Position numbers and translations under genes: made by a program
Origin: Nitrospira sp.
GTDB lineage: Bacteria; Nitrospirota; Nitrospiria; Nitrospirales; Nitrospiraceae
Direction of reading: 5' to 3'
NCBI GenBank assembly: GCA_020846195.1
Contig: JADLEJ010000022.1
Location: forward strand, 1-64,000
Length of the DNA stretch: 64,000 nt
Notes under the pieces: generated by a model
Seen by the model: the letters and a program-made list of their open reading frames with translations, nothing else
Told to the model about the DNA's origin: nothing
The model's database searches: none
Part shown: piece by piece, positions 1 to 64,000 of the stretch
How the letters are laid out: each line of letters opens with the position of its first letter
Numbering within the stretch: position 1 is the stretch's first letter

Positions 1-78
1 AGATGACGGACGGTGCGATGGACGAGGAGCGGCGATGCGGAACGACCGGACAACGGCAACCGTCCAAAGGAGTATGAC

Positions 79-525
79 ATGAAAGCGCACTATCTTGGCC
101 ACGTGGTGTTTTATGTGAAGGATCTGCAGCGGTCGCTCGCGTTTTACCGGGATCTGCTGGGCTTCCAGGAAGTGGGGAGAATTTTCAATGGCGCTGCGGC
201 GGGGCTCACATCCGGCCGCACGCATCATGAGCTGCTGCTGATACAAGTGGGCGACGCGCCGGGGCCTCTGCAAGGCCGGCGGCGCGGGCTGTATCACATT
301 GGCATTAAGGTCGGCGACAGCCTCGATGAACTGCGCGCCGCGAAGCGTGAACTGGAGCAGGCCGGTGTGACGATCGACGGCATGAGCGATCACACCGTGA
401 GCCAAAGTCTGTATCTTCAGGATCCCGACGGCAATGAAGTCGAGGTGTATGTCGATGCGGAGCAGTCGGTGTGGGAAAACGATCCGGCGGCCGTGGTGTC
501 CCCGATCAAGCCGTTATATCTCTAA
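79..525 (+). CDS. VOC/glyoxalase family protein
   Basis: Translation from internal ATG (MKAHYLGHVVFYVKDLQRSLAFYRDLLGF...YLQDPDGNEVEVYVD) is typical of VOC metalloenzymes. Confidence 0.85.
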   Translation: MKAHYLGHVVFYVKDLQRSLAFYRDLLGFQEVGRIFNGAAAGLTSGRTHHELLLIQVGDAPGPLQGRRRGLYHIGIKVGDSLDELRAAKRELEQAGVTIDGMSDHTVSQSLYLQDPDGNEVEVYVDAEQSVWENDPAAVVSPIKPLYL

Positions 526-556
526 AAAGATCGCAGGTGCGATGGAAAGGCCGATC

Positions 557-922
557 ATGAACAAGGGTTTGGCATGTGTGGGCATTGCGGCAGCCGCCAG
601 CCTCTTCCCGTGGCTGTTTGGGGTGAATAGCCCTGTTGCGCATGCGGCGGCGGGAGATGCCAAAAAGGGCAAGGTTGTGTACGAGAAGAGCTGCGTGCTC
701 TGTCACGGGCCGCAGGGCCGGGGGGATGGCCCCGTCGGAAAGACGGTCATTCCTCCCGCAGCCGATTTCACAAGCGCGGCGAGCAAGAAAAAGCCCGATG
801 CCGAATTGCTTGCCACGATCGAGAATGGACGGCCGTCGACGGCCATGGTGGCCTGGAAAGGTCAGTTGTCGGAGGCGGAGATTCAGGACGTCCTCGCCTA
901 TGTCAATAGTCTGCGACGGTAA
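557..922 (+). CDS. c-type cytochrome, secreted monoheme
   Basis: Signal peptide-like MNKGLACVGIAAAASLFPWLF, heme motif CVLCH, C-terminal IQDVLAYVNSLRR. Start could also be 542. Confidence 0.85.
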   Translation: MNKGLACVGIAAAASLFPWLFGVNSPVAHAAAGDAKKGKVVYEKSCVLCHGPQGRGDGPVGKTVIPPAADFTSAASKKKPDAELLATIENGRPSTAMVAWKGQLSEAEIQDVLAYVNSLRR

Positions 923-975
923 TTCACGGAAGCAAGAGCATCGTTCACTTCACACGTTCACCAAAAGGAGATCCC

Positions 976-1212
976 ATGGAGAAGCCAGTCATTGCGGCGA
1001 AGCAACCGGCGGTGTTGTCGTTGGAGCCAGGCACCTATTATTGGTGCCGGTGCGGCCGTTCGAAGAATCAGCCGTTCTGCGATGGGTCGCACAAGGGCAC
1101 CGAGTTCACGCCGATGGAATTTACGACGACCGAGAAGAAAACGGTAGCGTTGTGCCAGTGCAAGCAGACGAAGAACCCGCCGTTTTGCGATGGGTCGCAC
1201 AAGGCGCTGTAA
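976..1212 (+). CDS. CDGSH-type iron-sulfur protein (two CDGSH motifs)
   Basis: CRCGRSKNQPFCDGSHKG and CQCKQTKNPPFCDGSHK motifs; AAGGAGA SD upstream. Confidence 0.9.
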   Translation: MEKPVIAAKQPAVLSLEPGTYYWCRCGRSKNQPFCDGSHKGTEFTPMEFTTTEKKTVALCQCKQTKNPPFCDGSHKAL

Positions 1213-1220
1213 GAAGCACG

Positions 1221-2090
1221 CTAGTCGGGTTGCCGCTTCCAGCGATTATGCAGCCAGAGCCAGCTTTCGGGGTGGCGTCGGATCACCTGTTCGAATTGCG
1301 TGGCCATGACCTGGGTGTAGACCTGGATTCGCGCCGCCGGATCTTCGACCGGGGGAAAGACGACGGGCTCGAACACGAGGCGGAACCGCGCGCCGGTGCG
1401 GATGAGATAGGCAAACATGACCGGCGCGCCGGTGCGGATGTGCAGCAAGGCCGGCAATGTCGTGGAGGAGGCCGGGCGGCCGAAGAATTCGACGAAGACG
1501 CCTCCACTCGACAAACTCTGGTCGATCATCATGCCGATGATGCCTTTGTTCTTGAGGCATTTCAGCGAGGCTTTCACGGCGTCTTTGGGAAGGATGATAT
1601 TCAACCCGCTGGCCGTGCGCTTCTCATAGACCCAGCGGTCGATCAAGGTATTGCGGACTGGCCGGGCGATGACGGTCATGTTGCCATAGAGGCGCTGCAC
1701 CAGCGCGCCGGTCAGCTCCCAGTTGGTGAAATGGGCGGTGAGGCCGACAATGCCTTTGCCCTCTTTGAGGGCGGCTTCGACGTATTCCCGGCCCTCGATA
1801 TCGACCGAGCGGTCGAGGGACCCGCCGGTAAAGTCTGACACGCGGGAAAATTCGACGGCGAGCCGGCCGAGATTACGCCAGACTTCTTCCGCAATGCGCG
1901 CGCGCGCGGCGTCCGATTTGTCCGGGAACGAGAGCGCCAGGTTGCGCAGCACGAGGTCGCGTCGTTTGGCGATGACATGCGAGACGGCCAGGCTGAGCTG
2001 TTCTCCGAGCCCGATGGCCCATGAACGCGGCAGCGCATGAAAGAGCAGGTCGGCGAAACGCACCAGGGCATACTCAAAAGCCTTTTTCAT
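1221..2090 (-). CDS. Lysophospholipid/lauroyl acyltransferase (LpxL/HtrB-like)
   Basis: MKKAFEYALVRF start; HFTNWE motif; IIGMMIDQSLSSGGVFVEFFGRPASST. Confidence 0.85.
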   Translation of the reverse strand: MKKAFEYALVRFADLLFHALPRSWAIGLGEQLSLAVSHVIAKRRDLVLRNLALSFPDKSDAARARIAEEVWRNLGRLAVEFSRVSDFTGGSLDRSVDIEGREYVEAALKEGKGIVGLTAHFTNWELTGALVQRLYGNMTVIARPVRNTLIDRWVYEKRTASGLNIILPKDAVKASLKCLKNKGIIGMMIDQSLSSGGVFVEFFGRPASSTTLPALLHIRTGAPVMFAYLIRTGARFRLVFEPVVFPPVEDPAARIQVYTQVMATQFEQVIRRHPESWLWLHNRWKRQPD

Positions 2091-2269
2091 CTTAGGGAAG
2101 CACCTGCCCTTTGCGCTCTGCGCGTTCGCCGGTGACGCGGATCGATTGCCGGAGGCCAAGAATAGGCGAGTCGACCGGGTTCCGCAATCATTTTGCGCGG
2201 CGCCTGTTGCCGCCGCGATGGCAATATGATCGTTGCGTACCGGTGTCGCCGGGGGCATACTATGCCGCC

Positions 2270-4894
2270 ATGGACGACGGTTCACCCGCACAAACCGCCG
2301 AGACAAATGAAGCCCGGCTCTGCGCGCTGCTGAAAGTGTCCGAGGCCATCGCGGCTCACCGCGACCTCACGGCCCTGTTCCGGGATCTTGCGCAGCGCCT
2401 CCCCGCCGTGACGCCCTTCGATTTCATCGGCTTGATCCTCCACGATCCGGCAACGCATCGGATGAAACTCCATGTGTTGGAAACGGCGCCGGCTCGTTCC
2501 CATGGGACCGGCCTCGACGGGCTGGAATTGCCGGTCGAGGAATCGGCGACCGGCTGGGTCTGGACCCATCAGCAACCGTTGATCATTCCCTCGCTCGCCG
2601 ACGAAACCCGGTTCGCCAAAGGCATCGCGGCGTTCCGTGGGATTGGGGTCCAATCCGTGTGCCTCCTGCCATTGACCACCGCGATGAGCCGGCTGGGAGC
2701 GATCGGATTCGGGAGTCTTGAGCCCCATGCCTTTCACGCCAAAGACGTGGTTCTTCTCGATCAGGTGGCGAAGCAAGTGGCCGTCGCCGTGGACAACGCG
2801 CTCAATTTTGCCAGCGCGCACCTGTCGCAGCGCGCGCTGGTCCGGGAGCGGGACCGGTTGAATCTGCTGTTGGACATCAACCATGCCATTAATGCGACGC
2901 TCGACCTCAAGCAACTGCTGTCGGCGATTGCCACGTCGCTTCGCCGCGTCATGCCGCATGAACGGACCGCGCTGCTCTTGTACGAACCGGATCACGAGCG
3001 GTTTAGGCTGCATGCGCTCAATTTCGACCTCACGAAGGGGTTTCTGTCCGAAGGAGAGCTGGCGCCGGTCGATGGTTCTCCGGCAGGGATCGCCCTTCGC
3101 TCACGCCGACCGTTTTATTATGTCAAAACCGATCTTCAGAATTTTCGTTCCGAGGTCGCCGACCGCCTGCTGGCGGAAGGCATTCAATCGGCCTACTGCG
3201 TTCCACTGCTCTTGCATGATCGTGCTGTGGGCGTCTTGACGATCAGCAGCCTGACCGAACAGACCTTCGAGGCCGGCGACATCGCGCTCTTGGAAGAGGC
3301 GGCCAAGCAGATGGCCATCGCGGTCGAACACGCACTGAACTATGGCCAGGTCCTCAGCGCCCGCCAAGAGTTGGCCAGAGAGCGGGACCGGTTGCAGTTG
3401 CTGCTGGAGACGAGCCAGGCGGTCGCCTCTCACCTGGAAGTGCGGGATCTCTTTGCCTCGATGACGGCCAGCATCCGCCGCGTGCTTAAGGCGGATGTCA
3501 TCAGTTTGACCCTGTTGGATCCCGAGTTGAACCGATTGAAGCTGTACGCCTTGGACTTTCCCGGGCGCAAGGAGTTTCTCGAAGAAGGAACCGTCTACGC
3601 GCTGAGCGAATGCCCGGCGGGCGCGGCGATCGCGCAGCGAGAGCCGGTGGTGCTCAACCGGCAAGAGCTCGATCGATCGGCAAGCGCGGTCTCCAAACGG
3701 CTCGTGGCCGAAGGGGTCGCATCGGTTTGCTGCATTCCCCTGCTGTTACGTGACCGGACACTTGGCACGTTGAATATCGGGAGCTTTCAAGAAGGGGTCT
3801 TCACGCAGGCGAATGTCGAGATGTTGAGCGAGGTGGCCAAGCAGATCGCGCTGGCCGTCGCCAATTCACTGGCCTACCAGGAGATCGCCGCGCTCAAGGA
3901 CAAGCTGGCTAAGGAAAAGCTGTACCTCGAAGAGGAAATTCAGACGGGCTACAACTTCGAGGAAATCGTCGGCGACAGCCAGGCGCTGAAACGAGTGCTC
4001 CATCAGGTCAAGACCGTGGCGGCGACCGATTCCACCGTGCTGATTCTGGGCGAAACGGGCGGCGGAAAGGAACTGGTCGCGCGGGCGCTCCACAATCTGA
4101 GCGCCCGGCGGGAGCGCGCCTTCGTCAAGCTCAACTGCGCGGCCATTCCGACGGGCCTGCTCGAAAGCGAGCTCTTCGGGCATGAAAAAGGGGCGTTCAC
4201 GGGAGCGATCGCCACGAAGATCGGCCGGTTTGAATCGGCCGACGGCGGCACGCTCTTTCTCGACGAAGTGGGTGAAATTCCATTGGAACTGCAAGTGAAA
4301 CTGCTGCGAGTGCTGCAGGAGCAGGAATTCGAGCGGCTGGGGAGCACCCGCACCATTCGCGTGAATGTCCGCGTGCTATCCGCAACGAATCGCGATCTGG
4401 CGCAGCTGGCGGAAGACAAGGAGTTTCGCAGCGATCTGTACTACCGGCTCAATGTGTTCCCGATTACGATGCCGCCGCTGCGCGAGCGCGCGGAGGACAT
4501 TCCCGCGCTCACCAGGCATTTCGCGCAGAAGTTCGCCCTACGCATGGGCAAGCGCATCGAGACGATTCCCTCGGAATCCATGAAGGCGCTCCAGCGGTAT
4601 TCCTGGCCGGGCAATGTGCGGGAGCTTGAAAATTTTGTCGAGCGCGCCGTGATCCTGACTCACGGGACGGATCTCTTTGTGCCAGTCGCCGAATTGAAGC
4701 GGCCGAAGAACCATGCGGCGCCGTCCGGGACGACGGCGACGCTCGAACAGGCGGAGCGGGACCATATTCTGAAAACCCTCCGTGAAACCCAGTGGGTCAT
4801 CGGCGGTTCATCGGGAGCTGCCGTCAAGCTCGGCATGAAACGCACGACGCTCCAATCCAAGATGCAAAAACTGGGGATCTCCCGTCCGAACTGA
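2270..4894 (+). CDS. Sigma-54-dependent transcriptional activator with three tandem GAF-like domains, AAA+ and Fis-type HTH
   Basis: GAFTGA motif, GETGGGKE Walker A, C-terminal HTH ([21 protein letters not shown]); three repeats of the type [17 protein letters not shown]...[15 protein letters not shown]. Confidence 0.9.
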
Positions 4895-5130
4895 GCCTCG
4901 CCGCAGGTCCAATAGCTCGCCAGCGTTTCTCTTCCCCTGCCGTCGCGTGGTCCGGCCGCATGCTGTTGCCCCTCTTGACGGTTTTGCCCGATGCCGCGAC
5001 CGCAGCCGTATTTTCTCCTTCCGATATTCCCCACTGTAATAATCGGCCGCCTCTTCCGTCTGTGAGATGACAGGGCCTTTCGATCACCGGGAGGCCAATC
5101 TGACATCGCCTGACATAGAAGGAGGGAACC

Positions 5131-5349
5131 ATGAACGATGTAACTTTGAAGATCGATGGCATGAGCTGCGGACACTGTGTTGGGCAAGTGCGGAATGCCC
5201 TGGCGCGATTGGACGGGGTGCAAACGCATCAGGTGACCGTCGGCCAGGCCAGTGTGAGCTACGATCCAGAGGCCGTGGCCGTGGCGGCAATTATCGAGGC
5301 GGTGACACGGGCGGGCTATGAGGTCCGAGCCGTCGAGAGGGCCGCATGA
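5131..5349 (+). CDS. copZ: Heavy-metal-associated domain copper chaperone
   Basis: [35 protein letters not shown]; overlaps copA by ATGA. Confidence 0.85.
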
Positions 5350-7802
5350 CCAGGATGGATTGGTTCACGATCATTGCCGGCGTTGCCGCCATAGGCTGGA
5401 TCAACTGGTATTTTTTTCTCGCCCAGTCTCGCGGGTTGCCGGCGGACCAGCCCAAGGGCGCGGGACTGGCGGGAGGAAAACGGGCGAGCTTCACCATCGA
5501 GGGCATGACCTGCGCGGCCTGCCAGGCCAGGGTGCAACGGACGCTTGAGCAGGAACCGGCGGTGCTGGAAGCCTCGGTCAATCTGCTCTTAAAGACCGCG
5601 GACGTGACCTACGATCCGGCGGCTACGTCGCCGGACAGGCTCGCCGCGCTGGTGCGTGGCACCGGGTACGAAGCGGAGCGTATTGTCCCGGGCGGGAATG
5701 CGCGGGAAGAGCAGGACACTCGCGATGCGGCGCAGGAAGAAGAGTTCAACAACCTGAGAGTGAAGGCGGCGGTGAGCGGAGTCATCGGTGCCGTGGCGAT
5801 GGTGCTGTCGATGCCGCTGATGGGAGGGGCCGGCTCCGCTCACGACCCGGTTATGCAATGGGCTGTGGAGGCACTGTCCCCGGTCTTGATGGCGGTCGCG
5901 CCCTGGCTGTTTACAATGCCGCCGTTCCTGCTCGCTCTCGCCCTGCTGGTGGCCACGCTGTTCGTCATGGCCTGGGCCGGGCGGCATTTTTATGTGCGGG
6001 CCTGGGCGGCCTTCCGCCACCATGCAGCGGATATGAATACGCTGGTCGCAGTGGGGACCGCCGCCGCGTTGCTCTATTCGCTCCTCGCCACGCTGGCGCC
6101 AGGGTTTTTTCTCTCCCGGGGAGTCGCGGCGGATCTCTATTACGAAGCCGTCATCATGATCATTGCGCTGATTCTGACGGGCAACGCGCTGGAAGCCAGG
6201 GCCAAACGGCAGACCTCCCTTGCCCTGCGGGGCCTCGCGTCTCTTCAGCCGAAGCGCGCGCGGGTTGCCCGGGAGCACGCCGAGGCCGATGTGCCGGTTG
6301 AAGAGGTGCGGCCAGGAGACATTATCCTCGTCCGTCCCGGCGAAGGCATTCCGGTGGATGGCGAGGTGATCTCAGGGAGCGGCTCCGTGGACGAGTCGAT
6401 GCTGACCGGCGAGCCGCTGCCGGTCGTGAAGCGGGCGGGCGATCGCGTGATCGGCGGCACGATCAATAAGACCGGGGCGATCCGTTACAGAGCCACTACG
6501 GTCGGCGCCGGGAGTGTGCTCGCCCACATTATGTCTCTGATGCGCGAGGCGCAGAGTTCGCGTGCCCCGATTCAGAAACTGGCCGATCGGGTGAGCGGGA
6601 TCTTCGTGCCGGTGGTGTTGTCGCTGGCGGTGGCGACGTTCATGGTCTGGTTCCTGGCCGCCGGCCAGGCTCCGGCGGTCCGGGCCTTTGCCGCCGCAGT
6701 GGCGGTCTTGATTATCGCCTGCCCCTGCGCGATGGGCCTGGCCGTTCCGACCGCCGTGATGGTGGCGACGGGCAAGGGCGCGCAACTCGGCATCCTGATG
6801 AAAGGCGGAGAAGCGCTGCAACGGGCCAGTCAAGTCACCACCGTCGTCCTCGACAAGACCGGCACGGTGACGGAGGGGTTTCCATCTGTCACCGATGTGG
6901 CTCTGCAAGAGACGCCCCGTTGGACTGAACAGGGTCTGTTGCGGCTGGTTGCGGCCGTGGAAACCTTGTCGGAACATCCGCTCGCCGAGGCGATGGTGCG
7001 GTATGCCAGGGATCGCTCAATCGACATCGCATCGGCGGCGGAATCGTTCGAGTCGTTGAGTGGGCGCGGCGTTACCGGGGTCGTTGAAGGACATGCGGTG
7101 GCGGTGGGCAACGCCAGGCTGATGGCGGACTATTCGGTCGACACGAGCGTTGCCGGTGAAACGGCTGGACAATTTGCCGCGGCAGGCAAGACGCCGGTGT
7201 ATGTCGCGATCGACGGGCGGCTCGCGGCGGTGATCGCCATTGCCGATGCGGTGAAGCCCGGCTCGCCGGACGCGATCGCGCGGTTGAAGCGGATGAGACT
7301 CACGGTTGCCATGCTTACGGGCGACCATCAAGGGACGGCCGAGGCGGTGGCGCGGGCGAACGGGATTGACCGGGTTGTGGCGGGCGTTCTGCCGGAGGGG
7401 AAGGTGGCGGAGATCAAGCGGCTGCAGGAGGCCGGGGAAGTGGTGGCGATGGTCGGAGACGGCATCAATGACGCGCCGGCTCTGGCGCAAGCCGATGTCG
7501 GCATTGCGGTTGGAACTGGGGCGGACATTGCCCGGGAAGCCAGCGACGTCACGTTGATGCGGCCGGACCTTCGGGCGGTCGTCTCCACGATTCTGCTGGC
7601 GCGCCGGACGATGCAGGTGATGAAGCAGAACCTGTTCTGGGCATTTGCCTATAACGTCGTCGGAATCCCAATTGCGGCAGGCGCCCTCTATCCGGCATTC
7701 GGACTGTTGTTGAGTCCCGTTCTGGCCAGCGCTGCGATGGCGTTCAGTTCCGTGAGCGTGTTGTCGAACAGTTTGCGGCTTCAGCAAACCAGGGTTCTGT
7801 AA
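5346..7802 (+). CDS. copA: Copper-translocating P1B-type ATPase
   Basis: GMTCAAC HMA motif, [38 protein letters not shown]. Confidence 0.93.
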
Positions 7803-7833
7803 TCAGGATGAAGAGCGAGTGCCACCTAGAAAT

Positions 7834-7865
7834 GCCGAGACTTCGGCGAGTGCCGAAATATCGGC
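7834..7865. repeat. Two tandem hairpins with identical GCCGA/TCGGC stems
   Basis: GCCGAGACTTCGGC (7834-7847) and GCCGAAATATCGGC (7852-7865) in the copA-dedA intergenic region. Confidence 0.55.
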
Positions 7866-8013
7866 TGGTAGGGTTTCGCCAGTTCATCGCTCGATGCACG
7901 ATCAAATGAAAAGTATCCATTGCCTACAACGAGTTACGGGTCTCGAGCGATAAAGGATTAGGCGGAACGGCCTTTGCGATGTATCGAGTTTAGTAGAGGA
8001 TCGCAGGCGCGTC

Positions 8014-8976
8014 ATGAATGAAGCCATTCAGTTTTTGACAGAGTACGGATTGCTGGTACTGCTTGCCGTTGTATTTATCGAGCAGATCGGTTTGCCCTTG
8101 CCGGCTTTTCCGGTCTTGATTGCGGCTGGAGTATTGGCGGCAACTGGGCGCATGAGTCTCTGGATCGCGTTTGGCGGCGCGGTGGCGGTTACGCTTGTGG
8201 CGGATTGGATTTGGTTTGAATTGGGCCGGCGCCAGGGGCGTCGAGTGCTCGATGTGCTCTGCCGCATTGCTCTGGAGCCGGACACCTGCGTGAGACGGAC
8301 AGAGGATTTTTTCATCAAGCACGGCCCTCATTCGCTGATGGCGGCCAAGTTTATTCCCGGGTTGGGCACGGTTGCGCCATCCCTTGCCGGCATCGTCGGA
8401 TTGAGCGCTCCGCTCTTTCTGTTCTACGATAGCCTCGGCGCGGCGATCTGGGCCGGGTCCGGTCTGGGGATCGGCGCGGTTTTTAGCGATCAATTCGAAC
8501 AGGCCGTCGCCTATGTGGAGCGGATTGCGCCGGCGGCGACCGGAACGGGTTTTGGCATTCTGGTGTTCTACATTCTGTACAAGGCGATCGTTCGCCGCCG
8601 GCAGCTCCGCGGCGTGCCTCGGGTGACGGTTGAGCAACTGATGGCCAAGCTCCAGGCGGAGGAGCCTCCCCTGTTGATCGATGTGCGGTCGAGAGCGAGC
8701 GCGGAGGCCGAACCGGGGATTCCAAGCGCGGTCTTGATGTCGTTGGACGAATTGATCCGCCGCCACGATGAACTGCCGCGCCAGCGCGATGTGGTGCTGT
8801 ATTGCGGCTGTCCCAACGATGTCTCGAGCGCTCAGGGAACGCTATTGCTGCACAAGCAGGGATTCACGCGTGTGTGGCCGCTGGCCGGCGGGATCGACGC
8901 CTGGCGGAAGCATGGTGGTGTCGGCGCGGACCTGGAGCCTGGCCGGGCCGTGGCCACTGTGGGCATGGGAGTGTAA
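8014..8976 (+). CDS. DedA/SNARE-associated family membrane protein fused to rhodanese domain
   Basis: N-terminal DedA-like membrane domain (GLPLPAFPVLIAAGVLA...GHFIPGLG-like FIPGLGTVAPSLAG); C-terminal rhodanese (LLIDVRSRASAEAEPGIPSAVLM...VLYCGCPNDVSSAQGTLLLHKQGFTRVWPLAGGIDAW). Confidence 0.9.
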   Translation: MNEAIQFLTEYGLLVLLAVVFIEQIGLPLPAFPVLIAAGVLAATGRMSLWIAFGGAVAVTLVADWIWFELGRRQGRRVLDVLCRIALEPDTCVRRTEDFFIKHGPHSLMAAKFIPGLGTVAPSLAGIVGLSAPLFLFYDSLGAAIWAGSGLGIGAVFSDQFEQAVAYVERIAPAATGTGFGILVFYILYKAIVRRRQLRGVPRVTVEQLMAKLQAEEPPLLIDVRSRASAEAEPGIPSAVLMSLDELIRRHDELPRQRDVVLYCGCPNDVSSAQGTLLLHKQGFTRVWPLAGGIDAWRKHGGVGADLEPGRAVATVGMGV

Positions 8977-8987
8977 GGGCGGATGAG

Positions 8988-9305
8988 ATGTTGAAGATCA
9001 CGCCACACATAACGGAACACTCGACGAGACTCGTGCTGGAAGGACGATTGGCCGGGCCCTGGGTGGATGAGCTTGAGCGGGTGTGGCGGGACAGCAAGAA
9101 ATCGAGCGCCAACGCTCTTACCGTGGACCTGACGGGCGTGACTTACATTGAGCAAGAGGGAAAAGGGCTTTTGAGCAGGATGTGGCTGGCTGGAGCGGAG
9201 CTGCTGGCGTCTGGATGTTGCTCTCGGTCTACCTTGGAGGACATTATGTCGGCGGGCCGTTCCGCTCCGTCGAATCGTATTGCGAAGGATTCATCGAACC
9301 AGTAA
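8988..9305 (+). CDS. STAS-like domain small protein
   Basis: LTVDLTGVTYIEQEGKGLLSRMWLAGAELLASG resembles STAS/anti-sigma antagonist proteins. Confidence 0.6.
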   Translation: MLKITPHITEHSTRLVLEGRLAGPWVDELERVWRDSKKSSANALTVDLTGVTYIEQEGKGLLSRMWLAGAELLASGCCSRSTLEDIMSAGRSAPSNRIAKDSSNQ

Positions 9306-9400
9306 ATATTCGATGGCAGATCTGTGACGCCATTACAGAGCCTTGCGAAGCAGGTCATCGGACCACTAAGATTGCGCCAGGTGTGCAGGAGAACGTATTC

Positions 9401-10630
9401 ATGATGAACCAGTTGTATTTGTCGACCGCAACCAGATTTCCCCTCATGTCGCGTTCGCCTATGCGGACAGCGCTGGCGCTTTCGTGCATCGTGGCTGCCC
9501 TGTCCGGCTGCAAAGAGGAAGCCGGATCGGCTCCGGTGCAGCCGATGGCTCAGGTAGAATTTGTCACCGTGACGACTCAGACCGTTCCGGATGAACCGGA
9601 ATTCATCGGCCAGGCGGAAGCCTCTCGCCCGGTTGAAATCCGTTCGCAGGTGACGGGGCTGCTCAAGGCGGTGCTCTATCCTGAAGGGCGGGACGTCAAG
9701 AAAGGCGCCCGGCTGTATCAAATCGATCCGGTGCCGTTTCAGGCGGCGGTCGCCAGCGCGAAGGCCAAGATCGCTCAGGCGGAAGCCAAGCTGGTGCAAG
9801 CCAAACAGGATCTGGAACGGGTGAAGCCGCTGCTGGCCGACCAGGCCGTGAGCCAGAAGGATGTCGATGACGCGGTGGCGCAGGAGCTTTCGGCGAAAGC
9901 CGCTCTTCAAGGCGCGAAGGCGGATCTCATCAAGTCGCAATTCGATTTGGACAACACGCTCATTACGGCGCCCATCAGTGGATTGATCGAACGGAGCCGG
10001 TACTACGAGGGGCGGCTCGTGTCGGCGCAAACGGATTTGCTGACGGTGGTCCATCGCGTCGATCCGATGTTCGTCGTGGTGAATATGCCGGAGAGTTTCA
10101 TCCTGAAGCGGCGGCGCGACATCGAGACGAAGAAGATTCATCATCCGGGCGTCTACCAGCTGCGGGGCCGTCTCACGATGATGGACGATACGGTCTATCC
10201 CCATGAGGGTGTGCTGGATCTGCTGGAGCCGGGATTGCGCACGGAGACCGGTTCCCGCCAGACCCGGATCACGTTTCCTAATCCGGATCGCTCCTTGCTG
10301 CCCGGCCAGTTTGTGAAGGTGCGCTTTACGGGAGATACCAAGACGGATGCCGTCCTCATTCCACAGCGCGCGGTGCTGCAGGGGCCGCAAGGGCCCTTCG
10401 TGTATGTGGTGGGCCCGGATGAAAAGGTCCAGATCCGCGATGTTGTTGCTTCCAACTGGAAGGGCGATCAATGGATGATCGATGGCGGATTGAGCGCCGG
10501 TGATCGTGTCGTGGTCAACGGGTTGATGATGATCGGCCCTGGCGCGCCGGTCAAGGCAATTCCGTGGAAGTCGACGGCGGCGCCAGAGACAGACCAGGAC
10601 CCCGTTCCTTCCACTCCTAAACAAGGATAA
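9401..10630 (+). CDS. RND efflux periplasmic adaptor (MFP)
   Basis: Lipoprotein-like N-terminus (ALSGCKEE), AQVEFVTVTTQTVPDEPEFIGQAEASRPVEIRSQVTG, hairpin and barrel motifs. Confidence 0.92.
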   Translation: MMNQLYLSTATRFPLMSRSPMRTALALSCIVAALSGCKEEAGSAPVQPMAQVEFVTVTTQTVPDEPEFIGQAEASRPVEIRSQVTGLLKAVLYPEGRDVKKGARLYQIDPVPFQAAVASAKAKIAQAEAKLVQAKQDLERVKPLLADQAVSQKDVDDAVAQELSAKAALQGAKADLIKSQFDLDNTLITAPISGLIERSRYYEGRLVSAQTDLLTVVHRVDPMFVVVNMPESFILKRRRDIETKKIHHPGVYQLRGRLTMMDDTVYPHEGVLDLLEPGLRTETGSRQTRITFPNPDRSLLPGQFVKVRFTGDTKTDAVLIPQRAVLQGPQGPFVYVVGPDEKVQIRDVVASNWKGDQWMIDGGLSAGDRVVVNGLMMIGPGAPVKAIPWKSTAAPETDQDPVPSTPKQG

Positions 10631-10633
10631 ATT

Positions 10634-13600
10634 GTGACGTCGCACGTCTTTATCGACCGGCCGATCATGGCATCGGTGGTGTCCATCGTTATTGTCGTGA
10701 TGGGTCTGCTCGCCCTGCAGTTTTTGCCGGTTGCGCAGTTTCCCGAAATCACCCCTCCGGTGGTGCAGATCGATGCCGACTATCCGGGGGCCAGCGCGGA
10801 GGTGGCCGCCGAAGCGGTCGCCCGCCCGATCGAGGTGATGCTGCCGGGCATCGACAATCTGCTCTATTTCGAGTCGACCAGCAGCAACGACGGCCATGTG
10901 ACCATCAAGCTGACGTTCGAGATCGGGACCAATCCCGACATTGCCCAAGTGCAGACCCAGAACCGTGAAAAGCTGGCGGAGCCGCAGCTGCCGACGGAAG
11001 TGATCCGCCAGGGCGTGTCCGTTAAAAAGATGTCTCCCGACCTCGTGGCGGTCATCGTGCTGAAGTCCACAGACCCCCGCCACGACGCTGTATTCCTCTC
11101 AAACTATGCCACGCTGCGTGTCGTCGACGATCTCAAGCGAGTCAAGGGCGTGGGCGACGCGGAGGTGTTTGGCCAGCAGAATTACAGTATGCGGATCATT
11201 CTCAATCCGCCGCAAATGGCGAAGTTCGGCTTGATCCCGAGCGACATCTCCACGATCATCCGCGAGCAGAATCGCGATTATCCCGCCGGGACTGTTGGGC
11301 GGGAACCGGCGCCGAAAGGCACCGAGCTGACGATTCCGATCATCTCGAAAGGCCGGTTGACCGATGTGAAGGATTTCGAGGAACTGATCGTGCGGGCCCT
11401 GCCGGACGGCTCGACGGTGCGACTCAAGGATGTCGCGCGCATCGAGCTGGGCGCCCAGTCGTATTCGCTGGAGGGTCGCTGGAACAGCACGCCCACAACC
11501 TTCATCCTGACGTTTCTGTCGCCGGGGGCCAACGCGCTGGACACCATCCGCCGCGCCCGCGAGCAGATGGATGAGCTGGCCAAAAGTTTCCCGGCCGGCG
11601 TGTCCTACGACATTCCCTACGACACCACGCGATTCATTGAGGTGTCGATCAAGGAAGTGGTGAAGACGCTGGCGGAAGCCATGGTCCTGGTCGTCCTGGT
11701 CGTCTATGTCTTTCTCCAGAGCTGGCGGGCCACCATTATTCCCGCCGTGGCGGTGCCGGTGTCGTTGATCGGCACGTTCATCGGACTCTCCGCGCTGGGA
11801 TTCTCCGTCAACACCATCACCCTCTTCGGGATGGTCCTGGCCATCGGGATCGTGGTCGACGACGCGATTGTCGTGGTCGAAAACGTCGAGCGCCATATGC
11901 GCGAAGGCCGCGTGTCGGCCAAGATCGCCGCCAAGCGGGCAATGAACGAGGTGACGTCTCCGATCATCGCCATCGTGCTGGTGCTGGTCTCGGTCTTTGT
12001 GCCGGTCGGATTTGTCGGCGGGATTACCGGCGCGCTCTACAAACAGTTTGCCGCGACGATCGCCATTTCGGTGACCGTGTCCGGGTTTGTGGCGCTGACC
12101 TTGAGCCCGGCCCTGTGCGCCATGGTGCTGCTCCCGCATCATGAAGCGCGCGGCGGATTCTGGGCCTTCTTCGACCGGAACTTCGGGCGCACGGAACGGG
12201 GATTTTCCCGCATAGTCGGCTTGTTCCTGGCCCGGCCGGTCATCGTCATGCTGCTCTTCGGCTCGCTGCTGGCCATGTCCGCCGGGCTGTTCAAGGCCTT
12301 GCCGAAAAGCTTTCTTCCCGAAGAAGACCAGGGGTATTTCATTGTGGTGGCGCAGTTGCCGGACGGCGCGTCGAAGCAGCGGACCGACGCGGTGCTCGAA
12401 CGGATCGAGCGCTATTTCCAAGGCAATCCCGCGGTGAACTCGACCAATGCCTTGTCCGGCCAGAACTTTGTGTTCGGCACACGCGGAGCGAACGCGGCGA
12501 CCATGTTTGTGCCGCTTGTGCGCTGGGACGAGCGGCCCGAGCCGCAGAGCCATGCCAAGGCGCTGGTCGGTGCGGCCTATGCGGAGTTCGCCAAAATCCC
12601 TGAAGCGCTGATCCTGGCTTTCAATGCGCCGGCGATTCAAGGCGTGGGATCGGTCGGGGGATTTTCCGCGCAGTTGCAAGATCCCAGCAGCGGAGACTTC
12701 AAGAAGTTCGCCGCGGTGGCGCAGCAGTTCGTCGAACGGGCGCAGCAGGACCCGGCGATCGGCCGGGTCGGGACGAATTTCCGCGTCTCCTCTCCCCGGC
12801 TGTATGTCAATGTGAATCGGGAACGGGCGAAGGCGCTGGGGATTCCGATCTCCGACATCTTCGATACGCTGCAGGCCTACTTCGGCAATTTCTACATCAA
12901 CGACTTTGTGAAATTCGGCCGCGTGTACCATGTGCAGACCGAAGCCGAAGCGGAATACCGGGCCACTCCCCAGGATTTGTCGAAGATCTATGTGCGCGCG
13001 CAAACCGCTCAAGGCGCGAATATGATCACGCTCGATACGGTTGTGACGCCGGAGTATAAGAGCGGGCCGGATCCGGTGAATCACTTCAACGGCTACAATA
13101 CGGCGCTGGTGCTGGGCGCGGCGGCTCCAGGCTACAGCTCGGGGCAGGCGCTCGAAGCGCTGGATCGCATCGGCAAAGAGGTGCTGGAGCCGCAGGGCTA
13201 TGCGATCGACTACAGCAACATTTCGTTTCAGGAGCGCCGGGTGGGCGGCCAGTCCAATATTGTGTTTGTGGTCGGGCTCTTGATGGTGTTTCTGGTCCTG
13301 GCCGCGCAGTTCGAGAGCTGGGTCGTTCCCTTTGCCGTGATCCTGTCCGTTCCGTTTGCGATTTTCGGCGCGCTCGTTGCCGTCTTCCTGCGCGGATTTG
13401 AAAACGACATCTACTTCCAGATCGGGCTGGTGACCTTGATCGGTCTCTCGGCGAAAAACGCGATTCTGATCGTCGAGTTCGCCAACTCACGCTATGAGGC
13501 CGGTATTCCATTGCTGGAGGCGGCGAAGGAAGCGGCGAAACTCCGATTCCGTCCCATCATCATGACCTCGATGGCGTTTATTTTCGGGATGGTTCCCCTG

Positions 13601-13813
13601 GTCATTGCGCAGGGAGCCGGCGCGTCCAGCCGCCAGTCTATCGGCACGGGCGTCATGGGCGGCATGCTCGCAGCGACTTTTCTGGCGATCTTCTTCGTCC
13701 CGCTCTTTTATGTCGTCACTCGCCGGCTGGCCCGGCGCCGGGCGTCCGAGCGGGTGGAGCATGAAGATCCCCCCTTGCCACCTTCATCGGAGGATCAGCC
13801 CCATCATGCGTAA
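10634..13813 (+). CDS. RND efflux inner-membrane transporter (AcrB/MexF-like HAE1)
   Basis: FIDRPIMASVVSIVIVVMGLLAL, GIVVDDAIVVVENVERHM, 1059 aa. Confidence 0.95.
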   Translation: MTSHVFIDRPIMASVVSIVIVVMGLLALQFLPVAQFPEITPPVVQIDADYPGASAEVAAEAVARPIEVMLPGIDNLLYFESTSSNDGHVTIKLTFEIGTNPDIAQVQTQNREKLAEPQLPTEVIRQGVSVKKMSPDLVAVIVLKSTDPRHDAVFLSNYATLRVVDDLKRVKGVGDAEVFGQQNYSMRIILNPPQMAKFGLIPSDISTIIREQNRDYPAGTVGREPAPKGTELTIPIISKGRLTDVKDFEELIVRALPDGSTVRLKDVARIELGAQSYSLEGRWNSTPTTFILTFLSPGANALDTIRRAREQMDELAKSFPAGVSYDIPYDTTRFIEVSIKEVVKTLAEAMVLVVLVVYVFLQSWRATIIPAVAVPVSLIGTFIGLSALGFSVNTITLFGMVLAIGIVVDDAIVVVENVERHMREGRVSAKIAAKRAMNEVTSPIIAIVLVLVSVFVPVGFVGGITGALYKQFAATIAISVTVSGFVALTLSPALCAMVLLPHHEARGGFWAFFDRNFGRTERGFSRIVGLFLARPVIVMLLFGSLLAMSAGLFKALPKSFLPEEDQGYFIVVAQLPDGASKQRTDAVLERIERYFQGNPAVNSTNALSGQNFVFGTRGANAATMFVPLVRWDERPEPQSHAKALVGAAYAEFAKIPEALILAFNAPAIQGVGSVGGFSAQLQDPSSGDFKKFAAVAQQFVERAQQDPAIGRVGTNFRVSSPRLYVNVNRERAKALGIPISDIFDTLQAYFGNFYINDFVKFGRVYHVQTEAEAEYRATPQDLSKIYVRAQTAQGANMITLDTVVTPEYKSGPDPVNHFNGYNTALVLGAAAPGYSSGQALEALDRIGKEVLEPQGYAIDYSNISFQERRVGGQSNIVFVVGLLMVFLVLAAQFESWVVPFAVILSVPFAIFGALVAVFLRGFENDIYFQIGLVTLIGLSAKNAILIVEFANSRYEAGIPLLEAAKEAAKLRFRPIIMTSMAFIFGMVPLVIAQGAGASSRQSIGTGVMGGMLAATFLAIFFVPLFYVVTRRLARRRASERVEHEDPPLPPSSEDQPHHA

Positions 13814-15221
13814 GCCACTGGCTCTTGGATTCTCGTTGCTGTTCGCATCCTGTGCGGTGGGGCCGGACTATGAGCGGCCCAAGACGGATGCGGGCGAGAC
13901 CTTTCGAATGGCGGAGGCGCCTGCCGACGCGCCGTCGCTGGCCAATCTGGCCTGGTGGGAGCTGTTGAAAGACGAGCAGCTGCAGGCACTGATCAAGATC
14001 GCGCTGGCCGAAAATAAGGATCTGCAAAAAGCGGTGGCCGCCGTCGAAGAATTCCAAGCCCGCGCGATGACCGCTAAAACAGATTTCTTCCCCAACATCA
14101 CGGCGTCGGCCAGCGCGCCGAATCTCGGGCGGAAATCGAGCTTTCTGTTTCCGGGGTTTGCCAGCCCGTTCAACTACTACCTGCAAGGCAATTTGTCGTG
14201 GGAGCTCGATATCTGGGGGCGCATCCGGCGATCGAACGAGGCGGCCCGCGCGGATCTTCTCTCGAAAGAAGAAAACCGGCGCGCGGTGGTGCTGCAGCTG
14301 GTGAGCGGCGTGGCTGAAAGTTATTTCAATCTGTTGCAGTTCGACGACCAGCTCGATGTCGCGAGGCGGACGCTGCATACCTGGGAAGAATCGGTGCGCA
14401 TCGCCCAAGCCCGGCTCAAGCAGGGCATGACGTCTCGGTTGGACACCGATCAATTCGAGGCGGAACGGGCCAACGCGGCGGCGCGGGCGGCGGAACTCGA
14501 ACGGCAGATGGTGCAGGCGGAAAACCAGCTGAGTGTGCTGCTCGGCCGGAAACCCTTTGCCATTCCACGCGGCCGGTTGCTGAACGATCAGATGGTGCCG
14601 CCGTCGGTTCCCGCCGGGCTTCCCTCGGAGCTGCTGCAGCGGCGCCCGGACCTGCTCGACGCGGAACAGCAATTGGCGGCAGCCACGGCGCGCATCGGCG
14701 CGGCCAAGGCGGAGCGGTTTCCCAAGATCACGCTGACGGGATTGCTTGGTGCGGCGAGCCCGCAGCTCTCGAAACTGTTTGATGATCCCGCGTCGTTCGG
14801 TGTCGGAGGGATGGGGCTGGCCGCGCCGCTGTTGAATGCGTCGGTGCTCGGGTTTCAGCAGGAAGCCATTGAGGCGCAAGCCAGACAAGCGCTGGCGCAG
14901 TATGAGAAGACCGTGCTGACGGCGTTCCGGGAAGTGGAAGACTCGCTCGTCGCGGTGCGGACCGCGCGGGTGCAGAGCGAGGCGCAGATGCAGCAAGTCG
15001 CGGCGCTGCAATCGGCGCTGAAGCTGGCGGATCTGCGCTATAAGGGCGGGCTGGCCAATTATCTCGATGTGCTGGTTGCCCGGAGAAACCTGTTCGAGGC
15101 CGAGCTGGCGTTGACGGGAACGCGCCGCTTGCATGTGGTGTCGGTCGTGCAGTTGTATAAAGCGCTGGGCGGCGGCTGGTCGCCCGAGATGGATCGAAAA
15201 CCGGACTCCAGAAAAAGCTGA
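13806..15221 (+). CDS. RND efflux outer-membrane factor (OprM/NodT-like)
   Basis: MRKPLALGFSLLFASCAVGPDYERP lipoprotein start; TolC-like repeats; overlaps upstream gene by 8 nt. Confidence 0.92.
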   Translation: MRKPLALGFSLLFASCAVGPDYERPKTDAGETFRMAEAPADAPSLANLAWWELLKDEQLQALIKIALAENKDLQKAVAAVEEFQARAMTAKTDFFPNITASASAPNLGRKSSFLFPGFASPFNYYLQGNLSWELDIWGRIRRSNEAARADLLSKEENRRAVVLQLVSGVAESYFNLLQFDDQLDVARRTLHTWEESVRIAQARLKQGMTSRLDTDQFEAERANAAARAAELERQMVQAENQLSVLLGRKPFAIPRGRLLNDQMVPPSVPAGLPSELLQRRPDLLDAEQQLAAATARIGAAKAERFPKITLTGLLGAASPQLSKLFDDPASFGVGGMGLAAPLLNASVLGFQQEAIEAQARQALAQYEKTVLTAFREVEDSLVAVRTARVQSEAQMQQVAALQSALKLADLRYKGGLANYLDVLVARRNLFEAELALTGTRRLHVVSVVQLYKALGGGWSPEMDRKPDSRKS

Positions 15222-15226
15222 CGGCC

Positions 15227-15832
15227 ATGAAAAAACTCGCTGCGACTCAGGTGCCGATTCATGAGCTTCTCGCGCGCCGATGGAGCCCGAGAGCGTTCGC
15301 TGAACGGCCTGTCGAACCGGATAAACTCGTCAGCCTGTTCGAGGCGGCGCGCTGGGCGCCATCGTCGAGCAATGAGCAGCCTTGGCGGTTCGTCGTCGCC
15401 ACGAAAGACGACCGGGCGGCGTACAATCGCCTGCTGGCGTGCCTGTTGGAAGGCAACCGAAAGTGGGCGCTCCACGCGCCGGTGCTGATCCTGTCCGCGG
15501 CGAGCACGACCTTCGAAGAGAACGCGAAGCCGAATCTGCACGCCTTTCACGACGCCGGAATGGCGCTCGAAAATCTTCTCCTCCAAGCGACGGCGCTGGG
15601 TTTGATCGCGCATCCCATGGCGGGGTTCGATCATAAACAGGCCCGCGTGGATCTTCAGATCCCTTCCGGGTTCGAGCCGGTCGCCATGGTGGCGGTGGGC
15701 TATCCCGGCGAGGCCACTCTCTTGCCTGACCATCTTCAGCAGCGCGAGGCGAATCCTCGGGAACGCAACCCGCTGACCGAGCTCGTTTACGCGGGACAAT
15801 GGGGCATCGCTCTTCCGCTCCGCCGTTCGTAG
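15227..15832 (+). CDS. Nitroreductase family protein
   Basis: LARRWSPRAFAERPVEPDKLVSLFEAARWAPSSSNEQPWRFVV. Confidence 0.9.
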   Translation: MKKLAATQVPIHELLARRWSPRAFAERPVEPDKLVSLFEAARWAPSSSNEQPWRFVVATKDDRAAYNRLLACLLEGNRKWALHAPVLILSAASTTFEENAKPNLHAFHDAGMALENLLLQATALGLIAHPMAGFDHKQARVDLQIPSGFEPVAMVAVGYPGEATLLPDHLQQREANPRERNPLTELVYAGQWGIALPLRRS

Positions 15833-15843
15833 GGGGTGCCCCA

Positions 15844-16575
15844 GTGGCTCCGTTACACAGCAAGGTCGCAATAATAACCGGCGCATCGAGTGGGATCGGT
15901 CAAGCGATCGCGGAACGGCTTGCGGCGGATGGGGCCATGGTCGCGGTGAATTATCTTCGGAACGAGAGCAAGGCGCGCGCGGTGGTCGCCGGCATTCGGG
16001 CGAAAGGCGGGACCGCGGTTGCGGTACAAGCCGACATGAGCGTGATGGCGGATGCGCGGCGGTTGATAGCGGATGCTGTTGCGCAATTCGGCCGCCTGGA
16101 CATTCTGGTCAACAACGCGGGGAAGTTCGCGCCGAAGCCGCTGGCGGACACGACCGAGGCGGATTTCGATGCCTTGATGAATCTGCATGCCAAGGGTCCC
16201 TACTTTGCGATGCAGGAAGCAGCGAAGGCGATGCGCGATCACGGGCGTATCGTGAATATTTCCAGCGCGGGGACGAAGCTGCACTATTACGGCGCGACGG
16301 CGTATCTGGGCAGCCGCGGAGCGCTTGAACAATTCACGCAGGGGATTGCGCAAGAGCTGGCGCCGCGCGGGATTACGGTCAATACGGTTGCGCCTGGTTT
16401 CACGGACACAGGGGTGTTGACGGATGCCTACAAGAAGATGGGGATCGAGGCGTCTCCGTTCAAACGATTAGGTCTGCCGCAAGATATTGCGGATGTTGTC
16501 GCCTTCCTTGTGAGTGAGCAGGCCCGGTGGTTGACGGGACAGACGATTCAGGCCGGCGGCGGGATCGTGATGTAG
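15844..16575 (+). CDS. SDR family oxidoreductase
   Basis: TGASSGIG, NNAG, YLGSRGALEQF (active Y variant context), GTG start. Confidence 0.88.
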   Translation: MAPLHSKVAIITGASSGIGQAIAERLAADGAMVAVNYLRNESKARAVVAGIRAKGGTAVAVQADMSVMADARRLIADAVAQFGRLDILVNNAGKFAPKPLADTTEADFDALMNLHAKGPYFAMQEAAKAMRDHGRIVNISSAGTKLHYYGATAYLGSRGALEQFTQGIAQELAPRGITVNTVAPGFTDTGVLTDAYKKMGIEASPFKRLGLPQDIADVVAFLVSEQARWLTGQTIQAGGGIVM

Positions 16576-16741
16576 GCGATTGCGACTGCAATCTTTGGCC
16601 AAGCCGGTGCGGTACAATGCGGTGACGCCGGAGCAGTATCGAGGATTCGGGTTTCCCGCCCTCTTGACGTTTGGGGCATGGCTGGCGCAGAACAAGACCC
16701 GCATTCCCCTGACCTAACGACAATCAGACAAAGGAGCGAGC

Positions 16742-17128
16742 ATGGTACGGCAGAATGTTTCCACCGGCGGTCCTTGGGAAGCCAAGATCGGCTATTCACG
16801 CGCAGTCCGGGTCGGCGCGCATGTGTCGGTGTCCGGCTCCACGGCGATGACGCCAGGCGGCCTGGTCGGCAAGGGCGATCCCTATGCGCAGACGATTCAG
16901 ACGTTCAAGACTATCGAAGCGGCGCTCCGGCAAGCCGGGGTCTCGCTGGCCGATGTGGTCCGGACCAGAATCTATATGGCCAATATCGATCAATGGCAGG
17001 AAGTCGGCCGGGCGCATGGAGAAGTCTTTGGGACTATCAGGCCGGCGACGACGATGGTGGAGGTCAAACGCTTGATCGATCCGGATATGCTGGTCGAGAT
17101 TGAGGCGGATGCCATTGCGCCGCACTAG
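16742..17128 (+). CDS. RidA family protein
   Basis: SRAVRVGAHVSVSGSTAM...VVRTRIYMANIDQWQEVGRAHGEVFGTIRPATTMVEV. Confidence 0.88.
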   Translation: MVRQNVSTGGPWEAKIGYSRAVRVGAHVSVSGSTAMTPGGLVGKGDPYAQTIQTFKTIEAALRQAGVSLADVVRTRIYMANIDQWQEVGRAHGEVFGTIRPATTMVEVKRLIDPDMLVEIEADAIAPH

Positions 17129-17159
17129 CTAGTGGGTTTGCCGCGAGTGCTTCTTATCT

Positions 17160-17819
17160 ATGCAGGGATCAGCCTCAGCCATCCGGTATCTCTCACGCGT
17201 AGATCCAGTGATGCGCCGGTTGATCCGCGACGTGGGGCTGTTCGCGCTTGCACCGAAAAGTCGCCGCACGCCGTTTGAATCGCTGGCCAGGGCGATTGCA
17301 CTTCAACAGCTCCATGAACAAGCCGCTAACAGTATTCTCAAGCGGTTCATCGCGCTCTTTCCCGGCCGTCGCTTTCCCCGTCCTGAAGATCTACTCGCGG
17401 CGGAGAGCGATGCGATCAGAGGCGCGGGTTTTTCCCGCGCGAAAGTGGCCGCGTTGCGCGACCTGGCGGCGAAGACTCTCGATGGGACGGTTCCGACGAG
17501 TCGTGCGATCAAGTCGCTCGACGACGATGCGATTGTCGAACGGTTGATCGAGGTCCGGGGCATCGGCCGCTGGACGGTCGAGATGCTGCTGATTTTCCAG
17601 TTGGGTCGGCCCGATGTCTTGCCCGTCGATGATTTCGGTGTGCGCAACGGGTTTCGCCTCGCCTATCGCCGTCGCACGATGCCGACACCCAAGGAACTGT
17701 TGCGCTACGGCGAGCGGTGGAAGCCCTATCGCACCGCGGCGGCCTGGTATCTCTGGCGCGCGGTCGATTTGGCCAAGAAGACGCCGCCGGTGCCGGGTGT
17801 GGCATCGACATCGCCCTGA
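17160..17819 (+). CDS. DNA-3-methyladenine glycosylase II (AlkA-like, HhH-GPD)
   Basis: HhH-GPD motif LIEVRGIGRWTVEMLLIFQLGRPDVLPVDDFGVRNGF. Confidence 0.9.
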   Translation: MQGSASAIRYLSRVDPVMRRLIRDVGLFALAPKSRRTPFESLARAIALQQLHEQAANSILKRFIALFPGRRFPRPEDLLAAESDAIRGAGFSRAKVAALRDLAAKTLDGTVPTSRAIKSLDDDAIVERLIEVRGIGRWTVEMLLIFQLGRPDVLPVDDFGVRNGFRLAYRRRTMPTPKELLRYGERWKPYRTAAAWYLWRAVDLAKKTPPVPGVASTSP

Positions 17820-17847
17820 TCGCGGATGTGGATGGAGTACCAGGAAC

Positions 17848-18723
17848 ATGGCTGATCCGAAGAAACGGTTGAACTCGAACGTGCCGGGGAATTTCTATGT
17901 GGATTCGACCTGCATCGATTGCGATGCCTGCCGGCAGTTGGCCCCTGCCAGTTTCGATGAGGCCGGAGACTATTCGACCGTCACGCGACAACCGCAGACC
18001 GAAGAGGACACGATGCAGGCCTATCAAGCGCTGGTGGCCTGCCCGGTCGGCTCCATCGGCACGGAGCGAAGCGACCCGGCGGTACTGAAGGCGGCAAAAG
18101 ACAGTTTCCCGCTTCGCCTGACCGAGCAGGTGTACTACTGCGGATTCAATTCGGAGAAATCGTTCGGCGCCAATAGTTTCTTTGTGCGGCATCCGGACGG
18201 CAACTGGCTGATCGATTCCCCGCGATACCTCAAGCACCTGGTGGACGCCTATGCCAGGTTAGGCGGTGTGCGATACATCTTCCTGACGCATGAAGACGAC
18301 GTGGCGGATGCGGCGGCCTACGCGCGGCATTTCGGCGCAGAGCGGATCATCCACCGCGAAGATGCCGCGGCCATGCCGGACGCGGAGCGGATCATCGATG
18401 GCTGGGACCCGGTCCGCCTGGCCCCTCAGTTCGAGCTGATCCCGGTGCCGGGCCATACGGCGGGCAGTTGCGCGCTGCTGTATGACGGGCGCATCCTCTT
18501 TACCGGCGATCATCTCTGGTGGGAACCGAAGGCCGGACGATTGGGTGCGCCCAGGCAACTGGTGTGGGACGAGGGGCATCTCTTGCAGTCGATTGAACGG
18601 CTGCTCCCCTATCGAATCGAATGGGTCTTGGCCGGCCATGGCCATCGCGTGCAACTCGATCCGGAGGCGATGCGGCACGAACTCACGGCATTGCTGGCAA
18701 GACGGTCGTTACGGCAGGAATGA
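17848..18723 (+). CDS. Single-cluster ferredoxin domain fused to metallo-beta-lactamase fold
   Basis: CIDCDACRQLAP...CPVGSI then NSFFVRHPDGNWLIDSPR...FLTHEDDVADA...PVPGHTAGSCALLYDGRILFTGDHLW. Confidence 0.85.
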   Translation: MADPKKRLNSNVPGNFYVDSTCIDCDACRQLAPASFDEAGDYSTVTRQPQTEEDTMQAYQALVACPVGSIGTERSDPAVLKAAKDSFPLRLTEQVYYCGFNSEKSFGANSFFVRHPDGNWLIDSPRYLKHLVDAYARLGGVRYIFLTHEDDVADAAAYARHFGAERIIHREDAAAMPDAERIIDGWDPVRLAPQFELIPVPGHTAGSCALLYDGRILFTGDHLWWEPKAGRLGAPRQLVWDEGHLLQSIERLLPYRIEWVLAGHGHRVQLDPEAMRHELTALLARRSLRQE

Positions 18724-18846
18724 GCCGGTATGGGTTGCGGGCCAGGTATGAAACGGATTTCATGCGAGGGAAGATGGAAGCAGTGTATAACGATAGGCTG
18801 GAAGCTGTGGGGTTCCTGTGTGTGAAAAGGATTTGTACGGGTAACG

Positions 18847-20481
18847 ATGGCGAATTCCCTCCTTGCGTGGATTGATCGCAATATTCTTTCCTTAGGCCGC
18901 GACATGCGGCTGTCGTATCTGCCGCCGCTCATGGTCTACATGGCGTACGGCATCTCCGGCCTGACTGGCATTGTCGGCACGTTCTTCGTCAAAGACTATC
19001 TGGGTTTGTCCGCGTCGTTTCTGGCGGCGCTCGGATTCTGGGCCGGCATTCCCTGGGCGCTGAAGATGCCGATCGGGCATGCGGTGGATCTTTTGTGGCG
19101 CTGGAAGAGCTGGCTGGTTGGCGTGGGGGCTGGGCTGCTGGCGGTGAGTCTCGGCATCATGGCGGCGCTGATCGGCCATCGCGAGGCGATGACGGCCATC
19201 TTATCGGCGGAAGTCTGGTTTGTGTTGAGCGCGTTGCTCGCGCCCATCGGCTATGTGATTCAGGACGCGGTGGCGGATGCGATGACGGTCGAGGCCGTGC
19301 CGCGGGTCGATGAACGGGGGCAGCCGTTCGATGAACCGACGCGCAAGCTCATGCATACGACGATGCAGACGCTCGGGCGTGTGGCGATTGTGGGCGGCGG
19401 CATTCTGGTGGCAATGATTAATGTGTATGTCTTTAGCGGCACCGAGGGATTGCCGCAGGCGGAGCTGGTTCGACTGTACCAGCAGGTCTATCTAATGGCG
19501 CTGGCGATTCCGTTTGTTTCGGTCCTTGGCGTCGGCGTCGCCTGGGTGCTGCAGCGGCGGCAGAAAGCCGCGCTGATTCAGCAAGGGTTCTCTCGCGAGC
19601 AGGTTGCGCAAATGGTGGATGTTCGGGGCGATGGCAGCGAGGCCACGACCCCCGATTGGTGGGTGCTTGGCGGGAGCCTGGTCTTCGCGTTGTTTACGGT
19701 GATCGTTGGGCTCGGAGGATTTTCCTACAGTGAGGAAATCGTGTTTGCCGGATCGATGGGCATTGTGCTGTTCCTCATGGCGAAACTCATGCACGAGCTG
19801 GAGCCGGACAAGCGATTCACGCTGGTGGGAACTGCGGTGGTCATCTTTATTTTCCGGGCGATTCCCAGCGCCGGTCCTGGCGCGACTTGGTGGATGATCG
19901 ATCAACTGAAGTTCGATCAGCAGTTCCTGTCGATCCTCTCGCTGATCGGGAGCACCTTGACGCTCGCGGGCATGTTTATTTTTCGCCGCTTCATGGCCGA
20001 GCGATCTATTGCGTATGTGGTGGGCTTTCTGACCATCGTCGGAACGGTTCTGACCCTTCCGGTCGTGAGCATGTATTACGGGTTGCATGAATGGACGGCG
20101 CGGATGACCGGCGGGGTTGTCGATGCGCGCTTCATTGCCTTGATCGATACGGCGCTGGAGTCGCCGCTCGGCCAGATCTCCATGATTCCGATGCTGGCCT
20201 GGATCGCCAACTCGGCTCCGGCCAACCTGAAAGCCACGTTCTTCGCTGTCATGGCCTCATTTACGAATCTGGCATTGTCGTTGAGCCAGCTCGGGACGAA
20301 GTATCTGAACGATGCCTACGTGGTGACGCGAGAAGTCCACGATCAGGCGACTGGTGTGGTTCAATCCCCTGCCGACTATAGCCAGCTGGGATCGCTTCTC
20401 GTCGTGCAGTTGTTGTTAGGATTAGCCCTGCCCTTGGCCGCGATTGTTTTTGCGAAAGTGACGCGATTCAAGAGCGCATAG
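18847..20481 (+). CDS. Multi-pass membrane transporter, MFS / folate-biopterin-transporter-like
   Basis: About 12 hydrophobic segments; FWAGIPWALKMPIGHAVDLLWRWKSWLVG loop motif. Confidence 0.6.
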   Translation: MANSLLAWIDRNILSLGRDMRLSYLPPLMVYMAYGISGLTGIVGTFFVKDYLGLSASFLAALGFWAGIPWALKMPIGHAVDLLWRWKSWLVGVGAGLLAVSLGIMAALIGHREAMTAILSAEVWFVLSALLAPIGYVIQDAVADAMTVEAVPRVDERGQPFDEPTRKLMHTTMQTLGRVAIVGGGILVAMINVYVFSGTEGLPQAELVRLYQQVYLMALAIPFVSVLGVGVAWVLQRRQKAALIQQGFSREQVAQMVDVRGDGSEATTPDWWVLGGSLVFALFTVIVGLGGFSYSEEIVFAGSMGIVLFLMAKLMHELEPDKRFTLVGTAVVIFIFRAIPSAGPGATWWMIDQLKFDQQFLSILSLIGSTLTLAGMFIFRRFMAERSIAYVVGFLTIVGTVLTLPVVSMYYGLHEWTARMTGGVVDARFIALIDTALESPLGQISMIPMLAWIANSAPANLKATFFAVMASFTNLALSLSQLGTKYLNDAYVVTREVHDQATGVVQSPADYSQLGSLLVVQLLLGLALPLAAIVFAKVTRFKSA

Positions 20482-20554
20482 CAGGATGTTGAGAAGCGCG
20501 GCGGTTCTCTAGGCTGCGCTCTCGCTTCGTTCAGTTTCTCAACGTCCCTAACTA

Positions 20555-20968
20555 TTAATCGAGCAGTTCTTTGGGGACGTTGCCGCCGTTGTCCGCCAGC
20601 TTCTTGAGCACGGTCTTGTGCAGCCACATGTTCATCTGAGCGGAATCGCCCATTTTGTCGGCCGGGCAGCCGAGTTCTGTCGCAAGAGCCTTGCGGGCGG
20701 TTAAGCTGCTGTCGATCTTGAGGAGTTTAAGCAAGTCGACGATAGACGTCTTCCAATTCAGCTTCTCCGGGTTGGTTTTGGCTAACCCCTCAATCTTGGC
20801 GACCACGTCGACTGACGACATCGCCGCTGGAGGCGGAGCCGACGGTTTGGGCGCGGCGGCATTTGCAGAAGGGGCAGCGGGAGCGGTCGTGGGAGCTGCC
20901 GGGGCTGTGGATGCATGTGCCGATGAGCCAAACCCTAACTTTTCCATAATTGCGCTGAACATTCCCAT
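20555..20968 (-). CDS. DUF3597-type protein
   Basis: MGMFSAIMEKLGFGSSA + Ala/Pro linker + VDVVAKIEGLAKTNPEKLNWKTSIVDLLKLLKIDSSLTARKALATELGCP; AAGGAG SD. Confidence 0.75.
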   Translation of the reverse strand: MGMFSAIMEKLGFGSSAHASTAPAAPTTAPAAPSANAAAPKPSAPPPAAMSSVDVVAKIEGLAKTNPEKLNWKTSIVDLLKLLKIDSSLTARKALATELGCPADKMGDSAQMNMWLHKTVLKKLADNGGNVPKELLD

Positions 20969-21045
20969 AATCACTCCTTACTCACAGGGCATGACGAACC
21001 TGATCGTCGCGCGCTATTTTCAACATTAGGTGGAAATATTGATCG

Positions 21046-21074
21046 ACTGTATCGAGAGCCCCTGTCGATGTCAA
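21046..21074 (-). promoter_or_regulatory. Sigma-70-type promoter for the DUF3597 gene
   Basis: Reverse strand TTGACA-N17-TACAGT. Confidence 0.6.
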
Positions 21075-21196
21075 CCCGTAAGTCGTGGCTGGCTCGGACG
21101 AAACGGAGAAACTTCAGTGGCCTGGCATCTCCTTGACCTGTACGGTATGATGGTCATCTATTGAAATGGCCGAAAGTTAATCTTATCGCAACGAAA

Positions 21197-21547
21197 GGGG
21201 GCGACCGGTTTCGACGGGGATACTGAGGTCACTGTCGCATGTCGAGCTCTCGGGAACTCGTAAAAGTCCGAGAAAAACGCAACTGCCAATCAAGAACTGG
21301 CACTCGCAGCCTAATTTAGGCTGAGACGTCGTTCCATCTGAGGCCCGCGGGGGTGGAATGGCGCGATGCAGCGGGCTGGTCCCAAGCCGGTGCTCAGCGG
21401 CTGAGGACGAGACAATACTGGGCTAGCGGCTGTTCTAAGCCTGCCGATGGGCGTGGATGGCTGCGAAATATAAATCGTCGGCTACACATGTAGACACAGT
21501 GCACGGACGATCTTCGGACAGGGGTTCAACTCCCCTCGCCTCCACCA
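21197..21547 (+). ncRNA. ssrA: Transfer-messenger RNA (tmRNA)
   Basis: 5' GGGGGCGACCGGTTTCGACGGG; 3' GGTTCAACTCCCCTCGCCTCCACCA; the ends pair as a 7-bp acceptor stem; tag ORF GCA ACT GCC AAT CAA GAA CTG GCA CTC GCA GCC TAA at 21279-21314. Confidence 0.95.
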
Positions 21548-21564
21548 AACCACACTTTGCGTGA

Positions 21565-21589
21565 CCCGGAGCCAGCGTTTGGCTCCGGG
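21565..21589. terminator. Hairpin after tmRNA
   Basis: CCCGGAGCCA-GCGTT-TGGCTCCGGG, perfect 10-bp stem; no U-tract. Confidence 0.55.
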
Positions 21590-21687
21590 CGTCGGGATCA
21601 CACACCACTTCGCCGACACTCGGCGTCATCAGATCCTTCTGTACCAATTGCCGGAGCTTGGGATGGGCTTGTTCAAAAGTAGGCGGA

Positions 21688-22221
21688 TCAAAAAAACCAA
21701 TTGTGCGCGAGAAAGAAGCTAAAGGAGGTCAACGTAGCGGCGGTAGAGGCGTCGTTCGAAACAATGGCGAATTCTCTCCTGCTGGAGAGGGTCAGGAACG
21801 GCGTGGTTTCGTTGAAATGTACAATCGGTTTCCCGTTTCCCTCTAGGGTGAAGTCGAAGGTGAGCAATCCCTTCCGTCTCAGGTCGTAGGCTCTTCCAGC
21901 CTGCGTGATGTGTATCCGCCGTCCGAATCCTGGGACATGGGCGGCGCTCACTATGTTGTTCTGGTCGTCGAACATCGAGACGGTAAAATCATTCCAAAAG
22001 AATTTATTGGTCAGAAGCTTGCGCCGGATGGTGAAGGTGCGCCCTTCGACGGTCATGGTAAGATCGGTCTGAAACCGTCCAGACAAGCTCTCTGAAAGCG
22101 GCGCCTGTTCGGTTCGCCAAATCTTGGCCACAGGCCACTCGATTCGACCGAACGATTGCTCGGCCTCATTGAAGAGGAGGACTTCTGTCAGAGAAGTTCG
22201 AATCGCCTTGTGTGTTCTCAT
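21688..22221 (-). CDS. Hypothetical protein (possible LURP-one/scramblase-like barrel)
   Basis: RFQTDLTMTVEGRTFTIRRKLLTNKFFWNDFTVSMFDDQNNIVSAAHVPGFGRRIHITQAGRAYDLRRKGLLTFDFTL; family similarity is only suggestive. Confidence 0.45.
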   Translation of the reverse strand: MRTHKAIRTSLTEVLLFNEAEQSFGRIEWPVAKIWRTEQAPLSESLSGRFQTDLTMTVEGRTFTIRRKLLTNKFFWNDFTVSMFDDQNNIVSAAHVPGFGRRIHITQAGRAYDLRRKGLLTFDFTLEGNGKPIVHFNETTPFLTLSSRREFAIVSNDASTAATLTSFSFFLAHNWFF

Positions 22222-22390
22222 TGCGTCATTGTTGTGTAATATTGCCCGAGAGGCAATTCTTTCTGCAATCGGTGACGTGGACCGCCGAGCTGCGAAGCGT
22301 CGTGAGCGCTCCAAAGGGAAGTGGGCGTCGCCATCGCGGTTCACGATACAACTCGGGAGCCAGTCCATCACTTCTTTCTAGGAACCCCTC

Positions 22391-22853
22391 GTGACCACAC
22401 ACACCATCGTTCAATGCACGTTCGAGAAGCATGCGAATGCTATTCTGGATATCTTGAACGACGCCATCGTGCATTCCACCGAGCTCTTCGACTATCAACC
22501 TCGTGTCGTCGAAAGCATGGGGTCGTGGTTTGAAGCCAAGCGCAATGGCAACTTCCCAGTGATCGGGATTGAGGATCGGGAAGGCACGTTGTTGGCTTTC
22601 GGAAGCTACGGCACATTTCGGGCGTGGCCGGCCTACAAATACACCATCGAACACTCGATCTATGTGCATAAGAATTATCGCGGTTGTGGATTAGGGCGTC
22701 GGCTCATGCAGGCGTTGATTGCCGCAGCCCGGCAGCAAGGCATGCATGCCTTGTTAGGCGGAATCGATGCAGCCAATGCAGGGAGCATCGCGTTGCATCA
22801 ACGCATTCTATCAACTGCTGCTCGATACACCCGCGTCTCCCGTGGAGGGATAA
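22391..22853 (+). pseudogene. GNAT acetyltransferase (phosphinothricin-acetyltransferase-like) with internal deletion/frameshift
   Basis: Intact to GSIALHQ, then the +1 frame reads AFYQLLLDTPASPVEG* (22803-22853), the expected C-terminal strand of this family; the intervening ~25 residues are missing. Confidence 0.75.
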
Positions 22854-23016
22854 ACTGACGGCTCATTTTATCTCTTCCGCGCGCGGCGGCGATGCGTCAC
22901 TGTTTCAGGTCGTCCCTCTCGAGTTCTCGAATTGATTCCCCCCACAGAACTTTGCTAGAAACGTCTGCTCGAATTCTCATGGAGCACAACGGTGTGACAG
23001 GCATGAAAGGAGTGCT

Positions 23017-23583
23017 ATGAGCGATGACATTTTGCAGCATCTGGGGCCGTTGGCGGCGCTGGCCGGTGTATGGGAAGGCGACAAGGGAGACGATGTGGCG
23101 CCATCGGGCGACCGGGGCACGAAACGGACGGCGTTTAAGGAACGGCTGACTTTTGAGCCGGTGGGGCCGGTGAAGAATCATGAGCAGGAGCTCTATGGGT
23201 TGCGGTGTTCACGGACAGTCTGGCGCCTGGGCGAGGACGCGCCGTTTCACGAAGACACCGGGTACTGGCTGTGGGATGCAGCGGCGAAGCAGGTGTTGCG
23301 TTGTTTCGTCGTACCACGCGGGGTGGCGGTGCTGGCTGGCGGGACGGTTGAGCCCGATGCGCGCGCGTTTGAGATTTCCGCGGAGGCAGGGTCGGATACC
23401 TATGGGATCTGCTCCAATAAGTTTCTCGACCGGGAGTTCAAGACCGTCCGGTATGAGCTAAAAATTACCGTACATGGTCAGAATAGCTTCAGTTATAGAG
23501 AGGACACGCAATTGAAGATCAAGGGGCAGGAGGAGATTTTCCATCACACGGACGCCAACCAGGTAACACGAGTTAGCAGGTGA
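23017..23583 (+). CDS. FABP-like / nitrobindin-like heme-binding beta-barrel protein
   Basis: HLGPLAALAGVWEGDKG...F.ERLTFEPVG...NHEQELYGLRCSRTVWRLGE..PFHEDTGYWLWDAAAKQV. Confidence 0.7.
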   Translation: MSDDILQHLGPLAALAGVWEGDKGDDVAPSGDRGTKRTAFKERLTFEPVGPVKNHEQELYGLRCSRTVWRLGEDAPFHEDTGYWLWDAAAKQVLRCFVVPRGVAVLAGGTVEPDARAFEISAEAGSDTYGICSNKFLDREFKTVRYELKITVHGQNSFSYREDTQLKIKGQEEIFHHTDANQVTRVSR

Positions 23584-23816
23584 TGCGAGTCGGATAGATT
23601 CACGAGGGCGATTCTCGTTGCCTGGACCTGTTGGGGTGTTTTGAAGCAGCCACTTGGACGGTGAGCTGGCTATCCCCGTCTGTGACTTGCCACGAAGATG
23701 TTTGGTATGATGGAGGTCTTAGATTCGCGGGCTTCGTTTCGGTACCCTAAAGGGCCTATACTAGGCGGCGGAGTCTCGTCATCGCCGGGCCGTTGAAATC
23801 CAAGAGAGAATAGCGG

Positions 23817-25040
23817 ATGGACATTCGATCGACGGTGACGGCGTTCATGATGATCGCGAGGTTGTCTTGTGTCTCCGTCCCTGTATGGGCGGAGGAGACG
23901 GTAGTTCCCAAGTCAGAATCAGCTCCCATACCGGTTCCTGCCACTCCCTCTGTGCCAGTGCCGAATCCAGTTCCGCCAAAATCCCCGGTGCAGGATACGG
24001 AAGCAAAACCTCCGGTCAAGGCACAGGCCCCTGGAGTATCGGTAGAAAGTCCAGGGAAAGAGGCGGCTCCGGGAAAAGCAGAATCGACTCCCCCGCCATC
24101 TAAGCCCAAGCCGCAAGAAGGCGAGGCAAAGCCTCCAACGAAGGTGCCGTCTTCTGGTAGCCCGGTAGACAACGGAGGGAAGGAATCTGTTCCTGTAAAG
24201 CCCGAATCATCGCCGCCTAAACCCAAGGCACAGGAGAGCGAGAGCAAGCCTCCAACGAAGGGTGTGTCCCCTGCCAATGGTTCGTCGGCCTCCAAGTCCG
24301 TGGTTCAGCCGCCCGCGGAGATTGTCGGGAAAGATGGGGCGCCGATGGTGCTCGTGCCGGCTGGCGAGTTTACGATGGGCAGCGACAAAGGGGACGACGA
24401 TGAGTCTCCCGTGCATCGCGTCTATGTCGATACGCTGTATCTCGACAAATTTGAAGTCACAAACGGGCGGTTCGCCAAATTTGTTGAGGCTGTCCAGAGT
24501 GAGCCGCCGTGGGGGTTTTCGGATAAGGATACGCCGGTGGTTCATGCGGACCGGCCGGTGCGCTGGGTGAGCTGGATGGATGCGATGGGGTATTGCCTCT
24601 GGGCCGGCAAACGATTGCCGACGGAAGCGGAATGGGAGAAAGCGGCTCGCGGGACGGATGGACGCATCTACCCCTGGGGAAACGAGGCGCCGACGCCAGC
24701 TCATGCGGTGTTTGGCTTGAAGGAAGGTGGTGGAGAAACCGTTTCGCCCATCGGCAATCGCGATAAAGGGAAGAGCCCCTACGGTGTCCACGACCTGGCT
24801 GGCAATCTCTATGAATGGGTCATGGATTGGTACGCGGAGGATTTCTATACCAACTTTGCCAAGAGCCCGGCGATCAATCCTCGCGGCCCGAGCGAAGGAA
24901 CGGCGAAAGTTCAGCGCGGAGGATCGTATATCAACAATCCCTATCGGTTGCGCTCCTCGTTTCGAACGAAGGGGGACCCGACCGAGCAAGATCCCAATGT
25001 CGGATTTCGTTGTGCGCAGGAGGTGCCCAAACTGCCATAG
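23817..25040 (+). CDS. SUMF1/FGE-sulfatase-domain protein with Pro/Lys-rich repetitive linker
   Basis: GAPMVLVPAGEFTMGSDKGDDDESPVHRVYVDTLYLDKFEVTNGRFAKF...LAGNLYEWVMDW...VQRGGSYIN. Confidence 0.9.
   Translation: MDIRSTVTAFMMIARLSCVSVPVWAEETVVPKSESAPIPVPATPSVPVPNPVPPKSPVQDTEAKPPVKAQAPGVSVESPGKEAAPGKAESTPPPSKPKPQEGEAKPPTKVPSSGSPVDNGGKESVPVKPESSPPKPKAQESESKPPTKGVSPANGSSASKSVVQPPAEIVGKDGAPMVLVPAGEFTMGSDKGDDDESPVHRVYVDTLYLDKFEVTNGRFAKFVEAVQSEPPWGFSDKDTPVVHADRPVRWVSWMDAMGYCLWAGKRLPTEAEWEKAARGTDGRIYPWGNEAPTPAHAVFGLKEGGGETVSPIGNRDKGKSPYGVHDLAGNLYEWVMDWYAEDFYTNFAKSPAINPRGPSEGTAKVQRGGSYINNPYRLRSSFRTKGDPTEQDPNVGFRCAQEVPKLP
23991..24260 (+). repeat. Degenerate tandem repeat (~40 codons) in linker
   Basis: Units begin QDTEAKPPVK, QEGEAKPPTK, QESESKPPTK at residues 59, 100 and 139. 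Confidence 0.7.
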
Positions 25041-25085
25041 GGAAGTTCGGACACCCTCTGCTCGCAAAACGGAACCGCTTTCCCC

Positions 25086-25571
25086 CTACTCGCCCGCGGC
25101 CACGCCCTTCTTATACGTCGTGTACACATAGACCGGAATCCCGGCATCCTTCAGGGTGGATTGGATTAACGGCTGCACCTCTTCCCATGTCAGCCCCCCT
25201 ACGCCGGTGGCCAAGCGCGGCAAGGCCAGGCTCGTCACGTTCTGCTCCTGGAGTTCTTTCTTCAGCGCATGCAGCACGTGATTGATATTGGGCACCGTCG
25301 CTTTCCCAGGCCTGCTCTGATGATCGGCCGGCGCTTCTTGCGTAAATAGGTTGATGATGACGGGCGAGCCTGGCCCTTTCCAGCTCCACAGGCTTCCGGG
25401 CTTGGGATTGTAGGTCTGACAATAGTGGCGGAAATCTTTGTACATGGCGGGCCATTGTTCCCGGAGGGCTAATGCGAGCCCTTGCTTAAAGTTGTCGTTG
25501 GGGGCAATGCCATGTGCGACCGCGCCAGCTTTTGAGAGGAGAATGTCACCGGTGACTTCTTTGATCATCAT
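25086..25571 (-). CDS. Macro domain protein (ADP-ribose binding/hydrolase-like)
   Basis: IKEVTGDILLSKAGAVAHGIAPNDNFKQGLA...LALPRLATGVGGLTWEEVQPLI. Confidence 0.88.
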   Translation of the reverse strand: MMIKEVTGDILLSKAGAVAHGIAPNDNFKQGLALALREQWPAMYKDFRHYCQTYNPKPGSLWSWKGPGSPVIINLFTQEAPADHQSRPGKATVPNINHVLHALKKELQEQNVTSLALPRLATGVGGLTWEEVQPLIQSTLKDAGIPVYVYTTYKKGVAAGE

Positions 25572-25828
25572 GAGCCCTTTCTGTGATGAACGATGCACTG
25601 GACCACTGTCATACGTACTAGATAGGCCGTCAAGAGCGAGAGGTCAACCGCAACAGCATGAAAAATCTTTCATGCAGAGGTTGTCGATGGGGCTGCCGGC
25701 CCGTCGTACAGGTGTGTAAGCGGAGTTGCGTGGGCCTGTCATGGCGAAACCCGTTTTCTCTTCGCGGTGGCTCTAGTTCTGCGTACCATCATGCATGGCA
25801 CGGGATTGCGGTTACGCGAGGAGGAACG

Positions 25829-26176
25829 ATGAATGTCCTTATCATTGGGGCGGTGTTCGGTCTGCTGATCTGGGGGCTCGTGTCCGGGCGCGGCGCGATT
25901 CGAGTCATGGTTCGAATCATCACCGGGAGCCTGACGCTGCTTTCTTTGGCCGGGATGATTCTCTTCTTCGGCGTGGGTCAGAAGGCGCATTGGACCAGCG
26001 ATGGGCCGGGCATGCTGCTTATTATGATAGGAGTCGTCGCGTGTGGATTGTTTGCCCTTCTCTTCGGGAAACTGACATGGCTCTCTTCTCCGCCCCAAGA
26101 CTCCCCGCCGTCATTGAGTCTCAGTGGACTCGCGCAGTCCCCGTCTCATAAAGAAAACGGTCGTCCCTCGGAGTAG
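25829..26176 (+). CDS. Small membrane protein, hypothetical
   Basis: Three hydrophobic segments; GAGGAACG SD upstream of ATG. Confidence 0.5.
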   Translation: MNVLIIGAVFGLLIWGLVSGRGAIRVMVRIITGSLTLLSLAGMILFFGVGQKAHWTSDGPGMLLIMIGVVACGLFALLFGKLTWLSSPPQDSPPSLSLSGLAQSPSHKENGRPSE

Positions 26177-26304
26177 CGCTCTTTCGACGCTGGTCTACGT
26201 TCCCCCGTTCCATCTTTGAATCGGTCGGCGTATGGTAGTAATGCATAGCCGATGCGCGGAGCGGGGGTGGTCTATCCTGACCATGTCAGGGAAAGGACGT
26301 CGAA

Positions 26305-27123
26305 ATGAAACCGTATGCAGTGACCTCGGGCAGAAAGTTTTCACTCAAGGCCTACGACTCCGATGAAACCGGTGAGTACAAAAAGACGGATCAGGGAAAG
26401 GACAAGGCCAAAGCGGACACGGCGAAGCTGATTGCCCGGCTCGCGGGATTGCAGGAGCGTCTCTACGCCAATGCCACACGATCTTTGCTCATTGTGCTGC
26501 AAGGCATGGATACAAGTGGCAAGGACGGGACGATTCGGAACGTGATGTACGGCGTGAACCCGCAGGGATGCCGCGTCGCGTCCTTTAAGACGCCGTCGAA
26601 AGACGAACTGGCGCACGACTTTCTCTGGCGGGTCCATCGCGAAGTCCCGCCGAACGGGTACATCGGGATCTTCAACCGCTCCCATTACGAAGACGTGCTT
26701 ATCACGCGGGTGCATGGATGGGTGTCGGATGCCACCGTCAAGCGGCGCTTCAATCAGATCAAGGAATTTGAAGAGCTGTTGCACGAGAACGGCACAGTGG
26801 TCCTGAAATTCTTTCTTCATATTTCAAAAGCCGAACAGAAGGAACGGCTCGAAGCCCGCATCGCCGATCCGGAGAAGCGTTGGAAGTGGAATGCCAGCGA
26901 CTTGGAAGAACGGAAATTGTGGGACGGATATGTGCAGGCGTATGAAGATGCGATTTCGGCGACCAGCACGAAACATGCGCCCTGGCATATCGTGCCGGCG
27001 AACCGGAAATGGTACCGCAATCTGGTGGTGGCGGAGCATGTCGTTGAGGCGCTTGAAAGCCTGAAACTGAAGACATCGCCAGGGCCTGAAGGCGTCGATT
27101 TTTCCAAAATCGTGATCGAGTAA
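26305..27123 (+). CDS. ppk2: Polyphosphate kinase 2 family protein
   Basis: LLIVLQGMDTSGKDGTIRNVMYGVNPQGCRVASFK, HREVPPNGYIGIFNRSHYEDVL. Confidence 0.93.
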   Translation: MKPYAVTSGRKFSLKAYDSDETGEYKKTDQGKDKAKADTAKLIARLAGLQERLYANATRSLLIVLQGMDTSGKDGTIRNVMYGVNPQGCRVASFKTPSKDELAHDFLWRVHREVPPNGYIGIFNRSHYEDVLITRVHGWVSDATVKRRFNQIKEFEELLHENGTVVLKFFLHISKAEQKERLEARIADPEKRWKWNASDLEERKLWDGYVQAYEDAISATSTKHAPWHIVPANRKWYRNLVVAEHVVEALESLKLKTSPGPEGVDFSKIVIE

Positions 27124-27357
27124 TTTTCTGCGACCGCAGTAGGAGCCTAGCCGGTGCGCTATCGATGCGACGCATATCGGGCACAAGGTATGCCTCCATG
27201 CGCCACATAAAGATTCGCGTATTTCCCCATTGACAGGGTTTTCTAATGGGCGTAGATCGGAATTGCGGCCTATGATTTTCGGACGTGCGGGAAATCGGGC
27301 AGCGCGCGCGACTGCTATCCAGGTTTCTCGCTGAATTCATCAGAGAGGAGGGTGGAG

Positions 27358-27429
27358 ATGAGCGATGCAACGCCACCTGGTCTGTCAGGCCCGTCGATGC
27401 GAAGGCGGGTTTCTCGTCGGTCGTTCTAG
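27358..27429 (+). CDS. 23-codon orphan ORF with strong Shine-Dalgarno (possible gene remnant)
   Basis: AGAGGAGGGTGGAG then ATG: MSDATPPGLSGPSMRRRVSRRSF*; ends at a Tat-like SRRSF. Confidence 0.3.
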   Translation: MSDATPPGLSGPSMRRRVSRRSF

Positions 27430-27590
27430 TCGATTCTCTCCAAGCTGTGCTGGCACGCAGAACCAATCGGGTATCGGCCTGATTGATGGAGGGAGTCTCC
27501 GCTAGAGCAAGAAACACAACGCAATCTCATCGTGCGGGTCTTTACGGGCCGCGACATCGGAATATGCCCCTTGGCGTCCTAAGCGCCGCT

Positions 27591-27635
27591 CACGGGCGAC
27601 CTCCCACCATAGTGCAAGGTCGCCCGTGCTGTTTT
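27591..27635 (+). terminator. Rho-independent-like terminator
   Basis: CACGGGCGACCT-N14-AGGTCGCCCGTG followed by CTGTTTT; perfect 12-bp stem. Confidence 0.7.
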
Positions 27636-27789
27636 GCTAGAGACGGCACAATCCCACCAGCTTCGTTCTTCTATCGCCTCTCCCTCTGCGTACGGAATGA
27701 AATCCTGCGCCTTGGGTTTCACCCGCTGAGGCCTTCCGGTGGACGGTTGAGCCGCTGGCCTCGTGATCGATGCCTAGAGGTGTTTGCGT

Positions 27790-29148
27790 TTATTTGGCCA
27801 TCGGCCTGCGCCAGGCGTAGTAGAGCGGGATGCCGCTCAGGACAGTAGCTGCGCCGTAGAGCGATTCTGTCGGCCGTTCGAGGATGCTGAAAATAACCAG
27901 CGCCGCCGCTCCGCAGACGAGTGCGATTGGCAAGGCCGGGTAGAAAGGCGCGCGAAAATGTTGTGCGTGCGTGGACGTTCTCTGTCGGAGGCGGAAGATG
28001 GTGGAGAGTGTCAGCGCCATGAAGAGCGAGAGCACGAGGCCGCTGTAGACCAGCAGTTGCTCGAATGTGCCGCTGAGAATCAGCAGCGAGGCCCAGAGGC
28101 TTTGGAAGACGATCGCGCGCACCGGCGCACTGGTTCGGGGATGTACTTGGGCGAGCCAGGGGGCGATCATGCCGTCGCGAGCCATGGCCCAATAGACACG
28201 AGGCCCTGCCCAGGTCATGGCGCTGACGGCTCCTGTGATAGAGAGGCAGAGGAGCGCGGCAACGCCTTGCCCACCCTGCGCTCCCCACAAAGCGGCGGCG
28301 GCTTTCTCCGCCACAGGCACAATCGGCTCCTGCGCCAGTTCCGCGATGGACAAGGCTGACAGATACACCACGTTCAGCAAGAGATAGATCGTAGCGACGA
28401 ATGTCGTTCCTCCGATCATGATTCTGGGCAAGGTCTTTTGGGGGTTCTCGATATCGGCGGCGATGTAGCCGGCAACATTCCAGCCGAGGTAGCAATAGGT
28501 CACGATGACGAGGGCGACGGCGGTTGTGCCAAGCGTCGGTTCCTGTGCGATGGGTGCGGCCGCGAAATGGCGCCCCTGCCCGATCACGGACGACAGTCCT
28601 CCGAGAATCAGTCCTCCGATGGCCACAACTTGGGTGGTGGTGAGCACCAGCTGCATCCGGCCGCCTGTTTGGACGCCTCGGCAATGGATCAGGGTGGCGC
28701 TCCAGAGCAGCGCAAGGGAGAGGCTCTTGGCAATCCATCCCGATTCGTCCTGGACTGGAACAACGCGCAGGGCATAAGAGGAAAAGCTGATGGCCGACGC
28801 GGCCACGGCAGCGCCGAAGCCGATGGTGAAAGAGGTCCAGCCGCTGAGGAACGCGACGAGCGGTCCATAGGCTTCTCGCAGATAGACATAGTCCCCTCCG
28901 GCATGGGGCAGCTGCGAGCCCAGCTCGCCGTAGATTATCGCGCCGCCGACGGCGAAGAGCGCGCCGATGAACCATAAGAGGAGAATCAACTGCGGATCGC
29001 CGAGATCTCTGGCCATAATACCGGTCGTTGTGAAGATGCCGCCTCCGATGATATTGCTGACGAGCACGCAGGAAGCGGTAAACCAGCCGATGCGCAGCGG
29101 TGAGGGCCGATTCGGTTGCAGCGAGGTGGATGGCATGGTCGCCGGCAT
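27790..29148 (-). CDS. APC family amino acid permease
   Basis: GWFTASCVLVSNIIGGGIFTTTGIMARDLGDPQLILLLWFIGALFAVGGAIIYGELG; 12 TM. Confidence 0.9.
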   Translation of the reverse strand: MPATMPSTSLQPNRPSPLRIGWFTASCVLVSNIIGGGIFTTTGIMARDLGDPQLILLLWFIGALFAVGGAIIYGELGSQLPHAGGDYVYLREAYGPLVAFLSGWTSFTIGFGAAVAASAISFSSYALRVVPVQDESGWIAKSLSLALLWSATLIHCRGVQTGGRMQLVLTTTQVVAIGGLILGGLSSVIGQGRHFAAAPIAQEPTLGTTAVALVIVTYCYLGWNVAGYIAADIENPQKTLPRIMIGGTTFVATIYLLLNVVYLSALSIAELAQEPIVPVAEKAAAALWGAQGGQGVAALLCLSITGAVSAMTWAGPRVYWAMARDGMIAPWLAQVHPRTSAPVRAIVFQSLWASLLILSGTFEQLLVYSGLVLSLFMALTLSTIFRLRQRTSTHAQHFRAPFYPALPIALVCGAAALVIFSILERPTESLYGAATVLSGIPLYYAWRRPMAK

Positions 29149-29273
29149 GATGCGCGGAAACGGACGGCGAGGCAAGGCGGCGCGTTTGTGCTGCCTTGTG
29201 GTCTGAGCGGTCCCTGCCTTGTTTCTCCGCTCCTGGCCCATTTACAATGCTTCCCTCACCCAAGGAGGCCGTC

Positions 29274-29624
29274 ATGGGTCTTGCCGATAATACATGCATC
29301 CCCTGCCGTGGCGGCGTGCCGCCGGTTTCAGCGGATCGTGCGCAGGCGCTATTGAAAGAGCTGGGCCATGATTGGGCGCTGAACGCGCAAGGGCATCTTG
29401 AGCGGCTCTATGCCTTCACGGACTTTGCGCAGGCGCTGGCCTATGTGAATAAAGTGGGTGCGATCGCTGAGGCCGAAGGGCATCATCCCGATTTCTACCT
29501 GGCCTGGGGGAAGTGCAAGGTCGAAATCTGGACACACAAGATTAATGGCCTGACGGAAAGCGATTTCTATCTTGCGGCAAAAGCCGACCGTGAATTCGAG
29601 CCATTCCAATCCGCAGCATCCTAA
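29274..29624 (+). CDS. phhB: 4a-hydroxytetrahydrobiopterin dehydratase
   Basis: CIPCRGGVPPVSADRAQALLKEL...FTDFAQALAYVNKVGAIAEAEGHHPDFYLAWGKCKVEIWTHKINGLTESDF. Confidence 0.92.
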   Translation: MGLADNTCIPCRGGVPPVSADRAQALLKELGHDWALNAQGHLERLYAFTDFAQALAYVNKVGAIAEAEGHHPDFYLAWGKCKVEIWTHKINGLTESDFYLAAKADREFEPFQSAAS

Positions 29625-29663
29625 GCCAGGCCATCTTGCCATGATGAACGAACGAGGGAACAG

Positions 29664-31526
29664 ATGAGCGGTCAAGCCCAGGTGGCGCTCGTCAACATGC
29701 CGTTCAGCTATTCGAAGTACCCCTCGATTCAGCTCGGGACTCTGTCGGCCCTGCTCAAGTCGAAAGGGGTTCCGGTCGACTGCCACCATTTGAATGTGCG
29801 GTTCGCCCACAAGATCGGCGTCCCGCTCTATGAAACGATCTGCGAGAAGCGCGCGCTTTTCGGCGAGTGGCTCTTTTCCTATCTCCTGTTTCGCGACAAT
29901 CCCAAGCGCGCGGAATACCCCCGGGTCTTTAAGCCGGTCTTCGAGCAAGTGGCGCAGGAGAGCGGGCAGCCGCTCTCTTTTTTTGAAGACATGGCGACGA
30001 GGACGGCGCCGCAGTTTTTGACGTGGGCGATGACGGCGATCGATTGGGGGCAGTACAAGCTCGTCGGGTTTACTTCGACATTCGATCAGAATGTGGCGAG
30101 CCTGACGCTGGCGAAGATGATCAAAGATCTGTATCCGGAAGTGAAGATCGTCTTCGGCGGAGCGAACTACGATGGCGAGATGGGGATGGAGTATTTCAGG
30201 GCCTTTTCCTTTATCGAGTATGTCGTCGTGGGCGAAGGAGAAGCGGTCGTTCCTGCCCTTGTGGGTCATATCTTAGAGGGCGGGTCTGACGCGGTTCCGA
30301 ACGGCGTGATTTTCCGAGAGCAGGATCGGATTCGATTTACGCCGAACCCGGCGCTGTTTACAGAGTTTGCCCAGACTGGCCCTCCGGATTACGACGATTA
30401 TTACCATCTGCTGGCCGAGCTTGGCGATGCGGCGCAGGGCCTGGACCGCATTCTTCTCTATGAAGGTTCGCGAGGTTGTTGGTGGGGGGAGAAGCACCAC
30501 TGTACGTTCTGCGGCCTGAATGCCCAGAGTATGAAGTTTCGCGCGAAAGCGCCCGATCAGGCCGCGCGCGAGATGACGGCGCTTTCCAGCCGGTATGACA
30601 CGACGCGGTTCAGATTGGTCGACAACATTATCGATATGAAGTACGTCGAGAGTCTGTTCGGCCAATTTGCCGCGGCGCATTGCGATCTCGATGTGTTCAT
30701 TGAAACCAAAAGCAATCTTCAGAAGAGTCAGATCCGCACGCTCGCAGTGGGGGGCGTGAAGTGCATGCAGCCTGGATTGGAAAGCCTCAGTCTATCGCAG
30801 CTTAAGGCGATGGATAAGGGTGTGACGCCCATGCAGAACATCTTGTGCCTGAAGTGGAGCAACTATTACCGCGTTGCGGTGTCCTGGAATATTCTGCTCG
30901 GATTCCCCGGTGAGACGAATGAGGATTATCGACGGCAGATCGAGTTGCTTCCGTCGCTTTTCCATTTGCAAGCGCCGGAAGCGACCGGGAAGTTCTGGCT
31001 GCAGCGGTTCAGCCCCTACTTTACGAAGCCGCATGAGTATGGCGTGCGGATTACGGGGCCGGGAATGGCCTATGAGTATGTTTATGATTCGACGCGCCTC
31101 GATCTGCTGAAAGTCGCGTACGATTTCGAGTACGAGCTCGATAACTGGCCGGTGGAGCCGCATCTCTATCAGAAATTGGTTGGGCTCGTGGAGGAATGGC
31201 AGCGACGGGCGCGCGGCAGCGACCGGCCATTTTTGTATTACTCCAAGGCGATGGACTATGTCACGGTCTACGATGGGCGGGATCCCCAGGCTCCGACGAG
31301 GCAGCGGTTCGATTGGCCTGCCGCGGGTATTATCGAGGCTTGCAATGAAGCGGCGAAGAGCAGGGGGCAGATTCGGATCGCGTTGCAAGAAGCGAAGCGT
31401 GAGGCCACGGCACTGTCCGATGATGAGCTGAATAATGCGCTAGGCGTTTTGACGAGCCGTCGTATTCTCTACGAAGAGCGGGATAAATATTTCACGCTCG
31501 CGATTCCTGAAAACCAATTTCTTTGA
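29664..31526 (+). CDS. B12-binding radical SAM protein of the RiPP-maturation (rSAM 'ocin' type) family
   Basis: VALVNMPFSYSKYPSIQLGTLSALLKSKG...; signature SRGCWWGEKHHCTFCGLN (C-x7-C-x2-C). Confidence 0.85.
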   Translation: MSGQAQVALVNMPFSYSKYPSIQLGTLSALLKSKGVPVDCHHLNVRFAHKIGVPLYETICEKRALFGEWLFSYLLFRDNPKRAEYPRVFKPVFEQVAQESGQPLSFFEDMATRTAPQFLTWAMTAIDWGQYKLVGFTSTFDQNVASLTLAKMIKDLYPEVKIVFGGANYDGEMGMEYFRAFSFIEYVVVGEGEAVVPALVGHILEGGSDAVPNGVIFREQDRIRFTPNPALFTEFAQTGPPDYDDYYHLLAELGDAAQGLDRILLYEGSRGCWWGEKHHCTFCGLNAQSMKFRAKAPDQAAREMTALSSRYDTTRFRLVDNIIDMKYVESLFGQFAAAHCDLDVFIETKSNLQKSQIRTLAVGGVKCMQPGLESLSLSQLKAMDKGVTPMQNILCLKWSNYYRVAVSWNILLGFPGETNEDYRRQIELLPSLFHLQAPEATGKFWLQRFSPYFTKPHEYGVRITGPGMAYEYVYDSTRLDLLKVAYDFEYELDNWPVEPHLYQKLVGLVEEWQRRARGSDRPFLYYSKAMDYVTVYDGRDPQAPTRQRFDWPAAGIIEACNEAAKSRGQIRIALQEAKREATALSDDELNNALGVLTSRRILYEERDKYFTLAIPENQFL

Positions 31527-31564
31527 GCCCGGCCGCTGGCTGTGTCAGCGATCGCCCAATCCCT

Positions 31565-31897
31565 CTACATCGACAACTTCTCGGCCACGTTTCGCATCTG
31601 CACGCCATGCACGAGCGATGCGCCTCCCCTAATCGCGCAAGCGACATGCACGGCTTCGGTCATTTCCTCAATATTCGATCCCTTCTCAAGCGACGCTTGC
31701 GTGTAGGCATCGATGCAATAGGGGCATTGCACGGCATGCGCGACGGCGAGGGCAATCAACGCCTTCTCCCGCTCCGTCAGGGCGCCCTCTGCGAATACCG
31801 CGCTGTAGTAGCCCATAAACTTGTCCCAGAGATCCTTATTGCCCTTGCCCATCTCGGAGAATTTACCCAGATCGTGCGCGTGATAATACGATTCCAT
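31565..31897 (-). CDS. AhpD/carboxymuconolactone decarboxylase-like protein (arsenosugar-associated peroxidase-like)
   Basis: ALAVAHAVQCPYCIDAYTQASLEKGSNIEEMTEAVHVACAIRGGASLVHG. Confidence 0.85.
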   Translation of the reverse strand: MESYYHAHDLGKFSEMGKGNKDLWDKFMGYYSAVFAEGALTEREKALIALAVAHAVQCPYCIDAYTQASLEKGSNIEEMTEAVHVACAIRGGASLVHGVQMRNVAEKLSM

Positions 31898-31966
31898 AGT
31901 TCAGCTCCTTTGGCTGCACGGGGAATGAGAAAGAGCGATGAAGGAAGCTGGCGTGCCGGTTCAGGG

Positions 31967-32251
31967 TCAGGCATGACCGGGAGGATCAGGCTCAACGCTC
32001 TGCAGAACTTCAGAAAAGCGAGTGCCGACAATATCGGTGACTTTGCCCATCAGATCGGTCACTTCTTTCCACTCTTCCGGAAGCAGATCTTGTTTTAATT
32101 GAGGGTGAATCGCCCATTGTGCATCGACTCGAGTTCCTTTTCGGCTCACGAGGACGCGCAAAAGCTCTACGTCCCAGGCAGCTTTCTCGCCTGGGTTCTC
32201 GCCTGCCGGGTGGTTGTTCATGGGACCTGATGGCGGTGTTGATGTTGCCAT
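31967..32251 (-). CDS. Hypothetical protein
   Basis: Open frame from MATSTPPSGPMNNH...; no family recognised. Confidence 0.45.
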   Translation of the reverse strand: MATSTPPSGPMNNHPAGENPGEKAAWDVELLRVLVSRKGTRVDAQWAIHPQLKQDLLPEEWKEVTDLMGKVTDIVGTRFSEVLQSVEPDPPGHA

Positions 32252-32362
32252 AGTGATGTGCTCCAGCAAAAGGGTTGCTCAATCTTAGCGTACGGATCGG
32301 CTGGCTGTATATGGGGGCGGCCTATTGGGGAAGGCGGCTAAATGAAGAAGCAGGAGGTCTAT

Positions 32363-33199
32363 TCATTGGGTCAATGGAGCCCTGTTGCCCAAGGATTCCT
32401 GAATCACCGCAATCATCGCATCATGGAGATGCGCATTACTTGCGACTAATTCTTGCTCGTAGAGCGAGTGGGAGCGGCCACCAAAATTTGTTACTTTTCC
32501 TCCGGCCTCTCGAAGGATCGTCACACCTGCTGCCATATCCCAGGGGTTGAGTTGTACTTCCCAAAATCCATCGAGTCGTCCTGCTGCGACATAACAGAGA
32601 TCGAGGGCTGCCGATCCTGTGCGGCGAAGCCCTTGGGCTCGAAGTGCAAAACGAGCAAAGTGGTCGAGGTTGTTATTCGAAGTTTCTCGAATGTTGTAAG
32701 CAAAGCCGGTGACGAAGAGGGCCTGATCTAACTGTGCGGTTTGAGAGACATGGATTGGCCGATCATTGATTCGCGCTCCACCGCCACGTGTGGCGCTGAA
32801 CAGTTCATCGCGAGTAGGATCGTACACAACACCAAGCACACACTGCCTCTTGTACTCAAGGCCAATGGATACGCAATATGTAGGAAAGCCATGGGCGAAA
32901 TTTGTAGTGCCGTCGAGTGGATCGATAATCCAGACATAAGGCGACTGACTCTGGCCAATGCGTCCTCGCTCTTCAGCGAGAAAGGCATGATCGGGAAAGC
33001 TGGCAAGAATCGCATCGATGACGCATTGCTCTGCGGCGTGATCTGCCTCGGTGACGAGATCGATGGCGCTCTTGTTTTCGACTCGGAAGCCGGTGCGCGC
33101 GTAATGCGAAAGAACCGTACCGGCCTGTTTTGCCGCATGAATGGCTGTTTCCAAGAGCAAGGGAAGAGGTGTTTCGGCAGGGGTGAATGGGGCAAGCAT
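32363..33199 (-). CDS. suhB: Inositol monophosphatase family protein
   Basis: DLVTEADHAAEQCVIDAI, WIIDPLDGTTNFAHGFP, NPWDMAAGVTILREAGGKVTNF. Confidence 0.92.
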   Translation of the reverse strand: MLAPFTPAETPLPLLLETAIHAAKQAGTVLSHYARTGFRVENKSAIDLVTEADHAAEQCVIDAILASFPDHAFLAEERGRIGQSQSPYVWIIDPLDGTTNFAHGFPTYCVSIGLEYKRQCVLGVVYDPTRDELFSATRGGGARINDRPIHVSQTAQLDQALFVTGFAYNIRETSNNNLDHFARFALRAQGLRRTGSAALDLCYVAAGRLDGFWEVQLNPWDMAAGVTILREAGGKVTNFGGRSHSLYEQELVASNAHLHDAMIAVIQESLGNRAPLTQ

Positions 33200-33327
33200 G
33201 GCGAATCATAGCACAGGGCCGCAGGGGGACGACCCGTCTATGTTCAATCTTCTTATTTAGAAATGGCCGGATATTTTTATAGATCAAGCTACGTGATAGC
33301 CATAGTATTTTATTATGCTGATGACGC

Positions 33328-33368
33328 TTGACGGCTCTTGCATGCAATGCTATAAAGCAAGCATGCTT
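33328..33368 (+). promoter_or_regulatory. Sigma-70 promoter with two embedded GCATGC-core palindromes
   Basis: TTGACG (33328-33333)-N17-TATAAA (33351-33356); TTGCATGCAA (33338-33347) and AAGCATGCTT (33359-33368), centres 21 bp apart. Confidence 0.7.
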
Positions 33369-33382
33369 AGTTTGAGGGCGAT

Positions 33383-33895
33383 GTGGAAGAATTAACCGAT
33401 ATTCTTGTAGGGCTTGGCCAGCGAATTCATGCTTACAAGAATAGATTTCAGGAACTTGAGAAAAAAAAGCGTCGACTTGACGATGAGATTGCAACGATCA
33501 AGAAGTATCTCGAGCTTGCTGAGACGCTCTATCGAGTAGAAGCGGACAAGGCAAAGCTTGCCAGCCTCTCCAGTCAAATTATCCCCGATGATAATAAGGG
33601 TGTACGGACTCTTCCGGTGATGGACGTCACGGATCAATCGCGCGAAATTCTTTTAGGTCGTAGCAAGTACGTCGGAAAGAGTGTTCCCGAGGCGACGTAT
33701 GAAATCTTGCGCGAGTCCCACCGTCCTATGCATGCAAAGGAATTGCTGCAACGGCTTGCAGAAGGCGGGTTGCAGATCAAAGGAAAAACGCCGCTGACCT
33801 CTGTGGCGACGTCGCTGAAGCGGGACAAGCGATTTAGAAAAGTCGGTCCGAATACATTTGAAGCACTTGAAGACGTGTTAGTTCAAGCGGTGTAG
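33383..33895 (+). CDS. Coiled-coil + HARE-HTH (winged helix) domain protein
   Basis: GTG start; N-terminal coiled coil (ELEKKKRRLDDEIATIKKYLELAETLY); C-terminal SVPEATYEILRESHRPMHAKELLQRLAEGGLQIKGKTPLTSVATSLKRDKRFRKVGPNTF. Confidence 0.75.
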   Translation: MEELTDILVGLGQRIHAYKNRFQELEKKKRRLDDEIATIKKYLELAETLYRVEADKAKLASLSSQIIPDDNKGVRTLPVMDVTDQSREILLGRSKYVGKSVPEATYEILRESHRPMHAKELLQRLAEGGLQIKGKTPLTSVATSLKRDKRFRKVGPNTFEALEDVLVQAV

Positions 33896-33932
33896 GTTGT
33901 CGTATTCCTTTAAAGGAAGGGGGGTGAGACTC

Positions 33933-33974
33933 TTGGCAACGAAGAAAGCAGCAGCAAAGAAAAAGAAGAAGTAG
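33933..33974 (+). CDS. 13-codon Lys/Ala-rich micro-ORF MATKKAAAKKKKK
   Basis: TTG start, SD-like AAGGGGGGTGA ~8 nt upstream, directly followed by a strong terminator hairpin. Confidence 0.5.
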   Translation: MATKKAAAKKKKK

Positions 33975-33990
33975 CCCGCCGAGTACGACT

Positions 33991-34023
33991 CGCCGAGGGT
34001 GAGGCCACTCACTCTCGGCGTTT
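33991..34023 (+). terminator. Intrinsic terminator-like hairpin
   Basis: CGCCGAGGGTGAG-GCCA-CTCACTCTCGGCG (13 bp, one G-U) followed by TTT. Confidence 0.75.
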
Positions 34024-34107
34024 ACTCACGATTGCGCCTATGAAGGCGCAGCAACCTGCGCCCCCAATTTTTCGTGGGGTGAAGCCAAACCAAATATAGA
34101 TGAGTAG

Positions 34108-35037
34108 TTATGAGGCCTGAAGCGCGACAGCTGGCTGTAGGCGGCTGCTCACAGGCGACTTTCTTGATTCAGCGGAAGCGGATTCCGTATTGAGTAGGAT
34201 CCACTTATCGGACTGCTCCAAGATTTGCTCGACAAGGCGGGTGTGGAGCGCATGTCCAGATCGTTCGGCGATGAGGTGGCCGATAAAAGGCATGCCAAGA
34301 AGTGAGAAGTCGCCAACCAGATCCAGGACTTTGTGGCGGACGAATTCATTTGAAAACCGAAGACCTGATTCATTCATGATTCCGGTCTCTGAGAGAACCA
34401 CGGTATTTTCAAGGCTTCCGCCTTGCCCGAGACCGCGCGCCCACAGAGCCTGCACTTCATGCATGAATCCAAATGTGCGGGCTTCTGCAATATCGTGTTC
34501 AAAGGTATGCGCGGAGCAATCGTGAGTATAGACTTGCGTCTTGATCATCGGATGATTGTAGTGGATGGTATACGTAATTTTCGGCGTCGAAGACGGTTCA
34601 ATACGCACGGACTTTTGGCCGTCGCGTACTTCAATCGGCGCCATGATTTTCAAATAGGGTTGGCGGCGGGATTGCGACGCCAGCCCGGCCGATTGGATCA
34701 ATCGGACAAACGGTGCGGCGCTTCCGTCCATGACGGGGATTTCACCGGCGGTCACGTCGATGTAGACATTGTCGACGCCAAGCCCAGACAGGGCGGCCAG
34801 CACATGTTCAATCGTTTTGACCTGGAATCCATTGCCGTTGATTGCAGTGCATAGCTCGGTTGGCACCAAGTGCTCGATAGATGCAGGGAGGGAGGCTCCT
34901 GACTTTCCGTTCCGATTCACGAAGACGACCCCTGTATTCACCGGCGCTGGTCTGAGCGTAATGGTCGTTGGCTGGCCCGAGTGGAGCCCAATGCCAGAGC
35001 AGGTAATCGGAGCGGCCAGAGTTTGCTGATTCCTCAC
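34108..35037 (-). CDS. lpxC: UDP-3-O-acyl-N-acetylglucosamine deacetylase
   Basis: TLAAPITCSGIGLHSGQPTTITLRPAP...HKVLDLVGDFSLLGMPFIGHLIAERSGHALH; GTG start with GGAGG SD gives VRNQQTLAAP (ORF track start at 35055 is upstream). Confidence 0.95.
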   Translation of the reverse strand: MRNQQTLAAPITCSGIGLHSGQPTTITLRPAPVNTGVVFVNRNGKSGASLPASIEHLVPTELCTAINGNGFQVKTIEHVLAALSGLGVDNVYIDVTAGEIPVMDGSAAPFVRLIQSAGLASQSRRQPYLKIMAPIEVRDGQKSVRIEPSSTPKITYTIHYNHPMIKTQVYTHDCSAHTFEHDIAEARTFGFMHEVQALWARGLGQGGSLENTVVLSETGIMNESGLRFSNEFVRHKVLDLVGDFSLLGMPFIGHLIAERSGHALHTRLVEQILEQSDKWILLNTESASAESRKSPVSSRLQPAVALQAS

Positions 35038-35072
35038 GAGAGCCTCCAAGTTCAAGTGACAGTCAGCTATAA

Positions 35073-35088
35073 AGCAAAACTCTTGCCA
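35073..35088 (-). promoter_or_regulatory. Sigma-54-type promoter upstream of lpxC
   Basis: Reverse strand TGGCAAG-AGTT-TTGCT: GG and GC separated by exactly 10 nt, one mismatch to TGGCACG-N4-TTGCW. Confidence 0.6.
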
Positions 35089-35125
35089 TTTGCATTTATT
35101 TGCAAGTAGCTAATATATTTATGCA

Positions 35126-35175
35126 AAAATTCAATTGGTGAATTTTCACAGTGTTGTAAAAAAAATACAACTGTG
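35126..35175. promoter_or_regulatory. Two inverted repeats upstream of lpxC
   Basis: AAAATTCA-N5-TGAATTTT (35126-35146, perfect) and GTTGTA-N7-TACAAC (35153-35171) flanked by CACA/TGTG. Confidence 0.5.
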
Positions 35176-35216
35176 GATTAATAAAGTTTATTTTAGATCG
35201 ATGGATTTGCGATCAT

Positions 35217-35888
35217 TCAAGGCCGTGGGTCTAGCTCAATTAATCCTTTTCTGATCGCAAGGATGGCAGCCTGGGTTCGATCATAGACCTGTAGTTTATG
35301 GAAAATGTTACGCACATGGTTTTTTACGGTCTTTTCACTCAAGTCCAATGCGTTGGCGATCTCTTTATTGGTTTTCCCATCGGCGACCAATCGGAGCACG
35401 GTGATTTCTCGTTCGGTGAGGTCATGCTCCACCCACCCTGGCTTTTTACCCTTCTTTTGAGCCATGAGCGAAAATTCCGCGAGGATCTTGCTAGCGACGG
35501 ATGGATGAATCAATGATTCGCCTCGGTATATGGCTCGAATCGCTGCGACAATTTGTGAAGACTCGGAGTCTTTCAGCAGGTATCCGGTCGCGCCGGCTCG
35601 AACGAGATCGAAAATGTACTGCTGCTCCTCATACATCGTCAGCGCGACAATCCCGATGTGCGGGAATTCGCGTTTGATTTGCCTGGTGGCTTCGACGCCG
35701 CCCATGCGAGGCATGCTCACGTCCATGAGAATGACATCGGGGACGAGCGCATTGGCTTTTTCGACAGCTTCCATTCCGTCTTGCGCTTCACCGACGATAT
35801 GCAGATCCTCCTTGGTTTTGAGAATGGCCGCGAGCCCTTCTCGAACGACGCGGTGGTCGTCGGCAATGAGGACCTTAATCTTGTCCAT
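35217..35888 (-). CDS. NarL/FixJ-family response regulator
   Basis: IKVLIADDHRVVREGLAAIL receiver; LTEREITVLRLVADGKTNKEIANALDLSEKTVKNHVRNIFHKL HTH. Confidence 0.95.
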   Translation of the reverse strand: MDKIKVLIADDHRVVREGLAAILKTKEDLHIVGEAQDGMEAVEKANALVPDVILMDVSMPRMGGVEATRQIKREFPHIGIVALTMYEEQQYIFDLVRAGATGYLLKDSESSQIVAAIRAIYRGESLIHPSVASKILAEFSLMAQKKGKKPGWVEHDLTEREITVLRLVADGKTNKEIANALDLSEKTVKNHVRNIFHKLQVYDRTQAAILAIRKGLIELDPRP

Positions 35889-36984
35889 GTTCGCTCGTCT
35901 CCTTGTTTATGAGGGGGACTTCGACGGTGATCGTCGTGCCCCGCCCCTGCTTGGAATCGATATGCCCCTCGCCGCCGACAAGTTTCGCCCGTTCAATAAT
36001 GCCGCGAATACCGAAATGATCCCACTTGTCGGGGTCGCGCAGAACGGCATCCATGTCGAAGCCGATGCCGTTATCTGAAATGGTCACGCGCAGCATTTCG
36101 AGATTGATCTCCAGCTGGATCGACACACGGCCGGCCTTGGCATGTTTCTGGACGTTGCTCAAGGCTTCCTGAATAATCCGAAACAAGAAAATTTTGGTGC
36201 GGGGAAAGAGAATCTGTTCGTCCCCGGTCACGGTGAAACGCGCTTTAATGCGCGCCTGAGTCTCGTAGGACTTGAGATAGTTGGTCAGCGCGGGAATCAG
36301 CTCCATTTTGTCGTAATGGAGCGGGCGCAAGTTGAAGATGACCTGACGAGCTTCTTGAATGGCCAGTTTCAGCTGCGCCTTGCTTTCTTTGAGCGTGACG
36401 AGGCTTGCCTTGGGATCCTTGCGTACGAGTTGCTGGCATAAGTCGAGCTTAAAATTGACGCCAGCGAGACTCTGGACCAAGCCATCATGGATTTCGCAAG
36501 CGATGCGCGTTCGCTCTTCGGTGACCGCCGCGCCGGTTTCCTTGACATAGAGCCGGTAGAGCGACTGATATTTATTGAGCGTGCTTTCGATTTCCGCGGT
36601 TGCGCGGATGCGCGCGCCGATGAGCTCCCACATGAACTTCGCGCTGGCCCCGCCGATGATCGTGACGCCCATTCGGTGAAAGTCTTGCAGGAACTGCCAG
36701 ACCTCGGCATCACCGGATACGTCGATCACGAGGTCGACCCGTTCCATCGCTAGAAGTTTGCGATAGTCCCGCGTGACAGGGATCTGAAGCTGCTTCGCGA
36801 GTGTGACGCCGGGAGCTTGCGCGTTGACTTCGGCGATTCCTACGATTTGGACCAGCGGGTCATTCGCAAAGATTTCTATGAGCGCGGTTCCCCCGCGCCC
36901 GGCGCCGATGATTGCGACATTGGTCGCGCCGACCTTTGACGACTTGCGGTGGATTTTTGTGGAGCCGGCTTTCGCGGTGGCCAT
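35875..36984 (-). CDS. NarX/DesK-type sensor kinase with N-terminal Rossmann-like domain
   Basis: NVAIIGAGRGGTALIEIFANDPLVQIVGIAEVN...VDLVIDVSG; HisKA_3 (ERTRIACEIHDGLVQSLAGV) and HATPase (DNGIGFD, GIRGIIERAKLVGG). Confidence 0.88.
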   Translation of the reverse strand: MATAKAGSTKIHRKSSKVGATNVAIIGAGRGGTALIEIFANDPLVQIVGIAEVNAQAPGVTLAKQLQIPVTRDYRKLLAMERVDLVIDVSGDAEVWQFLQDFHRMGVTIIGGASAKFMWELIGARIRATAEIESTLNKYQSLYRLYVKETGAAVTEERTRIACEIHDGLVQSLAGVNFKLDLCQQLVRKDPKASLVTLKESKAQLKLAIQEARQVIFNLRPLHYDKMELIPALTNYLKSYETQARIKARFTVTGDEQILFPRTKIFLFRIIQEALSNVQKHAKAGRVSIQLEINLEMLRVTISDNGIGFDMDAVLRDPDKWDHFGIRGIIERAKLVGGEGHIDSKQGRGTTITVEVPLINKETSEHGQD

Positions 36985-37096
36985 GCGTCTCCAAACCTGA
37001 CCCGGTTGATATGTTACGATTGCTTGCCAGGCTGAAACATTGGGCGAGAGCGCAGAAGAAGCGAGAGGCCGGTGAGAGGGCTAGGATGAGCTGCTG

Positions 37097-37561
37097 TCAC
37101 CGTTCCCGACGCTGTTGAGCCAGGGACTTGAGTTCGTCCATGAACTGATCGATGTCCTTGAATTCGCGATAGACCGACGCGAACCGGACATAGGCGACCT
37201 GATCGAGTTGGTGCAACTCCTTCATGACTTCTTCGCCGGCAATCCGACTTTCAATTTCACTCTCGCCCATTTCTTGGATGCGTTTTTCAATCCGGTCTGT
37301 GACGGCCTCAATCGTTGCCGTGCTAATCGGGCGCTTTTCACAGGCTTTCTTGAGCCCGGACAGGATTTTCGTGCGGTCGAAGGATTCGCGCCGGCCATCT
37401 TTCTTGACGACCACCGGAAGAATTTCTTCAACTCGCTCGTAGGTGGTGTAGCGGCGCTTGCAGCCGAGGCACTCGCGGCGCCGACGAATGACCTCGCCTT
37501 CTTTCGCCATGCGCGAGTCCACTACCTTGTCTTCGAGCTCGTCGCAGAACGGACATTTCAC
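37097..37561 (-). CDS. nrdR: Transcriptional repressor NrdR
   Basis: [45 protein letters not shown] + ATP-cone. Confidence 0.96.
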
Positions 37562-37591
37562 TGGTGGCGACTCCGCCCCGGTACGTGTGGG

Positions 37592-38854
37592 CTAGTAGGA
37601 GTGAAAAATGGGGAAGCGGTTGCACAGCGTCTTGGCTTGCACGCGGACCTCTTCCAGCACGGCTGCATTCTGCCGGTTTTGCAACACGCGGTCGATCAGC
37701 GACACGATCTCTTTCATCTCGGCCTCGCGCATTCCGCGGGTCGAGACAATCGGAGCGCCGATGCGAATGCCGCTGGCGACTGCCGGGGGTTTTTCATCGT
37801 AAGGCACCGCATTCTTATTGACGATGATTCCAGCCGCATCCAGCGCCGCGTCGGCTTCTTTCCCGGTGATGCCCTTGTTGGTGAGGTTCACCAGGAAGAG
37901 ATGCGTGTCGGTGCCGCCGGAGACGATCTTGTACCCGCGGTCGAGGAGCCCTTGGGCCAGCACTTTGGCATTGGCCTGGACTTGCTGCTGGTATTTCTTG
38001 AAAGAGGGCGAGAGTGCTTCCTTGAGAGCCACGGCTTTTGCGGCGATCACATGCATCAAGGGGCCGCCCTGGAGCCCGGGGAAGATGATTTTATCGACGG
38101 CTTTGGCATGCTCTGCCTTGCACATCACGATGCCGGCCCGGGGGCCGCGCAACGTCTTATGCGTCGTGGTTGTGACAAAATCCGCATAGGGAACAGGACT
38201 AGGGTGCAGCCCTGCCGCGACGAATCCGGCAATATGGGCGATGTCTACCATGAGGTACGCGCCGACCGCCTTCGCGATTTGCTGGAATCTGGGGAAGTCG
38301 AGCACGCGTGCGTAGGCGCTGGCCCCGACGACGAGCATGCGCGGACGGCATTCTTCGGCCAGTTTCTGGACTGTGTCGTAATCGATCGTTTCGGTCTGCC
38401 GGTCAACGCCATAGGAAAAGGCCTTGAACAGCATGCCGGAAAAACTGACTTTGCTGCCGTGCGTCAGATGCCCGCCCTGCGCCAGGTCCATTCCGAGAAT
38501 GGTGTCTCCCGGCTTGAGGACGGAGAGATAGGCCGCCATATTTGCGGAGGAGCCGGAGTGTGGCTGCACATTGACATGCTCGGCGTCGAAGAGCTCTTTG
38601 GCGCGCTGAATGGCCAGTTCTTCAACGGTGTCGACATGCTGGCATCCGCCGTAATAGCGCTTGCCAGGATAGCCCTCGGCGTACTTATTCGTCATGAGGC
38701 TGCCTTGGGCAGCCAGGACGGCCGGGCTGGCGAAGTTTTCCGACGCGATCAACAGGAGCTTGTCATGCTGACGGATCTCTTCCGCTTCAATCGCGGCATA
38801 GACATCGGGGTCAGTCGATTTAAGAGCGTCCAGTGATCCGATCGCGTCGCGCAT
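37592..38854 (-). CDS. glyA: Serine hydroxymethyltransferase
   Basis: [49 protein letters not shown]. Confidence 0.97.
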
Positions 38855-38878
38855 CGCCCCTCCACGGCCCGTCGCCAG

Positions 38879-39346
38879 TTATACTTCGGCGGTTTCCGGT
38901 TCTTGTTTCTTCACCACGCGGACGGTCACAGTCGCAGTGACCTCTCGCGGCATCTTGATCGGCACCGTCACGGTCCCCAGTTCCTTAATGGGTTGGGCCA
39001 GCTGGATCTTGCGCCGGTCGATCGTAAATCCTTGCGCGGCCAGAGCTTCGGCCAGGTCCTTGGAGGTCACCGATCCGAACATCTTGTCGTCTTTTCCGAC
39101 TTGTGCCTCGATGGTGACGGTGACGGCCGAGACTTTCTTGGCGTGGGCTTCGATTTCGAGCTTCTCTTTTTTCGCCTTCTCCGCTGCGACGCGCTTCACA
39201 TGCTCGAAGGCCTTGATGCTGCGGCTGTCGGCCAACACGGCTTTCTTGCGAGGCAAGAGGAAGTTTCTGGCAAATCCGTCCCGCACATCGAGCAGGTCGC
39301 CGAGATGGCCGACCCCGTCCATTGTTTCTTGTAAAATGACTTTCAT
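38879..39346 (-). CDS. rplI: 50S ribosomal protein L9
   Basis: MKVILQETMDGVGHLGDLLDVRDGFARNFLLPRKKAVLA. Confidence 0.96.
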   Translation of the reverse strand: MKVILQETMDGVGHLGDLLDVRDGFARNFLLPRKKAVLADSRSIKAFEHVKRVAAEKAKKEKLEIEAHAKKVSAVTVTIEAQVGKDDKMFGSVTSKDLAEALAAQGFTIDRRKIQLAQPIKELGTVTVPIKMPREVTATVTVRVVKKQEPETAEV

Positions 39347-39502
39347 CCCCCTGGCTCCTTCTGTTGGAAAGGAAGTGAGGATACGGGGGATCGGGTTGAA
39401 AAGTCAATGATCTAATCCTTTTCCAGGCTCCGTTCATCGCCTGGACAGGTGCCGATGGGCACCTATATCATGGCCGCGTTGTCACGATTGCAGAGGAGCT
39501 GA

Positions 39503-40951
39503 ATGGAACTGACCGCCAGGACTTGTTTAGAGACGTGCGCCACGAGATTGGATCGGGAAGTTCAACGGACGAACGAGGCCGGACTCGATGCGCCCGTGAT
39601 GGTTACGAGAGGAACCCTGCGGCATTCAGTGGGGGGGCTTCACGTGTATGAGTTTGCACTCCCGGCCGGATGCTTGTTGCCGATCGACCTTCCTGTGTCC
39701 ATTGTTCCTGGGGATGAGCAGGACGCAACGGAGGGAGTCGTCCTGAGTTGTCACGACGGCGTGGCGCTGGTGCAAACGGTGGACGCCATTGGGGCTTCAG
39801 TCCTCTCGGCCACGCTCATTCCCGACCGTGCCGGTCATCTCGGCACCATTGCGACCAGACTGCGCGACATGATCAGTCAGGCAGATGCCTACAATCTCGG
39901 TCCGTCCGAGCGGCTTGTCCCGCTCTTGCTGTCGTCCGGCGATCCAGGTCAAGCCGCTCCTGGCGCTTCGGCGATCTTGACCACGATGTGGCTCGAAGAT
40001 CAATCGCTGCGCCGCCAGAAGGTTGCGAGCCTTGTCCTTGAATTGATTCGGGCGAACAAGCGGATTTTACTGATCGGCCCAGATCATCGCTCCTCCGATG
40101 AAATGGCCGGGACGATTGCGAAAGCCATGAAAGCCAGCGGGTTGATGTACAAGACCTGGATCAGCCGCTACGAAATGAGCATTCTCTCCCAAGCCAGCGG
40201 GATCGCCATCCATGAGCTTGGGTTCGAGGCGCAGATGCATCAGTTTTATGCCAAGTCCAGGGCGGATAAAGCGTCGCTTCGGAGAAAGTACGACCGGTTT
40301 CGCGAGCTGACCCCGCTGCTGGCCTATAAAGGGCAGAAGCAAAAGGATTTGGATGAAGTCCGGTTGCTGGAGTGGAGACTGTTGACGCAGTTGAGCGAGC
40401 TGCAGGCGAAGATCAAGGATGTCACGACGATTCTGACGGAGTATGAAAATCTCCCGCTCTGGCGGCGGCTTGGCATGCAGACGGTCGGGAAGAATATCGA
40501 ATCGCTTCAGCAATATCGGGTGCTCTACGAACAGCAGATTCGCGAACTGACCAAGGAATTGGAGATCGCCAAAGTCCGCATCGATGAGTTGGTGCCCGAG
40601 GCGGCCGTTCCAAAAGATTTGCGGCCGGAATTCGACGACCTCAAAGAAGACATCACGAAACTGGGCGGCACGAAGAAAATTCGCGAACTGCTGGCGGCGG
40701 AAGAAAATACCAATCGCCAGGCGTTCATCCAAAACCGCCGCCTGGTGATCTCCACGCCGGCGCGGATTGCCAGCGACCCGCTGTTTGCCCGCGTGCGCTT
40801 CGACGTGCTGATTGTTGATGACGCGCCGCAGATCGATTCGACCATGTTGCTGGCAGCGGCGGGACTGGTGCGCGAGCGCATTGTGCTCAGCGGGGATCTC
40901 CGCGAACTGGCCGCCCGTGGCGGCTGGGCGAAGCCGGGAACGGAATCTTAG
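39503..40951 (+). CDS. Degenerate SF1 (Upf1/Dna2-like) helicase-related protein with coiled coil
   Basis: N-terminal barrel-like segment, KRILLIGPDHRSSDEMA (motif Ia-like), long coiled coil, FDVLIVDDAPQ...RIVLSGDLREL (motif II/III-like); no Walker A lysine motif and no RecA2. Confidence 0.6.
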   Translation: MELTARTCLETCATRLDREVQRTNEAGLDAPVMVTRGTLRHSVGGLHVYEFALPAGCLLPIDLPVSIVPGDEQDATEGVVLSCHDGVALVQTVDAIGASVLSATLIPDRAGHLGTIATRLRDMISQADAYNLGPSERLVPLLLSSGDPGQAAPGASAILTTMWLEDQSLRRQKVASLVLELIRANKRILLIGPDHRSSDEMAGTIAKAMKASGLMYKTWISRYEMSILSQASGIAIHELGFEAQMHQFYAKSRADKASLRRKYDRFRELTPLLAYKGQKQKDLDEVRLLEWRLLTQLSELQAKIKDVTTILTEYENLPLWRRLGMQTVGKNIESLQQYRVLYEQQIRELTKELEIAKVRIDELVPEAAVPKDLRPEFDDLKEDITKLGGTKKIRELLAAEENTNRQAFIQNRRLVISTPARIASDPLFARVRFDVLIVDDAPQIDSTMLLAAAGLVRERIVLSGDLRELAARGGWAKPGTES

Positions 40952-40981
40952 GAGGCTTCCTGAGGCCTCGCACATAGTTGC

Positions 40982-41011
40982 TTGACGCCGGTAGCGTGAA
41001 TTCAGGATAAT
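40982..41011 (+). promoter_or_regulatory. Sigma-70-type promoter for tRNA-Leu
   Basis: TTGACG-N18-GATAAT, 20 nt before the tRNA 5' end. Confidence 0.6.
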
Positions 41012-41030
41012 CCCCCCCTCGACCCTTCTT

Positions 41031-41116
41031 GCCGAAGTGGTGGAATGGCAGACACACTGGTTTCAGGTACCAGCGACCGCAAGGTCATGCGGGTTCAACT
41101 CCCGCCTTCGGCACCA
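41031..41116 (+). tRNA. tRNA-Leu(CAG), CCA encoded
   Basis: GCCGAAG...CTTCGGC acceptor; anticodon arm CTGGT-TTCAGGT-ACCAG; GGTTCAACTCC T-loop; CACCA end. Confidence 0.93.
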
Positions 41117-41223
41117 CCCACTCCCTTCTTTCCTCCATATTCTCGCGGCTGATTGTATTTAGGCAGAGAGGGCTTTACCCTTGAGGCTCCGCCGCGGCGA
41201 TCTATCGCAAAGAGGAGTTGATC

Positions 41224-41757
41224 ATGGTCTGTCTCAGGACATTCATTGCGCTGGTTGCGCTGCTGATCTTCTTGGGGCATGGGGCGGCGTCCGCTGAATC
41301 GGGAGAGGCGAGCGCTGTCACGACCCATCCTGCTTTGGCAAAGACGAATATTTTTTTGGCGGCCGGCGATTATCGCCGTGCGCTCGAAGCATGCCAGCGC
41401 GCCATCGATGGCGCCCCGTCGGCGGCCCATTACATCCAGCTGACCTACGTGTATCACGCGATCGATGCCTATTTGGAACAGCTCGCGCAGGAAGAGCGCT
41501 GGATGGCGGTCGAACATCTGTACCTCAATCTGGCCTCTCGCGGCACGGAGGATCTGGTCGATCCCCCAGGCGGCCTGGCCCGCATGGCCAAGGAACTGAT
41601 TCAGACCAGTGTGCGGCAACAGTCCGACGTCAGTGCGGCGATGGCCAATCGATTGGATAAGGCCGAGTCGGATCGTCTCTGGGTGGAACAGACGCAGTGG
41701 CGCGCCGCGAATCCGAAGACCTGGTGGCAGGGAATGCCCGCCGCCTGGGTGCGATAG
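41224..41757 (+). CDS. Secreted TPR-like hypothetical protein
   Basis: Signal peptide FIALVALLIFLGHGAASAES; helical FLAAGDYRRALEACQRAIDGAPSAAHYIQLTYVYHAI. Confidence 0.55.
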   Translation: MVCLRTFIALVALLIFLGHGAASAESGEASAVTTHPALAKTNIFLAAGDYRRALEACQRAIDGAPSAAHYIQLTYVYHAIDAYLEQLAQEERWMAVEHLYLNLASRGTEDLVDPPGGLARMAKELIQTSVRQQSDVSAAMANRLDKAESDRLWVEQTQWRAANPKTWWQGMPAAWVR

Positions 41758-41766
41758 GAGGGGACG

Positions 41767-43212
41767 GTGCGCGGCATCGTTTGGTTCAGACGGGATCTCC
41801 GGCTGCACGATCAACCGGCGCTGACGGCGGCGTGCCAGGAGTGCGATGAGATTGTGCCGCTGTTTGTATTCGATGAACCGCTGCTCCAGTCCGATGTGTT
41901 CGGTCCCGCTTGCGTAAACTTCATGCTGGGTTGTTTGCGCGAGTTGGCTTCGTCGCTGGCCGCGCGAGGCGTGATGCTGCAATGGCGCCGGGGTGAGCCA
42001 GTCTCAACGGTTGTGCAGGTCGCGCAGGAGTTGAAGGCCGACGTAGTGTACTGGAATCGCGACTATGAACCGGCGGCGATCGAACGTGACCGCCAGGTGC
42101 AGCTCGCGCTTGCCGAGCGGGGCATCCGTACGAAGACATTCAAAGATCATGTGGTCTTCGAGGCGGAGGAGATCCGGAGCGCCACGGGAGAGCCGTTGCA
42201 ACGGTACAGTGCATACCGTGCGCGCTGGTGGGCCAAATGGCAGGCAACGAAACCGTCGCCCCTGACGAGTCCCGCATTCAAGGTCTCGACATCGGTTCCT
42301 TCGCGATCCGCCTCGCGTTCTCTTCCTTCTCCCATAGAACTAGGGTGCGACCCTGTTGTCCCATGGATCGATCCGGGCGAGCGGCAGGCGCAGATGCGGC
42401 TACAGGAGTTCCTCGGGAAATCCGTCCACGTGTACGGCGAGGGAAGAAACCGTCCCGGCATAGACGGGAGCTCGCGCCTCTCGCCGCATTTCCGGTTCGG
42501 CACCTTGTCGGTTCGCACGGCTGTTCATGAAGCCCTGGCTGCTCTTGCGAAAGGCGGCCGGGTGTCGAGAGCCGACGTGCTGACCTGGATCGATGAACTG
42601 GTGTGGCGGGATTTTTTTCAGCAAGTGTTGTCCGCCTTCCCTCATGTCGCGAAAGGCCCGTTCCGTCATGTGGCGGTTCCCCCGGTTCGAGAGCCTGGGG
42701 GTGAGCGCGACCGTCTGTTTCAGGCCTGGCGAGAAGGACAGACCGGCTATCCCATTGTGGACGCGGGCATGCGACAACTGAATCGGACGGGATGGATGCC
42801 TAACCGGGTGCGGATGATCGCGGCTTCGTTTCTTATCAAAGATCTGCGCCTCGACTGGCAAAGCGGCGAACGGTACTTTATGAGCCAGCTGCTGGACGCC
42901 GATGTCGCGGCGAACAATGGAAACTGGCAGTGGTGCGCGGCAACTGGGACAGATGCGATGCGCGGGCATCGTATTTTCAATCCGGCGCTGCAGAGCAAGA
43001 AATTCGATCCTGGCGGAGAATATATCTGTCTCTATGTGCCGGAGCTGGCCAAGGTGTCGAGAAAGTGGATCCACGAGCCGCATCTGATGCCGGTGGACGA
43101 ACAAACGCGCGCCGGATGTTATATCGGCCGCGATTATCCTGCGCCCCTCGTGGACCATCGTCAGGCTCGCGAGGAATATTTGAGTCTGGGCAAACAGCGG
43201 ACTGCGCGATGA
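41767..43212 (+). CDS. phrB: Deoxyribodipyrimidine photo-lyase
   Basis: GIVWFRRDLRLHDQPAL; LSPHFRFGTLSVR; GQTGYPIVDAGMRQLNRTGWMPNRVRMIAASFL; NNGNWQWCAATGTDA. Confidence 0.95.
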   Translation: MRGIVWFRRDLRLHDQPALTAACQECDEIVPLFVFDEPLLQSDVFGPACVNFMLGCLRELASSLAARGVMLQWRRGEPVSTVVQVAQELKADVVYWNRDYEPAAIERDRQVQLALAERGIRTKTFKDHVVFEAEEIRSATGEPLQRYSAYRARWWAKWQATKPSPLTSPAFKVSTSVPSRSASRSLPSPIELGCDPVVPWIDPGERQAQMRLQEFLGKSVHVYGEGRNRPGIDGSSRLSPHFRFGTLSVRTAVHEALAALAKGGRVSRADVLTWIDELVWRDFFQQVLSAFPHVAKGPFRHVAVPPVREPGGERDRLFQAWREGQTGYPIVDAGMRQLNRTGWMPNRVRMIAASFLIKDLRLDWQSGERYFMSQLLDADVAANNGNWQWCAATGTDAMRGHRIFNPALQSKKFDPGGEYICLYVPELAKVSRKWIHEPHLMPVDEQTRAGCYIGRDYPAPLVDHRQAREEYLSLGKQRTAR

Positions 43213-44162
43213 CCGCAATCCCGTTCCGCCTCGGAATCAGCCGCTGTCTCCTCGGGGATGACGTCCGGTTCGACGGAGGGCATAAGCGCGACAGTTTTCT
43301 GACAGATGTACTCGGCCCCTATGTGGAATGGGTTCCTGTCTGTCCGGAAGTCGAAGCCGGGCTGGGCATTCCCCGGGAAGCCATGCGGCTGGTGGGTGAC
43401 GTGGCACATCCTAGACTGCTGACGATCGCCAGCGGGAAGGATCATACAAGGGCGCTGGAAAAGATGGCGTCGACTCGCCTTGCGGAGCTTGGTGAGCTGA
43501 AGCTATCAGGCTTTGTGTTTAAGCGAGGCTCGCCGAGCTGCGGGATCGAGCGGGTCCGCATCTATACCGAACAGGGAACGCCGAGCCACAGCGGCGCTGG
43601 GCTATTTGCACGAGCCTTCGTCGAGCAGTTCCCGCTGATCCCGGTCGAGGAGGAAGGGCGGCTCTGTGAGGCGCCGCTGAGAGAGAATTTTATTGTGCGA
43701 GTCTTTTGCTATCGGCGCTACCAGGATTTGATTCGAGATGGAGTTACGAGGCAGGCGATAGTTCGCTTTCACACAATTCACAAGTATTTGTTGATGGCCC
43801 ACAGCCCGCAGCACTATCGATTGCTCGGGCGGCTGGTGGGTGAAGCGGCGCGCCATCGACCTCGGGAGCTGGCTCTCCAGTATGGGGAACTGTTCATGAA
43901 GACCTTGGCGGTGAAGGCGACGGTTTGCAAACAGGTCGATGTGCTGCAGCACATGCTGGGTTACCTCAAGAGGCAATTGGAAGCGCCGCAAAAAACAGCA
44001 GTATTGGAGGCGATCTGCGACTACCATCAGGGCCTGACGCCCTTGATCGTGCCGCTCGCGTTGATCAAGCATTATGTTCAGGTGTTCGACGTCGCGTATC
44101 TCCGCGATCAGGTCTATCTCAATCCGCATCCGAATGAGCTTCTGCTGAGGAACCATGTGTAA
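43209..44162 (+). CDS. DUF523-DUF1722 fusion protein
   Basis: RLGISRCLLGDDVRFDGGHKRD...CPEVEAGLGIPREAMRL (DUF523); HTIHKYLLMAHSPQHYRLLGRLV (DUF1722/YbgA); ATGA overlap with phrB. Confidence 0.9.
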   Translation: MTAIPFRLGISRCLLGDDVRFDGGHKRDSFLTDVLGPYVEWVPVCPEVEAGLGIPREAMRLVGDVAHPRLLTIASGKDHTRALEKMASTRLAELGELKLSGFVFKRGSPSCGIERVRIYTEQGTPSHSGAGLFARAFVEQFPLIPVEEEGRLCEAPLRENFIVRVFCYRRYQDLIRDGVTRQAIVRFHTIHKYLLMAHSPQHYRLLGRLVGEAARHRPRELALQYGELFMKTLAVKATVCKQVDVLQHMLGYLKRQLEAPQKTAVLEAICDYHQGLTPLIVPLALIKHYVQVFDVAYLRDQVYLNPHPNELLLRNHV

Positions 44163-44192
44163 CATTATGCCTGTTATGAAAGGAGCCGGTTG

Positions 44193-44702
44193 ATGGCTGT
44201 CGTTGTCCGAGGGGTGATTCTTGTGGGTCACGGCGGGGTTCCTAAAGGCTGCCCGCAGGATGTAGTGACAAAGCTGAAGCGGCTGGAAGGTCAGCGGCGT
44301 GTCGCGCATCTGCCGCCGTCGGCGGAAGAAATGGAGCTGGATGCGAAGATTCGCCAGTGGCCGAGGACACCGGAGACGGATCCGTACCAAGCGGGGCTTG
44401 AAGCGGTGGCGGCGCAGTTGCAAGCCGGCTTAGGGGATGTCTTATTTGCGGTGGCCTATAACGAGTTTTGCGCGCCGACGTTGGAAGCGTCGGTGGAAGA
44501 ATTAGTCAAGAAGGGCGCGACCCGCATTACCGTTGCCACCACGATGTTTACGCCAGGCGGCTCGCATTCGGAAGTGGAAATCCCCGAGATCCTCGGCCGC
44601 CTGCGCCCGCAATACCCTGGTGTCGAACTGCGTTACGCCTGGCCGTTCGACCTTCAGCTGGTCGCGAATACATTGGCGGAACAAGTGAAGCGCTTTTCCT
44701 GA
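44193..44702 (+). CDS. CbiX/SirB-family chelatase-like protein
   Basis: VILVGHGGVPKG...ITVATTMFTPGGSHSEVEIPEIL. Confidence 0.82.
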   Translation: MAVVVRGVILVGHGGVPKGCPQDVVTKLKRLEGQRRVAHLPPSAEEMELDAKIRQWPRTPETDPYQAGLEAVAAQLQAGLGDVLFAVAYNEFCAPTLEASVEELVKKGATRITVATTMFTPGGSHSEVEIPEILGRLRPQYPGVELRYAWPFDLQLVANTLAEQVKRFS

Positions 44703-44771
44703 CCGGCCTCGCATGAGCCTGGTGCTATCCGCCCCTTTGACCGTGTACAATCGGCGTCGTCGTTTTAGTGG

Positions 44772-45368
44772 ATGGACAGGGAGGATGCCGTGCGCGATCA
44801 ACTCGCAACAGCCTTTCATGACACACAGTCGTTCAAGTGGGATCCTCAAGGCGGGTTCAAGCTGGCGTCGGGACTCACGAGTCCTTTCTACGTCGATTGC
44901 CGCGCGCTCATGGCGCATCCCGGCGCCCGGCGCCTGGTCGGCCAGCTGGCCTATGACGCACTCAAAGACATTCGCCTGGATTGCCTGGGCGGGTTGGAGA
45001 TTGGAGCGATTTCCATTGCCACGACCATTTCCGATTATGCCTTCGCGGCTCAGCCGGCGCGCGATTGGCGGACCTTTGTCGTTCGCAAGCAGGCGAAGGA
45101 TCATGGGCTGGGAAAGCTGATCGAAGGGGCGTACAAGTCTGGCGAGCGGGCGCTTATCGTCGACGATGTGCTGACGAGCGGCGGATCGTTGCTGAAAGCT
45201 GTCGCGGCGGCGCGAGGCGCCGGGCTGACCGTCACCCATGCGCTGGTGATTGTCGATCGGCAGGAGCAGGACGGACGCAAGAAAGTCGAAGCAGAAGGAC
45301 TGACGCTGGTGAGTCTTCTGACGATCGACGATCTGACCAAGGTCAGCGGGGCTTCGCGCCGCGGCTGA
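44772..45368 (+). CDS. pyrE: Orotate phosphoribosyltransferase
   Basis: LASGLTSPFYVDCRALMAHP; RALIVDDVLTSGGSLLKAV. Confidence 0.92.
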   Translation: MDREDAVRDQLATAFHDTQSFKWDPQGGFKLASGLTSPFYVDCRALMAHPGARRLVGQLAYDALKDIRLDCLGGLEIGAISIATTISDYAFAAQPARDWRTFVVRKQAKDHGLGKLIEGAYKSGERALIVDDVLTSGGSLLKAVAAARGAGLTVTHALVIVDRQEQDGRKKVEAEGLTLVSLLTIDDLTKVSGASRRG

Positions 45369-45375
45369 CCGGCTC

Positions 45376-45729
45376 CTATTTACATTGAAAGTGAATTCCC
45401 CAGCGGCGCTCTTGGACGATTTCTTGCGCGCCTTCGACTGGACTGGCTACGCGGATGCGCCCCTTGGCTTCCCCCTCCCGTACGATCGAATAGGCTCCGC
45501 CGCATTTCTCTTTCATGAGTGCGAGGGCCTCGTTTCTGAACGAGGCCAGCAGCGCGCCCTGTTCCCCTTTGAAGGGATAGACGACGATTCCTCCGCGATC
45601 GGATTCTTGCAGCAGCGTCGCGCCTTCGCCGCAGCCGGCGAGCATGAGCACTAAGGCGAGGAGGAAGGTTCTTGACCCGTCTTTCGACTTCTTTTTATGA
45701 TCGGGTAGTATCATGTTCGACTCACGCAT
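45376..45729 (-). CDS. Putative lipoprotein
   Basis: TFLLALVLMLAGCGEG lipobox. Confidence 0.6.
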   Translation of the reverse strand: MRESNMILPDHKKKSKDGSRTFLLALVLMLAGCGEGATLLQESDRGGIVVYPFKGEQGALLASFRNEALALMKEKCGGAYSIVREGEAKGRIRVASPVEGAQEIVQERRWGIHFQCK

Positions 45730-45755
45730 TGTTTCGCGAACCATGAGGAGGTTGT

Positions 45756-46181
45756 ATGCCACGGTGGAGATGGATGGTCATCGGCGTGTGTCTTCTGAGT
45801 AGTCTCGCAGTGGCCGGCCAGGTGTGGTCATACCATTCCTACCTGTTGACCGTCCAGCAGCTGCAAGCGGGGCTGGCCAAGGCATCGACTCCCGATAAGA
45901 AGGGATTTGTGCTGGTCGATGTGAGAAGCCCTGAAGAGCATCGGACCGGCATGATTCCTGGTACGGATTTGAATATCGATTTCCGAGAAATAAAAGCCCG
46001 CCATCGTGAGCTTGGGGCGCAGTTAGACGAGCACATCGTCGTGTATTGCCAGTCGGGCCACCGCAGTAATATTGCGGCAGAAACGCTGGCCGATCTAGGC
46101 TATCGCCACGTCTATAACGTGTCGGGAAGTATGAATGCTTGGACGGAGGCGGGGTATCCGGTCGTGCGTCCTGGTCGCTAG
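45756..46181 (+). CDS. Secreted/membrane-anchored rhodanese-like protein
   Basis: FVLVDVRSPEEHRTGMIPGTDLNIDF...IVVYCQSGHRSNIAAETLADLGYRHVYNVSGSMNAW. Confidence 0.9.
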   Translation: MPRWRWMVIGVCLLSSLAVAGQVWSYHSYLLTVQQLQAGLAKASTPDKKGFVLVDVRSPEEHRTGMIPGTDLNIDFREIKARHRELGAQLDEHIVVYCQSGHRSNIAAETLADLGYRHVYNVSGSMNAWTEAGYPVVRPGR

Positions 46182-47083
46182 GGTTTCGACGAGGGGGCGG
46201 CGTCCGTCACAGATCCTCGTGGACTGAGGCCGATGACCGCGGGCAGTGGAATATGCGCGGTCGACCGGCCGGCGAACAGATCTTTCCAATTGGCCTGAGC
46301 GGCTGATGGGTCTCCCCGCTTCCACAGCGACTCGGAGACGAAGAGATCCGACGAGGATCCGCCGTCCATGGCCATGGCGAGCGCGATCGATGGAAAGGTC
46401 TCCCGCAAGCATTGGCCGATCCCGTGCAAAGTGACGAGTCCCAAGCTCTTCAGAATGAGGATATGCCCGTCTTTGTTTTCCGCCACCAGGGTTTGATACG
46501 CCCGCTTTCCAGTCTGCCGCACGCGGAGCGCTCCCTTGCGGTCGAGCAGCATCAACGACTGGGCTGCTTCCAAATAATCGGGTGTTTCTTCATGGAAAAT
46601 ATCGCTGGCCAAGTCCAGCACCCCTGCTTTGGGCGCCGAGAGGGGAAGCCGCGGTTCTGCGACGAACAGTCCTTGCCAGGTGTTGTGGCGCCGGCTGCCG
46701 AGCGATTTGCCGTCTTTCAAGAGCAGGCCGAGGTACGCGTAGTTTTCTCTGAAGAGTCCGGCGTTGAACAGGATCTCGTGCCCGGTTCGTTTCTGCCATT
46801 CGTCGATCATCGGGGGATGCGGCAGGCCTTCCTGAGCAAAGTAGTGCACTGAGAAACGATGCAGGGCTGGATCGATCTTGACGACCAGCCAGCGGTCACT
46901 ATCGAGACAGCGGTCGTCTGGCTGCCAGATGGCGGCGGCTAAGCCTGGGGCAAGAGATTCCCACCGTGGCTCTTGTGCCAGCACCGGTGTCGTGGCCCAG
47001 AGCAAGAGTGCGATGAAGAATGCGCGCGGGATGCGACAGGAGCGGTGCGGAGGCTGCGTCGTCAGAAAATCCATGAGGCTCAT
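46178..47083 (-). CDS. Phosphodiester glycosidase (NAGPA-like) family protein
   Basis: FNAGLFRENYAYLGLLLKDGKSLGSRRHNTWQGLF; LAMAMDGGSSSDLF. Confidence 0.8.
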   Translation of the reverse strand: MSLMDFLTTQPPHRSCRIPRAFFIALLLWATTPVLAQEPRWESLAPGLAAAIWQPDDRCLDSDRWLVVKIDPALHRFSVHYFAQEGLPHPPMIDEWQKRTGHEILFNAGLFRENYAYLGLLLKDGKSLGSRRHNTWQGLFVAEPRLPLSAPKAGVLDLASDIFHEETPDYLEAAQSLMLLDRKGALRVRQTGKRAYQTLVAENKDGHILILKSLGLVTLHGIGQCLRETFPSIALAMAMDGGSSSDLFVSESLWKRGDPSAAQANWKDLFAGRSTAHIPLPAVIGLSPRGSVTDAAPSSKP

Positions 47084-47116
47084 CCATGGCGGCGCCGCGG
47101 GCGGCGTCTTATGCGA

Positions 47117-48733
47117 TTACGATGCGTGAGACCTGGAGATGTCTTTCCGCGGCAAACCGTTCTGGGGAAGCGGCGTCAGATCGAGGAGCCGGCGAATTCG
47201 CTGGCTCAGCGCCTCTGGGGTAAACGGCTTCTGGAGGTAGTCGCTCAGCGGATCGGCCGCCCCGATGCCGACATCGTCGGCATAGCCCGAGATGAAGAGA
47301 ATTCTGAGGTCCGGCTTCAGGATGCGCAGATGTTGTGCTAGTTCGGTCCCGCTCATGCCGGGCATGACCACATCGGTGAGGAGCAGCTGATAACTGCCGG
47401 TCTGCTGTGTGGCGACCATGCAGGCTTCCAGTCCGTTTTTGGATTCCAATACACAATAGCCGAGCTTTTTGAGCTCGTCTCGGACGAGATCGCGGACGGC
47501 GGCGTCGTCTTCGACGAGTAGAATGGTCTCGCGTCCCCGGTTGGATACACGTGGGGCTTGGTTGGATATCGTTGGATCGAGATGCGAGCGGATGCTGGGG
47601 AAATAGACGTCGAAGCGGCTGCCTTGCCCGATCCGGCTGGTCACATCGAGGCCCCCGCCGCTCTGGGTGACAATGCCAAATATCGTCGACAGGCCCAGGC
47701 CGGTGCCTTTTCCCTCATCCTTAGTGGTGAAAAACGGTTCGAAGATATGGGTGAGGATGTCGGACGACATCCCGATGCCGGTGTCTGAGACGCTGAGTTT
47801 GACGAACGTGCCGAGTGCGGGAAACTGCGCATGGTACATGGGTGTTCTGGTCAGCTCGACTTGTGCTGTCTCGATTCTCAGCTTTCCTCCTTTGGGCATC
47901 GCATCACGCGCATTCACGACCAGGTTCATGAGGACTTGTTCAATCTGAGCGGGATCGGCGCTGATGCGGAGGTCTTGAGGTGCGAGGGCGAGGGTGAGCT
48001 CCAGATCTTCGCCGATCAGCCGGCGCATCATGGTTTCAAAATTGACGATGAGCGGATTCACGCTCAGCACTTTGGGGGTCGAGGGCTGCTTGCGGCTGAA
48101 TGTGAGGAGCTGGCGGATCAGCGTCGCGGCCCGATCGCCGGCCTTCTGCATTTCTTCGACTTTGGTTTTGAAAGGATGGTCCGTCGCCATCTCGTTCAGT
48201 AGGACCTGGGCATGGCCCATGATGACGGTGAGGAGATTGTTGAAATCGTGGGCGAGCCCTCCGGCCAGTCGGCCGACGGCCTCCATCTTTTGGGCCTGTC
48301 GGAGCTGTTTTTCGCTTTGCCGCAGGGCTTCTTCCACACGGGCGCGCTCTTGCCGTTCCTGTAGTTCCCTGATGGCGCGCTGAAGGGACGGCACGAGCCG
48401 TCCGAGGCGCTGCTTCAAAATGTAATCGGTCGCGCCTCGATGCATGGCGTCGATGGCCAATTCCTCGCCGAGGGTTCCGGAGACGAAGATGAATGGGATG
48501 TCGGGTCTGAGTTGTTGCGCGAGCGAGAGGGCGGTGATTCCATCGAATCCAGGAAGAGAATAATCCGCCAGGATCAGGTCGATTTTTCCTGCTTTCAAGG
48601 CGTCGACATAAGTGTCCCGCCGATCGACCCGGCTGGCCTCGCAGGGAATGCCGCCCTCGTTGAGGGTTGCCAGGATCAGTTCGGCGTCGGCATGGTTGTC
48701 TTCAAGCTGGAGAAGTCTCAGCGGGGTCGTCAC
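47117..48733 (-). CDS. Hybrid REC-histidine kinase-REC protein
   Basis: N-terminal receiver, HisKA (LAHDFNNLLTVIMGHAQ), HATPase, C-terminal receiver. Confidence 0.93.
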   Translation of the reverse strand: MTTPLRLLQLEDNHADAELILATLNEGGIPCEASRVDRRDTYVDALKAGKIDLILADYSLPGFDGITALSLAQQLRPDIPFIFVSGTLGEELAIDAMHRGATDYILKQRLGRLVPSLQRAIRELQERQERARVEEALRQSEKQLRQAQKMEAVGRLAGGLAHDFNNLLTVIMGHAQVLLNEMATDHPFKTKVEEMQKAGDRAATLIRQLLTFSRKQPSTPKVLSVNPLIVNFETMMRRLIGEDLELTLALAPQDLRISADPAQIEQVLMNLVVNARDAMPKGGKLRIETAQVELTRTPMYHAQFPALGTFVKLSVSDTGIGMSSDILTHIFEPFFTTKDEGKGTGLGLSTIFGIVTQSGGGLDVTSRIGQGSRFDVYFPSIRSHLDPTISNQAPRVSNRGRETILLVEDDAAVRDLVRDELKKLGYCVLESKNGLEACMVATQQTGSYQLLLTDVVMPGMSGTELAQHLRILKPDLRILFISGYADDVGIGAADPLSDYLQKPFTPEALSQRIRRLLDLTPLPQNGLPRKDISRSHAS

Positions 48734-48754
48734 AGCACCTCGGAGTGCGTCATA

Positions 48755-49210
48755 TTAGTTAGTGGATGCGGACCCTTCGGGAGGCGGCTCATTGATGACG
48801 CCCCAGAACGTGCCCAATTCTTTCACGGCCGTGAGAAACTGGTGGAATTCGACGGGCTTCACGACGTAGGCATTGGCGCCCAGGGCATAGCTTTCCGCCA
48901 AGTCCTTTTCTTCCCTCGAAGAGGTCAGCATGACGACGGGGATCGGGCGCAGGCTGATGTCGGACTTGATCGTGCGGAGGACTTCGAGCCCGTTCACCTT
49001 GGGCATTTTGAGGTCCAGAAAGACCACGGCGGGATTGCCTTTGAGTCGCGACTTGAATTGCCCGCGGCAATAGAGGTAATCCAGCACCTCGGCGCCGTCG
49101 TGGCACAGCACGACCTTGTCAGAGATATGCTCTTCTTCCATGGCCGCGAGAGCCAGTTCTGCATCCCGGGGATTGTCTTCGGCCAGTAAGATGGGCTTTG
49201 CTGCCGTCAT
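48755..49210 (-). CDS. Stand-alone response regulator (Rcp1-like)
   Basis: ILLAEDNPRDAELALAAM...VVFLDLKMPKVNGLEVLRTIK. Confidence 0.93.
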   Translation of the reverse strand: MTAAKPILLAEDNPRDAELALAAMEEEHISDKVVLCHDGAEVLDYLYCRGQFKSRLKGNPAVVFLDLKMPKVNGLEVLRTIKSDISLRPIPVVMLTSSREEKDLAESYALGANAYVVKPVEFHQFLTAVKELGTFWGVINEPPPEGSASTN

Positions 49211-50703
49211 GTGCGAGGCCTCCTGGTTGGAAGCGCGACGAAAAACGTTGCGCCTTGGTCGGGGACTCCCTCAGCCCACACCCGTCCTCCGTGGCGATGG
49301 ACGATGCGTCGCACATTGGCGAGGCCGATTCCCGTTCCTTCAAATTCATCCGCTCGGTGCAGCCGCTGGAAGACTCCGAACAGCTTGCCGAGGTATTGCA
49401 TGTCGAATCCTACTCCATTGTCACGGACAAAGACGATGATTTCCCCCGCGCCTTTTTTCTCAAGTCCGATGGCAATCTTGGCGATGGGCCGTGTGCCGGT
49501 GAACTTGAGCGCGTTCGAAATCAGGTTCACAAACACCTGCCGAAGCATGGCCGGATCGCCCGGTACTTCCGGCAGTGTGTCGATTGTCCAGGATATTTCC
49601 CGTCCTTGCAAGTCAAGACGCAAATCGTAAAGGATGGTTTTAATGAGCTGATCGAGATTGACTGTCGTGTGGAGCATTTCTTGGCGCCCCATGCGGGAAA
49701 AGACGAGGAGATCGTCGATCAATTGGCCCATCTGTTTGGCGGAGTCGGAAATCGTTTGGAGATAGCGTTTGGCCTTGTCGTTTAGGCTGTCTCCGGCTGA
49801 TTTGCTGAGGAGCGAGGCATAGCCATCGATGTGCCGCAGCGGCGCGCGGAGGTCGTGAGAGACGGAGTAGCTGAACGCTTCCAATTCTTTGTTGGCCGCT
49901 TCGAGAAGTTCACCGCGAAGCTGGAGTTCCGTGGCGACCTTGCGGCGGGCGGTAATATCGTGCCGGATGAGGTAGTAAACGGAGGCGAGGAGCACCAGTT
50001 GGAGCAGCGCGCCTAAGGCCAGGAGCACAATGGTATTGGTTGTGCTGAGCGTCGATTCGCTAAACCGGCGCCGCACGCTCTGGCGTTCGTCGACCTCCAT
50101 TTCTCCGATGATCCGGTGAATGGCCGTGATCTCGCGTTTGGCGGCGCCTTCGAGGGCGATCCGGCGGACGGCTTCGAATCCCCCTTTATCCCGCTTGGCG
50201 ATCGCTCCCGTTTCCGCATTGATCTGCTGTTCGATCAGATTCTGGAGAGTGGCGACTCGATTCTCTTGCAGCGGAAGCCCTGCGGTGAGCTCTTTCAGGT
50301 ACTTTAGATAAGTTGGTTTCTGTTCCGTGAGGGACCGGAAGCTTTTTAGGTAGACGACTTCTCCGGTGACGAGATAGCGGCGATGATTGTTTTCAGCCTC
50401 ATCCATCGCCTCATCCACGTTCGTCAGCAGCTGGAGAAGGTCGTGGCTCTTTGTATCTAGCCGGCTGTTTTCGATCAAGATGGCTGTGTTGCGGTAGGAC
50501 ACGGCTCCGATAATAAGAATGCCGATAAAAACCAGGCTGAATCCCGCCAGAATCCGGCGTTCAATGGTCAGTTCGCGAAACCGCATGATCAGAGTTGGCT
50601 TGGCCGGTTGCGGAGGGCTGGGAGCCGGTGCGGAATCTGTTGCTGAGGCAGGATCTCCGGCGATCGGCGGCAGCGGCGGTCGATCGCTCGTCACTGTATC
50701 CAT
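49207..50703 (-). CDS. CHASE3-domain sensor histidine kinase
   Basis: Two TM flanking CHASE3-like region; FSYSVSHDLRAPLRHIDGYASLL; HATPase. Confidence 0.92.
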   Translation of the reverse strand: MDTVTSDRPPLPPIAGDPASATDSAPAPSPPQPAKPTLIMRFRELTIERRILAGFSLVFIGILIIGAVSYRNTAILIENSRLDTKSHDLLQLLTNVDEAMDEAENNHRRYLVTGEVVYLKSFRSLTEQKPTYLKYLKELTAGLPLQENRVATLQNLIEQQINAETGAIAKRDKGGFEAVRRIALEGAAKREITAIHRIIGEMEVDERQSVRRRFSESTLSTTNTIVLLALGALLQLVLLASVYYLIRHDITARRKVATELQLRGELLEAANKELEAFSYSVSHDLRAPLRHIDGYASLLSKSAGDSLNDKAKRYLQTISDSAKQMGQLIDDLLVFSRMGRQEMLHTTVNLDQLIKTILYDLRLDLQGREISWTIDTLPEVPGDPAMLRQVFVNLISNALKFTGTRPIAKIAIGLEKKGAGEIIVFVRDNGVGFDMQYLGKLFGVFQRLHRADEFEGTGIGLANVRRIVHRHGGRVWAEGVPDQGATFFVALPTRRPRT

Positions 50704-50808
50704 GAAAAAACCGCGTTGAAAGGTGTAGGGAAAATTTCGGACACTCTACTCTCGGCCATTTATGGCCGCAAGATCTATTTTAGCAGATCGGTGGAGAATG
50801 CCAGCTAG

Positions 50809-52305
50809 TTAGCCGCCAAGAGGCGGAATTGGAGGGAGCGCAGTGGCCGCAGGCGCGGGGAGGTGAGAAAACATCATTGTGGCGGACACGACCCAATCGA
50901 TGAACGGTTGCGGGTAGATGCCGATCAGCAGCGTCCCGGCAAGGCCGACGTACACCACAGCCTTCATCGGTCCGGAAACCCTTATGGGTGACGGGTCGAT
51001 CGGCTCGGCAATGTACATTTTCTTCACGACGATCAGGTAGTAGTACATGGAGATGACGATGTTGATGAGCCCGACGGTGATAAGGGTATAGAGCCCCTCC
51101 TTGATGGCGGCCACAAAGATGTAGATTTTGCCGATAAACCCGGCTAAGGGAGGCACGCCGGCCAGTGAAAGGAGAAACAGGAGCATGGAAAAGGCCAGAA
51201 ACGGCGACCGGCGATTGAGTCCGCTGTAATCGTTGATCTCTTCGCTGCCGATAGCCTGGCTCATGGCGATCACGACAGCGAAGGCTCCGATATTCGCGAA
51301 CAGATAGGTGAGGAGATAGAACAGGATCGCGTCGTTGCCCATCTTTGTCCCGGCGGCTAATCCGATTAAGACGTTTCCGATTTGGGCGATGCCGGAATAG
51401 GCCAGGAGGCGTTTGATGTTCGTCTGTGCGATGGCCACGATGTTCGCGTAGGTCATCGATAAAACGGAGACCGCTGCGAGCAGGAGCACCCACATCGGTT
51501 TGAAGGTGAACAACGCCACAAAGAACAGTCTGAGCAAGAGCGCGATGGCCGCGCCTTTGGGGGCAATGGAGAGAAAGGCGGTTACGGGCGTTGGCGCGCC
51601 GTGATAGGTGTCGGGAATCCAGGTGTGAAACGGGACGGCGCCGATTTTGAAGCCGAGCGCGGCGAAGATCAGCAGGAAGCCGATGATCAGTCCGGGCGTG
51701 GCCGGCGCCGAGGCCATATCTGAAAACACCAACTGGCCGGTCTCTCCATACACCAAGCTGATTCCGTAGGCTAAGAGACCGGCGGCAAAGACGCCAAGAA
51801 TGAAGAACTTCAGGCCGGCTTCATTGGACGCCAGGTCCTCGCGCAGGTAGGCCACGAGCACATAGAACCCGAATGTGGAAAACTCCAGAGTGACGAAGAG
51901 AGACAGCAAATCGTTGGCGGAAGCCATGAACATCATGCCGAGGGCGGACATGACGATGAGGAAGTAATATTCCCCGCGGAAAAAGGCGAAGCGGTTGACG
52001 TATTCGATGGAGGCGAGAATGACGAGAATGCTGGCGCCGACGATGAACATCTTAAAGAAGATGGCCATGCGGTCGAGCACGAACATGTTTTTGAAAAGGG
52101 CCCCGGAGATCTGCGCCATGTCGAACCAGGCGAGGCAGCCCAGGGTGACGACGAGTCCTACGACGCTTAAGTAGGCCAGCTGTTCTTTGGCCAGCCGTGG
52201 AAAGGCGAAGTCGACAATCAAGACTAGACAGAGCCAGAGTGTCAGAAAGATCTCCGGCAACAGAAGGAGGAGATCGCCAATCGTCATATTGAGTTCAAAG
52301 TTCAT
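50809..52305 (-). CDS. nuoN: NADH-quinone oxidoreductase subunit N
   Basis: Antiporter-like subunit; position at operon end; MNFELNMTIGDLLLLLPEIFLTLWLC. Confidence 0.93.
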   Translation of the reverse strand: MNFELNMTIGDLLLLLPEIFLTLWLCLVLIVDFAFPRLAKEQLAYLSVVGLVVTLGCLAWFDMAQISGALFKNMFVLDRMAIFFKMFIVGASILVILASIEYVNRFAFFRGEYYFLIVMSALGMMFMASANDLLSLFVTLEFSTFGFYVLVAYLREDLASNEAGLKFFILGVFAAGLLAYGISLVYGETGQLVFSDMASAPATPGLIIGFLLIFAALGFKIGAVPFHTWIPDTYHGAPTPVTAFLSIAPKGAAIALLLRLFFVALFTFKPMWVLLLAAVSVLSMTYANIVAIAQTNIKRLLAYSGIAQIGNVLIGLAAGTKMGNDAILFYLLTYLFANIGAFAVVIAMSQAIGSEEINDYSGLNRRSPFLAFSMLLFLLSLAGVPPLAGFIGKIYIFVAAIKEGLYTLITVGLINIVISMYYYLIVVKKMYIAEPIDPSPIRVSGPMKAVVYVGLAGTLLIGIYPQPFIDWVVSATMMFSHLPAPAATALPPIPPLGG

Positions 52306-52321
52306 AGTGTCGACTGATACC

Positions 52322-54001
52322 TTATTGAGCCGCGCGTGAGTCAGGAAGTTGCACGCCGCGGGCTGCCAGCTGTTCATGCAGCGCTGGCGCCGGGGCGTCC
52401 AGTGCCGGGGCCGCGGCCACCGGCACCACATGCGTAATTTTGGCGATCAGCGGATCGACCCCCGACCGGACGACATTGTAGAGGTGCATAGGGAACAGTC
52501 CGAATCCGATGCTGACGGAGATCATGATGAGGAGCGGGAGGCGGTCGACGAAGGCCACGGCGTCATAGGCGTGGCTGTACTTTTGGTCCATGGGGCCATA
52601 GAACAGGCTCCGCATCATCTTGAACAGATAGGCCATCGTCAACACGATGCCGAGCACCGCGACGACGACCTGGAGGGGATACTTGTTCCAGCTGCCGACG
52701 ATGATCATGACCTCGGCGATGAAATTGATCGTGCCCGGCATGCCGATCGATGCCATGCATCCCACCACAAAGCAGGCGGAGATAAAAGGCATCTTGTTCG
52801 ACAGTCCGCCGAGCGAGGGGATGTCGCGCGTGTGGGTTTGATCGTAGACCCAGCCCGCCATCGAGAAGAGCATGCCCGTGGCCATCGCGTGGGCGAACAT
52901 GTAGATCACCGCGCCGCTGAGGCTGATGTAGTCTAATGCGGCCATGCCAAGGAACACATAGCCCATGTGGCTTGAGCTGGAATACCCGATGACGTACTTG
53001 GTGTCTTTCGCATAGTAGGCGACGAATCCGCCGTAGACGATGCTGAACATGCAGAGCACGGCCGCCATCGGCATCAATTCCCTCGTCGTCTCGGGAAGAA
53101 TTTCAAAAGCGACCCGGATGATCGAGAAATGGCCGAGCTTCATGAGCACGCCGGCGTGCAGCATGCTGGTTGCCGCCGGCGCGGCGGCATGGCCGACGGG
53201 CGACCAGGAATGGAGCGGCCAGAGCGGCGCGATGGAGGCGAACCCGAAGAAAATCAGGACCCAGATGATCTTGTCCAGGGTCGTCCCCAGCACAGGAATG
53301 TGCATGAGGGTGCTGGCATGTTCCCGGAGCACCAGGATATCGAAGGTGTTCAAGCCGGAATACTTATAGATCAGCAGAATGCCCATGAAGGCCGCGACGG
53401 CAAAGGCCGAGAGGAACAGCACCAGCTTCATGGCTGCGTACTCTTTGCTGTTCGAGCCGAAGTTGAAGATGAATCCCACCGAGTCGCGTTGCTTCATGCC
53501 TTCTGGATCGGTCATTTCCAAATATTTTTTGGTATGACTGCCCCACATCCCCAAGAGGAGGTACATCGGAATGACCGACATTTCGTAGAAGAAGTAGAGG
53601 AAGAACAAATCCAGCGACATGAACACGCCGATGGTGGCGGCGGCCAGAATCAGAATCCAAATGTAGAATTCTTTCGCGCGATCTTTGATATGCCAGGACA
53701 CGAAGATGCCGGCGAACAAGAGGATCGAGGACGCCAGGACGAGCGGCGTGCCGATGCCGTCGACGCCCAGGTAGAGTGCAATGCCGAGTTGCCGGGACCA
53801 CTCGAACCGTTGGACGAACTGGTAGCCGCCTAATACAGGGTCGTAGGTATAAAACAGATAGAGCGAGGCGATCAGCGAGATGAATGCCGAGCCGGCGGCA
53901 ATGCCGCGCACGAGAAGCGTCTGGCGGTTGGAGACGAAGATTAACGCCAGGGCGCCGAAAAACGGAGCAAAGAGAATATAGAGTAGTGCGTAGTCACCCA
54001 T
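52322..54001 (-). CDS. nuoM: NADH-quinone oxidoreductase subunit M (copy 2)
   Basis: FAPLWPLHSWSPVGHAAAPAATSMLHAGVLMKLG; 559 aa. Confidence 0.92.
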   Translation of the reverse strand: MGDYALLYILFAPFFGALALIFVSNRQTLLVRGIAAGSAFISLIASLYLFYTYDPVLGGYQFVQRFEWSRQLGIALYLGVDGIGTPLVLASSILLFAGIFVSWHIKDRAKEFYIWILILAAATIGVFMSLDLFFLYFFYEMSVIPMYLLLGMWGSHTKKYLEMTDPEGMKQRDSVGFIFNFGSNSKEYAAMKLVLFLSAFAVAAFMGILLIYKYSGLNTFDILVLREHASTLMHIPVLGTTLDKIIWVLIFFGFASIAPLWPLHSWSPVGHAAAPAATSMLHAGVLMKLGHFSIIRVAFEILPETTRELMPMAAVLCMFSIVYGGFVAYYAKDTKYVIGYSSSSHMGYVFLGMAALDYISLSGAVIYMFAHAMATGMLFSMAGWVYDQTHTRDIPSLGGLSNKMPFISACFVVGCMASIGMPGTINFIAEVMIIVGSWNKYPLQVVVAVLGIVLTMAYLFKMMRSLFYGPMDQKYSHAYDAVAFVDRLPLLIMISVSIGFGLFPMHLYNVVRSGVDPLIAKITHVVPVAAAPALDAPAPALHEQLAARGVQLPDSRAAQ

Positions 54002-54006
54002 GGGTC

Positions 54007-55566
54007 TTAATGATCCAATCGTTGAACAGATTCAGTCAGTACTGCGACGGTTCCGTGATCGAGCCGGTCCACCAGCGCTTGGATTGAGCCGTTCATGATA
54101 TGCAGGAACGGGGATGGATAGAGCCCGATCCAGAGAATCATAACGGCGAGCGACACGGCAATGACCATTTCGCGTAACTGCAAATCGACCATCGTGTTTT
54201 TCACGGCTTTCCCGAGAGGGCCGAGAATCGCGCGTTCGTAGTACCACAGGAAATAGGCTGCGCCGAAGACGACGCCGGTGACGGCGAGCGCACCGAAGAC
54301 CCAGTTGGCCTTGAACGTACCGAGAAGAATCAAGAACTCTCCGACAAAGCCATTCGTGCCGGGCAACCCGATTGACGCCAGCCCGATCAGCAAAAAGAAG
54401 GATGCGAGCAACGGGACTTGTTGCGCCAGCCCGCCGAATGCCGATAGGTGCGTGGTTTGCTGGCGCGAGTAGAGAAATCCCGCAATAAAGAAGAGGCCTG
54501 CCGTGCTGAATCCGAGATTGATCATGGTCAGAAGGCTGCCCTGGAGTCCCTGATAGTTGAGCGCAAAGAGTCCCACCATCACAAAGCCAAGGTGGCTGAT
54601 GCTGCTGAACGCCAGCAGCCTTCGGAAATCCGGCTGAATCAACGCCATGATGGCGCCATATGTAATGGCGGCAATTCCCAGACACATAATCACGGTCACT
54701 ACGGTGTGGCTCTTTGCTGCGTCTGGCAGCAAGGGAATGCTGAATCGGATAAATCCGAATGTCCCGAGCTTGAGCCCGGCGAGGACGACGGCCATGCCGA
54801 TCGGCCCTTCGAGCAGGGCATCGGGCAGCCAGGTGTGGAATGGAAACACCGGGGCTTTGAAGGCGAAGCCCATAAACATCAGCCAGAAAATGAGGATCTG
54901 CTGATCAACCGGAATAGGAACCGCCAGCAGATCAAGGAGGTCGAAGGAGTAGAGCTGATCGGTATGCCGGAGGACAGCCCAATGATGAAAGTTCAGATCC
55001 AGCAGCGCAATGCCCACGAGCATGAAGACGCTGCCCAAGAGTGTATAGAGGACGTATTTTAACGCGGCATGGTGCCGTTCGGCGCCTCCGCCCCAGAGCT
55101 TGATGAGGAAGTAGCTGGGGATCAGCATCAATTCCCAGAAAACAAAGAAGAGAATGAGGTCCAGCGAAACGAAGACGCCCATGGTCGTCGTTTCGAGGGC
55201 CAGGAGACACATCATATAGAGCTTGACCTGCTGGCGAACGGTGTCCCAGGAATAGACAATGACGAGCACGGTCAAGAACGCCGTCAGCCCGACGAAGAGC
55301 ACGCTGATGCCATCGACGGCCAGGTGATAGCTGATTCCCAATGCCGGAACCCAGCGCGCATGTTCGGCGAACTGCATGGCGGCGGAATCGGGCACGAACC
55401 GGATCAGCACAAAGATAGCCAGCGCGAGCTCGACCAGGCTGATGGTCAGGGCCGAGGTGCGCACCATATCTTCATCGTCCACCAGCCAGAGTACCGCTGC
55501 TCCGACAAACGGGAGAAAGAGAAGGCAGGAGAGGATGGGAAAACCGGCTGCGAGTTCTTCTAACAT
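54007..55566 (-). CDS. nuoM: NADH-quinone oxidoreductase subunit M (copy 1)
   Basis: FHTWLPDALLEGPIGMAVVLAGLKLGTFG; 519 aa. Confidence 0.92.
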   Translation of the reverse strand: MLEELAAGFPILSCLLFLPFVGAAVLWLVDDEDMVRTSALTISLVELALAIFVLIRFVPDSAAMQFAEHARWVPALGISYHLAVDGISVLFVGLTAFLTVLVIVYSWDTVRQQVKLYMMCLLALETTTMGVFVSLDLILFFVFWELMLIPSYFLIKLWGGGAERHHAALKYVLYTLLGSVFMLVGIALLDLNFHHWAVLRHTDQLYSFDLLDLLAVPIPVDQQILIFWLMFMGFAFKAPVFPFHTWLPDALLEGPIGMAVVLAGLKLGTFGFIRFSIPLLPDAAKSHTVVTVIMCLGIAAITYGAIMALIQPDFRRLLAFSSISHLGFVMVGLFALNYQGLQGSLLTMINLGFSTAGLFFIAGFLYSRQQTTHLSAFGGLAQQVPLLASFFLLIGLASIGLPGTNGFVGEFLILLGTFKANWVFGALAVTGVVFGAAYFLWYYERAILGPLGKAVKNTMVDLQLREMVIAVSLAVMILWIGLYPSPFLHIMNGSIQALVDRLDHGTVAVLTESVQRLDH

Positions 55567-55603
55567 GTTCGTTGTCCGATTCCGACGATTCCTAGAATCT
55601 TGC

Positions 55604-57580
55604 CTACATTTGCAGGATCAGCTGCACGACCAAGGCCAGCAAGAAGAGGCCGGCGATAATAATGGCGGCGTAGTGATGGACCATGCCGCTTTGGAGCTTG
55701 CGTCCTTGGCGGGCAATTTGATGGTTGCCGAAGCCAATCACATTGAGGCCGGCATAGACGACATATTTTTCGAGCCAAGTCGACCCGGCCGAGCCCCATT
55801 CGGTCATCTGCGCGACCGCGTTGACGAGACCGTCGATCACTGTGCGATCGAACCAATCTAGAAACTCTCCCAGGCGCTTGGTCGGTTCGACAAACAGGAA
55901 GTCGTACAGTTCGTCCACATAGTATTTGTTCAAGAGCGTTGTATAAGCGCCTTGGAATTTGGTTGCCCAGTTGTCTGCGGTCGAAGGACTCAGGCTGTAT
56001 AGGAAATGGGCCAGCCCCCACCCGAGCAACGCGATGCCGGTCGCCGTTCCCATCAGAAGCAGCGTGGTCGCCACACTGGTTTCGTGTCCGCCAGCTACCC
56101 CGGCTACCGGCGCCAAGAATCCATGTAGCCAGCCGTGCTCTGGCGGGAATCCGAGAATCAGGCCGCCGAAGACAGATAAAAAGCCGAGCACCATCAAGGG
56201 GCCGATCATCACCATCGGCGACTCATGGACATGCTCTTCCGTGTGATGGTCCATGCGAGAGGGGCCGTAGAAGGTCAGGTACGTTAGCCGGAACATATAA
56301 AAGGACGTGAGGAAGGCACCGATCGCCGCCATTCCATAGAAGAGATATTGGTGGTTGACGAACGCGTGCCCCATGATCTCGTCTTTACTCCAGAACCCAG
56401 CCAACGGCGGAATGCCCGCAATCGCAATGGTTCCGATGAGGAAAAGGCGGTAAGTCCAGGGAATTTTCTTCGTGAGGCCGCCCATTTTCCGGATGTCCTG
56501 TTCGCCAGAGAGCGCATGGATCACGGATCCGGCAGATAAGAACAAGAGCGCTTTGAAGAACGCGTGGGTCATGACATGGAAGACCGCGGCGGTATAGGCG
56601 CCGATCCCGCAGGCGAGGAACATGTAGCCGAGCTGGCTCACGGTCGAGTAGGCCAGCACGCGCTTGATATCGGTTTGCACGAGACCGATGGTCGCGGCAA
56701 ATAACGCCGTGCAGCCTCCGATGACGGCGACGGTTTGCATCGCAATCGGGGAGAGATCGAAGATGGCATGGTTCCGCACGATCATATAGACGCCGGCCGT
56801 CACCATGGTGGCGGCGTGTATAAGAGCGCTGACAGGCGTGGGGCCTTCCATCGCATCCGGCAACCAGGTGTACAGAGGCAGTTGGGCGGATTTTCCGACG
56901 GCGCCGATCAAGAGACAGAGGGCGATGGCGGTGGCCATGTCGGGCGACAGCTGCCCCAGTTGGGCAAAGACTTTCGTGTAGTCGAGCGTCTTGAAATTGA
57001 TAAAGATCAGGAAGATGGCCAGAAGGAACCCGGCGTCGCCGATGCGGTTCACGACGAAGGCTTTTGAGGCCGCTTTGGCCGCGGAGACTTTATCGTAGTA
57101 GTAACCGATGAGCAGATAGGAGCATAGGCCGACGCCTTCCCAGCCGATGAACAGGACCGCATAGTTATTGCCCATGACGAGCAGCAACATGGAGACCATG
57201 AACAGGTTCATGTAAGTGAAGAAGCGGGTAAATCCCGCCTCATTGTGCATGTAGCCGACGGAATACACGTGAATCAAAAACCCGATTCCCGTGACGACCA
57301 AGAGCCAGACACAGGTGAGCGGATCGACGAGATAAGCCAGGTTAATCGTCAGATCTCCACCGAAGATCCATTGATAGGCCACGACCTCATGGGTGGCGCC
57401 GGTGCGCAGGACATCGGCGAAGACGCCGATAACGCAGAGGAACGAGAGCCCGACCGAGCCCCAAGCGAGCCGATGGGCGACCTCGTGGGAGTACCGGCTG
57501 CCAAGGAGACCGTTGGCAATGACGGCCAGAAGGGGGAAAACCGGGATCAGTTTAATGAGCAGATCAGTTAAGTCCGACAC
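55604..57580 (-). CDS. nuoL: NADH-quinone oxidoreductase subunit L
   Basis: [34 protein letters not shown]; 658 aa. Confidence 0.95.
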
Positions 57581-57581
57581 G

Positions 57582-57884
57582 TTACCACTTCAATAGGTTC
57601 ATTTCATCGACGTTGGTTGAAAGCTTTCCACGGAACACGACAATGATGATGGCCAATCCGATGGCCGCTTCGCCCGCGGCGATGGCAATGATAAAGAGCG
57701 CCACCAATTGGCCGGCCATGGATTCCAGATAGTACGAAAACGCCACGAGGTTGATGTTGGCGGCGTTGAGCATGATCTCGACGGACATCAGCACAATGAT
57801 AAAGTTGCGCCTGATAAGCACGCCGAGCAGTCCGATGACGAAGAGGACCGCGCTGACTGCCACGTAGGCGGATAACGGAAGCAT
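57582..57884 (-). CDS. nuoK: NADH-quinone oxidoreductase subunit K
   Basis: GVLIRRNFIIVLMSVEIMLNAANINLVAF. Confidence 0.96.
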   Translation of the reverse strand: MLPLSAYVAVSAVLFVIGLLGVLIRRNFIIVLMSVEIMLNAANINLVAFSYYLESMAGQLVALFIIAIAAGEAAIGLAIIIVVFRGKLSTNVDEMNLLKW

Positions 57885-57887
57885 GCG

Positions 57888-58409
57888 TCAGTCTTTCCTC
57901 AGGTTGTGCGGTTTGGGCGTTTTAGCCAAGACGATCGCTCCGATAATGGCGCCTAGCAAGAAGACTCCTACGATTTCGAATTGCAGGAGATAGTCGCTGA
58001 ACATCTTGATGCCAATGGCGGCGGTGTCTCCATCTTGCAAAATGGCGACGGTCGGCGCGTTTCCCTTCGCTCCGGCAAAGGGCGAGCGAAGCAGGAGATA
58101 GATGACATAGAGAGAGCCCAGCAGGGCCGGCGTCAGGAAATACATGAAGGTGGAGTGAAAATAGCGTTCGTCCGTCTTGAGATTCAGCAACATGAGCACG
58201 AAGAGATAGAGCACCAAAATGGCTCCGGCATAGACAATCACTTGGACCGCCCAAAGAAATTCCGCATTCAGCAGGACAAAAAATCCCGACACATGCAGCA
58301 GTAGCGCGAGCAGCGCCAAGCCGCAGTGGACCGGATTCTTCAGCGCAACCGTCATGGCGGCGGCCGCGATGCTCATGAGTGCGAAATACGAAAAGAAGAC
58401 AGCAATCAT
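57888..58409 (-). CDS. nuoJ: NADH-quinone oxidoreductase subunit J
   Basis: LKNPVHCGLALLALLLHVSGFFVLLNAEFLWAVQVIVYAGAILVLYLFVLML. Confidence 0.95.
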   Translation of the reverse strand: MIAVFFSYFALMSIAAAAMTVALKNPVHCGLALLALLLHVSGFFVLLNAEFLWAVQVIVYAGAILVLYLFVLMLLNLKTDERYFHSTFMYFLTPALLGSLYVIYLLLRSPFAGAKGNAPTVAILQDGDTAAIGIKMFSDYLLQFEIVGVFLLGAIIGAIVLAKTPKPHNLRKD

Positions 58410-58416
58410 CGGGGTC

Positions 58417-59004
58417 TCAGCTCAAATGCTTGGGAGTCGATTGTGTGGCTTTGAGCACCGACTGGGGGAAATAGTATCGGTACTCACGACTCTCCTCGAC
58501 ATTTTTCTCCTGGTTGTGGGCATACAGATATTTTTTCGCGTCGGCGAGATGACGCTCGCCGATGTCGTACAGCCGCTTCTTGTCGAAGAGGAGGGTGCGT
58601 TTGTCGTGCGTGGAGAACTCGTACATCTTCGTCATCGCCAGCGCATTGACGGGACAGGCTTCCACGCAGTAGCCGCAGAACACGCATTTCGTAATGTCGA
58701 TGTAAAACTCTGTCGCGTATCGCTGGAGAGGCCGGGCCGGGTCTTCGGCGCTGATGACTTTAATGCAACGGGAAGGACAGGCGGCCTCGCAGAGATCGCA
58801 GCCCACGCAACGCTCCCGGCCGTCGTCGTACCGCAGCAGCGAGAGCGCGCCCCGATGGGTATCGGGAAGGGTTCGCTGTTCGCGCGGATACTGAAACGTG
58901 ATCGGGCGATGGAACATGTGTCGAAACGTCACCTTCATCGCGTCCCAGATCTCATAGAAGAGTGCGGCGTGAAGAATCTTTTTGGTTATGGTGGATACGC
59001 TCAT
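58417..59004 (-). CDS. nuoI: NADH-quinone oxidoreductase subunit I
   Basis: CVGCDLCEAACPSRCIKV and CVFCGYCVEACPVNALAMT. Confidence 0.95.
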   Translation of the reverse strand: MSVSTITKKILHAALFYEIWDAMKVTFRHMFHRPITFQYPREQRTLPDTHRGALSLLRYDDGRERCVGCDLCEAACPSRCIKVISAEDPARPLQRYATEFYIDITKCVFCGYCVEACPVNALAMTKMYEFSTHDKRTLLFDKKRLYDIGERHLADAKKYLYAHNQEKNVEESREYRYYFPQSVLKATQSTPKHLS

Positions 59005-59044
59005 CGTCAATTCCTGCTTATCGATGGAAACATCGATTCTTGTC

Positions 59045-61738
59045 CTACGCTTTTTCGATGCTGACCCATGTCTGCTTGAAGGACGGCACCCCAGTGATGG
59101 CGTCCACATGCACGGCCATCAAGTCTTTGACGGGCGGCTCGTTAAAATGCTCGGGGAAGAAACAGGTGTTCGGTGCCAGTGAATTATCGGACTGCACCCC
59201 CAACTGAAGCGAGCCACGCTCCGCGGTCACTCTCACTTTGGTGCCGTCTTGAAGTCCCAGGCGCTGCATATCGTCCGCATTCATACGCAGTTTTCCGGTG
59301 TTCGGCGCGATTTTGATTAGCCCTGGCGCTTCGGTCGACATCTTGCCTGAATGGGCGAGCAATTGCCCCATCACCAGCGCGAAGGGCCGCTTAGAATCGG
59401 TGGCCGGTGCGGTCGCGCGGTAGCGGCTCTTCATTTCCGCAGCATATCCGTTTGCCAGATAGTGGTCCGGGGCCGGTGTCACTTTCCGCGGCTGGCCGAG
59501 GTTATAGTAGCCGGGCAAGAGCTTCATGATCTCGGCCTGAATGTCGTTGGCGGATTCGTAGGTCCAGTTTGCGTCCAACGCATTGGCCAGCGCGGTCATA
59601 ATATGCCAGTCCGGCAAGCTTTCTCCGACCGGATCCATCGCCTGGCGCACCCGCAGGACGCGTCCTTCGAGATTGGTAAAGGTCCCTTCTTTCTCCGCGT
59701 AGGTGCAAGCGGGCAGGACAAAATGGGCCTGACGCCCGGTGTCGGTCAAAAAGGGATCTTGCACCACCAGCAGTTCAAGACGCTCGAGGGCGGTGCGGAC
59801 TTCAACGGAAGCGGGGAGTGTGGCCAGGGGATTTTCCCCGATGACGTAAAGGGCCTTGATCTGACCGCTCTTGCAGCGCTTCAAAATTTCCATCAAGTTG
59901 GCGCCGCTTGTTGTGGCGGGCAGCGTGGTTTCCCAGGCCTTGCCGAATCGCTCACGCGCCGTGGCATCGTCGTAACGGGCTTGACCTGGTAAGAATTCCG
60001 GCGCGACACCCATATCGATGGCGCCCTGCTCGTTGGGCTCTTCCGTCACCGTGTTGACCCCGCAGCCTGGCTGGCCGAGTTTTCCGGTGATCCAGGCCAG
60101 GTCGATCAGCTTCAACACATTCTGATAGCCCTCTGGCCGCCGCACGATGCCCTCGGCGCAGAGGAAAATGGAACGAGGAGCTTCAGCCATGATGGCGGCA
60201 ATTTCACGATAGGTGTCGACGGCAATTCCGGTGTGCGCGGCAATCTGCTCCAGCGAAAGATGGGCCACAGCGGCCTTCAACGCCTCGTAGGCTTTCGGGT
60301 GTTTGCCGGTGGCGTCTTCATCGACGAGGTCTTGATCGATGGTGGCTTTGACGAGGCCGTCGATGACCCAGCCTTCGGTGCCTGGCTTAATCAGGAATGG
60401 ATGGGACGCCAGCTTCCCGATATTTGTGATGGTGGAATCGAGGACTACCACCTGTGCCTGATAGACCCGGATCGCTTCCTTGATCCGGACAGCGGTCAGG
60501 GGGTTGGTCTCGGTGATGTTGGAGCCGATCACCAGAATAGCTTTGGCTTTGGTGAGGTCTTCCCAGTCGTTGGGAGTCCGGCCGAAGCCCAGGGCATGGC
60601 GCGAGGCATGGACGAAATTCATATGGCCGTAGCGGGCGCTGCTGTCGAGATGATTGCTGCCGAACACGGTCCGCATGAGTTTTTGGAACAGATAGAGCTC
60701 TTCGTTCGTGCAACGGGCGGTAATCAATCCGGCGATCGCATCCGCGCCGTGCTTCTGCTTCATCTCCGTGAAACGATCGACGACCTGGTGCATGGTTTCG
60801 AGCCAGGGTTTGGGCACGAGTTGGTTGCCCTCGCGCACCAGCGGCTGAGTGAGCCGGGTGCTGCTGTCGAGGTACTCGAATCCGAATCGCCCCCGTACGC
60901 AGAGTCCGCCGTGTCCCTTTGCGGTTTCCTCGCGGTCGCCCCATTTGTTTTTCCAGGACAAGGGCGAGGTGACCCGGATGACTTCGGAGTCTTTGGTTTC
61001 CAGGTAAAGCTGGCAGCCGTCACCGCAATAGTTACAGGTGCTGGCGGTCTTTTTCATCTGCCAGGGCTTGTACAAGTACTTCGAATACTTGTTGGTGATC
61101 GCGCCGACGGGGCACACGGCGAGACAGTCGCCGCAGAATTCGCAAGACAACGGGAGATCGCCTTTGGCGACGACCTGGTTGAATCCGCCTTTCTTCATGA
61201 ACTGCAGGGCATCGATCATCAGCACGTCTTTGCAGACGTTGATGCATTCGGCGCAGGCGATGCAGCGATTCATATTGAAGTCGAGGACCAGGCTGCGGGT
61301 GTCTTCCGGGATGAATTTTTGCTTTGCGCTGGCCAGGTTGGTGACGCCGTGCTGAAACGCCATGTCCTGGAGCTCGCAATGGCCGTCCGCATCGCAGACC
61401 GGGCAATCCAGAGGATGGACCGAGAGATGCTTTTCGACGGCTTTTTTTCGCGCGAGGAAGAGGTCTTCCCCTTCCGTCCGGATGACCATTCCAGCGGTGG
61501 CTTTGGCTGTGCAAGAGCGAACCGGAGCCTTCTTGCCCTCCTGCATGACCAGGCACATACCGCAGGAACCGAACGGGTCGAAGGTGTAGTGGTAGCACAT
61601 GGCCGGGATGATCTTGCCCGTGCTTGAAATGACATCGTACAGCGAGACGCCGTCTTTGGCGGTGACGGTCTTCCCGTCGATGCTGAGCTCGATCGATGTC
61701 GCTTCGACGTCCGGATTGGTGGCTGGCTTCAAGCCCAT
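59045..61738 (-). CDS. nuoG: NuoG-like / molybdopterin-oxidoreductase-domain subunit with extra ferredoxin-type cysteines
   Basis: [2Fe-2S] CYHYTFDPFGSCGMC; HPLDCPVCDADGHC; CIACAECINVC...CEFCGDCLAVCP; CNYCGDGC; 897 aa. Confidence 0.92.
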   Translation of the reverse strand: MGLKPATNPDVEATSIELSIDGKTVTAKDGVSLYDVISSTGKIIPAMCYHYTFDPFGSCGMCLVMQEGKKAPVRSCTAKATAGMVIRTEGEDLFLARKKAVEKHLSVHPLDCPVCDADGHCELQDMAFQHGVTNLASAKQKFIPEDTRSLVLDFNMNRCIACAECINVCKDVLMIDALQFMKKGGFNQVVAKGDLPLSCEFCGDCLAVCPVGAITNKYSKYLYKPWQMKKTASTCNYCGDGCQLYLETKDSEVIRVTSPLSWKNKWGDREETAKGHGGLCVRGRFGFEYLDSSTRLTQPLVREGNQLVPKPWLETMHQVVDRFTEMKQKHGADAIAGLITARCTNEELYLFQKLMRTVFGSNHLDSSARYGHMNFVHASRHALGFGRTPNDWEDLTKAKAILVIGSNITETNPLTAVRIKEAIRVYQAQVVVLDSTITNIGKLASHPFLIKPGTEGWVIDGLVKATIDQDLVDEDATGKHPKAYEALKAAVAHLSLEQIAAHTGIAVDTYREIAAIMAEAPRSIFLCAEGIVRRPEGYQNVLKLIDLAWITGKLGQPGCGVNTVTEEPNEQGAIDMGVAPEFLPGQARYDDATARERFGKAWETTLPATTSGANLMEILKRCKSGQIKALYVIGENPLATLPASVEVRTALERLELLVVQDPFLTDTGRQAHFVLPACTYAEKEGTFTNLEGRVLRVRQAMDPVGESLPDWHIMTALANALDANWTYESANDIQAEIMKLLPGYYNLGQPRKVTPAPDHYLANGYAAEMKSRYRATAPATDSKRPFALVMGQLLAHSGKMSTEAPGLIKIAPNTGKLRMNADDMQRLGLQDGTKVRVTAERGSLQLGVQSDNSLAPNTCFFPEHFNEPPVKDLMAVHVDAITGVPSFKQTWVSIEKA

Positions 61739-61763
61739 GGTTCGGATCCTTGCCTCTCTCTGA

Positions 61764-63008
61764 CTACCGGTCGCATTCGCCCATGACGATATCGTAGGTG
61801 CCGAACAGGGTAATGGCGTCCGCGATCATATACCCGCGCGACATATAATCAAATGCTCCCATATGGATAAAGGAGGGGGAGCGGATTTTCAGGCGATAGG
61901 GTTTCCCTCCGCCCGTGCTGACAATGTGGAATCCCAGCTCGCCTTTGTGCGCTTCCGTTCCGCAGTAGATTTCTCCGGGAGGGGCGTTGAAGCCCTGCGA
62001 GAACAGCTTGAACTGCTGGATCATCGATTCAAGATTGGTGAAGACCCGTTCTTTCGGCGGCAGGGTGACGCTTGGAACATCCGCCATGATCGGACCGTCC
62101 TGCATCTGCTCAAGGCATTGCCGGATGATCTTGACGCTCTCGTATAGCTCCATGACCCGGATCCAATAACGATCGTACGTGTCGCCGTTTTTCCCTACCG
62201 GTACACTAAACTCGCATTTGGGGTACGCCGAATAGGGTTCGTATTTGCGCAGGTCGTAATCGACTCCCGATCCGCGCAGGGTCGGGCCGCTGAGCCCGAA
62301 GCTGACGGCATCTTCTGCCGAGACGACCGCCACGCCTTTGGTCCGCGCGACCCAGATGCGATTCGTCTCCAGGAAGACGATGTACTCGTCGATTTTTGGC
62401 GGGAAGTAGTCGAGAAACTTCTTGAGCTTATCGAGCAAGGACGGCGTGAAATCCCGCTCGACGCCGCCGATTCGGTACCAGCTGGTGGTCAGCCGGGCGC
62501 CGCACAGTTCATCGAACCAATCCAGCAGAATTTCCCGGTCGCGGAAGCAATAGAAGAACACGGTCATGGCGCCGATGTCGAGCGCTTGGGTTCCCAGCCA
62601 GAACTGATGGCCGATGATGCGCTGCACCTCCGCCACGATGGTGCGGAGATACTCGGCTCGATCCGGCACCTGGAGATTCATCAGCTTTTCAACGGCGCGG
62701 CAGTAGGCAAAGTTGTTATACATTGCACAGACATAGTCGAGCCGGTCTGTATGGGGAATGAACTGGTGATAGGTGCCGTCTTCCGCCAGCTTTTCGACGC
62801 CGCGGTGAAGGAAGCCCAGTACCGGCGTCGATTTCACGAGCCGCTCCCCTTCCAGCTCCAAGATCACCTTGAGCACGCCGTGGGTGCTCGGATGTTGCGG
62901 TCCCATGTTGAGCAGCAGTTCTTCGGTCCGGAGCGTCGGTAGCGACTCGCTCTCCGGATGCTCCGGGTCGACTTTATAGACGGTCGTTCTCTGGTCTTCA
63001 AATGCCAT
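61764..63008 (-). CDS. nuoD: NADH-quinone oxidoreductase subunit D
   Basis: LLLNMGPQHPSTHGVLKVILELEGE; HRGVEKLAE. Confidence 0.96.
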   Translation of the reverse strand: MAFEDQRTTVYKVDPEHPESESLPTLRTEELLLNMGPQHPSTHGVLKVILELEGERLVKSTPVLGFLHRGVEKLAEDGTYHQFIPHTDRLDYVCAMYNNFAYCRAVEKLMNLQVPDRAEYLRTIVAEVQRIIGHQFWLGTQALDIGAMTVFFYCFRDREILLDWFDELCGARLTTSWYRIGGVERDFTPSLLDKLKKFLDYFPPKIDEYIVFLETNRIWVARTKGVAVVSAEDAVSFGLSGPTLRGSGVDYDLRKYEPYSAYPKCEFSVPVGKNGDTYDRYWIRVMELYESVKIIRQCLEQMQDGPIMADVPSVTLPPKERVFTNLESMIQQFKLFSQGFNAPPGEIYCGTEAHKGELGFHIVSTGGGKPYRLKIRSPSFIHMGAFDYMSRGYMIADAITLFGTYDIVMGECDR

Positions 63009-63022
63009 TGCTTGTCCAGTTC

Positions 63023-63520
63023 CTACCGTGGCACTTCGTCAAGGAAGTCGAAGGTATCCCGCCAGCCCTTGCCGCGGAGCGGAAAGTCTTTCCGGAGCGG
63101 GTACCCTTCGGTGTAATCGTCTGGCATCAGAATGCGGCGCAGGTCTGGGTGATTGCGGAAGCGGATGCCCATCATGTCGTAGACTTCGCGCTCCATGAAA
63201 TCGGCGCCCTTCCAGATGTCGGTCAATGAGTCGACAATACAGTCCGACTCGGGTGCGCGGGTCTTGAGTCTGATCCGCTGCCGTTTCCTGATCGCATAGA
63301 ATTCCCAGACCACCTCGAAGCGCTCTTCGTCATCGGGCCAGTCGACGGAGCTGACATGGACGATGTAGTCGAAGTCCATTCCCGGGTCGTCGTGCAGAAA
63401 CTGGGCGACTTCGTGAAGCGTCTCTCGCGTGACGGTCACGGAGACATCGCCACGCCATTCAGTCGATGACACAAAACCTGCCGGAAACGTGTCTTGAACC
63501 CGTTGTGCTAATTGATGCAT
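63023..63520 (-). CDS. nuoC: NADH-quinone oxidoreductase subunit C
   Basis: WKGADFMEREVYDMMGIRFRNHPDLRRILMPDDYTEGYPLRKDFPL. Confidence 0.96.
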   Translation of the reverse strand: MHQLAQRVQDTFPAGFVSSTEWRGDVSVTVTRETLHEVAQFLHDDPGMDFDYIVHVSSVDWPDDEERFEVVWEFYAIRKRQRIRLKTRAPESDCIVDSLTDIWKGADFMEREVYDMMGIRFRNHPDLRRILMPDDYTEGYPLRKDFPLRGKGWRDTFDFLDEVPR

Positions 63521-63530
63521 CGCGCCATTC

Positions 63531-64000
63531 CTAGGCGATCACGCCGGTTTTGACCTGATCGGGCTGTTTCACAAACACCCGTTTTTGCATGATGCGTTCT
63601 TGCAATTTCAGAATGCCGTCGAATAGCGCCTCCGGCGTGGGCGGGCATCCCGGAACATAAATATCGACAGGGACGAACCGGTCGACTCCCTGAACGACGC
63701 TATAGCTGTCGTAGATATTGCCGGATGTGGCGCAAGATCCCATGGCAATGACGTACTTAGGTTCCGGCATCTGGTCGTAAATTTTCCGAATCACGGGGGC
63801 CATGCGCCGGCAGACCGTTCCCGCAACAATCATCAAATCGGACTGCCTGGGAGAAGCGCGGAATACCCCCGCTCCATAGCGATCCATGTCATAGCGGGAC
63901 GACACCGCGGCAATCATTTCGATCGCGCAACAGGCCAAGCCGAAGGTCATGGGCCAGAGCGAGCCTTTGCGCGCCCAGTTTACGGCTTTTTCGACCGTGG
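63531..64000 (-). CDS. nuoB: NADH-quinone oxidoreductase subunit B, 5' end outside window
   Basis: Reading continues to the window edge ([28 protein letters not shown]...GSCATSGN...[14 protein letters not shown]). Confidence 0.95.

Follow-up and report, generated by a model that had tools for sequence, protein, structure and literature searches.

The half-helicase gene and its surroundings

The window, i.e. the whole stretch of 64 000 nt of Nitrospira sp. DNA that was analysed, carries the gene of a protein referred to here as the half-helicase. Its features are compiled in Table 1; the reading frame, coordinates and peptides given by an initial reading of the sequence alone (hereafter the sequence-only reading) were exact. 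The product is the colinear N-terminal half of an Upf1-like SF1 helicase, comprising the stalk, the 1B barrel and RecA1. It stops right after motif III, so that RecA2 is missing; this had been proposed before and is the same in all complete copies. A coiled coil is inserted between motifs Ia and II. The sequence-only reading had correctly recognized this coil but placed it in the 1B/1C region, which it does not fill, the Upf1-type 1B domain being a barrel that precedes RecA1.

Table 1. Features of the half-helicase gene, its product and the adjoining tRNA gene.
Feature	Residues	Position	Strand	Basis or remark
Promoter-like site TGGACA-18-TATCAT before the half-helicase gene		39442..39471	+	Consensus scan
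Half-helicase open reading frame	482 aa	39503..40951	+	
Stalk helix 1	5-26	39515..39580	+	AlphaFold2 model
1B-type beta barrel	32-107	39596..39823	+	AlphaFold2 strands and alignment with intact relatives
Stalk helix 2	109-125	39827..39877	+	AlphaFold2 model
Q-motif remnant LGPSERLVPL	132-141	39896..39925	+	
Former P-loop WLEDQSLRR	163-171	39989..40015	+	
Motif Ia-like NKRILLIGPDHRSSD	185-199	40055..40099	+	
Long arm helix	241-316	40223..40450	+	AlphaFold2 model; best-conserved long segment
Arm tip	317-331	40451..40495	+	AlphaFold2 model
Returning arm helix	332-367	40496..40603	+	AlphaFold2 model
Motif II remnant FDVLIVDDAPQI	433-444	40799..40834	+	
Motif III remnant IVLSGDLREL	460-469	40880..40909	+	
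Conserved promoter-like site TTGACG-18-GATAAT before the tRNA gene		40982..41011	+	Consensus scan; kept in many relatives
tRNA-Leu(CAG)		41031..41116	+	80 nt downstream of the half-helicase gene

The rplI gene (38879-39346, − strand) is divergent to the half-helicase gene. The window also encodes a histidine kinase (35875-36984, − strand; HisKA_3 and HATPase_c) with an N-terminal NAD-binding Rossmann-type domain (GFO_IDH_MocA/DapB_N-like), which adjoins a LuxR-type response regulator (35217-35888, − strand). This pair is kept upstream of nrdR-glyA-rplI across the Nitrospirales, and the kinase possibly senses NAD(H) or a metabolite.

Descent from Upf1-like SF1 helicases

The Pfam profile AAA_11 matched residues 183-470 (E = 9.7e-9; 35.8 bits, compared with a curated cut-off of 27), the match spanning only positions 50-251 of the 257 in the profile and leaving the P-loop part unmatched. 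Thirty-six of 39 diverse orthologues matched the same profile at E ≤ 0.01. When PDB was searched with a sequence profile, Dna2 was the only family matched significantly, at motifs II and III. Structural comparison was based on an AlphaFold2 model built from 68 sequences (mean pLDDT 85.8, pTM 0.73): PDB matches 1-26 retrieved with this model by Foldseek were all SETX/Sen1, IGHMBP2, UPF1 or Dna2 (E = 4.2e-12 to 2.0e-6). Over the whole chain, the model scored only modestly against Upf1-like entries (TM-scores 0.28-0.46) and its rmsd was large, since the long arm and the absence of RecA2 interfere with a global fit. In a profile-profile comparison, residues 7-474 aligned with positions 110-608 of four intact Upf1-like helicases from other Nitrospirales, here designated L127-L130, with a probability of 99.1 and an E-value of 5.2e-19. 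The order of stalk, 1B barrel and RecA1 was found in the half-helicase by model, Foldseek and profile alignment.

By descent, the half-helicase belongs to the Upf1-like SF1 superfamily. The Upf1/Dna2-like RecA1 remnants noticed in the sequence-only reading were thereby confirmed, as was the likeness to Upf1, IGHMBP2 and Dna2 for which it had suggested an AlphaFold comparison; its own reservation, that the fold might not resemble SF1 RecA1, did not hold in the model, the Foldseek search or the profile alignment. The half-helicase has the coiled coil in common with coil-bearing intact bacterial relatives and did not newly acquire it.

Loss of the ATP site

The former P-loop aligned without gaps to that of the intact helicase L127, with V-W-[SLQ]-[DE]-[DE]-x-x-x-R-R in the half-helicases vs VWGPPGCGKS. 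In the window protein, residues 163-171 (W-LEDQSL-R-R) occupy the motif I position and Arg170 that of the Walker A Lys. The lack of GxGKT described earlier proved general: the Walker A motif GxxGxGK(S/T) was absent from 110/110 sequences and all P-loop glycines were gone, while the Lys position was Arg and Trp163 was invariant, again in all 110. The Gln position of the Q-motif was Glu or Asp in every one of the 110 copies, and Arg137 was invariant. The constancy of Trp163 and Arg170 suggests conversion of the former P-loop into a structural or binding site, not drift.

Motifs II and III, whose strands are kept, were altered to different degrees. Across the 110 sequences motif II keeps FD and A-P and varies in its acidic pair, the first position being D in 89 and E in 18, and the second E in 76, D in 23 and N in 11 (the window protein has D-D). 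Many copies still read DEAP, so that metal binding need not have been lost completely in all species. The Gln of motif III was replaced in all copies, by Asp or Glu in 107 of the 110. Without a P-loop, an adenine-reading Gln and RecA2, ATP-driven translocation would in practice be excluded, as far as can be judged from sequence.

Distribution and selection in the Nitrospirales

Among the Nitrospirales, 97 of the 99 genomes sampled had an orthologue, with all 19 sampled genera represented, against 0 of 196 sampled Nitrospirota genomes from outside this order. Conservation in other Nitrospirota, which the sequence-only reading had asked about, was thus found within the order but not beyond it. 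A closer relative was used to retest the remaining two Nitrospirales genomes (G229 and G260), which again gave no match. The gene is kept as a single copy, near-universal in the order, and is retained also in Nitrospirales genomes of 1.7-2 Mb; complete copies all have ∼440-505 residues and end just past motif III. In a genome-wide pattern scan, the best 80 of 104 loci were nearly all labelled Nitrospira, Nitrospiraceae, Nitrospirales or Nitrospirota/Nitrospirae; one carried the label Nitrosospira and is probably a mislabelled comammox Nitrospira. Judged by these best 80 of 104 loci, the half-helicase is likely to be absent outside the Nitrospirota.

Comparison with six relatives gave dN/dS values of 0.055-0.084 for the whole gene and 0-0.11 for the coil. 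Together with the near-universal presence in the order, these whole-gene values bear out the notion of a retained half-helicase. Pairwise distances tracked those of glyA (r 0.86) and rplI (r 0.87), from which we conclude that inheritance was mainly vertical. RecA2 and the ATP site had probably been lost already in the last common ancestor of the Nitrospirales.

Linkage to tRNA-Leu and variable upstream genes

The tRNA-Leu(CAG) gene was the next same-strand gene in 112 of the 115 loci with enough flanking sequence, mostly at a distance of 40-360 nt. On the upstream side, rplI was present in 48/79 testable loci, and the other 31 showed at least four contexts (24, 5, 1 and 1 loci); these are numbers of loci, some genomes being included twice, and not of independent events. 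The tRNA gene stays with the half-helicase in nearly all of these upstream contexts. Since it has a promoter-like site of its own, it need not be co-transcribed with the half-helicase. Co-transcription is thereby weakened as a reason for the linkage, and passive linkage is possible given this site and the short gap.

Many Nitrospira (L036, L038, L043, L059, L061 and others) have a similar stretch (..GAGAACGAAG..CATTTTCAGC..) between the half-helicase and tRNA-Leu genes, which lengthens the gap to about 200-330 nt; it looks like an interspersed repeat and is absent from the window. In two other Nitrospirales families (f2 and f3; e.g. L110:7429-7923, L108, L109, L092, L122), an orphan protein of ∼165 aa with a signal-peptide-like N-terminus is encoded immediately upstream of the half-helicase, at 0-26 nt in most loci, with single cases of overlap or of up to 149 nt. 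It had no Pfam match and was not detected in the genome of the window or in most sampled relatives of its family. A role as working partner is unlikely in view of its signal-peptide-like start and of its not being found in the window's genome.

A pseudohelicase scaffold as the probable function

The half-helicase shows homology to intact helicases over its whole length, purifying selection and broad retention, as seen in pseudohelicases. That it would have no catalytic activity and be retained for binding is strongly supported. We propose that it is a pseudohelicase acting as a scaffold, independently of ATP: the arm would dock a partner, and the barrel and RecA1 would hold nucleic acid or a ribonucleoprotein. 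We regard this reading as probable. The ancestor would have been a bacterial helicase of the Upf1-like (SF1B) type whose OB-like 1B barrel sat on a helical stalk and whose RecA1 carried a coiled-coil insertion; RecA2 and the ATP site would have been lost before the Nitrospirales diversified. In the present protein, nucleic acid or a ribonucleoprotein would be clamped statically by the barrel, stalk and RecA1 core, and the long arm (helix 241-316 with tip 317-331) would dock into a conserved partner. The protein would thus serve a housekeeping machine as scaffold or adaptor. RNA polymerase (cf. HelD) or the ribosome might be considered first as hypothetical partners.

In Upf1 and its relatives, barrel, stalk and RecA1 contact nucleic acid. 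Our proposal builds on this property of the intact family's core and on the partner coupling proposed for the coil insertions of CnuH (see below); nucleic-acid binding by the half-helicase itself is assumed by analogy with the parent family. The sequence-only reading had suggested a scaffold or nucleic-acid-binding protein, which we would likewise infer, and a role in binding agrees with purifying selection that is strong and focused on the arm. Tentatively, and with considerable doubt, we suggest that a core information-processing machine (RNA polymerase, ribosome or tRNA metabolism) may include the half-helicase as a component that is probably essential and occurs throughout the order.

It is also possible, though in our view doubtful, that the protein is an enzymatically inert coiled-coil adaptor between proteins, its helicase half serving as a structural pedestal with no nucleic acid bound. 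The arm and its tip are indeed among the best-conserved parts: arm helix residues 241-300 are very highly conserved, with invariant residues on all helix faces, which exceeds the needs of coil packing, and Arg322, Gln326, Gly329 and Asn331 of the tip are invariant. A short segment, residues 401-411, showed conservation similar to that of helix 241-300. The 1B barrel is among the least conserved regions and has a net charge of −7 in the window protein, so that strong nucleic-acid binding there is not favoured. However, Trp163, Arg170, Arg137, the NKR strand and Gly464 are invariant, which argues that the helicase half, too, is constrained in detail.

A remnant or component of a CnuH/CoCoNuT-type anti-phage defence system appears very unlikely. 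The closest intact coil-insertion architectures do include the defence-associated CnuH clade (PMC11090510), but the half-helicase is a vertically inherited, single-copy core gene with housekeeping neighbours. Matches to PADLOC models were all weak (best E 0.0077) and lay in the coiled-coil region, and nothing significant was found for it among PHROGs, plasmids or viral contigs. Nor are McrB/McrC-type CnuB/CnuC and CnuE encoded beside it, its neighbours being rplI, glyA, nrdR or other non-McrBC genes, and tRNA-Leu.

We consider it still more improbable that the half-helicase is one part of a split motor, completed in trans by a separate RecA2-like protein and with ATP bound at a non-canonical site. 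The preserved motif II and III strands, and DE(A) at motif II in many copies, would suit such an arrangement. Against it, the genome of the window (94.9% complete) had no match to the RecA2-type AAA_12 and no second AAA_11 domain, so that the downstream RecA2 partner envisaged by the sequence-only reading was not found, and no copy retains the P-loop glycines, the Lys or the Q-motif Gln. Finally, a decaying pseudogene, frameshift or assembly artefact, as a truncated helicase without catalytic motifs might suggest and as the sequence-only reading had allowed for, can be dismissed with near certainty given the order-wide orthologues, the frame that is open throughout, the low dN/dS, and the end point that about 110 distinct sequences, all without a P-loop, have in common.

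The pseudohelicase scaffold that we favour is, as such, of a known kind, with few examples of inactive helicases that have been retained as scaffolds. Searching open-access text, we found no description of the half-helicase protein, and within this limited literature search a lineage-wide Upf1-like helicase half ending at motif III has not been described. The Nitrospirales, the lineage of the nitrite-oxidising and comammox Nitrospira, provide a clean case in which a whole order has fixed the front half of an Upf1-like helicase with every recognisable ATP-handling feature removed. Its near-universal occurrence as a single copy, even at the genome sizes given above, suggests that it has a core function in these organisms, which are central to nitrification. 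If it does belong to a core information-processing machine, the Nitrospirales would have turned a motor into a factor that bears an arm, needs no ATP and is missing from other bacteria.

Comparison with known systems

With UPF1, IGHMBP2, SETX/Sen1 and Dna2, the half-helicase has in common the fold and the order of stalk, 1B barrel and RecA1, and the strands of motifs II and III are still recognisable. In contrast to these Upf1-like SF1B helicases, it lacks the P-loop, the Gln residues of the Q-motif and motif III, and RecA2, and a long coiled coil separates its motifs Ia and II. CnuH of CoCoNuT likewise has a barrel on a stalk and, after Walker A, a helical coiled-coil insertion; it has been proposed that CnuH is linked to its partner proteins through such insertions (PMC11090510). 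CnuH and L127-L130 carry GPPGxGK(S/T), which the half-helicase does not, and CnuH resides in defence operons whereas the half-helicase is a single-copy core gene; CnuH or another intact clade may be its nearest relative. L127-L130 are colinear with the half-helicase over residues 7-474, but RecA2, which it lacks, is complete in L127, L129 and L130; L128 breaks off at the end of its contig. The L127 protein (L127:1615-4956, − strand) is an intact Upf1-like helicase of 1113 aa with a coiled-coil insertion, RecA2 and a C-terminal PLD-like domain, and resembles in outline the CnuH/CnuE-type defence helicases.

RecC and AddB are inactive helicase subunits in which the helicase fold is reused as a static recognition scaffold; they represent another SF1 branch and are part of a nuclease complex. 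Such static reuse is also what we propose for the half-helicase, for which no nuclease-complex partner was seen. PriA belongs to SF2. In Deinococcus radiodurans PriA, the Walker A Lys is replaced by Arg and ATPase activity is lacking, while binding of DNA and DnaB is kept; the Lys-to-Arg change and an eroded Walker B occur throughout a lineage (PMC4504706). The half-helicase has the same Walker A replacement, but D. radiodurans PriA keeps both helicase domains and acts in a known pathway, whereas half of the motor is missing here. In HelD, an RNA polymerase recycling factor, long arms extend from a helicase-like core into the partner (PMC7749165, PMC7749160), and the HelD structure 6zca was a weak Foldseek match to the half-helicase model (E 0.011). 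The likeness is one of working principle only, HelD having NTPase activity, two RecA domains and arms of another kind.
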